From Basidiobolus meristosporus CBS 931.73 (Eukaryota > Basidiobolomycota > Basidiobolomycetes > Basidiobolales > Basidiobolaceae): 42,839 nucleotides of DNA. Location: positions 1 through 42,839 of the forward strand of contig MCFE01000712.1 of the NCBI GenBank assembly GCA_002104905.1, read 5' to 3'. Below, in pieces: positions 1 to 42,839 of the stretch (within the stretch, counting starts at the first letter, position 1; each line of letters starts with the position of its first letter). The translations under genes and the position numbers were made by a program. The notes under the pieces were generated by a model that was not told the DNA's origin, ran no database searches, and saw only the letters and a list, made by a program, of their open reading frames with translations.

Positions 1-316
1 ATTTCCACCTAAATATTCATCTAACTTAGTCACTTAGATCATCACCTTCAAATCCTAGAGAATACTGACCAAATTCCTTGTTGGGATTTACTTAGGATAT
101 TTACCCAGAACATGAGAATTCTCAAAGTTGTCCAAACAGCCCCAAACTTTGCACACATGCTCATGGGACCTCCCTTAACCTATTCTACGAATTTGTAATG
201 CCAAGACCCGGTAAAAGTATAAATACTACTTTTACATTCAATAAATCATTAAGTGAAAACCACATAGTCTACTTGTTCTCCCAATCACTTCCAATATCTC
301 CAAGACTCTTACAACA
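1..316 (+). repeat. 5' LTR of copia copy 1 (partial)
   Basis: The sequence matches the LTR at 5122-5453 from about its 17th base onward, so the first 16 bases are outside the window. A TATAAATA box (218-225) and an AATAAA signal near 240 mark U3/R. It ends CTTACAACA just before the primer-binding site. Confidence 0.9.
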
Positions 317-328
317 GGTTATGAGCCC
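317..328 (+). promoter_or_regulatory. Primer-binding site, copia copy 1 (initiator tRNA-Met anticodon arm)
   Basis: The 12 bases right after the LTR are GGTTATGAGCCC. Their complement, GGGCTCATAACC, is the conserved anticodon-loop region of eukaryotic initiator tRNA-Met, not its 3' end. This is the internal, half-tRNA type of priming known from Drosophila copia. The ATG inside this site (321) also opens the Gag reading frame. The same site occurs in copy 2. Confidence 0.75.
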
Positions 329-3300
329 CAAGCTGTCACTCTCTGCAATGTCTACTACTGATATTACTGGAATTATTCCCTCTGCTGAAAAGTTGGATAG
401 ATCTAACTACCTAGTGTGGAAGGTGAAGATGAAGATGCTGCTACAAGAAAGAGGCCTTTGGGATATTTTCATGGGAGAAGAATGCCCTTCTAAAAACGTG
501 GGAGAGGAAGCCTTAAAGTACCAGAAGAAAGAACAAAGTGCCTTTAACTGCATTTGCCTTAATATCAAGGACAAATTGCTGATTCAATGCTCAAGAGCAA
601 AAATGGCAAAGAATGCCTGGAAAGCATTGGAAGACACCTACCAGTCATGTTCAACTGCCAAGAAGATGTATCTGAGACAAAAATTCTTTACTACAAAGAT
701 GCTGCCAGGAGAAGAGATGAAAAATCTAATCAACAGAATTACCCTGCTGGTAGATGAGATGGAATTTGTGGGCATACCAACTACTGATGAGGACGCAATA
801 TTTACAATCCTGAATAGCCTGATAGACAAGTTTCAGGGCCTTGTATCAGCCCTAGAGTCCAGAACTGAAGATTTGACCTTAAATTACGTATATGGAAGGC
901 TCCTGGATGAAGAATTATGAAAATCAAGCGCCAATAAGAAGGAAGAAGAAGATGCTTTAATAAGCAATGATAACCAACAAAGGAGGTACCCAAGACCCTA
1001 CAAAGGCAACAGCAACCTGTTTTGTAACTACTGCAAAAGGAAAGGACACACATCAGACTGGTGTCTCAAAAAGAAAGATAATCAGCAAAAGAAGCCTGAA
1101 TATGGAAGTGCTGCAACAACTGAAGATAGACTATGCATATCTGCACTAAATATGACCACAAACAAGGATTCTCAGGCATGGTATATTGACTCTGGAGCAT
1201 CTCAGCACTTTACACACCAAATAGAACTTTTTACCCAATATCAAGAAATTCCAATTAAGAAGGTTTTCATGGGTGACAATAGAACACTTGATGCAGTGGG
1301 AGAAGGAACTATCCATGTAAACCTAAGAAGCTGTGAAGGAAGCCATACACTGACCTTTAAAGCAGTACTCTATGTACCAGAAATAGCCAAGAACCTACTA
1401 TTTGTAAGCAAGGCCACTGCAGTAGGACTCAGTTTCAGTTTTGACAATTCAGGATGCAAGATCACTGATCAAAATGGTGCCCATATTGCTTTGGGTATCA
1501 GAGATTGGAACCTATAGAAGTTGACTTATATTCCATCATATCTGGAAGCCAATTTAAGTAACTTAAATGAAGAAACACCAATGCTTGGCACAGGATGTTT
1601 AGGCACATCAATTTTGATTATTTGCACAAAATGATCAAAGATCAACTAATTTCTGGAGTGAAAATTGATCCCCCAGCCAATTTGGAGCACTGTGACGCCT
1701 GCATATATGGGAAACAAGTCAGACAACCGTTTGAGAGCTCTGGGTTGATCAAAACTAAGAAAATATTAGATCTAATTCACTCAGATCTGTGTGGACCTAT
1801 GCAAAATTTATCCTTAGGCGGGATGAAGTATTTAATCACTTTTATTGATGATTATACAAGATACACATGGGTCTACTTCATGGAGAGAAAGGAAGAAGCT
1901 CTGTCTAAGTTCAGGGAGTTTAAAGCCATGGTGGAGAGAGAAACTGGTGAAAAAATCAAGAAAATATGCTCTGACAATGGAGGAGAATATACCTCAAAAC
2001 TCTTCATCCACTTCTGCAAAAGTCATGGGATAAAGCAAGAGACTACTGTACCATACTTCCCACAGCAAAATGGAGTAGCAGAACATGCTAAAAGATCAAT
2101 AATTGATATGGTAAGATCTATGATCCATGATCAAAAATTATCCTATGATTTTTGGGCAGTGTGGTGGTGTAGAGGTACTCCTGGGAGAAGCTACACAACT
2201 CAAGGTGTGTGAGGTGTCTGATGGGTGCAATAACCTCTGTGTCTAAACTGCTGGTGTCTTTGTCAATATGTCACTATGGTAAGAGCTCCTGCTTCTCTAG
2301 CTTCCTAGGTGCTCCAAGTGTCTCCAAAGGCCTCTGTGTGTCTTGTGCACTACCCTAAAAAGCTCCTTGATGGCAGGTCTGAGATGTACTGTTGAAGGCA
2401 GGTGCAGTGATCAACTGCTAATCAATAAGGTAGAAGTGTTACTGATAGAAGGGATGATTTATTGATGAGGGATTGCTTTCCCTTAAATACTTTTCCTGAT
2501 TGCCAAGTGATTACTAATGACAAGGTTCTAGAAGATTCTAGGTATCAGTGGAATTCTTGATGACATCACTATAAGCTAAAAATATGCCAAGAATGTCCTG
2601 GAAGGTTCTAAAAGGCACAGCACTCTCAACCAATCAGGAATCAGTAGTCTGAAACCTGTGCAACATAGAAATACCATATATGGTATTGAAATGGTAGGGA
2701 TGGTAACACAGACCTAGGTCATGTGTCACGGGTACTGACGTGGGTACTTGCCTTATATAGAAACATCTACTGATCACAAAGCTGATTAACATCTGGGATA
2801 ACTAATGCTAATAACTAATCAGGGTAAACATCATAAGGGGATAATACTGATAATATGGGCAAAGGAAGAATGGGATAATACTGATAAGATAAAATATGGA
2901 TAAGTATATCATAATGACTATATGAATAAACTTGTCTGTGGGAGGTATGTTTACCCTACCACAGCGGAATCAGTTGCCACTGCTGTATACCTTGAAAATA
3001 GGAGTTATAACAGAATACTTTGTGATTCTACTCCATTTGAAGCATGGTGTGGATACAGAACAAGTGCAGAACATCTAAGAATATTTGGGTGTACAGCATA
3101 TGCCAAAAAACTGGCCAGAAATCAGTCAAAATTTGAGCCAATAAGTGTAAAATGCATATTTTTGGGCTATTGCTATGAGAGTAAGGCATACAGACTCTAC
3201 AATGCCAAAGCAAAGAAGCTGATCAAGTCCAGGGATGTGTTGTTTGATGAAAATTCAAAATGTTCACAAAAAATGACATCAGATGATGACAAAAATTTGA

Positions 3301-5110
3301 TCCCAAGTCCACCAATTGTCAGTATTGAACCAGAGCAAAATAATGAAAAAATTTTCTCTCCAGAGGACTCTACAACCATGTTTCAGCCAGAACCAGTGCC
3401 CAGGAATATCCCAGAAGTGATCATTCCAGTATCAAATGCCCGGAGATCCAATCAGACAAGAAATAGCCCAAATTACTATATTAATGAGGGTACAAACTTA
3501 GCCTATGCCTATTCAGTCCATATTGATGAACCCCAGACTGTAAAAGAGGCCCTAAATAGCGCTCAGACAAATTTTTGGAGATCTGCAATGACTGAGGAAT
3601 ATCAGGCCCTGATGGAAAATCAAACTTGGGACTTAGTCAAATTACCAATCAACCAAAAATCAACCAAAAATCAATTGGATGCAGATGGGTCTTCAAGACA
3701 AAATACAAGGCTGATGGTACAATTGAAAGATACAAAGCAAGACTTGTAGCCAAAGGATACTCTCCAACAAAAGGACTTGACTATACTGAGACCTTTGCAC
3801 CGGTAACCAAGTTTAATGCCATCAGATTATTATTGGCTATTGCAGCCAAATATAAGTTTTTTATTCATCAAATGGATGTAAAAACTGCATTTTTGAATGG
3901 AGAACTTGATGGGGATGTGTATATGGACCAGCCTGATGGATTTGTTGACCAAGACAACCCCCATCTGGTCTGCAAGCTTAAAAAGGCACTCTATGGTCTC
4001 AAACAATCACCAAGAACCTGGAATTGCAAGATAGATTCTTATTTGGAATCTTTGAGTTTCAAAAGAAGTAATGCTGACTATAGTATATACTGTAAGCCAG
4101 ATAGAACAAATCCAGTTCTATTAGCTCTATATGTGGATGATCTTATTATAGCCACCAATAACCTAGAAACACTGGAAGAGACTAAATCCAGCCTATCTAA
4201 GGAGTTCAAGATGTCCCATCTAGGAGAACTTAGTTACTACTTAGGGATTGAGTTCTCCATAGACAGAAGTACCCAGACTATCACCCTAAGCCAATCCAAG
4301 TATATCCAAGATATAATAGAGAAGTACAAAATGGATGACTGTAAACCAGCAGCTACCCCAATGGAGACAAACCTTAACTTGGTCAAAACTCAACCAAATC
4401 AAGAGAGCTTGGTGCCATCTGAAAGCCCTGACTTTCCTTATCAATCCATGGTCTGCAGTCTAATGTATATTATGCTTGGAACACATCCAGAGATCTCATA
4501 TTCAGTGGGAGTTGTCAGCCAACATAATCAGAACTATGGATCTGATCATATTACAGCAGTTAAGCGGATTATTAGATACCTAAAAGAAACTGCTGATATC
4601 TGCTTAAGATATACTTGTAAGGATTCAGAACAGGATCTTGTGGGATACTCTGATGCTGATTAGGGACATAATTTGGAAGACAGAAGATCCACCACAGGAT
4701 ACACCTTTCTTTACTGTAAAGGTGCAATATCATGGAATTCATGAAAGTAACCAACCATAGCACTTTCCACCACAGAGGCAGAGTATATGGCAGCTTGTGA
4801 AGCTACAAAAGAAGCAATGTGGTTGAGAAAGCTGTTTACAGATTTAGGCCTATGTCAAAAAACGCCTATTACTTTATTTCAAGATAATCAAGGATGTATA
4901 CAATTAGGTAGAAATCCAACTTTTCATGCTAGAACCAAGCACATAGATATTAGACATCATTTCATATGTGAAGCTATAGAGAATAACTAAGTCAGCTTAG
5001 TTTACTGTCCTACAGATGAAATGATTGCAGATATATTTACCAAACCATTAGCTAGAGACAAGTTTGAATATCTTAGGTCAAAATTAGGACTAGTCAGTAT
5101 GAGCATTTAG
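321..5110 (+). pseudogene. gag-pol polyprotein of copia copy 1, multiply disrupted
   Basis: Gag runs from ATG 321 to a TGA at 918-920. The same frame then continues through a zinc knuckle (C-x2-C-x4-H-x4-C, about 1020-1062) and the protease motif DSGAS (about 1189) to a TAG at 1515. A 1-nt deletion near 1583 shifts the frame. Integrase follows (HSDLCGP, DNGGEY, QQNGVAE, 1595-2155) and is split by an 804-bp insertion, resuming at 2964. An 11-nt duplication of CAACCAAAAAT near 3660 shifts the frame again. RT follows (KARLVAKGY, QMDVKTAFLNGEL, YVDDL) to a TAG at 4661. RNase H ([17 protein letters not shown]) has further stops near 4741-4752 and at 4988. The original frame would end at TAG 5108-5110. 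It cannot make a working polyprotein; two of its stops are shared with copy 2. Confidence 0.9.
2160..2963. mobile_element. 804-bp solo-LTR-like insertion in the integrase region of copia copy 1
   Basis: Copy 2 is continuous here, whereas copy 1 is interrupted inside the integrase coding region. The insert starts TGTGGT and ends ACCACA (TG...CA with 6-bp inverted termini). It is flanked by GCAG (2156-2159) and GCGG (2964-2967); copy 2 has GTGG once at the same point, so this looks like a 4-bp target duplication with one later change. No reading frame of note lies inside. A solo LTR of another retrotransposon family is the best reading; a non-autonomous DNA element is possible but the TG...CA ends argue against it. 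Confidence 0.6.
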
Positions 5111-5121
5111 CTAAGTGGGAG
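5111..5121 (+). promoter_or_regulatory. Polypurine tract of copia copy 1
   Basis: The bases CTAAGTGGGAG immediately precede the 3' LTR and are nearly identical in copy 2 (CTGAGTGGGAG). Their position and purine richness fit the plus-strand primer site. Confidence 0.7.
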
Positions 5122-5453
5122 TGTTGTAAAAATTTGTATTTCCACCTAAATATTCACCTAACTTAGTCACTTAGATCATCACCTTCAAATCCTAGAGAAT
5201 ACTGACCAAATTCCTTGTTGGGATTTACTTAGAATATTTACCCAGAACATGAGAATTCTCAAAGTTGTCCAAAGAGCCCCAAACTTTGCACACATGCTCA
5301 TGGGACCTCCCTTAACCTATTCTATGTGTTTGTAATGCCAAGACCAGGTAAAAGTATAAATACTACTTTTTCATTCAATAAATCATTAAGTGAAAACCAC
5401 ATAGTCTACTTGTCCTGCCAATCACTTCCAATATCTCCAAGACTCTTACAGCA
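5122..5453 (+). repeat. 3' LTR of copia copy 1 (332 bp)
   Basis: It begins TGTTGTAAAA and ends CTTACAGCA, with one change from the family end CTTACAACA. It aligns along its whole length with 1-316, 5917-6248 and 10235-10583. Confidence 0.92.
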
Positions 5454-5916
5454 CAAAGGGCCTCAAGTACCTCCTTTGGCTAATATCCAGATGCATTGAG
5501 GTATTTTCTTCTTCCTTCTTGTAAGGGCATGATTTTCTCAATTTTTAATCCAGGAGCCTTCCATTTATGTTACTTCAAGTCAGATCTGCAGGTCCAACTC
5601 TGGGGCCAATTCAAGACCCTGAAATCCATCAGGCAGGCTATTCAGGGGTCAACCATTGCAACTTCTTTGGTGGTTTACTCTGGCACTGATTCCATCTCAT
5701 CATTCAGCAGTTATGTCAAAACAAGTTCTTCCCATGGTATAGGCACCTGAGGGTTATAGGATTGGCACCAGTGATAGGCATTTGTGAGGGGTTGCCCATT
5801 TACTGCATGGAGTGCAACACTGGAGAGCAGCATAGAATGAGACTTGCATCACAGTTAAGTGGGCATGGTGGCCTGTGGAGCAGCAAAATATGGACAACAG
5901 CCTGATATGCTTCTTG
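5454..5916 (-). mobile_element. Antisense gag fragment of a diverged copia element (copy a)
   Basis: The reverse complement aligns with the middle of the Gag region of copies 1 and 2 (about 600-960), including the GGAAGGCTCCTGGAT stretch and the AAGAAGGAAGAAGAA purine run. It is too diverged to come from either neighbour and has lost its frame. A second, longer copy lies at 10846-11395. It ends abruptly at the left LTR of copia copy 2. At the codon where copies 1 and 2 have TGA, this relative has AGA (Arg). Confidence 0.75.
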
Positions 5917-6248
5917 TGTTGTAAAAGTTTGTATTTCCACCTAAATATTCACCTAACTTAGTCACTTAGATCATCACCTTCAAATCCTAGAGAATACTGA
6001 CCAAATTCCTTGTTGGGATTTTCTTAGAATATTTACCCAGAACATGAAAATTCTCAAAGTTGTCCAAATAGCCCCAAACTTTGCACACATGTTCTTGGGA
6101 CCCTCCTTAACCTATTCTACGTGTTTGTAATGCCAAGACCGTGTTAAAGTATAAATACTACTTTTATATTCAATAAATCATTAAGTGAAAACCATATAAT
6201 CTACTTGTTCTCCAAATCACTTCCAATATCTCCAAGACTCTTACATCA
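5917..6248 (+). repeat. 5' LTR of copia copy 2 (332 bp)
   Basis: It begins TGTTGTAAAAG and ends CTTACATCA, one change from the family end. It contains the same TATAAATA and AATAAA signals as the other LTRs and lacks the extra block found in its partner at 10235-10583. Confidence 0.9.
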
Positions 6249-6260
6249 GGTTATGAGCCC
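6249..6260 (+). promoter_or_regulatory. Primer-binding site, copia copy 2
   Basis: GGTTATGAGCCC directly follows the LTR and is identical to the site in copy 1. It is complementary to the anticodon arm of initiator tRNA-Met. Confidence 0.75.
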
Positions 6261-9200
6261 TGAGCTGTCACTCTCTGCAATGTCTACTACTGCTATTACT
6301 GGAATTTTTCCCTCTGCTGTAAAGTTGGATGGATCTAACTACCAAGTGTGGAAGGTGAAGATGAAGATGCTGCTACAAGAAAGAGGCCTTTGGGATATTG
6401 TCATGGGAGAAGAATGCCCTTCTAAAAGCGTGGGAGAGGAAGCCTTAAAGTACCAGAAGAAAGAACAAAGTGCCTTTAACTGCATTTGCCTTAATGTCAA
6501 GGACAAATTGCTGATTCAATGCTCAAGAGCAAAAACGGCAAAGAATGCCTGGAAAGCATTGGAAGACACCTACCAGTCATGTTCAGCTGCCAAGAAGATG
6601 TATCTGAGACAAAAAATTCTTTACTACAAAGATGCTGCCAGGAGAAGAAATGAAAAATCTAATTAACAGAATTACCCTGCAGGTAGATGAGATGGAATCT
6701 GTGGGTGTGCCAACTACTAATGAGGATGTGATAGTTACCATCCTGAATAGCCTGACAGACAAGTTTCAGGGCCTTGTATCAGCCCTAGAGTCCAGAACTG
6801 AAGATTTGACCTTAAATTACGTATATGGAAGGCTCCTGGATGAAGAATTATGAAAATCAAGCGCCAATAAGAAGGAAGAAGAAAATGCTTTAATAAGCAA
6901 TGATAACCAACAAAGGAGGTACCCAAGACCCTACAAAGACAACAGCAACCTGTTTTGTAACTACTGCAAAAGGAAAGGACACACATCAGACTGGTGTCTC
7001 AAAAAGAAAGATAATCAGCAAAAGAAGCCTGAATATGGAAATGCTGCAACAACTGAAGATAGACTATTCATATCTGCACTGAATATGACCACAAACAAGG
7101 ATTCTCAGACGTGGTATATTGACTCTGGAGCTTCTCAACACTTTACACACCAAAAAGAACTTTTTACCCAATATCAAGAAATTCCAATTAAGAAGGTTTT
7201 CATGGGTGACAATAGAACACTTGATGCAGTGGGAGAAGGAACTATCCAAGTAAACCTTAGAAGCAGTGAAGGAAGCCATATACTGACCTTTAAAGAAGTA
7301 CTCTATGTGCCAGAAATAGCCAAGAAACTACTCTCTGTAAGCAAGGCCACAGCAGAAGGACTCAGCTTCAGTTTTGACAATTCTGGATGCAGGATCACTG
7401 ATCAAAATGGTGCCCATATTGCTTTGGGCATCAGAGACCAGAATCTATACAAGTTGACTTATATTCCATCATATCTGGAAGCCAATTTAAGTAACTTAAA
7501 TGAAGAAACACCAATGCTTTGGTACAGGAGATTTGGACACATCAATTTTGATTATTTGCACAAAATGATCAAAGATCAGCTAATTTCTGGAGTGAAAATT
7601 GATCCCCCAGCTAATTTGGAGCACTGTGAAGCCTGCATATATGGGAAACAAGCCAGACAACTATTCAAGAGCTCTGGGTTAATCAAAACTAAGAAAATAT
7701 TAGATCTAATTCACTCAGATCTGTGTGGACCTATGCAAAATTTATCCTTAGGCGGGATGAAGTATTTAATCACTTTTATTGATGATTATACAAGATACAC
7801 ATGGGTCTACCTCATGGAGAGAAAGGAAGAAGCTCTGTTCAAGCTCAGGGAGTTTAAAGCCATGGTGGAGAGAGAAACTGGTGAAAACATCAAGAAAATA
7901 CGCTCTGACAATGGTGGAGAATATACCTCAAAACTCTTCATCCACTTCTGCAAAATTCATGGGATAAAGCAAGAGACTACTGTACCATACTCCCCACAGC
8001 AAAATGGAGTAGCAGAACAAGCTAACAGATCAATAATTGATATGGCAAGATCTATGATCCATGATCCAAAATTATCCTATGATTTTTGGGTGGAATCAGT
8101 TGCCACTGCTGTATACCTTAAAAATAGGAGTTATAACAGAATACTTCATGATTCTACTCCATTTGAAGCATGGTATGGATACAGACCAAGTGCAGAACAT
8201 CTAAGAGTATTTGGGTGTACAGCATATGCCAAAAAACTGGCCGGAAATCAGTCAAAATTTGAGCCAAAAGTGTAAAATGCATATTTTTGGGCTACTGTAA
8301 TGAGAGTAAGGCATACAGACTCTACAATACCAAAGCAAAGAAGCTGATCAAGTCCAGGGATTTGTTGTTTGATGAAAATTCAAAAATTTCACAAAAAATG
8401 ACATCAGATGATGACAAAAATTTGATCTCAAGTCCACCAATTGCCAGGATTGAATCAGAGCAAAACAATGAAAGGTTTTTCACTCCAGAGGACTCTACAA
8501 CCATGGTTCAGCCAGAACCAGTGCCCAGGAATATCCCAGAAGTGATCATTCCAGTATCAAATGCCCGGAGATCCAATCAGACAAGAAATAGCCCAAATTA
8601 CTATATTAATGAGGGCACAAACTTAGCCTATGCCTATTCAGTCCATATTGATGAACCCAGACTGTAAAAGAGGCCCTAAATAGCCTTCAGACAAAGTTTT
8701 GGAGATCTGCAATGACTGAGGAATATCAGGCCCTGATGGAAAATCAAACTTGGGACTTAGTCAAATTACCAATCAACCAAAAATCAATTGGATGCAGATG
8801 GGTCTTTAAGAGAAAATACAAGGCTGATGGTACAATTGAAAGATACAAGGCAAGACTTGTAGCCAAAGGATACTCTCAGACAAAAGAACTTGACTATACT
8901 GAGACCTTTGCACTGGTAACCAAGTTTAATTCCATCAGATTAATATTGGCTATTGCAGCCAAATATAAGTTTTTTATTCATCAAATGGATGTAAAAGCTG
9001 CATTTTTGAATGGAGAACTTGATGAGGATGTGTATATGGACCAGCCTGATGGGTTTGGTGACCAAGATAACCCCCATTTGGTCTGCAAGCTTAAAAAGTC
9101 ACTATATGGTCTCAAACAATCACTGAGAGCCTGGAATTGCAAGATAGATTCTTATTTGGAACCTTTGAGTTTCAAAAGGAGTAATGCTGACTATAGTATA

Positions 9201-10223
9201 TATTATAAGCCAGATAGAGCAAATCCAGTTCTATTAGCTCTATATGTGGATGATCTTATTATAGCCGCCAATAACCTAGAAACATTGAAAGAGACTAAAT
9301 CCAGCCTATCTAAGGAGTTCAAGATGTCCAATCTAGGAGAACATAGTTACTACTTAGGGATTAAGTTCTCCATAGACAGAAGTACCCAGACCATTACCTT
9401 AAGCCAATCCAAGTATATTCAAGATATACTAAAGAAGTACAAAATGGAAGACTGTAAACCGGCAGCTACCCCAATGGAGACAAACCTTAACTTGGTCAAA
9501 ACTCAACCAAATCAAAAGAGCTTGGTGCCATCTGAAAGCCCTGACTTTACTTATCAATCTATGGTCAGCTGTCTGATGTATATCATGCTTGGAACACATC
9601 CAGATATCTCATATCCAGTGGGAGTTGTCAGCCAACATAATCAGAATTATGGATCTGATCATATTGCAGCAGTTAAGCAGATTATTAGATACCTAAAAGG
9701 AACTGCTGATATCTGCTTAAGATATACTTATAAGGATTCAGAACAGGATCTTGTGGGATACTCTGATGCTGATTGGGGATGAAATTTAGAAGACAGAAGA
9801 TCCACCACAGGATACACCTTTCTTTACTGTAAAGGTGCAATATCATGGAATTCAAGAAAGCAACCAACCGTAGCACTTTCCACCACAGAGGCAGAGTATA
9901 TGGCAGCCTGTGAAGCTACAAAAGAAGCAATGTGGTTAAGAAAGCTGTTTGCAGATTTAGGCCTATGTCAAAAAACACCTATTACTTTATTTCAAGATAA
10001 TCAAGGATGTATACAATTAGGTAGAAATCCAACTTTTCATGCTAGAACCAAGCACATAGATATTAGACATCATTTCATATGTGAAGCTATAGAGAATAAC
10101 TAAGTCAGCTTAGTTTACTGTCCTACAGATGAAATGATTGCAGACATATTTACCAAACCATTAGCTAGAGACAAGTTTGAATATCTTAGGTCAAAATTAG
10201 GACTAGTCAGTATGAACATTTAG
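6253..10223 (+). pseudogene. gag-pol polyprotein of copia copy 2, disrupted
   Basis: Gag opens at ATG 6253 inside the primer-binding site. An extra A in a run at 6611-6616 shifts the frame. Gag resumes from 6632 and stops at TGA 6851-6853, the same codon as in copy 1. The longest intact piece (7085-8275) carries protease (DSGAS), the GAG-pre-integrase region and integrase (HSDLCGP, DNGGEY, QQNGVAE). One-base deletions near 8266 and 8656 shift the frame twice. RT (YVDDL, near 9247) runs from 8712 to TGA 9780. RNase H continues in frame to TAA 10101-10103, again shared with copy 1. The ancestral stop would be TAG 10221-10223. Not functional. Confidence 0.9.
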
Positions 10224-10234
10224 CTGAGTGGGAG
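10223..10234 (+). promoter_or_regulatory. Polypurine tract of copia copy 2
   Basis: CTGAGTGGGAG directly precedes the 3' LTR, matching copy 1 with one change. Confidence 0.65.
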
Positions 10235-10583
10235 TGTTGTAAAAATTCGTATTTCCACCTAAATATTCACCTAACTTAGTCACTTAGATCATTACCTTCA
10301 AATCCTAGAGACTACTGACCAAATTCCTTGTTGGGATTTACTTGGTATATTTTCACCAAAATACCAGTTACCCAGAACATGAAAATTCTCAAAGTTGTCC
10401 AAACAGCCCCAAACTTTGCATACATGTTCTTGGGACCTTTCTTAACCTATTCTACATGTTTGTAATGCCAAAACCAGGTAAAAGTATAAATACTACCTTT
10501 GCATTCAATAAATCATTAAGTGAAAACCACATAATCTACTTGTTCTCCCAATCACTTCCAATATATCCAAGACTCTTACAACA
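10235..10583 (+). repeat. 3' LTR of copia copy 2 (349 bp)
   Basis: It starts TGTTGTAAAA and ends CTTACAACA. It is longer than its 5' partner because of an internal block near 10348-10370. Confidence 0.9.
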
Positions 10584-10791
10584 ACTTGGACCCAACTATC
10601 TTACATTGAATTCCTCAAAGGTGTCCAAACAGCCCCATACTTTGCACACATGTTCTTGGGACCTTCCTAGGCATATTGTACATGTCTTGATTGCCAAGAC
10701 CACATAAAAGCATAAGTATTGCTATTATACTCAATAAATCAATAAGTAAAACTGCATAATCACTTCCAATACCTCCAAGACTCTTACAACA
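10584..10791 (+). repeat. Truncated diverged LTR of the same copia superfamily
   Basis: From about 10610 onward the sequence follows the copia LTR (GTCCAAACAGCCCCATACTT, CATGTTCTTGGGACC, AATAAATC, CTCTTACAACA) but with many differences. The first 120-140 LTR bases are missing. It is directly abutted by the 3' LTR of copy 2. Confidence 0.75.
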
Positions 10792-10845
10792 CTGGCAAGT
10801 GTCCTCTCCTTCTGCAGTGGCTACTAGCAGGCTTGGTTCTCCATT

Positions 10846-11395
10846 CAAAGGGCTTCAAGTTCCTCCTTTGGTAAATATCCAGATGCATTGAGGTATCTTC
10901 TTCTTCCTTCTTGTCAGGGCTTGATTTTCTCGATTTTTCATCCAGGAGCCTTCAGTTTATGTTACTTAAGGTCAGATCTGCAGTTCTGACTTTAGGGCCA
11001 ATACAAGGCCCTGAAATCCATCTGGCAGGTTATTCATGGGGGCAACCATTGCAACTTCTTTGGTGGTTTACTCTGGCACTGATTCCATCTCATCATTCAG
11101 CAGTTATGTCAAAACAAGTTCTTCCCATGGTATAGGCACCTGAAGGTTATGGGATTGGCACCAGTGATAGGCATTTGTGAGGGGTTGCCCATTTACTGCA
11201 TGGAGTGCAACACTGGAGAGCAGCATAGAATGAGACTTGCATCACAGTTAAGTGGGCATGGTGGCCTGTGGAGCAGCAAAATATGGACAACAGCCAGAAA
11301 TGCTTCTTGAAGGTTTGGGACTGGACAGTACTCACCAACCACCATCCCCAATGAAATCTTAGATCAAGGTGATCTTTGCCAGGTATAGGCTGCAT
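10846..11395 (-). mobile_element. Antisense gag fragment of a diverged copia element (copy b)
   Basis: This aligns with 5454-5916 on the same strand and extends about 80 bp further. Its reverse complement follows the copia Gag region from before the TGA-codon position back toward the N-terminal half. Where copies 1 and 2 have TGA it reads AGA, which shows the stop is derived. No intact frame remains. Confidence 0.7.
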
Positions 11396-12321
11396 ATTCC
11401 TGGATTTGTGTGGGATGTGAAACTATGCAAAGGAAGGGACTGTTGAGGGGGAAGGTGGGAAGGTGGATGCCACTTTGGCCACACACTACCCAAATAGAGA
11501 GGTGTGGTAGGCATTGGAAGTGGCAGAGCCAGAGGAGGCAATCAGTAGGTGATGCTGCTGAGTTGTGTGGACTTTGCAAGGGGTGTGATTTCGGAGAGGA
11601 AGGGAGGGAGGGAGGGAGGGATCCGCCACACCAGAGGACAGCTTGATTTGCCTTTCATCCAAGTGAGAATCCACTCCCCCCCCCTCGTCACCATTACCAC
11701 CGCAGAATATACGTGGTACCCTTCCTGGGAGATGGGGGGAGGGGGTATCTTGATTGCTGCTGCATGCTGAGACCCAGGCTGTCGTGTGCAACCAAGGATC
11801 CGTGGGCAGATCCCAAATAAGCTTTAAGGACGGGGGATCGATGGATCCCCCCCCCTCCCTCCCGCTCCGATCCCCTCCGACCAGGGAAATCCAACGCGAG
11901 TAGCACCTAGAACCAACCGTGCTGGTCGGCGAGGATTCGAGTAGAATACCGAGGCAAGGGCGAGGCATCCCTCCGATGTGGGTGGGAACGCTTATGCATG
12001 AAGGGAACACGTGGATGTAGGAGCAACCGTGGAATCATTCATTTATTTTGGGAAGTCGGACATTGGGCAAACCGTCCCGGGACCCAGCGAAATCAGGATT
12101 CAAGATCTGGATGGGGGATGTCGGAAGGGGTGTAGGTGAAGGTGGGAGTGAGGGGGAACGGGAAGGGGAAGGGGAAGGAAAAGGTGTGGGTGAAGGTGAA
12201 GGTGAAGGTGAGGGGGTATTACACTCCGACTACTAGACAACCAGAAATCCATCGATCAAGGACACCAAGGTCCGGGTGGTATAGCTACTATGGGATGGTG
12301 GGTCACGAGACACGGAGGAAT
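11396..12321. other. Intergenic, low-complexity purine/pyrimidine tracts
   Basis: I see no gene I can support. The stretch is GC-richer and CpG-containing, unlike the retroelements to its left, so it is probably native sequence. It contains GGGA runs at 11603-11622, C-runs near 11675-11685 and 11850-11860, and a GGGAAG/GGTGAA simple repeat at 12150-12220. The reading frames across it use non-ATG starts or are rich in simple sequence. Confidence 0.6.
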
Positions 12322-13381
12322 CTAGGTGCGAAGTTTACGCTGGTTGAAGAATGCGAACAGGATCAGGGTGTACACAGTGAGCTTCTCCTTGAGCATGAGA
12401 AGCAACGCCTGGGAGAGAACCGCCTTGTAGATCTGAGCGTCCATTCCCTAAACAAGAGCCAGGTTAGCTGGACGGGCCGATGGACCGAAGAGTGGTGGTG
12501 GTGGTGGTGGATTCACTTACATTGTAAAGCCCCTTGAGGCCGTCCTTCTTCCAAACCTTCTTCAGCACGTCCACCGCGCCGGTGTACCGCTCGTACTGTT
12601 TGGCTCCTTCGGCGTTCTTGGGTGGCTTCCATTGCAGTCTCACCTTGGCCATGATGTAGGGGTAGGTGATCAGGGTGGCCGCGGTTTTGGCCAAGGCGCC
12701 TACCAGGAAGACCTCCAGCGCGGACAATGACTTGCCCCCGGATCTCGCCAGGAACCACTTCTTGATCTTCTCGAAGGCCCCGTAGGTGATGGCCGGGTTG
12801 ACCACCAACACCAGGGATGGTTTGAGACCCTTCCAAAGCCCGGTCCATCCCTCCTCCTCAACGATATCCCACCAGGTTTGCCACAGGGAGCCACGCTCGT
12901 CCGAGGGGGTGGTTTGTTGGCGGGTGCTGACCACCGAGACGGGGATGGTGAATATCTGGGCCAAGGCGCCAGCTCCGGCACCCAAGACAAGCTCCATCGA
13001 GGTGGAGATGTCCTTCACTCTTTTGGCGTAACCGCCGCGGAGGATGGAGTACCAGTAGAAGTAGGCGAAATTCGTGCTGGCCACCCCGATCAACCCCGCG
13101 GGTAGTCCGGCGTACAACCCGGAGATCCCTTCCTTCCGCAAGATCTTCAGGAACGCGTCCCAGGTCGAGGTGTATGCGTCGGCCGACTTGGACTGCACCT
13201 GCATGCGAGTCTTGATGCTGGAGATGGAGGGAGTCGGGTGAGTTCAGGGAAAGAAAGCATGGCAAAGCAAAGAAAAGAAAGGTTACATGTCCAACGGATA
13301 CACTGCAGTGAGGGCCAGAAGAGCACCGCCGGCTCCGGCGACCGCATCGCCAAAAGGGGTTAGCTTCGCTGTGGTGGACAT
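12322..13381 (-). CDS. Peroxisomal adenine nucleotide carrier (PMP47/Ant1/SLC25A17-like), three exons
   Basis: This is a mitochondrial-carrier-family protein of about 305 aa. Exons are 13381-13287, 13217-12521 and 12447-12322. The introns (13286-13218, 12520-12448) have GT...AG ends and keep the frame. Three repeats are visible, each with a carrier signature: PLDIIKTRMQ (the first intron splits the Ile codon), PVSVVSTRQQ and PYIMAKVRLQ. The stretch LVVNPAITYGAFE and the third signature are typical of the peroxisomal ATP/AMP exchangers that feed fatty-acid activation and beta-oxidation. A mitochondrial role cannot be excluded from sequence. It is divergent from eIF3k; TATATAG near 13422 may be its promoter. 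Confidence 0.85.
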
Positions 13382-14035
13382 GATAGTTGGTTGGTGGGTG
13401 TGAGAGGCGGCGAGGCAACGACTATATAGTTCGGGGGGAGGAAAAAAGGGACGATTCTAGTGCAATACTGGATAAGATAGGATCCGAATTGGCAATTAGA
13501 ATTTCAGAACGTCAATCTGCATCGATATCACGCACCTTAAATACCTAGAAATCCGATTTGCAATATATCATCATCGAAACGCAGAATGACGGTGGGACTA
13601 ATAAATCCTTCCCAACCTCGTGACTGTTCTAAGATAAGCCAACTCTGTACCAAGATCCTCGGGCTCATCGGAGCGAAAGCAATTCATGACCAATCTGTTT
13701 CACTCGACTCATGTGGGATTTGGTAAGCATGAATAGAAAGAGGACGACCACCGGGACGAGGGTGAGGGTGAGGGTGAGGGTCTGGGTCAGGGCCAGGGCC
13801 AGGAGAGGACAGGTGGATCAGTGGCTAGAATCCGACCGAAGTTATGCAAAATGATTAACTCGTAGCGAGCCAAGGATGAGGCCCTAGGGATCTTTAAGCA
13901 ACCTGCCCGACCAGGCCTTCCAAATCGAGTTTTTTTTAGAAAAAAAGGAGAAATTTTATGCGAGGGATATTGGTTTCCTAAGTTTTTTTCGTAACCAACT
14001 CGAGGTGGCCCCTTCCCCTGATACAACCGTCCGGC
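13382..14035. promoter_or_regulatory. Divergent intergenic region between the carrier and eIF3k
   Basis: This bidirectional promoter region is about 650 bp. It holds a GAGGGT tandem repeat at 13758-13780 followed by GGGCCA-type repeats, a CTATATAG motif near 13421 on the carrier side, and A/T homopolymers near 13930-13950. No RNA gene is seen. Confidence 0.5.
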
Positions 14036-14843
14036 ATGAATCCTTCCAATAGACCCGAGAACGTCGACAAGATCATCAACAGCGTCGAGCGGTACAACCC
14101 AGAGAACTTGCCCGCTTTGGAGAAGTATCTGGCTCACCAATGCTCTGGTCAAGAGCACGATCTGATGGCCAACCTTGCCATCTTGAAGATGTAAGCCCCC
14201 CATGTGGTTGGAAGGCATCTCGACTGAAGGCTAACCCACACTCTGTCCTGTATAGGTACCAGTTCAACCCCCACCTTGTCAACCATCAAATCGTGTGCAG
14301 CATTCTTATCAAGGCCCTCACTGCTATTCCTAACTCGGACTTCAACCTTTGCTTGTACCTGTTGAACGAGCAAATCGTATCCTCTTTTAACCAGACCCAC
14401 CCCCAAGACAACCACTGCTGACCATACTTGTACGTTTATCCCTTAACCTTCCACAGATCAGCGAAGCCTCCGTGGCCAAGGTCATCACCCTTCACAAGAT
14501 CCTCGAAGAAGCCCGCTACCTGGAGTTCTGGAACAAGATTGGAAGCGACGTTGAATACAAGGAGCTGCTCAGTGACGTGGTGGATTTCGAGAAGGAGATC
14601 CGCAGCATGATCGCCAAGAACATCGCCATCACCTACCAAGTGGTCTCCTTGAAGCACCTCGAGGAATACCTGAACATCAAGGGAGATGAGCTTGACAGCT
14701 TCATCAAGGAGCAGGGATGGACCAAGCAGGAGGAGAATGTGACCCTCCCGATCAACAAGGACAACGAGGCCAAGCAGATCGTGATTACCGAGAACATCAA
14801 GTTCGAACAATTGACCAAAATCCTCTGCCACTCCAGCGTGTAA
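14036..14843 (+). CDS. Eukaryotic translation initiation factor 3 subunit K
   Basis: Exons 14036-14190, 14256-14376 and 14457-14843 join to about 220 aa. The two introns (65 and 80 nt) have GT...AG ends and preserve the frame. The protein shows eIF3k features: an N-terminal helical HAM-type region (NPENLPALEKYL, FNPHLVNHQI, ALTAIPNSDFNLCLYLL) and a C-terminal PCI/winged-helix part (ARYLEFW, SMIAKNIAITYQVV). eIF3k is a non-core subunit of the eIF3 complex bound to the 40S ribosome, and its length is typical (about 218-240 aa). The ATG at 14036 gives the conserved N-terminus. It lies head-to-tail with uL4, another translation gene. Confidence 0.92.
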
Positions 14844-15113
14844 TCCCATCACCACCCTTCCCACCACAGAACACCACCCATTCATCTGATGAAATAAAAA
14901 GGATTTCCCAACACAGCACGAACTGGCGCACCATCCGCACCATCCTACCATCTCACCATCCATGATCGCACGATGGAGGGGATTTTTTTTTATTTCGAAA
15001 CCCCGACAAAAAATCAGGTCGGCGTCATGGCCAGGGAATCGAGTATTTCAATGGTAAATACGTGACCGACCATCCTTCTTCTCACATCCTCCTCGATTTT
15101 GGTAGATTTCCAA

Positions 15114-16287
15114 ATGGTACGTGTAGCTTAAGCATCCAATGTGTAGTGTCCCATCCATCCCATACTAACCGGTCTCCCCACAGTCTGCTGCCGCTAGACC
15201 CACCATCAACGTCTACTCCGAAGCTGGCAATGGCTCCGTCGCCACTGTCACCCTTCCAGCTGTCTTCAAGGCCCCCATCCGTCCCGACATTGTGAGATTC
15301 GTCCACACCAACATGGCCAAGAACAAGCGTCAAGCCTACGCCGTCTCCGTCAAGGCTGGCCATCAAACCTCTGCCGAGTCCTGGGGTACCGGTCGTGCTG
15401 TTGCCCGTATCCCTCGTGTCGGTGGTGGAGGTACCCACCGCTCCGGACAAGCTGCCTTCGGTAACATGTGCCGTGGTGGTCGTATGTTCGCCCCTACCAA
15501 GATCTGGAGAAAGTGGCACGTCAAGACCAACTTGAACCAAAAGCGCTTCGCCACCGCCTCCGCTTTGGCTGCCTCCGCCATCCCCGCCCTTGTGTTGGCC
15601 CGCGGTCACCGCGTCGAGGGTATCGAGGAAATCCCTCTTGTTATTGCCAACGCCGCCGAGGCCATCACCAAGACCAAGGCTGCCGTCGCCCTTCTTAAGG
15701 CCCTCAACGCTTACAACGACATCGTCAAGGTCGCCAACTCCCGCAAAATCCGCGCCGGAAAGGGCAAGCTCAGAAACCGCCGTCACAGACAACGCCGTGG
15801 TCCCCTTGTTGTGTACAACGAAGACAAGGGTATCGTGCGTGCCTTCCGCAACCTTCCCGGTGTTGAGTTGGTGAACGTGCGTCGTCTCAACCTCCTCCAA
15901 TTGGCCCCTGGTGCACATCTCGGCCGCTTCATCATCTGGACCCAAGGTGCTTTCGAGCTCTTGGACAGCCTGTTCGGTACCTACAAGAAGTCCTCCACCT
16001 TGAAGAAGGACTACGATCTCCCATCACACATCATCTCCAACCCTGATGTCACCCGCATCATCAACTCTGATGAGATCCAATCCGTGTGCCGTGCCGCCGG
16101 TACCAAGCACCAAAAGCGCTCTGTCGCCCAGAAGAAGAACCCTCTCCGCAACAACGGAGTGATGATTCGTTTGAACCCCTACTCCAAGGTCGTCAAGCGC
16201 GCTGAGATCCTCGGCAAAACCCAGAAGGCCAAGAAGGTCCACCTTGCCACCAGCAAGAAGTTCTTGGAAACCCTCAGAGCCGATTAA
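15114..16287 (+). CDS. RPL4: 60S ribosomal protein L4 (uL4)
   Basis: The coding region is split as ATG (15114-15116), intron 15117-15183, then 15184-16287, giving about 368 aa. The intron starts GTACGT, has a perfect TACTAAC branch site at 15163-15169 and ends CAG. Conserved uL4 landmarks include the [14 protein letters not shown] loop, [31 protein letters not shown] and [12 protein letters not shown]. The basic loop reaches into the peptide exit tunnel of the large subunit. Codon use is strongly biased to C-ending codons, as expected for high expression. An alternative ATG followed by GT at about 15051 exists but has a weaker donor. Confidence 0.94.
15117..15183 (+). other. Spliceosomal intron immediately after the RPL4 start codon
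   Basis: The 67-nt intron has donor GTACGT, branch point TACTAAC (15163-15169) and acceptor CAG. The first coding exon is only the ATG. Placing an intron at or next to the start codon is common in fungal ribosomal protein genes. Confidence 0.8.
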
Positions 16288-16959
16288 TCGCTCTGCCCCT
16301 GCCCTGCCCCTGCCCCCACCCATTCTTTCCACATCTGAACCATGAATAAATCGCCAGTTTGGAAAGCACGCACACTATGCTCCCATTGTTCACATTGTAC
16401 CTCATCACTACACAGGTTTGGCTAAGGGCCCAATATATACGGGTGGATGAGAGACCACTAGGACCGCTAGCTGGCCCATTATTAGTCTAATCAGCTATCA
16501 GCCCCTTGGCACGGAATATGCAGCCATCTCCATTATATGATTTAGGGGCTAAGCAGAGCATGAGCGAGTCGGTGCGATTTTCACGACAATTACCCACCGA
16601 CGAATGTGAAACCCCATTGGTTTCCTCCCTGAATTCTCGTCCGAGCCCCTCGAATCCCCTAAACAATGTCATCCTTGGGATGTGACATGGAATGTTCCTA
16701 TTGCGACCCACATCCAACCGCTGCTTGAATGCACCGACATTGTTCGTTGAGATGACGAGCTCCCCGTCCACTTCCTATAAATACCACCATTCCGGGTGTC
16801 TAGTGAGATCATTAGATAACGCTCTTATCTATCCCACAGTCTTCTCTTTCCCTCAAGAAAGAAAGCGCACTGCCTGATCAACTCGAAACAAATCTCGGTC
16901 AATCGTATAAAAAAATCCCTTCCCTTTCTATCCCTGCATCAGGTTGATTCACTGACAAC
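16288..16959 (+). promoter_or_regulatory. Intergenic region and promoter of the glycine-rich protein gene
   Basis: After the RPL4 stop there is an AATAAA-like signal (ATGAATAAATCG near 16343). A good TATAAATA box lies at 16776-16783, about 180 bp upstream of the next ATG. The leader is pyrimidine- and A-rich (TTTCCCTCAAGAAAG), as in strongly expressed fungal genes. Confidence 0.6.
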
Positions 16960-19582
16960 ATGAAATTCTCTTCTGCCAAACTTTTGTTCGTCCTCTCCGG
17001 TGTTGCCGCCATCAATGCTGCCGTCTATGATACCGGCGCCAATGGCAACGGTGGTGGATCCGGTGGTAACGGCGGCGGCCTCTCTGCCTATGATACCAAG
17101 GATCATTCTGGTTTGGGCGGCGGAAGCGGTGGCAATGGTGGAGGTAATGGTGGAAATGGAGGAGGAGCTGGTGGTTATGGACCAGGCAATGGAGGAGGAG
17201 CTGGTGGTAATGGTGGTGGTGCTGGAGCTTATGATACCGGTTCCGGCGGCAACGGAGGAGGATCCGGCGGCAATGGTGGCGGTTCAGGAGGCAATGGCGG
17301 TGGCGCAGGAGGATATGGACCAGGAGGTGGTGCTGGTGGCAACGGCGGAGGATCCGGCGGCAACGGCGGTGGTGCCGGGGCCTATGACACCGGTTCTGGC
17401 GGCAACGGCGGCGGATCTGGTGGTAACGGTGGAGGTTCAGGAGGCAATGGAGGAGGTGCCGGAGGATATGGACCAGGAGGTGGATCTGGTGGTAACGGTG
17501 GAGGATCTGGCGGCAATGGCGGTGGTGCTGGAGGATATGACACCGGCTCTGGCGGTAATGGTGGAGGATCAGGTGGAAACGGCGGCGGATCTGGTGGTAA
17601 CGGTGGTGGTGCTGGAGAATACGGCACCGGCTCTGGTGGCAATGGCGGAGGATCCGGTGGCAATGGTGGAGGATCTGGCGGAAACGGCGGCGGATCTGGT
17701 GGTAACGGTGGTGGTGCTGGAGCATACGACACCGGCTCTGGTGGCAATGGCGGCGGATCTGGTGGTAACGGTGGAGGTTCAGGAGGCAATGGTGGTGGTG
17801 CCGGAGGATATGGACCAGGAGGTGGTGCTGGTGGAAACGGCGGAGGATCCGGTGGTAATGGAGGCGGTGCTGGAGCATACGACACCGGCTCTGGTGGCAA
17901 TGGCGGCGGATCTGGCGGTAACGGTGGAGGTTCAGGAGGCAATGGTGGTGGTGCCGGAGGATATGGACCAGGAGGTGGTGCTGGTGGCAACGGCGGAGGA
18001 TCCGGCGGCAACGGTGGAGGTGCTGGAGGATACGACACCGGCTCTGGCGGCAATGGTGGCGGATCTGGCGGTAACGGTGGAGGTTCAGGAGGCAATGGTG
18101 GTGGTGCCGGAGGATATGGACCAGGAGGTGGTGCTGGTGGCAACGGCGGAGGATCCGGCGGCAACGGTGGTGGTGCTGGAGGATACGACACCGGCTCTGG
18201 AGGCAATGGCGGAGGATCTGGTGGAAACGGTGGAGGATCTGGTGGCAATGGTGGTGGTGCAGGTGCTTACGACACTGGATCTGGCGGCAACGGCGGCGGT
18301 TCCGGTGGTAATGGTGGTGGTGCCGGAGGAAATGGCGGAGGATCCGGCGGTAACGGTGGTGGTGCCGGAGCATATGATACCGGCTCTGGCGGCAATGGCG
18401 GAGGATCTGGTGGTAACGGTGGTGGTTCAGGAGGCAACGGAGGCGGTGCTGGCGGATATGGACCAGGAGGTGGTGCTGGCGGTAATGGTGGAGGATCTGG
18501 CGGCAATGGTGGTGGTGCTGGAAGTTACGATACCGGCTCTGGCGGTAACGGCGGAGGATCCGGTGGAAACGGCGGTGGTTCAGGAGGTAATGGCGGTGGT
18601 GCCGGAGGATATGGACCAGGAGGTGGTGCTGGTGGCAATGGTGGAGGATCTGGCGGTAACGGCGGTGGCTCTGGAGCATACGATACCGGCTCTGGCGGTA
18701 ATGGTGGTGGCTCAGGAGGCAATGGCGGAGGTGCCGGAGGATATGGACCAGGTGGAGGGGCTGGTGGAAACGGTGGAGGATCCGGCGGCAACGGTGGTGG
18801 TGCTGGAGGATACGATACCGGCTCTGGAGGTAACGGTGGAGGATCTGGTGGTAACGGTGGTGGATGCTGGCGGCAATGGTGGAGGCTCAGGAGGCAATGG
18901 CGGTGGTGCCGGAGGATATGGACCAGGAGGCGGTGCTGGTGGCAACGGCGGCGGTAACGGTGGTGGTGCTGGAGGATACGATACTGGCTCAGGCGGTAAT
19001 GGCGGAGGATCCGGTGGCAATGGCGGCGGTTCGGGAGGTAACGGCGGTGGTGCCGGTGGATATGGACCAGGAGGTGGTGTTGGTGGCAATGGTGGAGGAT
19101 CCGGCGGTAACGGCGGTGGCTCTGGAGCATACGACACTGGCTCTGGCGGTAATGGCGGCGGATCTGGCGGTAACGGTGGCGGTTCAGGAGGCAATGGTGG
19201 AGGTGCCGGAGGATATGGACCAGGAGGCGGTGCTGGTGGCAACGGCGGAGGATCCGGTGGCAACGGCGGCGGTGCTGGAGCATATGACACCGGCTCTGGC
19301 GGTAATGGCGGAGGATCCGGTGGTAATGGTGGTGGTGCCGGAGGAAATGGCGGAGGATCCGGCGGCAACGGTGGTGGTGCTGGAGGATACGACACTGGCT
19401 CTGGCGGTAATGGCGGCGGATCTGGCGGTAACGGTGGTGGTTCAGGAGGTAATGGCGGTGGTGCCGGAGGATATGGACCAGGAGGTGGTGCTGGAGGCAA
19501 TGGTGGTGGTGCTGGCGGCAATGGTGGCGGATCTGGCGGCAATGGTGGTTATGATACATCTGACCATGCCGGAGCTTACTAA
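16960..19582 (+). CDS. Secreted glycine-rich tandem-repeat protein, with one frameshift
   Basis: The ATG at 16960 starts a clear signal peptide (MKFSSAKLLFVLSGVAAINA) followed by a huge Gly/Asn/Ser repeat. The basic unit is the heptad GGNGGGS or GGNGGGA. Heptads are grouped into a higher-order unit of about 51 aa (153 nt) with AYDTGS and GGYGPGGGA as spacers, repeated roughly 16 times. At 18864-18865 one extra base (GGAT-G-CTGGC) shifts the frame; reading in the original frame ends at 18957, whereas the repeat continues in the next frame to YDTSDHAGAY and a stop at 19580-19582. Third codon positions vary freely between repeats while residues are kept, so selection acts on the protein. No known family is recognised; a cell-wall, sheath or adhesive role is my inference. 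The shift may be an assembly error or a true lesion. Confidence 0.8.
17030..19560 (+). repeat. Coding minisatellite, 21-nt subunits in 153-nt higher-order units
   Basis: About 2.5 kb of in-frame tandem repeat encodes the glycine-rich domain. GGATCTGGCGGCAATGG-type blocks recur every 21 nt, with GGATATGGACCAGGAGG and TACGACACCGGCTCTGG blocks marking the 153-nt unit. Because stop codons are nearly absent in such GGN-rich DNA, several other frames on both strands are also open. Confidence 0.9.
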
Positions 19583-20273
19583 CACCTTGTTGTCAAATAT
19601 ATCACAAAATCTACATCACTGTGTATCGAAGTATCAATTTACTTGTAGGATAAATATCCCCATTCGTACTAATGCAATAAACGAACCGACCTTTACCGAT
19701 AAATATTCTCCAACTCTGATTCATCTATGGTACGAATTTTCGAGACACAATCACATCGAAAGTGCAAACTGAGGCCCTTTGGTCATGGCAATGTGATTTG
19801 CCCATCGCCCCACCGAATCCGGAAGGTATGATGAAGAAATTTCGTGGATGTTGGTCATGTTGACATGATCCACCAATGAGCGCCAGGAACCTTTAAATTG
19901 GCAGAAAATTCCAATGACATGTTGCTAAATTGAATAAATATCCAAAGTCATATGATGAACGGGGACCATTGAGGCATACGCACAAGGCAGCACAGCCTGA
20001 AAATTCGAGAAATCCACCAGACCTAGGTTTAACTTAATTAAGCCAATTCAGAAGAAAATGGTGCATTTTTCTAGCCAATCCGGTCGGCTGTTCCACCGTA
20101 TACAAGAGGGCGACTCTACTGGACCGCCTAGAAAAAGCCAACCTTATTTCTGTTAAAGTTCATATCTTTTCAGCATTGTTTTTGGACTTGGCACCGGGAA
20201 TCCACTAAAAACCACCCTCACCACCGCACCATACATATTCCCACCCTTTTATCGTGTCAGAGTTGAAGCCGAT
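19583..20273. other. Intergenic, 3' flank of the glycine-rich gene
   Basis: A TAATGCAATAAACG polyadenylation-like signal sits about 90 bp after the stop. The rest, up to the next gene, shows no RNA gene, repeat or credible coding frame. Confidence 0.55.
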
Positions 20274-21064
20274 ATGCGTTACGGCTACGTAGAAGGTAGG
20301 CGGAATTCACTTTTAACTGAACGACTTCTAGCCAGAACTCGAACTGATAGGGTGCTCCATGTTTATTAGACTGCAATGAAGGTATCAACGGGTTGTTCAC
20401 CCGTGTTGTTACCCCACCACTGCTTTCCAAGATAGGCCTCTCCTCACAACACCCGAAGTTCGCCTTCATCGGGTACAAAAAGAGTATACTCAAGTGGTTG
20501 ACCGAGCACCAACAGATCGTCGTGGAGTTGAAAGACTCAGCGAGGCAAAGAGATCTGCGGGACGTCACCTTCGAAATCTCCAACGTCTACAGTCTGCCGT
20601 TCTCCCCGTGTCGGGTCGTCATTCGTCCCTCCAAAAACCAGGATTACACCGAGCCTATACCGGGCTCGCCGGAGTATTTCGACAACACTCGGCTGATCGT
20701 GGTGGAGTCCGGAAGGAAGCTGAAGGATGTGTTGCCTTTCTTGGACCGATGCTGGACGGACGGACCTAGAGCTCGTTACGTGGTGAATACCGAGGCGTTG
20801 GACGCCATGGAGAGGGCGGAGCGGGAACGAGAGGAGCGAAGAAATGCCCAATCAGAGCAGGAGGATGGCGAGTGTACGGCAGCGGTTCCTTTCGGACCCT
20901 CGCCTACGTACCATACAGTGGAGTATGGGATCCCCCTGGGCGAAGCACCTACCTATCGAACAATAGATAGTGTGAGATCCGTGGTGAATTCCTTGCCGCG
21001 GTACAACTCCATCAATCGCGATCGTCTATTGGTTAGAGCGGGTGTTCCGCAGGAACAAAGGTGA
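20274..21064 (+). CDS. Hypothetical protein, about 240 aa, probable two exons
   Basis: The main open frame runs from about 20351 to a TGA at 21062-21064 with no ATG near its start, so an upstream exon is needed. The best model I find is ATG 20274 to 20288, intron 20289-20350 (GTAGAA...GATAG), then 20351-21064; the phase fits but the donor is weak. The body has a globular-looking N-terminal half (HPKFAFIGYKKSILKWLTEHQQIVVEL, SPCRVVIRPSKN) and a charged ER-rich segment (MERAEREREERR), then a Pro/Tyr-rich tail (GPSPTYHTVEYG, EAPTYRTIDS). I do not recognise a family. It is convergent with importin alpha. Confidence 0.6.
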
Positions 21065-21649
21065 ATAGAGCGATGACCATACCTCAACACCAATTGAATC
21101 CTCTGCTGTTTATATTTATGTACAATAACTGTCGTTCTATCCACTCTCTCCATGTAAAGATCACCCCACCGTTGCGCATTTTCCCATGTAGCCTCTATAA
21201 CCATCCTACACACGCATACACGCACTTCTATATGTTAACCCAGAGCAGGCGGCAAGTGTAACAATACTAATCTTTCCATATTAAACACGCCAACGATAGT
21301 GCATTTGCCTATCACGTCACCAGGCAAGACCGATGTAAATATACAACTGGGTTCACGAGCTATTTATTACTAGCATGATGAAGGTTGTGGAAACCTTCAG
21401 CAGGTATGCTCCGAGATCAAAGGGGGGGGACAAGAAGTAAGGGTCTACCGGGTAAAGCGGTAGGAATGTGTGATGGGGTGGGGAATAACTGAGGGAGATA
21501 CGTGGGGATGGGGTGGGTGAAAGCAGCAAGATGGTGGGGTTATATGGTGTCGATACGGCGAAGGTACCGGAACCAGCATTAATGATGTTAAAAAATACAA
21601 AGAAAGGGAAAATTCGGGGAGAAATATGCTTGTATCTAATAGGAGATTA
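21065..21649. other. Intergenic between convergent genes
   Basis: This is the shared 3' region of the hypothetical gene (+) and importin alpha (-). A G7 run lies near 21424. No gene or structured RNA is seen. Confidence 0.5.
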
Positions 21650-23254
21650 TTACTGTTGGAAATTGAAGCCACCTTGGGGCATGGTGACATCAGATTGGAA
21701 GGTGAAGGCACCAGTGTTGGCATCGACTTGTGGGGCAAGACCGGTATCGTCGTCCTCCTCGTCACCAAAGTATTTGTCAATAATTGTGTAGGCCTTCTGG
21801 TAGATCTGTACGTTGTCGTGGATCTGTAGGTTGTGGATCTTCTCCATGCCTCCGGCTTCCTCGATATAGAGTGCGAATTGGTTTTCGCCAGTCACGTCTT
21901 TGTCAAGCTCGCCAACCTTAAGGATATTCTCCAGTCCATCTAAGGCAACCTGGATAATCTTATTATCCATGCATGTCAAAAGGTCGCACAAAGGCTTTAT
22001 GCACCCAGCGCTGACGAGATATTTCACTTGATCGGGTCTGTTCAGACCACCAGATGTGGCGTTTGAAATGGCCCAGCAAGCCTCCTTCTTGGTTTTGAAG
22101 TCAGCGGTGGCGAGAATGTGAACGAGAGGTGGAATAAGGTTGGAGTCGATCACTGCCTGGATTTGATCGACTGTACCTGCGGTGATGTTGGAGATGGTCC
22201 AGCAGGCCTCTTTTCTGATTCCGTCCTTGGGGCTGGATAGGAGGCTGAGAAGTGCAGGCAAGCATCCAGAGTTGAGCATGATCTGGGTTTGCTGGTCATC
22301 GCCAGTAACGATGTTTCCAACTGCTCTAAGAGACGGAGTCTGTACAGCGGTGGAGTGGTGCATCAAAAGTTCGATGAGGCGGCGGGACACTCCAGACTCG
22401 ATGACAGCCTGGATCTTCTCGTTGGTTCCGTCAGATAAATAAGAGACTGCCCAGCAAGCATCACCCAGGACTTCGTCATCATGTGAAAACAATAGCTTGT
22501 TGAGGGTAGGAAGAGCTGGTGAAATGTATTGCCAATCAGGCTGAGGGTTCTTGCCTCTGCAGAGGTTAGATAATGTCCAGGTGGCGTTGCGAATCAAAGA
22601 GCTCTTTGCGTTCTCATTGAGTAGCTGTAAAAGTGGTGGAAGAACACCGCTTTGAAGGACGTAGTCACGGAAACGAGTAGAATCACCAGCAATATTACCC
22701 AACGCCCAAACAGCTTGCTCTCTGACATCAGGAACAGGGCTGCTCAAGAGCTCAATGAAAATGGGGACAGCACCGCTCTCTAGGACAATTTGGGTTTGGC
22801 TGGAGGAGCCAGATGCAATATTGGTGAGGGCCCAAGCAGCCTCAAATTGGAGGAGAGAATGAGGAGAGCGTAGGAATTCCACAAATCTGCTAACCACACC
22901 GCATGCAATGACCTCCTCAATAGGAGGGTTGGTTTCTTTGGAAAGGAGCTTGCGGAATTTGGTACAGGCTTGGAGTTGCTCGTCCACATTCTCGGAGTAA
23001 AGACCTTGAACTAGGCCAGGGAGTTGAGCCTCCAGTTCAGCAGCCATAGCCATAGAGACACTGTCTTCATCTTCACTGTCGGACATATCCCCGGTTGGGA
23101 GGACCATATTTCTCTTTTTGGCAAGGTTCTCTTCACGCTTTTGCCTACGAATTTCGACCTGCGCCTCCTCACGTCGGCGTCTTATCTCATCTGACTTGAA
23201 CAGCCCTTTGGCCTTGTATGCGTTACGTCTGTGCTCAGGGACTTTCGAATCCAT
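21650..23254 (-). CDS. Importin subunit alpha (karyopherin alpha)
   Basis: A single uninterrupted frame of about 534 aa. I place the start at the ATG at 23254 ([14 protein letters not shown]) rather than further upstream, because the importin-beta-binding domain begins there ([24 protein letters not shown], basic, residues 5-48). About ten ARM repeats follow, with the repeated [27 protein letters not shown] and WTISNITAG motifs whose Trp/Asn ladder binds classical nuclear localisation signals. The acidic C-terminus EDDDTG is typical. It imports NLS cargo with importin beta. Lack of any intron in 1.6 kb is notable next to the intron-containing neighbours. Confidence 0.95.
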
Positions 23255-24532
23255 TTTGGTGGTAGTGGTGGTATGGAGCAAAAGAGTGGCTATATCACAA
23301 TAAGGAACGATGAGAAAGAGATTCAATTGGTTTCAACTGATGATGAACTCTTTTAACAACGGAGAAAAAAAAAGGTAAAATGGTATTGAGAATGATGGTA
23401 TTGATTTCGTAGGGATGTTTTTGGTCAATGCAGAATAGCCGACAATTACTGGATTTCTGCCATTTTCCACCAAATGATTCGAATATTTATTTATTTATTT
23501 TGATGAAGGGTCAGGTTTAATCATAATAAATATCAAAAATTCATGGTCGGTGTTAGGTGTTGGTTGAATGCTGCTGTGATTAATGGGTGGCCGGTGATGC
23601 GGGATGTATAATGGGTGATGGGTGATGTGTAATGACCGATGGGTAGTAATTATCTGATTTCTGGCATCGATTGCGGCTGTGGGGTAGTTGGTAGTTGTAA
23701 AGGTATTTCACCAAATACACTCTCGTGATAGGCTAGTTTCTTTTTCATAGTATCTTCTCATTGGGTGTGTATTAAGGTTATTCCATCATATTCGATGACG
23801 TTCGAGCATTTCAATGAATGCTCTGTACTACTGTATGGAAAGGTAAAAACTTATGGGACGGCGATGAAAAGTATCAAGCCAGAGTATTTCACCCAAGTGC
23901 CTTTCCCCAAAAACCGGCTCCTATATATATACATATGTATGTGTGCCTCCATCAATCAAGATATGGAAAGCTGGTTCAATTATTCTAATGTATGTTTGTG
24001 GTACAGTTTTGTTTCAAGCGAGCAGACGCAACATTCCTCTCATTACCTGCTATCTGTTTCGACGATTGTGCTCACCCCAGGTGACATGGATCTATGTGTG
24101 TAATCATAGGAACTTCATGAATTTGATTTAAACAACGCACAACTGGCCTTTGAAGCAGATACATTGTCACTTGAAAGTAATAATACAACAGCATGAGGGA
24201 TTGCAAGTGAAAGCTTGCAAAGTCGAGCTAAACATATATACTCCATATTAAGTCCTACCAAGCAATAAAATCTGATATATTGTGGAAAGCTATATACCAA
24301 GTTTGGTGCTGTTTTTTGCTTTACAGTGTAGCACAGTTTTGAAGAATTGACAGAGTATAGGTTGCAAGTAGAAAAGCAAACTATCTTGAGTTAAATACCC
24401 CAATAACTCCTACTAAAGACCTATTCCTAGTGATGTTTGGCTTCCAACCATCTATGACTTATCATGCTAGACCAAATTATTTATGTAGAAGAGCATAGAT
24501 TACAAAACTGGTAGATACAGCTCTGTAATGAG
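23255..24532. other. Intergenic, importin alpha promoter side
   Basis: An A-rich tract lies at 23365-23375. A GGGTGATG-type degenerate repeat lies at 23585-23645 (ATGGGTGGCCGGTGATG, AATGGGTGATGGGTGATG). One ATG-started frame of 112 codons (23765-24103) looks like chance. Sequence becomes CpG-poor toward the solo LTR. Confidence 0.5.
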
Positions 24533-24877
24533 TGTTGTAAATTTCGTAATTACACCTAAATATTCACCTAACTTGGTCACTCATTTCATGGTCTATAAAT
24601 CTTAGAGAATTCTGGCCAAATTCCTTGTCGGGATTTACTTTGAATATTTGCATCGAAATATCAAGTACTCAGAACATGAAATACTGAAAACTTGTCCAAG
24701 CAGTCCCAAACCTTGCATACATGTTCTTGGGTCCTTCCTGGGCATATTATGCGTGTTTTTTCTGCCAAGACCTTGGAGCAGTATAATTACTACTTTATTC
24801 AATATATCCTTGAGTGAAAGTCACAAAATCTACTTGTTCTTCCAATCACCTCCATTATCTCTAAAACTCTTACAACA
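24533..24877 (+). mobile_element. Solo LTR of the copia superfamily (345 bp) with perfect target duplication
   Basis: It starts TGTTGTAA and ends TTACAACA, the same termini as the copia LTRs at 1-10.6 kb, and shares the internal landmarks (TTCCTTGTCGGGATTTAC, CATGTTCTTGGG). A perfect 5-bp duplication ATGAG flanks it (24528-24532 and 24878-24882). It carries the internal block near 24649 that only the 3' LTR of copia copy 2 shares. Confidence 0.9.
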
Positions 24878-25149
24878 ATGAGAGCATGCCTCAAGTTTCA
24901 TTATCAAAGTGTTGATTGCCCGTTATGAAGAATCTGTGGTCGTCAATTATGTAGTGGCTATCTTTGTAAGGCAAGTTATATGTGACTGCAGCTTCAATGC
25001 TCAGGCAGCGAAGACATATACATCTTAACCCCTTACTCTTTCTGAGGCTTTCAATACATATTATTGGAACACCATACACAAGTTACTGAGAATTTCATAC
25101 TTGCACTAAGTATTTATGTTAACTCATCATTGTAACATAGCATAGATGT

Positions 25150-25424
25150 TGTTGTAAGTTTTGTAATGGCACCTAACTACTCCATTAACTTGGTTACTTA
25201 GATCACAGCCTCTGAGCCTTAGATTATCTTGCTTATATTCTTTGTCAGGATTTACTTTGAATATTTCACCAGATATCAGGTACTCAAGACGTGAAAAATT
25301 GCAAAGTTGGCCACAACCATGTCAGAGTATAAATACTACTTTTACATTCTAGGAATTATCAAGTGAAAGCTGCATAATCCACTTGTTTTCTCAATCACTT
25401 TCAATCTCTCCAAACTCTTAAAAT
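25150..25424 (+). mobile_element. Diverged solo LTR of the copia superfamily
   Basis: It starts TGTTGTAAG and follows the LTR order (CACCTAACTACTCC, TTTGTCAGGATTTACTTTGAATATTTCACC, GTATAAATACTAC, CTCTCCAAACTCTTA). The 3' end is degenerate (CTTAAAA instead of CTTACAACA) and no clear target duplication remains, so it is older than the copy at 24533. Confidence 0.8.
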
Positions 25425-25861
25425 GGAAATTATACCATTCCTACTCACATTTTTGGTTGGGATTTATTTTCCAACGTTGCGTGATAGCCAGATATATATT
25501 TGTTTCCAAGATGATGACGAAATGAAAATATCCGATATGATGAATGCCGAGTCCCGAAAATCACGTGACTGATATTGATTGCCAAATCATCTCCGACTAT
25601 CCCAGGAAAAACCTATTATAGCTTTTGGACTGCTACGCTTGAAGAGCCTTAATCTTAACAAATATAGAGTTCTGGTCATGATGGGAGGAATTTCACCAAT
25701 TCGAATGGTGGGTTATGTGAGCAACGTGAACAACGGGATCTTATTTTGATGGGATGTGACACTCTGCTGCAGGCCTGGAATAGTTGGTTGGAAGTCGTGG
25801 CATAGAGTAGAGTTTGCCCAAAATCAATTCAAACCACTACCTTCGTCCTCTTAGATCTCTA

Positions 25862-26410
25862 TCAAACATAGATACGGAGCCACTGACTTTCATGGAGATC
25901 TGCCCGTTTTGGTATATTAGCTGACAAAGCGCCAACACAGGCCCGATAAAGCACGTCTTGATAGCGGAACATTTCGTGGATGATTTGTACATCGGGGAAA
26001 GGAGAGAACAGGGACAGGAACAGGGACGGGAGCAGGAACAGGACTTGACTGCACTGGGTCATATTGGGGATATCTAAGCCACCAATAGTCGAAACAAGGC
26101 TCTCGAACAAAACATTAACCTGCCGGATATGGGAAGCAGTGATTGAGCAGTGATTGTAGGAGCAATACCAATACCTTCACAATTCATTCATTACATGAGC
26201 ACCGGCTTGAGGACTCTTAGAGTAATGTCTACTGCTGCTGCACAACGAAGAGCAATACAATGTGTTCCTTCCTCCAATCAGACCCCTTGTACCCACCTCT
26301 CGTGACAAAATCTGATCCGAACGGCCAATGGAAAAAACCCACGTACGTTCGTTGAATGAGCATCTGAGAGTAATAGGACTGCGTCGATCAGAAAATTCCT
26401 CTTCCAGCAT
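25862..26410 (-). CDS. Possible small two-exon gene, unknown
   Basis: Tentative model: exon 26410-26195 (ATG, 72 codons) and exon 26119-25862 (85 codons plus stop), joined by a 75-nt GT...AG intron with a preserved frame. The second exon has a hydrophobic stretch (VLFLLPSLFLSLFSPF) that could be one membrane helix. A short GGAACAGGGAC repeat underlies part of it. I recognise no family. It would be divergent from the desaturase gene. It may be spurious. Confidence 0.3.
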
Positions 26411-26585
26411 TCAGCTAATTAATATGGGAAACTCTGAGGTGACACAAATGAATTCCCCCAAGCTGCTACGTGTCTATTTGCCAATGAATCACCTCGTGGG
26501 GGGTGGGCTGTGGGGTTTTCAGGCACTAACTGAAATAGGCCGTCTCGAGTGATCCGAATGAAACAAACATTGCCCTTAACACGGC

Positions 26586-26593
26586 CTATAAAT
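26586..26593 (+). promoter_or_regulatory. TATA box of the desaturase gene
   Basis: TATAAATA lies 54-61 bp upstream of the ATG at 26647. Confidence 0.65.
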
Positions 26594-26646
26594 ATCCAAG
26601 CCTCGGTTGAGCCGATTATCACTGAGCATCTCTTGATACTTCGGTG

Positions 26647-27929
26647 ATGGCTACCATTAAGGCACACAACATACCCAAGGAGACTTCACAGGTTCCTTGG
26701 GATAAGCTTCCTCTTCACAAGAGAATCCACTGGGTTCACACCATCCTTCTAACCGCAACCCCCCTCATCGCTCTCTATGGGTTCTTGACCACACCGATCG
26801 TTTCCAAGACGATGGTCTGGGCAGTGGTGTACTATTTCATGACAGGAATCGGTATCACCGGTGGCTATCACCGCCTTTGGTCCCACAAATCCTACTCGGC
26901 TACTTTGCCTCTCCAGATAGTCTACGCCTTTGTTGGCGCCGGTGCCGTTCAGGGCTCAATCAAATGGTGGAGTCGAGGCCACCGTGCACATCATAGACAC
27001 ACGGATACGGATAAGGTAAATGCACATCTCCACATCTTCCTCGAAAGCATCTCTAACCTTCATCGAATCCACAGGACCCTTACAGCGCACAGAAGGGATT
27101 GATCTACTCACACATCGGTTGGCTAATCATGAAGCCCGAGCCCGGAAAGATCGGCCACGCTGACACCTCCGATCTGAACAAGGACCCCGTTGTCATGACC
27201 CAGCACAAGTATTACGCTTACTTGGCGCTCTTCGCTGGCTTCATCTTCCCCACTCTTGTCGCGGGATTCGGATGGGGTGATTGGAGAGGAGGATACTTCT
27301 TCGCTGCGGTTGCCCGTCTGGTATTCTTGCATCATTCCACCTTCTGTGTCAACAGTCTCGCACACTACCTTGGCGAGCAGAACTTTGATGACAAGCATTC
27401 GCCCAGAGATCACATTATCACCGCCCTGGTCACCTTCGGGGAGGGATACCACAACTTCCACCACGAGTTCCCACAGGATTACCGTAACGCGATCAAGTTC
27501 TACCAATACGACCCAACCAAGTGGTTCATCCGCACCTGTGCCCTTGTTGGCTTGACTTATGATCTCAAGTGCTTCCCCAAGAATGAAATTACCAAGGGAC
27601 AGGTCCAGATGGCCGAGAAAAAGATCGCCAACATCAAGAAGACCCTGGACTGGGGAACCCCGTTGAGCGACCTACCAAGGTACTCGTTCGAGGAGTATCA
27701 GAGAAAGGTGAAGGACGAAGGGCATTCTTGGATCGTTGTGAACGGAGTCATCCACGATGTTGAGGAATTCATTGAGGATCATCCAGGTGGCCAGGCGCTC
27801 ATCAAGTCTGGCATCGGCAAAGATGCTACGGAGGCTTTCAATGGTGGTGTTTATGACCACAGTAATGGTGCCAAGAACTTGATCACCACTATGCGTGTCG
27901 GTGTGATCGAATCCACCAAGGAACAGTAG
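26647..27929 (+). CDS. Acyl-CoA delta-9 desaturase with C-terminal cytochrome b5 domain (Ole1-type)
   Basis: Exons 26647-27015 and 27075-27929 (59-nt intron, phase 0) give about 407 aa. The three di-iron histidine boxes are intact: HRLWSH (75-80), HRAHH (112-116) and HNFHH (249-253). Hydrophobic spans before and between them fit the ER-membrane topology. The C-terminal fused cytochrome b5 domain has the heme motif HPGG (359-362) and a second His near 385. It introduces the first double bond into palmitoyl- and stearoyl-CoA using electrons from NADH via b5. It is shorter than many fungal Ole1 proteins (450-510 aa), mainly at the N-terminus. The intron falls just after the second histidine box. 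Confidence 0.94.
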
Positions 27930-29096
27930 TTTTCTACCTCAAGAGAAGCTTACCTGTATGTAGTATTGCCCTTTAACCCTATCCTATTCATCCACCTTAA
28001 CCAGGATATGTACAGTAACAGCAACATCCACCAAATAAATCACCAAGACGTCTTATTTATTCTGACCGTATGATCCGTTGGGGAATGTGTTGTTAGGTCA
28101 CCTTGGGGCAAACGAGAGTTTACCATCAGAAGTTGTGGGTCTTGGGGTTAACCTAGACAAGAATGGCTGGGAACGACTTAGTATACGACAAGCTAAAGGT
28201 GATCGAGACAACAAACTTTGGAGGGAACAACGGCAACATACTCATCTATCGTCGCTGATTAAGGTGCATTGAGTATTTATATTCCTGATGCCTGGATATA
28301 GTGTGTATACCACTAGTGTGTATACCATTCGCTTCCAGTGGATGCTAATGGTAGCACCTCCAGGGATACAATCACATATGTAATAATCAAAGAGCCGCAT
28401 ACGAAAAAGCTATACATAGCTTTGGTGATACTTGCGTATTGATATGCATCGTGCGAAGAGCTACCATGGAATATACCATTCGAATTACTAGCGATGCCTG
28501 TGAGAAGGCGGGAAAACTTTGATAATCTTGTAAGTCAGATCTGGATAAAATGGATCCTATGCTATAATATCGACGGTTGGAAATCCGCACTCCAGAGTTA
28601 GTTCCCATGGGGTTGATGTCCCTACTAAGACCCATGTAAGTGAAACCTAAGGAATATTTAAATGCTAAAAGAGCCATGTTGTGCAGCTAACCTGAAATAA
28701 AGAACGTAGAAGTCACATCGGAAAACCCTTAATTTTTCTGGGTAACTTTCTGCTAACTTTCCTCATTTGTTCTAGCGCGCACGAATGTTGTTAGTATCGT
28801 TCCAGTATTATCCTCAGCCAAATAGTGGATTGCGGGGGATGCAAAGGATACCAACCAACGATTCTAATCTGATGATCAAGATCAATGCATGTAAAGTGTG
28901 TTGGAAAAAGGTAATCGTTCAAAAGTCGCAACATAAATCCGATCTCCACCAACTCTAATTTCCTGGCCAAGCCACCATATTCATAATTGTTACGTGATAG
29001 TATTTGCTGTTGATTGGAAATTTTTCTTCAAAATGTCGCTGGTCAAGGTGGCTTAGATAGACTGCTTGACTACCTACCTCTAAGCCTCATTCTCGG
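27930..29096. other. Intergenic
   Basis: No gene is supported. A short direct repeat GTGTATACCA occurs at about 28302-28311 and 28318-28327. The final 200 bp (from about 28900) is duplicated upstream of the second repeat-protein gene at 31.45-31.66 kb, so it belongs to the duplicated gene unit. Confidence 0.5.
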
Positions 29097-29106
29097 TATA
29101 AAATAT
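29097..29106 (+). promoter_or_regulatory. TATA box of repeat-protein gene 1
   Basis: TATAAAATAT lies about 60 bp upstream of the ATG at 29163. It sits in a block nearly identical to that before the second paralogue. Confidence 0.7.
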
Positions 29107-29162
29107 CCATCTTGCTGCCTTTACCAGACATCAACTGACTATCTCCGCAACGCATTTCCAAC

Positions 29163-30631
29163 ATGGCTTCCAACAGACAGCATCTTGAATTTGATGGTGA
29201 ATACCAAAATGGCTTGACCGGTAGAAGCAACCAACAGAACTACCCTCACTCTCGCTACGGACGTCAGTATGAGCAAGATGAGTATGACAACGAGTACCAA
29301 AGAGGAAGAAATAGTCAGCAAAACTACCCCGTTCTCGCTTGGGTCGTCAGTACGAGCATGATGAATATGAAAGAGGATTTGTAGGCAGGAACAGACAGCA
29401 GAACTATCCCCGTTCTCGCTTTGGCCGCCAATATGAGCAAGACGAACTTGACAATGAGTATGAGAGAGGATTAGCCGGAAGAAGTGGACAGGACAACTAC
29501 CCTCGTTCGCGCCTTGGACGCCAATATGAGCAAGACGAGCTTGACAACGAGTATGAGAGAGGGGTTTCTCGCAGAAATGGTCAGCGGAACTATCCTCGCT
29601 CTCGCTACGGACGCCAGTACGAGCAAGATGAGTATGACAACGAGTACCAACGAGGAAGAAATGGTCAGCAAAACTACCCCCGTTCTCGCTTGGGTCGTCA
29701 GTACGAGCATGATGAATATGAAAGAGGATTTGTAGGCAGGAACACACAGCAGAACTATCCTCGTTCTCGCTTTGGCCGCCAATATGAGCAAGACGAACTT
29801 GACAATGAGTACGAGAGAGGGGTTTCCCGCAGAAATGGTCAACAGAACTATCCTCACTCTCGCTACGGACGCCAGTATGACCAGGGTGAGTATGACAACG
29901 AGTATCAAGGAGGAAGAAATGGTCAGCAAAACTACCCCCGTTCTCGCTTGGGTCGTCAGTACGAGCATGATGAGTATGAAAGAGGATTTGTAGGCAGGAA
30001 CAGACAGCAGAACTATCCCCGTTCTCGCTTTGGCCGCCAATATGAGCAAGACGAACTTGACAATGAGTACGAGAGAGGGGTTTCCCGCAGAAATGGTCAA
30101 CAGAGCTATCCTCACTCTCGCTATGGACGCCAGTACGACCAGGGTGAGTATGACAACGAGTATCAAAGAGGAGGAAATAGCCAGCAAAACTACCCCCGTT
30201 CTCGCTTCGGTCGCCAATATGAGCAAGACGAACTTGACAACGAGTACGAGAGAGGTATTTCTCGTAGAAATGGACAGCAAGGCTACCCACGCTCTCGCTA
30301 TGGACGCCAATACGAGCAGGATGAGCAAAACAATGAGTACAGGAGAGGATTCGCAGGAAGAAATGGCCAACAGAACTACCCTCGTTCTCGCTTCGGTCGC
30401 CAACATGAGCTTGAAAACGAGTACGAGAGAGGAGTTTCTCGCAGAAATGGTCAAGAGAACTATCCTCGCTCTCGCTATGGACGTCAATATGAGCAAGATG
30501 AGCTTGACAATGAGTATGAGAGAGAGATTTCTCGCAGAAATGGCCAACAGAACTATCCTCGTTCCCGATTCGGTCGTCAGTACGAGCAAGGTGGCAATGG
30601 AAGAGGAATTTCTCGCAGAAATGAGTACTGA
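29163..30631 (+). pseudogene. Arg/Gln/Tyr/acidic tandem-repeat protein, paralogue 1 (one-base frameshift)
   Basis: ATG 29163 opens the same protein as the intact paralogue at 31726. After about 56 codons a C-run reads four C (29327-29330) where all other units have five, and the frame runs to a stop at 29382-29384. The next frame carries the rest of the repeats without interruption from about 29331 to the stop at 30629-30631. About 14 units of roughly 30 aa follow the pattern NGQQNYPRSRFGRQYEQDEL + DNEYERG. The protein is very hydrophilic, rich in Arg, Gln, Tyr, Asn and Asp/Glu, with no signal peptide, no membrane helix and almost no Lys, Cys or Trp. The single lesion may be recent or an assembly error. 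No family recognised. Confidence 0.75.
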
Positions 30632-31659
30632 AGCTCCTCCTACTATGTCTTAACACCTGGTGAACTTGACGTTTGTAAGGAATCATTCCTGAAAGGCTTC
30701 AGGTTTAAATAAAGGCAATGCATACTCAGGATATGAAGTTAATTAGATAGTGATTGGTAAAGGAAAGATGGGTTTTTTGAAATCAGCGCACGTTTGGCAT
30801 GCCAAAAACCACGGATCTTATAATGTTATGCTGCGGTTTGGATGACTTGCTATTCTCGGCATTTCAGAAATCTTGTGACAAAAATACTCCTATGACATGC
30901 ACAAGGATGAAATTAATGTGGTCTGTCTTTGCCCTTAGTCCATGGAGTAGGCGAGTGAGCTCTGAATCAAGCCACATCCATAAAGATTATTCAGGGTGTT
31001 GGTATGAGCTCTATCGTATTGGCTTATATATATGTAACTTGTACTTTTAAGTGACTAAGCAAGGCCCCAAGGTGCTATGTGCAAATCCTGAGCACTCGTG
31101 GCCAATATCGAATGTTTGGATTTCATTTCGAAAAACCACCCGATCATGGGATTGGCTTCGTCCGAAAATAAGGAGTTCATAAGTCTATTTTCACGCCGAA
31201 TACAAGGTGTTCCAGTGGGATATAAAAGTAAACCCCACTACTATGTCAACCATCCAATAAATATGATCCGTATTAACCTTTATTGAATTTCATGCTCGAA
31301 ACCTTGGAAATCCACTCATGATTTGCAGAGCGTGAAGTGTTTGCAAGTGAAGTAAAATTTTCACCCCATTACGAAGAAAGCAAACAACGATAAACCGATA
31401 ATTAACATCAAAATATGCCAATTATATGGGTGTGCTCATGAATAATAAGATGGTCGTTCAGAAGTCATGCCATAAACCAGATCTCCTCTCGCTGAAATTT
31501 CCTACTAGCCAAGCCACCATGTTCGTAATTGAGTGCACTACTCAATTGATTATTACGTGACAGCATTAGCTGTTGATTGGAAATTCTTCTTCAAAATGTC
31601 GCTGGTCAAGGTGGCTTAGATAGACTGCTTAACTACCTACCTCTAAGCCTCATTCTCGG
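30632..31659. other. Intergenic between the two repeat-protein paralogues
   Basis: The start holds the 3' UTR of paralogue 1 with AATAAA near 30709. The last 230 bp (from about 31440) is the duplicated promoter block. Nothing else is recognised. Confidence 0.5.
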
Positions 31660-31669
31660 TATAAAATAT
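31660..31669 (+). promoter_or_regulatory. TATA box of repeat-protein gene 2
   Basis: TATAAAATAT lies 57-66 bp upstream of the ATG at 31726, identical in position and context to paralogue 1. Confidence 0.7.
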
Positions 31670-31725
31670 CCATCTTGCAGCCTTTACCAGACATCAACTG
31701 ACTATCTCCGCAACGCATTTCCAAC

Positions 31726-32946
31726 ATGGCTTCCAACAGACAGCATCTTGAATTTGATGGTGAATACCAAAGTGGCTTGACCGGTAGAAGCAACCAACAG
31801 AACTACCCTCACTCTCGCTACGGACGTCAGTATGAGCAAGATGAGTATGACAACGAGTACCAAAGAGGAAGAAATAGTCAGCAAAACTACCCACGCTCTC
31901 GCTTTGGCCGCCAATATGAGCAAGACGAGTATGACAATGAGTACGAGAGAGGATTAGCCGGAAGAAGTGGACAGGACAACTACCCTCGTTCGCGCCTTGG
32001 ACGCCAATATGAGCAAGACGAGCTTGACAACGAGTATGAGAGAGGGGTTTCTCGCAGAAATGGTCAGCAGAACTACCCTCACTCTCGCTACGGACGCCAG
32101 TATGAGCAAGATGAGTATGACAACGAGTACCAAGGAGGAAGAAATAGTCGGCAAAACTACCCACGCTCTCGCTTTGGCCGCCAACATGAGCAAGGCGAGT
32201 ATGACAATGAGTATGAGAGAGGATTAGCCGGAAGAAGTGGACAAGACAGCTACCCTCGTTCTCGCTTTGGCCGCCAATATGAGCAAGACGAGTATGACAA
32301 CGAGTACCAACAAGGAAGAAATGGCCAGCCAAACTACCCACGTTCTCGCTTTGGTCGTCAGTATGAGGAGGATGAGTATGATGAGTATGAGAGAGGAGTT
32401 TCCCGCAGAAATGGTTCACAGAACTATCCTCGCTCTCGCTATGGACGCCAGTACGAGCAAGATGAGTATGACAACGAGTACCAACGAGGAAGAAATAGCC
32501 AGCAAAACTACCCCCGTTCTCGCTTGGGTCGTCAGTACGAGCATGATGAGTATGAAAGAGGATTTGTAGGCAGGAACAGACAGCAGAACTATCCCCGTTC
32601 TCGCTTCGGTCGCCAATATGAGCAAGACGAACTTGACAATGAGTACGAGAGAGGCATTTCTCGTAGAAATGGGCAGCAAGGCTACCCACGCTCTCGCTAT
32701 GGACGCCAATACGAGCAGGATGAGCAAAACAATGAGTACGAGAGAGGATTCGCAGGAAGAAATGGCCAACAGAACTACCCTCGTTCTCGCTATGGACGTC
32801 AATATGAGCAAGATGAGCTTGACAACGAGTATGAGAGAGAGGTTTCTCGCAGAAATGGCCAAGAGAACTATCCTCGTTCCCGATTCGGTCGTCAGTACGA
32901 GCAAGGTGGCAATGGGAGAGGAATTTCTCGCAGAAATGAGTACTGA
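31726..32946 (+). CDS. Arg/Gln/Tyr/acidic tandem-repeat protein, paralogue 2 (intact, 406 aa)
   Basis: The intact sister of the gene at 29163. It opens MASNRQHLEFDGEYQSGLTG and ends GRGISRRNEY. Between them are about 13 units of 28-31 aa built from NYPRSRFGRQYEQDEY, DNEYERG and a variable hinge (ISRRNGQ, LAGRSGQ, FVGRNRQ). Arg and acidic residues alternate with Tyr and Gln, a composition typical of disordered, sticky low-complexity proteins; self-assembly or phase separation is my inference. Promoter, start region and 3' end are nearly identical to paralogue 1 and several internal blocks match exactly, so recent tandem duplication or gene conversion is likely. No family recognised. Confidence 0.85.
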   Translation: MASNRQHLEFDGEYQSGLTGRSNQQNYPHSRYGRQYEQDEYDNEYQRGRNSQQNYPRSRFGRQYEQDEYDNEYERGLAGRSGQDNYPRSRLGRQYEQDELDNEYERGVSRRNGQQNYPHSRYGRQYEQDEYDNEYQGGRNSRQNYPRSRFGRQHEQGEYDNEYERGLAGRSGQDSYPRSRFGRQYEQDEYDNEYQQGRNGQPNYPRSRFGRQYEEDEYDEYERGVSRRNGSQNYPRSRYGRQYEQDEYDNEYQRGRNSQQNYPRSRLGRQYEHDEYERGFVGRNRQQNYPRSRFGRQYEQDELDNEYERGISRRNGQQGYPRSRYGRQYEQDEQNNEYERGFAGRNGQQNYPRSRYGRQYEQDELDNEYEREVSRRNGQENYPRSRFGRQYEQGGNGRGISRRNEY

Positions 32947-35772
32947 AGCTGCTCCTACTATGTCTTAACATCTGGTGAACTTAACACTTCTCAGGGATTT
33001 TTTCTGAAGTGCTTCAGATTTCAATAAAAAACAATTCATAGTTCCCTACGTGATTGTTTGTCAGTGGGTGGTTACTCAAAATGATTAGGTGAACGCAAGA
33101 TGAGCTTTTGATTTGGTGCATGTCCAGCATTGCCGTACACAACTGATCTGCAATGCAGCATCGAAGCATTTATGCCATTATTCTTGATTTAAGGAGATGT
33201 GCATCTAGTTGCCACAACTATTACATTGGCAGTTGATGTTAGGCCGTCCAAGATGCATATTGAATAATTGCTTTATGAGTGCAGTGGAGACTTACTACAG
33301 AGCCCACCTGACATTATTGATCTTTATGCTAGCACCTAATTTTCTTTGGGTGCAATCATTAGGTTGGTCACTGCTACTGGAGTGCCCAAAGAAAAAAAGG
33401 TTAGCAATGTGCACCCAGAATATTGCATAATATCAGCATAATGCCAAGTTCTCTATATTGCAAATAGCAAAATGTTAGACTCCTGCTATATGGCAGAAAT
33501 AATGACACTTTGTCTAAGAAGAGGCTAGAATGTACCATATTAATAAGCCAAGTTTGGTAATAAGTTACTTGCTAATTTTACAATCATTTACAACTAAAAA
33601 TATGAAGGTATATTGCCATCACAATATCAGTAGAATATTAGTAAATCATCAAATGAGTTTTACATAAGGCATTTTCTTAGGGGCACAAATCACTATGGAT
33701 CCAAGAAATTAATTCTTTGCAAGATTTACTTTTTAAATCATGCATTGCAAGGCCAAGTTAGAGCTTTGTCAAAATCCAGAAAGTACAGGTAGCCAGGATG
33801 AGCTTGGACTTTGCTGTTCTCAAAGGTCCTCAATATCTAGTCAAAAAGAAAGATGTAGGAAAGCTGCTTACTAATTGTTCTGCATCAACATTTAAAACTT
33901 AGCCAATATTACTCCATCAGAAAATCTAGTACCCTTACTGATTTTCCCTAACCCAATCATAGCTGATCCCAGTTATAGTTTATTTTATCTCTTCTCAGAA
34001 TCTATCCTTAGCTGTCACACCTGATCAATTCTCATCTGGCCATTATGTTATCAATTTATCTGCCAAGCCTTCCCAGGTGAATAGTCATCTGAGATCTATA
34101 CAACAACTTAGCAGTTGCCAAGACATCAGCTGATCAATAATGCAATTTTCATTTATCTTATGCACCTATCAGCACTCCAACAAATTTCAATTAGTTCAGT
34201 CACCTGATGCTAACTAATTCAACTAGATCAAAAAAGTATAAATAAAGTTTACCAAACCTTTTGGTTTAGTGTGTTTCTCAACAAATTAAGATTACGTATC
34301 AGCAAAATTAAGAATTCAACAATTGCATTCTAGTTTCTACCCAAGCCTTGCATATCTAGTACTTACAAGAACACCAAGCCTAGCCTACATAACAAACAAA
34401 CTTTATTGCCCTAAAGCCAAACCCAGCTATTTAGAACACCAATACTAGACCAGAACCTCTCTGCTAATATTTCTGCCACTCTCTGACAATTCTAAAATTC
34501 TGCACTTGACTGTTAGAAAGGTTTAGTTGAGTTTTTGTAACTGCTCTAACACATCTAGTACAATATTTTTCAAAAATTGTATAAAAGTATTCCATTGTCC
34601 CTTTGGTTCAGTTAAACCCTTCAAGAGCTTTATTACACTTTTCTCTTGGATACAACATATACAAGAAAACTACCACTAGTATACCAGCTGAAAATCAGCT
34701 GAAAATCAGATGAATCCCATGTTTGAGATTTTTCATAAGGCAAACTTAGAATAAGATCCTTGTGGGTTTAAACTATCTGTCACTTGACTCAAAATGACAT
34801 TATGCTAGCACTTTGTACTTGAATTGCTTATTATTTGGGAGCTCCTACCTAGAGCAAATCAGCAGGGATGTGATACCTCGGGTGTGCAAAAGGTGTTTCA
34901 GAGTGTCATAATCAAGAGATATATCACACAAATAGGAAAATAAACCTGCAACTGGCTGCATATCCCTGTGTATACAAGTGGAATTTGTAATAAGTTGTTG
35001 GTAACAAACTATCCAGTGCTATGCACTCAGCTGTGATTTACATTTGATTATTCATATGCTCAAATAAAACAGGATTGGAGTATTTCATGGCCTTCATAAA
35101 GACTTGTAGTATGTTAAGGCACACTAATTATCATTTTACTCAGCAACAAATATTTGCATCCACATCAAGAAGAGGTATGCTTGGTACAAAAACCATAGAC
35201 TCCAAATTACAATCTGATAAGACATATGGTGTCTAGAGTGCTCCATTGGGCAATGTATAGTCAGTAATAGAACATTCCATATGCACAAAGGATGGGAATA
35301 ATTTCCCATCTTTGCTGGAAGTTTCATCACAAACCCTGGTTGCTTTGTGCATGACTTATGGTTACAAACAAAAATTCTTGTTACCAATTATCTTGATTTT
35401 TGTCTTAAACGGAATAGCGTCTACTCAGCCAAACAATGGTGTTGGTGGGCACAGTAACTAATTGATTAGGGATCTTTTGAAGGCATGTATGTGTCAAAGT
35501 TGTACATACATTAGATTTGTACCTTGCTAGAAATGATAAGACAATTTACCCTCACATCATGTTTGACTTTGAGTTCATTGTGGATTCATATGGTAGAGAT
35601 CAAAGTTGAAGTACATATTCTAGGCAATTCATTCCACATCTAGAATAATCTTCACATTTATTTGTATAGGCATAAATCACACACAACTTTGCCATCACAT
35701 TATCATTATCAGCAATACTTGCATAGTGCTATGTGACATGTACTTAATGTCCAATTTGAGAAGTTACCAACC
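32947..35772. other. AT-rich, nearly CpG-free noncoding stretch
   Basis: No gene, LTR pair or RNA gene can be supported. Between 33246 and 34879 I find only one CpG (34295), far below expectation. Two promoter-like spots, GTATAAATAAAG (about 34236) followed by CCTTTTGGTTTAG and GTATAAAAGTATT (about 34579) followed by CCTTTGGTTCAG, may be remnants of related LTRs. A composition break lies close to the end of repeat-protein gene 2, marking entry into subtelomeric, repeat-type DNA. Confidence 0.55.
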
Positions 35773-36024
35773 AATTCCCATGTTACAACAAGGAGAAACC
35801 ATGATTTCTTCCAAAGCGGATTCTTGGGCCATCTTCACCCAAAAGGTTTGAGAGGCAGACCCATCAAGAAAGATAGAAGGCAGTGCACTGTTCTGGTCCC
35901 AGGAGAGGAGCCTGCCTCCATTACACTGCAGAATAAAAGAATCCCTATAGACATGACTAGTGTTGGTGTAGACGCATATATAAGATATGCACTTGACAAT
36001 TTAGAGAATATCATCTCACTTTGA
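35773..36024 (+). pseudogene. Short unrecognised coding-like fragment before the oxidase pseudogene
   Basis: A frame of 66 codons (ATG 35824 to a stop at 36022-36024) encodes GRPIKKDRRQCTVLVPGEEP...VGVDAYIRYALDNLENI, which looks like real protein sequence. Just upstream, another frame encodes MISSKADSWAIFTQKV. The two would join if a frame change near 35846 were allowed. It may be the N-terminal part of the decayed gene that follows, or a separate remnant. No family recognised. Confidence 0.35.
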
Positions 36025-36130
36025 GCCACAAGCTTCTATCTCTAGGCAAAAAAGCTTACAATACTGGACAACCTATCCAGTATGCAAAAAATGAACCCAG
36101 GAAGCCTCTACAAAACGGTGAAAATTACCT

Positions 36131-37163
36131 CATGCTGTCATTATTGGAGGTGGTGTCTCTGGTCTTACTACCACTTGGGCTTTAAGAAGCTCTGGGTGTA
36201 AAGTAACTGTTCTAGCAAAGCAGTATGCCCAGCCCAGAGCTCATGGCAATGAGATTGTATCCAAGATTGCAGGTGCTTTGTGGGAGTGGCCTCCAGCAGT
36301 ATGTGGCTCCAATGGGAAGGATACTAAGGAGCAACTTGAAGACCTCAAGACATGGAGCCAAGTATTATATATACAGCTCAAGAATATTGCCAATAGATAT
36401 GGTGCTAAAGAGACAGGCATCCGTAAGCGCATGTTGTGCTTCTTGTTTGATTGAAAGCTTGGGCTAGATGGGCTGCAGAAGAAGCATGAAACCAAAAGTG
36501 TGTGTGAGGATTTCAATGATGATCTTTCACATCTGATTGAAAAGTACAGGATCAACACAAATTTGGAGAAGAAAGGCTACAATATTGTTGATGGGTATGA
36601 GCATCTATCATATGTGGTTGACCCTGGAAATTACCTTCACTGACTAAGGAGGCAGGTTGAAGATATGGGGGTTGTGCTTCAGCACGGAGTAGTGGAGGAC
36701 ACACTCTACAAGGAGATACCCTATCTGCTGAAACAGTTCAAAGCAGACATTGTCAACCAAAGAAAAGAAGCTCAAGGCTGAGGAAGGAAGGTTCAAATTC
36801 ATTGTCCCTAGGAATGACAACATCCTTATCCTTGGTGGTTACGCCCAAATGGGACAAGAGGCACTTGAATGGGATGAGGAGAATGGGATGATGAGCACTG
36901 GATATCTGGAAAGAATGAGAGCTGGATGTGTCAATCTTTATCCCAATTTAGCTGCTGAATTCACCAATTATTATTATTGTGCAGGAATTTGGCCATTCTG
37001 TGATGAGCCTTGTGTAGGCCAGGATGAATTGAATCCTAGATTATTCCACAACTACGGTCATGGTGGATCAGGCTTTACTCTTTCCTATGCGTGTGCACTA
37101 GACACTTGCCAAATTGTCAAGAGCAACTTCAAAACTGAATTCAGACCAACCAGCAACCTCTAG
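36131..37163 (+). pseudogene. D-amino-acid / D-aspartate oxidase-like flavoenzyme, decayed
   Basis: The frame from 36131 reads HAVIIGGGVSGLTTTWALRSSG, the N-terminal FAD-binding GxGxxG fold of this family. It is broken by TGA at 36452-36454 and again at 36641-36643; the second replaces what is usually Trp in a YLxWL motif. Near 36750 the frame changes and a central segment seems missing. The C-terminal part (to 37163) keeps DNILILGGYAQ and HNYGHGGSGFTLSYACA, the signature His-Gly-rich motif of D-amino-acid oxidases. The enzyme family oxidatively deaminates D-amino acids in peroxisomes. This copy is dead and, like its surroundings, CpG-poor. Confidence 0.8.
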
Positions 37164-37617
37164 AAACCTCCCAATTACCTAATACCAAACATTATCCTTG
37201 AATTTTTTTGTGAAAACAGGGTTAATTTGCTCTTGAGTTTTCAGCATTGCATCAAATAATAAACACATTCTATATCCAGACTGAGCTCTGACAGGCATTT
37301 TCAAGCTTAGGTACATGGGCAACCTATATATTGGGGTGTGAAGGTTTAGTTTTGTTGCCTTTAAGACAGTATATACCTGAGATTTTTATGAATGATAAGT
37401 AGCCACTGGCACTATAGTAGCGCAAATTGATAGCCATTGTTTCACGTTAGCTGGAAAAGCAATATGATTTAGTGTACATGACCTGCAATCCAATATTGGG
37501 CTTGAGCTCTGACAGGTATTGGAAAGCTCATATGTGCACATTGTATCAGGCATATATTATACTCTCTTAGATATAATATGTCTGATAGATTTCCAAGTGT
37601 GATTGTTGCCTACACAA
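37164..37617. other. AT-rich noncoding sequence next to the old telomere junction
   Basis: It has a partial direct duplication: TGAGCTCTGACAGGCATT at about 37281 and TGAGCTCTGACAGGTATT at about 37503, each followed by AAGCT-type sequence. No gene. This is the last unique-looking DNA before the telomeric stack begins. Confidence 0.45.
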
Positions 37618-37633
37618 TTTAGGGTGAGGGGGG
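37618..37633 (+). repeat. Internal telomeric remnant 1
   Basis: TTTAGGGTGAGGGGGG, a degenerate TTAGGG unit in telomere orientation, sits directly at the 3' end of the SINE-like element. It probably marks a former chromosome end. Confidence 0.6.
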
Positions 37634-37640
37634 AGGAAAG

Positions 37641-37654
37641 TCACCAAGTGGTGA
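37641..37654 (-). promoter_or_regulatory. 3' terminal hairpin of the SINE-like element
   Basis: TCACCAAGTGGTGA folds into a 5-6 bp stem. It lies at the 3' end of the element just before the C-rich junction with telomeric repeats and is shared by the stub at 40166-40179, LINE B and LINE A. Confidence 0.75.
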
Positions 37655-37710
37655 AATCTTTATTTACTTATGACAAGTATCTAAAGAAGCCAAGTTAATA
37701 TGAAGTAATT

Positions 37711-37829
37711 CCTAGAAAGCTAGGTCTGAGAGATATCTTCCTGGTAAGCCAGGTCTGAGAGTTGAGAAGCTGAGTGGTACTATATTTCCTAGTTAACTAG
37801 GTCTGAGAGAGGTTTCCTGGAAAGCCAGG
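37711..37829. repeat. Array of four covarying 14-nt hairpins in the SINE body
   Basis: Four 5-bp stems with 4-nt loops: CCTAG-AAAG-CTAGG (37711-37724), CCTGG-TAAG-CCAGG (37740-37753), CCTAG-TTAA-CTAGG (37788-37801), CCTGG-AAAG-CCAGG (37816-37829). Each is followed by TCTGAGA or CCTGAGA. The stem A-T pair alternates with a G-C pair by compensatory change. Hairpins 1-2 and 3-4 are spaced 28-29 nt apart, so the array may be a duplicated pair. Confidence 0.75.
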
Positions 37830-38089
37830 CCTGAGAAGTGAGAATCTGAATATATCTGAGCTAAGTTATATACTGGTTTGCGGTAGCTGAATTGTGGCCG
37901 GAATGGCCAGTAGACTGGGGGAACTGAGTGGAATATCTGGGCAATCACTGGCCAAATTTACTAAGCAAATCTGGCCAATTAGCATTTCAAGGATTTCAGC
38001 CAATCAGAGCCTTTACTTTGCGCAATAGTTCATCAAGCCATCTCCCAATGAGCACACATCAATTTATTAATCAAATTTTGCTGGATCCA

Positions 38090-38144
38090 GGATTTGAACC
38101 CACAACCATGGGTATGGAAGGGTTAGGGATAACCACAAGGCTAA
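38090..38144 (-). promoter_or_regulatory. Putative internal Pol III promoter (A and B boxes) of the SINE-like element
   Basis: B box GGGTTCAAATCC fits the GGTTCRANYCC consensus. A box TAGCCTTGTGG fits TRGYNNARNNGG with one mismatch. The gap between them is about 28 nt, as in tRNA genes. The acceptor stem cannot be formed, so this is not an intact tRNA gene. Confidence 0.6.
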
Positions 38145-38153
38145 GTGTTCTTG

Positions 38154-38188
38154 GTTGGGTTAGGGGGGAGGAAAGGGTTAGGGGAGGG
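38154..38188 (+). repeat. Internal telomeric tract 2, possibly with an ultra-short stub
   Basis: The sequence TTGGGTTAGGGGGGAGG, then AAAGGGTTAGGGGAGGG, separates the SINE from LINE B. The doubled TTAGGGG(GG)AGG(G)AAA pattern suggests that the last dozen bases of another element (minus strand TTTCCTCCCCCC) are embedded between two telomeric units. Confidence 0.6.
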
Positions 38189-40139
38189 AAAGTCACCAAG
38201 TTGGTGAAATCTTTATTTGAGTTAAGAACTAATCTAAGTACAAATAAAGAAGCCAATTAAGAGGTCTAGAACCTCTCTAATAAGTAATCTAATTTATGTT
38301 TTGTTTCATCTCTAATGTTTGTTTCAATAAAGTGAAGCTCATCAGAGGTAAATATAAAATTCAAGGGTTTTGGGGGAAGTACAAATTGTAGATGTTTCTG
38401 ATCAATATAATCCAAGACTGGAACCCAGCCTGGAATTAGGTGTAGTAGGAAAGGTGTGTGGACTTGTAAGTAGCTCTGCCACATAGATCTTAGATGGTCC
38501 TGAGCCAGTAGTCTTCGTTTCTCAGCTTTTTGAAGTTTTGAAGCAAGCTCTGTTACTACAGCAGAGCCAACCAGGGTGTGCCAGCAAGAAGATTTCAGGG
38601 AGGAGTTAGATTGAAGCCATTGTTTGATGGAGGGGTTATGTGATTTCTGAAGTTTGACCAGGAAGGAAGCACGGAGATAGATCATTTGGATTTGGTATGG
38701 GTAGAACCCAAAAACTCCATTAGTTGCATGGATATAAGGAGATACTGGAAGATAAGGTACCAAGGATCTGATACACTGATGGAGAAATTTATCCAGGCGG
38801 TGAAGTTCTCTGGAGGTTAGGGGTATAATGTGGAGACCAAATTCAAGTACCGGCAGTACATACTGCTTCAGAAGTATAGGGATCTTTTGAATTGGAGTGT
38901 CTGGAGTGACTACTACCAGAAGCTTTTTGAGAGCCTGTTGGGCAAGACGGATCCTATTATTCAGGTGGAGCTTTGAGTCAATCCCATGTTGACAAAATGG
39001 CAGACCTAGATATATTGCAGTTTGTTGTGGCAGAATGCTAGTGTTCTGAATAGTTGAAGTGCACCCAATTGGGACTGTCTTGGAAATTGAGAGTGAGAGG
39101 TTGTTGGCAGCCAAGTACTTCTCAATGATGGCAGTGTCTGCTATGGGATTAGGAGTAGCAATCTTGATATCATCTGCATAGAGAGTTAGTAGTGGATAGG
39201 GAGAGTCTGGTGAGGGGCCTTTTGGAAATAAAGGAAAGTCGTGTAGGAATATCACAAATAGTAAGGGACCTAGTACAGATCCTTGGACTACTCCATTTGG
39301 AACCTCATAAGTCTCTGATGTACAACTTGGATGCAAAATTTTGGCTGAGTTCTCACAAAATAGAGAACGTACAAGAAGGGTCATTGGTAGTGTGGTAACT
39401 GCTAATAGCTTTCTCCAAAGCAGAGCTCTGTCCACAGAGTCAAAGGCTTTAGTAATGTCAAACAGAATGGTTGGCAATGAGAATTGAAGTGAATGATCAT
39501 CGCTTAGCACTACAGCCATATCCAAGGAGAGTTTGGGCAAGAATCCAAACTGGGAAGGATGGAATGGATATAGTTGAGATTGCAAGGATCTTACTATTAT
39601 AAGCTCAAATATTTTCCGGCAGGTTGGTAGGAGCAAAACTGGCCGGTAAGAACCTGGGAGTGAGTGTTTCCCCTTCCCTTTGTATAAGGGTATTACATTT
39701 GCCTGTGACCAGGCCTTTGGGGTAGTCAATTGTTGGGCACAGATAGAGTAGAATGGGAGAAGTAAGTGACTCATTTTGGAGTAGCACACCCGGAGTAGAT
39801 TGTAGGTAATCAAGTCATGTCCAGGTGCAGTATTTGCAGGAAGCTTCTTTAAAATTTTCTCCAGAAGCTTTGCTGAAGCCAAAATTGGAGATGTTGGACT
39901 GCTAGATATGTTACCAGTATGGTAGAAAGGAGGAGTGGAATGCACGGTTGAATCAAAGAATATAGGGGCCAGTTTGTCTGGTGATGGTATACTCCTTGCT
40001 TGGGGTCTCATGGCTTTGTATACTCTTGATATAGACCTTGTGGTGGCATTCATATTTACTAAGGGCAAGGTATCCATGATATGAGCCCATAATCTAGTAT
40101 GCTCAGTGATCTGTAGTGACTTGGAGTAGGAGATTGCGC
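38189..40139 (-). mobile_element. LINE B: 5'-truncated non-LTR retrotransposon in telomeric repeats
   Basis: Minus-strand element whose 3' end faces the centromere and whose 5' end abuts telomeric repeats at 40140. It holds the reverse transcriptase frame (38266-40139) and a 3' tail of about 75 nt with TTGGCTTCTTT, AAATAAAG and the hairpin TCACCAAGTTGGTGA (38193-38207). Compared with LINE A it lacks about the first 170 codons, including any endonuclease part. Its protein is roughly half identical to LINE A by eye, so the two are distinct families using the same target and tail. Confidence 0.88.
38266..40139 (-). pseudogene. LINE B reverse transcriptase ORF (5'-truncated)
   Basis: The frame covers a region upstream of RT, the RT palm/fingers (PLYKGKGKHS, GSYRPVLLLP, DITKAFDSVD, PNGVVQGSVLGPLLF, YADD) and the thumb/C-terminal region (FGFYPYQIQMIYLRASF), ending at TAG 38266-38268. 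All RT catalytic Asp residues visible are intact and there is no internal stop. No native start exists: the frame runs on past 40139 through telomeric bases (read as Pro-Asn-Pro) and into the tail of the next element, beginning only at a TTG at 40209. The first in-frame ATG lies some 45 codons in. No endonuclease, zinc knuckle or RNase H is seen. Confidence 0.85.
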
Positions 40140-40159
40140 TTAGGGTAGGGTTAGGGGGA
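40140..40159 (+). repeat. Internal telomeric tract 3
   Basis: TTAGGGTAGGGTTAGGGGG lies between the 5' end of LINE B and the 3' hairpin stub. Confidence 0.8.
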
Positions 40160-40187
40160 GGAAAGTCACCAAGTGGTGAAATCTTTA
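40160..40187 (-). mobile_element. 28-bp stub: only the 3' hairpin end of a telomeric retroelement
   Basis: GAAAGTCACCAAGTGGTGAAATCTTTA matches the last bases of the SINE tail exactly and is flanked on both sides by TTAGGG-type bases (40140-40159 and 40186-40197). It is an extremely 5'-truncated insertion. The left portion of its 5' junction shares TTTA/TAAA with telomeric sequence, suggesting microhomology joining. Confidence 0.75.
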
Positions 40188-40197
40188 GGGGGGGGGA
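40186..40197 (+). repeat. Internal telomeric tract 4
   Basis: TTAGGGGGGGGG, a single telomeric unit with an extended G-run, separates the stub from the 3' end of LINE A. Confidence 0.65.
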
Positions 40198-42618
40198 GAC
40201 AGTCACCAACAGGTGAAATCTTTATTTCAGTTGAAACAAAGAAGCCAGCGCTACTGTTGTAGCTTTGATACAAGAGTGTGTAGCTGAGGGGAATTAGTAG
40301 GTAAGTTAATAAGAAGTGATGATAGTTCTTCAGTGCTCAAGAGACTGTTCAGTGGGAAGGGGGGTAGCAAGAGAGGTAAGAATGACTTGTGAACAACATT
40401 AATGAGGGGAATGTGCTAAGGATTGATATTCATCATAAATGGAGTGTGCTGCTGCAGATATTGCTGCCAAAAGTCTGTCAAGTACTTCAGGTAGGCCAGC
40501 TTGGGTTTTTCTGACTGCAGAATAAATTCAGCAAACTTCTTGACTTCAGGATCTCCAAGAATAGTTCTCCAGCAGGAGCCAGGTGTTGTGTGGTGTGTTC
40601 TCTTCCAGGCCTTAATCAGTGGGTTGTTGCAGTTGTGAAGTCTGAGGTATAATCTGGTTCTAAGGTAGAGAAGTCTGATCTTATAGGGCATAAACCCAAA
40701 AGCACCAAGAATAGCATGTCTGTAGGGGCATTCAGGCAAATGAGGCACCAAGGAGGTAATGCACCATACTGCAAACTTGTCAAGCTTAGTGCAGTCTCTA
40801 GAAGTAAGAGAGAGAAGTGGTAAGCCAAATTCCAGGACAGGGAAGACAAACTGCTTGAGTAGAAGGAGGCAGCTGGGAGCTGAAGTTGTAGGAGGAGTAA
40901 CAGCCAGTAGCTTGTGGAGTGCCTGTCTTGCTAGGATAATTCTCTTCTTCAGGTGTGCTCCAGAGTCTAGTCCAGTAGGAAGGAAAGGAAAGCCAAGATA
41001 TGTAGCAGAAACCTGAGCAGGTAGAGTGGAGTTCTCCAAGTTGATGGGAGAGCCCAAAGGTACTGTCTTTGCAATGGAAAGCTGGAGATTATTCTTCTGC
41101 AGATACTGGCGGATGGTCTGGGAGTCTTGTTGCACATTGGAGGAGGATATTCTGATGTCATCAGCAAAGAGAGTAACCAGGCAGTCAGCTGAGAGTCTTG
41201 GGAAATCATTCAGGAAGATGGCAAACAGTATAGGACCAAGCACAGAGCCTTGAACCACTCCATTAGGAACTGAGAACACTGGTGATTGCTCACTTGGGTG
41301 CAGAATTCTTGCTTGTGGATCCAGAAACAGAGACCTGACAAGGAGGGTGAGAGAGGTACTGGAGAAGCATTGCAACTTGGACCAAAGCAGATTTCTGTCA
41401 ACTGAATCAAAGGCCTTAGTAATATCAAACAGAACTGAGGGATACTTGCACTGGAGAGAGTGATCTTGGCTAAGTATGACTGCATATTCCAAGGAGAGGC
41501 CAGGAACAAAGCCAAACTGTGCAGGATGAAACTTGAGGGAGTCAGAGTAGAGCTCCTGAGCAAGCAGAAGCTCAAACACCTTTCTGCAGGTGGGCAGCAG
41601 AGATATTGGCCTGTAGGAGCTAGGATCCAGGTGCTTTCCTTTACCCTTGTACAGTGGCAGAACATTTGCAAAGGACCATTCCTCAGGAGTAGAAAGCTGG
41701 GCTGAGCATTGCTGAAACAGTGGAAGCAGAAGTGCAGACATGGCCTTGGTACTAGTCTTCAGAAGCTCATAAGAGATTGTGTCCACACCTGGAGCAGTAG
41801 AGTTGGGAAGCCTCTTGAGCACATTATGAATTCTCCTTTGATCAAGTGCAAGTGGAATGGGCAGAGTCTTGAAGTCAGGATGAAAGCCAGGAGTTGAGTA
41901 CTGCTTTGTAGAGAAGAAGATGTTAGCCAGCTGCTCTGTTGAAGGTAACTTCCTGGAAGAGGGCCTCATTGCCCTGTAGAGTCTTGATACTGTTCTTGTT
42001 ATAGAGTTGGAAGATTGCAGAGGCAAGGAACTCATAATATGATCCCAGAGCTGAGTATGCAGAGTGTGGTGAATTGCCTTGGAGTGGTGTATTGCTGTCA
42101 GGAGGAGATTCTCTGTTTTTGGGTTAGGGAAACTCAGGTAGCTTTGTTGCAGGGCTGAAACAATGGATTCCCATTTTCTTGAGGTAACAGCAGTAGTCTT
42201 GCATGGCAGTGAGAGGGAGGCAGACACCAGAATCAGATGCTTCACAAAGAGCCAGGCATAGTTGAGATCATCTGGCAGAGAAAGTAGCAAACTGGCAAGC
42301 TTCAAGTAGTTCCCAAAGTCTTTCTTCTGATTCTTGGTAGCTTTGTGGGTGAGCACAGTAAGTTTTGACAGCTTCTTCTTCACAACTGGTTGCATAGAAA
42401 GGGACCAGGCTGGGTGGTCAGAGGCTCTCAAGGATCCTAGCTCAGCTCCAGAGAATTGCTTGACTTCATTCACAAAGTAGAGGGCAGCAGCAGAAGGGCA
42501 GATCCAGTCAACACATCTTTTCTCAGATTGAGCACCTAGTGCTAGCAGATGGCTTTCTCTCAGGAAGTTCAGTAGGAATGTAGACCTTGGCTTCATTCTT
42601 GCAGTCAGAGTAGTCTTG
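40198..42618 (-). mobile_element. LINE A: 5'-truncated APE-type non-LTR retrotransposon capped by the telomere
   Basis: Minus-strand element with its 3' tail at 40198-40250 (hairpin TCACC-AACA-GGTGA at 40203-40216, then ATCTTTATTT and AAAGAAGCC) and its 5' end fused directly to the terminal TTAGGG array at 42618/42619. The 3' UTR is about 215 nt. Truncation falls inside the APE endonuclease domain. As the outermost element it is the youngest insertion in the stack. Confidence 0.9.
40416..42618 (-). CDS. LINE A endonuclease-remnant / reverse transcriptase ORF (5'-truncated by the telomere)
   Basis: From the ATG at 42596 the frame gives 726 aa, but upstream it stays open straight into the telomere (read as Pro-Asn repeats), so the true start is lost. 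Residues 1-62 are the C-terminal end of an APE/exonuclease-endonuclease-phosphatase domain: a LLNFLRESHLLAL helix, CVDWI (28-32) and SDHP (59-62). The RT spans about residues 310-560: PLYKGKGKH, YRPISLLP, DITKAFDSVD (391-400), GVVQGSVLGP and FADD (477-480). The C-terminal part (FGFMPYKIRLLYLR) parallels LINE B; no zinc knuckle or RNase H is seen. There are no internal stops, so the element was active recently. Confidence 0.88.
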
Positions 42619-42684
42619 TTAGGGTTAGGGTTAGGGTTAGGGTTAGGGTTAGGGTTAGGGTTAGGGTTAGGGTTAGGGTTAGGG

Positions 42685-42725
<41 letters not shown>

Positions 42726-42839
42726 GGTTAGGGTTAGGGTTAGGGTTAGGGTTAGGGTTAGGGTTAGGGTTAGGGTTAGGGTTAGGGTTAGGGTTAGGGT
42801 TAGGGTTAGGGTTAGGGTTAGGGTTAGGGTTAGGGTTAG
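42619..42839 (+). repeat. Telomere, (TTAGGG)n
   Basis: 221 bases, almost 37 units, of TTAGGG run to the end of the window. One unit near 42703 is TTTAGGG. The G-rich strand runs 5' to 3' toward the edge, the orientation of a right-hand chromosome end. The array starts directly on the truncated 5' end of LINE A. Confidence 0.98.

What the first reader, a model, noticed from the sequence alone, without database searches (positions are those of the whole stretch)
37618..42839. Stack of nested non-LTR elements built into telomeric repeats at a chromosome end
Seen: four insertions (SINE-like, LINE B, a 28-bp stub, LINE A) lie in the same orientation, 3' end centromere-side and 5' end telomere-side, each separated from the next by one to three degenerate TTAGGG units, and the outermost is capped by about 37 perfect units. 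Known: HeT-A/TART/TAHRE, insect TRAS/SART, Zepp and MoTeR elements target telomeres. Inferred: serial insertion at successive chromosome ends followed by telomerase re-capping, in a fungus with a normal TTAGGG telomere. The combination of two diverged LINE families plus a SINE at one end looks undescribed to me.
Basis: partly seen in the sequence, partly recalled or inferred. Interest (0 to 1): 0.92.

Follow-up and report, generated by a model that had tools for sequence, protein, structure and literature searches.

The report
LINE/SINE stacks capping fungal chromosome ends
In this fungus many chromosome ends are built of jumping-gene copies stacked one on the next in the same direction and finished with an ordinary telomere, and the joints suggest that the copies are added directly onto broken or bare chromosome tips.

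Summary
Elements point 5' end outward: 58 of 61 LINE A copies scored face the nearer contig end, 59 lie within 10 kb of the end they face; LINE B type 49 of 51. LINE A has ORF1, an in-frame UGA-CUA, then ORF2 with APE-like endonuclease motifs and RT; the known fungal telomeric LINEs (MoTeR, FoTeR, Cnl1) are RLE/CRE types. A 0.53-kb SINE-like element shares the tail.

The joints change the mechanism. 136 of 167 parsed 3' joints hold at most 9 telomeric bases before the G-run, usually in phase TTA|GGG, against about 37 units in caps. Full-length SINE 5' ends are followed by one TTAGGG and a G-run 102 times, two units 6 times, three 2 times. Ten flanks break off inside dispersed DNA that runs on elsewhere but not beyond the joint. 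I infer serial 3'-end-primed reverse transcription onto short, bare or broken ends, then telomerase capping. A new variant of a known kind.

The parts
37618..37627 (+). degenerate telomeric unit at the innermost joint (TTTAGGG + TGA)
   Evidence: sequence
37628..38154 (-). SINE-like element, full length: 5' end CCAAGAACAC... at 38154, 3' tail with hairpin and C-run at 37628 onward; A/B-box-like motifs near the 5' end read by eye
   Evidence: tRNA origin not confirmed by ARAGORN or Rfam
38155..38180 (-). TTGGGTTA, a 12-nt tail stub (38163-38174), then GGGTTA
   Evidence: a like stub is capped by a long array at the end of contig C726 (L103)
38181..40141 (-). LINE B, 5'-truncated; ORF2 RT region in the open frame 38266-40221
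   Evidence: RVT_1 E 1.1e-19; 51% identical to LINE A ORF2 over 581 aa; among the P0006 matches
40140..40156 (+). TTAGGGTAGGGTTAGGG joint
40154..40187 (-). SINE-type tail stub; its own CTTTA provides the TTA of the next joint
40188..42617 (-). LINE A, 5'-truncated inside the endonuclease region; ORF2 fragment 40416-42617 (stops early compared with other copies)
   Evidence: RVT_1 E 3e-25; 60 further copies at 98-99% identity
42618..42839 (+). terminal TTAGGG array, 36.8 units, reaching the contig end
   Evidence: GTT shared with LINE A at the joint

Best explanation
These are chromosome-end-specific non-LTR retrotransposons: LINE families A and B with APE-like endonuclease motifs (further tail types hint at more families), and a SINE-like parasite that shares their 3' tail. 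Shown: one orientation, location at contig ends, a common tail with a small hairpin and a C-run, a usual joint phase TTA|GGG with mostly 2 repeats or fewer, frequent 5' truncation with short microhomology to the telomere unit, flanks that break off inside other dispersed DNA, and terminal caps of about 37 units. Inferred: the C-rich (and probably CCCUAA-ending) RNA 3' end pairs with the 3' end of a short, bare or broken chromosome tip, or with the 3' end of the cDNA just made; the LINE RT copies the RNA outward, so that the cDNA becomes the new G-strand; this can repeat at once, giving LINE/SINE chains with about one repeat per joint; telomerase then caps the last cDNA with a normal array. The elements live off chromosome ends and at the same time lengthen or heal them.
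For: Orientation and place: 58/61 and 59/61 LINE A; 49/51 LINE B type; of the first 100 tails listed (of 425), 94 had a known contig length, and the 41 on contigs over 100 kb all lie within 18.4 kb (median 4.7 kb) of the end their 5' side faces. Joints: 173 distinct tails, 167 parsed, 157 with TTA or TA before the G-run, 136 with at most 9 telomeric nt; terminal arrays 53-243 bp in 13 ends, 12 of them 170 bp or more. Full-length SINE 5' ends: one unit 102, two 6, three 2, four or more 21. 5' joints: overlap of 2 nt or more with the telomere phase in 34 of 63, against 19% in simulated joins. Ten flanks inside dispersed DNA (some read by eye as copia or gypsy) that runs on in another locus; on the outer side of the joint that continuation (937-1500 nt tested) was not found in 9, and in the tenth (L010:4994) the hits lie only on LINE/SINE tails and telomere repeats; outer side read to the contig end in 8 of 10, in part in 2. 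Telomerase domain PF12009 over cut-off. ORF2 copies: dN/dS-like ratios (crude count) 0.14-0.39 in 15 of 21 pairs, 0.5-0.84 in the 6 pairs with L012, 0.33 overall.
Against: No RNA 3' end has been seen, so the terminal CCCUAA of the transcript is a guess. ORF2 keeps endonuclease motifs, which would allow nicking at the telomere base instead of end priming. Copies are not independent: ends can be copied by recombination and the assembly may hold haplotypes, so counts such as 102:6:2 overstate the number of events. Two LINE A copies break the rule: C726 (LINE A + SINE stack, inverted, about 10.5 kb inside, one side fused to copia-like RNase H) and C217 (a short, indel-rich contig). 15 of 149 tolerant joint lengths exceed 15 nt, and two joints (L027, L097) have six to seven perfect units, so telomerase does sometimes act between additions. 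Only 61 of 1376 and 51 of 1279 candidate places were scored, so decayed interior copies could be missed.
Confidence: 0.68

Rival explanations
1. TRAS/MoTeR-like insertion: the element's endonuclease nicks the G-strand after GGG near the base of a normal telomere, target-primed reverse transcription follows, and the distal repeats remain as the cap.
For: ORF2 carries APE-like motifs: G-D-x-N, D and S-D-H invariant in 12 aligned proteins; P0006 just passes the Pfam cut-off for Exo_endo_phos_2, LINE A has E 3.4e-4 below it. The usual phase TTA|GGG suits a fixed nick. MoTeR and FoTeR show telomeric tracts on both sides (passages and sections).
Against: Nicks spread over about 37 units should leave a broad range of units; 102:6:2 for one, two, three units needs nicking almost always after the first unit. 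Ten flanks are broken non-telomeric DNA with mostly a unit or two at the joint. The E of the ETW motif is D in this family.
Confidence: 0.22
2. Survivorship: elements insert anywhere in the arrays, but interstitial tracts of three or more units break and are healed, so only joints with at most two units persist.
For: Reported for MoTeR: tracts of three or more TTAGGG can break often, one or two are stable (PMC7367193, passages seen). It would give a limit near two units, as seen.
Against: It predicts one and two units about equally; 102 against 6 genome-wide and 18 against 2 in the fetched loci (p about 4e-4) do not fit, unless copies of one joint inflate the first number.
Confidence: 0.13
3. 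Template jumping or cDNA concatemers: the LINE RT runs off the 5' end of one RNA and jumps onto the 3' end of the next, so that several elements are laid down in one event.
For: SINE to LINE A, SINE to SINE and SINE to other tail types share the same one-unit join; the interior stack of C726 keeps such a SINE-LINE A joint; template jumping is established for the R2 RT in vitro (PMC8857657, abstract and passages).
Against: Many elements are 5'-truncated and still joined, which run-off jumping does not explain; the same R2 paper suggests that jumping may not be needed in vivo.
Confidence: 0.3
4. Recombination (break-induced replication or D-loop growth) spread a few original stacks to many ends and multiplied units in tandem.
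For: SINE tandems with an even step of about 525-534 bp look like unit duplication; MoTeR arrays do this (PMC7367193, passages).
Against: It cannot by itself make the many different 5' truncations and flank combinations.
Confidence: 0.25

Closest known systems
MoTeR1/MoTeR2 of Magnaporthe oryzae and FoTeR of Fusarium oxysporum (CRE clade)
   Same: telomere-linked, 5' end outward, arrays with interstitial TTAGGG, truncated copies, VNTRs (FoTeR abstract), a second element sharing the 3' end (MoTeR2) (passages of PMC7367193; abstract and sections 18-19 of PMC12857005)
   Different: those group with SLACS/CRE/Cnl1 by RT and restriction-like endonuclease (section 18); here ORF2 has APE-like motifs before the RT and no RLE match, and the partner is a 0.53-kb element without a long ORF
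TRAS/SART of silkworm
   Same: APE-type endonuclease class and telomere-repeat association (recalled)
   Different: these sit inside arrays and end in poly(A) (recalled); here most joints hold 0.5-2 repeats and the tail is a hairpin plus C-run
HeT-A/TART/TAHRE of Drosophila
   Same: head-to-tail arrays, 3' end inward, addition to broken ends (recalled)
   Different: no telomerase there (abstract start of PMC11698117); here a telomerase domain and TTAGGG caps are present
Athena/Coprina Penelope-like elements
   Same: addition at chromosome ends with telomeric bases at the joint (recalled)
   Different: RT here is of non-LTR type; relative P0002 matches LINE-1 ORF2p best in the PDB, E 9e-16
Zepp of Chlorella and Cnl1 of Cryptococcus
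   Same: nested telomeric LINE clusters (recalled)
   Different: Cnl1 is grouped with CRE (PMC12857005 section 18); Zepp joint and tail type differ (recalled)

Membership tests
telomere-associated non-LTR retrotransposon (broad kind) | copies confined to chromosome ends | tested here: met
   59/61 LINE A within 10 kb; 40/40 LINE B type on contigs over 30 kb within 20 kb; scored candidates only
telomere-associated non-LTR retrotransposon (broad kind) | one orientation relative to the end | tested here: met
   58/61 and 49/51; exceptions C726, C217 and the 11-13 kb contigs C323, C318, C251
MoTeR/FoTeR (CRE clade) | restriction-like endonuclease | tested here: not met
   Pfam scan finds RVT_1 and weak APE-type domains only; absence in a domain scan, no usable structure
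MoTeR/FoTeR (CRE clade) | RT groups with CRE/SLACS | not tested
   no tree built; for P0002 LINE-1 ORF2p scores above R2
TRAS/SART | APE-type endonuclease | tested here: inconclusive
   motifs kept but E to D in one; LINE A below Pfam cut-off, P0006 just over it
TRAS/SART | insertion within long telomeric arrays (feature recalled) | tested here: not met
   median 6 telomeric nt before the G-run, 136/167 at most 9
HeT-A-type telomere maintenance | no telomerase; ends maintained by elements | tested here: not met
   TTAGGG arrays and PF12009
Penelope-like elements | Penelope-type RT | tested here: not met
   RVT_1 with non-LTR relatives
SINE | 3' tail shared with a partner LINE | tested here: met
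SINE | RNA polymerase III promoter / tRNA-derived head | tested here: inconclusive
   box-like motifs by eye; ARAGORN and Rfam found no tRNA there

The most novel reading that the evidence does not exclude
The LINE RNP is a second chromosome-end-healing enzyme working beside telomerase: it primes on any bare or broken 3' end through the telomere-like end of its RNA, adds LINE and SINE cDNAs one after another in chains without telomerase acting between them, and makes its ORF1-ORF2 protein by UGA-CUA stop-codon readthrough.
Probability: 0.35. Interest if true: 0.88.

Novelty: new variant of a known kind. Interest (0 to 1): 0.76.

Why it matters
It would be a fungus in which telomerase and at least two LINE families plus a SINE share the chromosome ends, an intermediate between ordinary telomerase telomeres and the Drosophila type. 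The hundreds of similar copies with readable joints make an old question testable by sequence: how a retrotransposon moves from inserting in telomeres to extending bare ends. It also shows recurrent loss and repair of ends in a fungus that lies far from the well-studied Dikarya.

Tried and rejected
Interior-insertion hypothesis: rejected for the copies scored; one interior stack (C726) and one odd contig (C217) remain unexplained.

Random insertion in terminal arrays: rejected by joint lengths.

The continuation was absent on the outer side in nine; in the tenth (L010:4994) the hits were tails and telomere repeats only. In C835 and C350 the outer side was read only in part.

tRNA origin of the SINE-like element: not confirmed. 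The only Rfam row, astro_FSE at E 0.91, is chance.

Covariation of the tail hairpin: 5 pairs, none with both sides changed, so no covariation support.

Fold of the endonuclease: AlphaFold2 on P0002 with 5 sequences gave mean pLDDT 41 and was not used; no fold search was run.

C726 as a clean insertion into one copia element: dropped, since the right flank proved to be another dispersed repeat.

Rows dropped: 6 of 173 tails could not be parsed; 4 of 55 LINE B-type matches were short second pieces and left out; 6 of 100 listed tails lay on contigs of unknown length when counted; 33 of 112 joints were left out of the second overlap count.
Full report
What is there. The last 5.2 kb of the window is a stack of three main elements and two short stubs, ending in a TTAGGG array that reaches the contig end. 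Two are LINE fragments with a non-LTR reverse transcriptase (RVT_1, E 3e-25 and 1.1e-19); their proteins are 51% identical over 581 aa. One is a 0.53-kb element without a long ORF. All are antisense on the + strand, so their 5' ends face the telomere. A like stub is capped by a long array at the end of C726 (L103): it looks like a cDNA that stopped after some ten bases and was then taken over by telomerase (inference).

Genome. The window is contig C994 of an 89.0-Mb assembly in 1311 contigs. A protein of Basidiobolus meristosporus CBS 931.73 (P0005) is a gene model across LINE B and LINE A pieces; the length given for its longest contig, 176,536, equals that of contig C1202 here, which also bears a LINE B-type match. 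I take the genome to be that strain. A telomerase RNA-binding domain was found over the Pfam cut-off in two neighbouring pieces on C880.

Place and orientation. TTAGGGx4 occurs 7428 times forward and 81 reverse: contigs are mostly laid with the telomere at the right. The tail pattern follows this, 397/28, with 0/0 for the reversed control; a LINE A tail 27-mer 598/42, control 0/0. For LINE A, 61 of 1376 candidate places were scored, 98-100% identical to the window copy. With contig lengths, the 5' end faces the nearer contig end in 58 of 61, and in 59 of 61 it lies within 10 kb of the end it faces; on contigs over 30 kb, 51 of 52. For the LINE B type, 55 matches from 1279 candidates (51 scored); I counted 51 and left out 4 short second pieces: 49 of 51 face the nearer end; on contigs over 30 kb 40 of 40 lie within 20 kb and 38 within 10 kb. 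Of the first 100 tails listed (of 425), 94 had a known contig length; 88 face the nearer end, the other 6 lie on contigs of 13-20 kb; on contigs over 100 kb all 41 lie within 18.4 kb, median 4.7 kb. A sample of ends chosen only by a T insertion in the array (20 matches on 18 contigs) lies at the right contig end in each case (lengths); of the 17 besides the window, by my reading LINE or SINE tail-family sequence stands directly against the array in 12, ORF1-like or VNTR sequence in 3, copia-like in 1 and another repeat in 1.

Exceptions. C726 has a LINE A + SINE stack in the inverse direction about 10.5 kb from its right end, with a partial telomere unit and copia-like RNase H on the 5' side and another dispersed repeat on the 3' side, and a normal capped stack at the right end. 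It may be an end fusion or a misassembly. C217 is a 13.8-kb contig with many small indels. C323, C318 and C251 are about 11-13 kb long, so the nearer end means little.

The elements. The longest LINE A copies in hand (L014, L024) span at least 4.4 kb: an ORF1 open frame of 523 aa, an in-frame TGA, then an ORF2 open frame of 922 aa in undamaged copies. Around the stop, 8 of 9 copies read TGACTA and one TGATTA; LINE B (one copy, L019) has the same TCTGCC-TGA-CTA-C, again in frame and with no ATG at the start of ORF2. UGA-CUA is a known leaky stop context, in fungi too (PMC4207609, seen in a listing); a readthrough function here is inference. ORF2 begins with weak matches to APE-type endonucleases (LINE A E 3.4e-4 and 0.011, below cut-off; relative P0006 just over it). 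In an alignment of 12 proteins GDxN, D and SDH are invariant, while the E of the ETW motif is D in this family. No RLE or RNase H domain was found. In the PDB the RT of relative P0002 is closest to LINE-1 ORF2p (E 9e-16), R2 weaker (2.5e-4). ORF2 copies show more silent than changing differences per site by a crude count: 15 of 21 pairs give ratios of 0.14-0.39, the 6 pairs with L012 0.5-0.84, all together 0.33. The 5' region of LINE A has repeats of about 100 bp (L014). The SINE-like element ends in the same tail type as the LINEs. Seven tails share a small hairpin, but with no covariation.

The joints. Of 173 distinct tails with enough upstream sequence, 167 could be parsed and 6 not. Before the G-run stands TTA in 140, TA in 17, A in 7 and other in 3; elsewhere in 20 loci TTA precedes a G-run in 153 of 1803. 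The telomere-like stretch before the G-run has a median of 6 nt; 136 are at most 9, 15 are 10-15, 16 are longer. Terminal arrays measured 53-243 bp in 13 ends, 12 of them 170 or more. Genome-wide, the full-length SINE 5' end is followed by one TTAGGG and more G 102 times, by two units 6 times, by three 2 times, and by four or more 21 times (exact patterns, so variants are not counted, and copied ends are counted more than once). In the fetched loci 35 distinct full-length ends gave 18 with one unit (in one of these, L103, a stub and then the cap follow), 2 with two, 1 with three, 4 with seven or more (one of these, L097, is followed by LINE A), 9 degenerate and 1 cut.

5' ends. In 63 truncated 5' joints the element and the telomere phase overlap by 2 nt or more in 34, against 19% in simulated joins. 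A second count with other copies as reference gave 39 of 79 usable of 112, but part of those are full SINE joints whose outer bases are shared and inflate the overlap.

Flanks. Of 161 distinct centromere-side flanks, 49 are LINE A, 27 SINE, 16 LINE B and 69 other, the last including 5' repeats and further element types. Among the others, ten that I followed (L096, L084, L106, L062, L094, L123, L011, L010:4994, L017:3636, L013:9207) lie in dispersed DNA, in part copia- or gypsy-like as read by eye from translations, that runs on without a break in another locus. I then read the outer side of each joint: to the contig end in eight, in part in two. The continuation, 937-1500 nt tested, is absent there in nine; in L010:4994 the hits are only tails and telomere repeats that the compared locus itself holds. 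C136 is the clearest: copia-like DNA breaks off, then a 79-bp SINE tail, an 83-bp LINE A tail and a 36-unit array follow. So the chromosome end was broken inside ordinary DNA, and the element was joined there, mostly with one or two repeats.

Reading. One orientation with the 3' end inward and cDNA on the G-strand is what reverse transcription primed by the chromosome's own 3' end must give; it is also what nicking of the G-strand gives. The joint lengths decide between them in my view: insertion at random in arrays of about 37 units would leave a flat range of unit numbers. The survivorship seen for MoTeR (tracts of three or more units break, PMC7367193, passages) would give a limit at two but equal ones and twos. 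What is left is a nick nearly always at the first unit, or direct addition to an end with at most a unit or two, or to the cDNA just made. I favour the last, at 0.68 for the whole statement; the step 'RNA ends in CCCUAA-type bases' is a guess, and a telomerase that adds one short tract before the LINE RT takes over would look the same. The rivals overlap with each other and with this reading, so their odds do not add up to one.

Known relatives. MoTeR and FoTeR are also telomeric, MoTeR with 5' ends outward, but belong with Cnl1 to the RLE-bearing CRE/SLACS group (PMC12857005, abstract and sections 18-19; PMC7367193, passages). TRAS/SART, HeT-A, Zepp, Athena are compared from recall. No paper on telomeric retrotransposons in Basidiobolus stood in the listed rows of searches (2 of 2, 7 of 9, 10 of 47 shown), and none on a telomere-specific LINE + SINE pair in those of 11, 47 and 83 (3 of 3, 15 of 459, 12 of 36 shown). 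These cover open PMC papers only, and I read listings, not the papers, apart from those named.

Limits.

Noticed in passing
L014, L024, L025, L028, L046, L047, L048 (LINE A) and L019 (LINE B), ORF1/ORF2 border: In-frame TGA-CTA between ORF1 and ORF2 in 8 of 9 LINE A copies and in the one LINE B copy seen, without an ATG at the ORF2 start: a stop-codon readthrough candidate.
   Followed up: partly
L029 (end of contig C202): A copia-like RNase H region (read by eye) ends in a G-rich tract (GAGTGGGAGTGGG) that is capped directly by TTAGGG repeats.
   Followed up: no
C726 (L048, L087, L103): An inverted LINE A + SINE stack inside the contig, fused to copia-like RNase H on one side, with a normal telomere stack at the right end.
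   Followed up: partly
L023:8939-9950; L032, L041, L042: Short telomeric elements with an ORF1-like coiled-coil protein, in L023 with a related tail and no RT, perhaps a MoTeR2-like partner.
   Followed up: partly
L039, L041, L022, L068, L073: Other end-linked repeats (GTGTAGGTGTTATAGTAAGGGCTAGG... and neighbours) that are neither LINE A, LINE B nor the SINE.
   Followed up: no
C1257: Telomere array at the right end and an outward-facing LINE A at the left end: perhaps a nearly whole chromosome of 173 kb.
   Followed up: no
window 36100-37163: Remains of a gene that looks like a D-amino-acid oxidase (read from the sequence, not searched).
   Followed up: no
window 17128-19549 and 29139-32980: Stretches with long internal repeats: a Gly/Asn-rich one and one of QQNYPRSRFGRQYEQDE units.
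   Followed up: no
window about 34090-34430: A dispersed repeat that recurs on other contigs, in part next to stacks (L010, L019, L025, L087).
   Followed up: no
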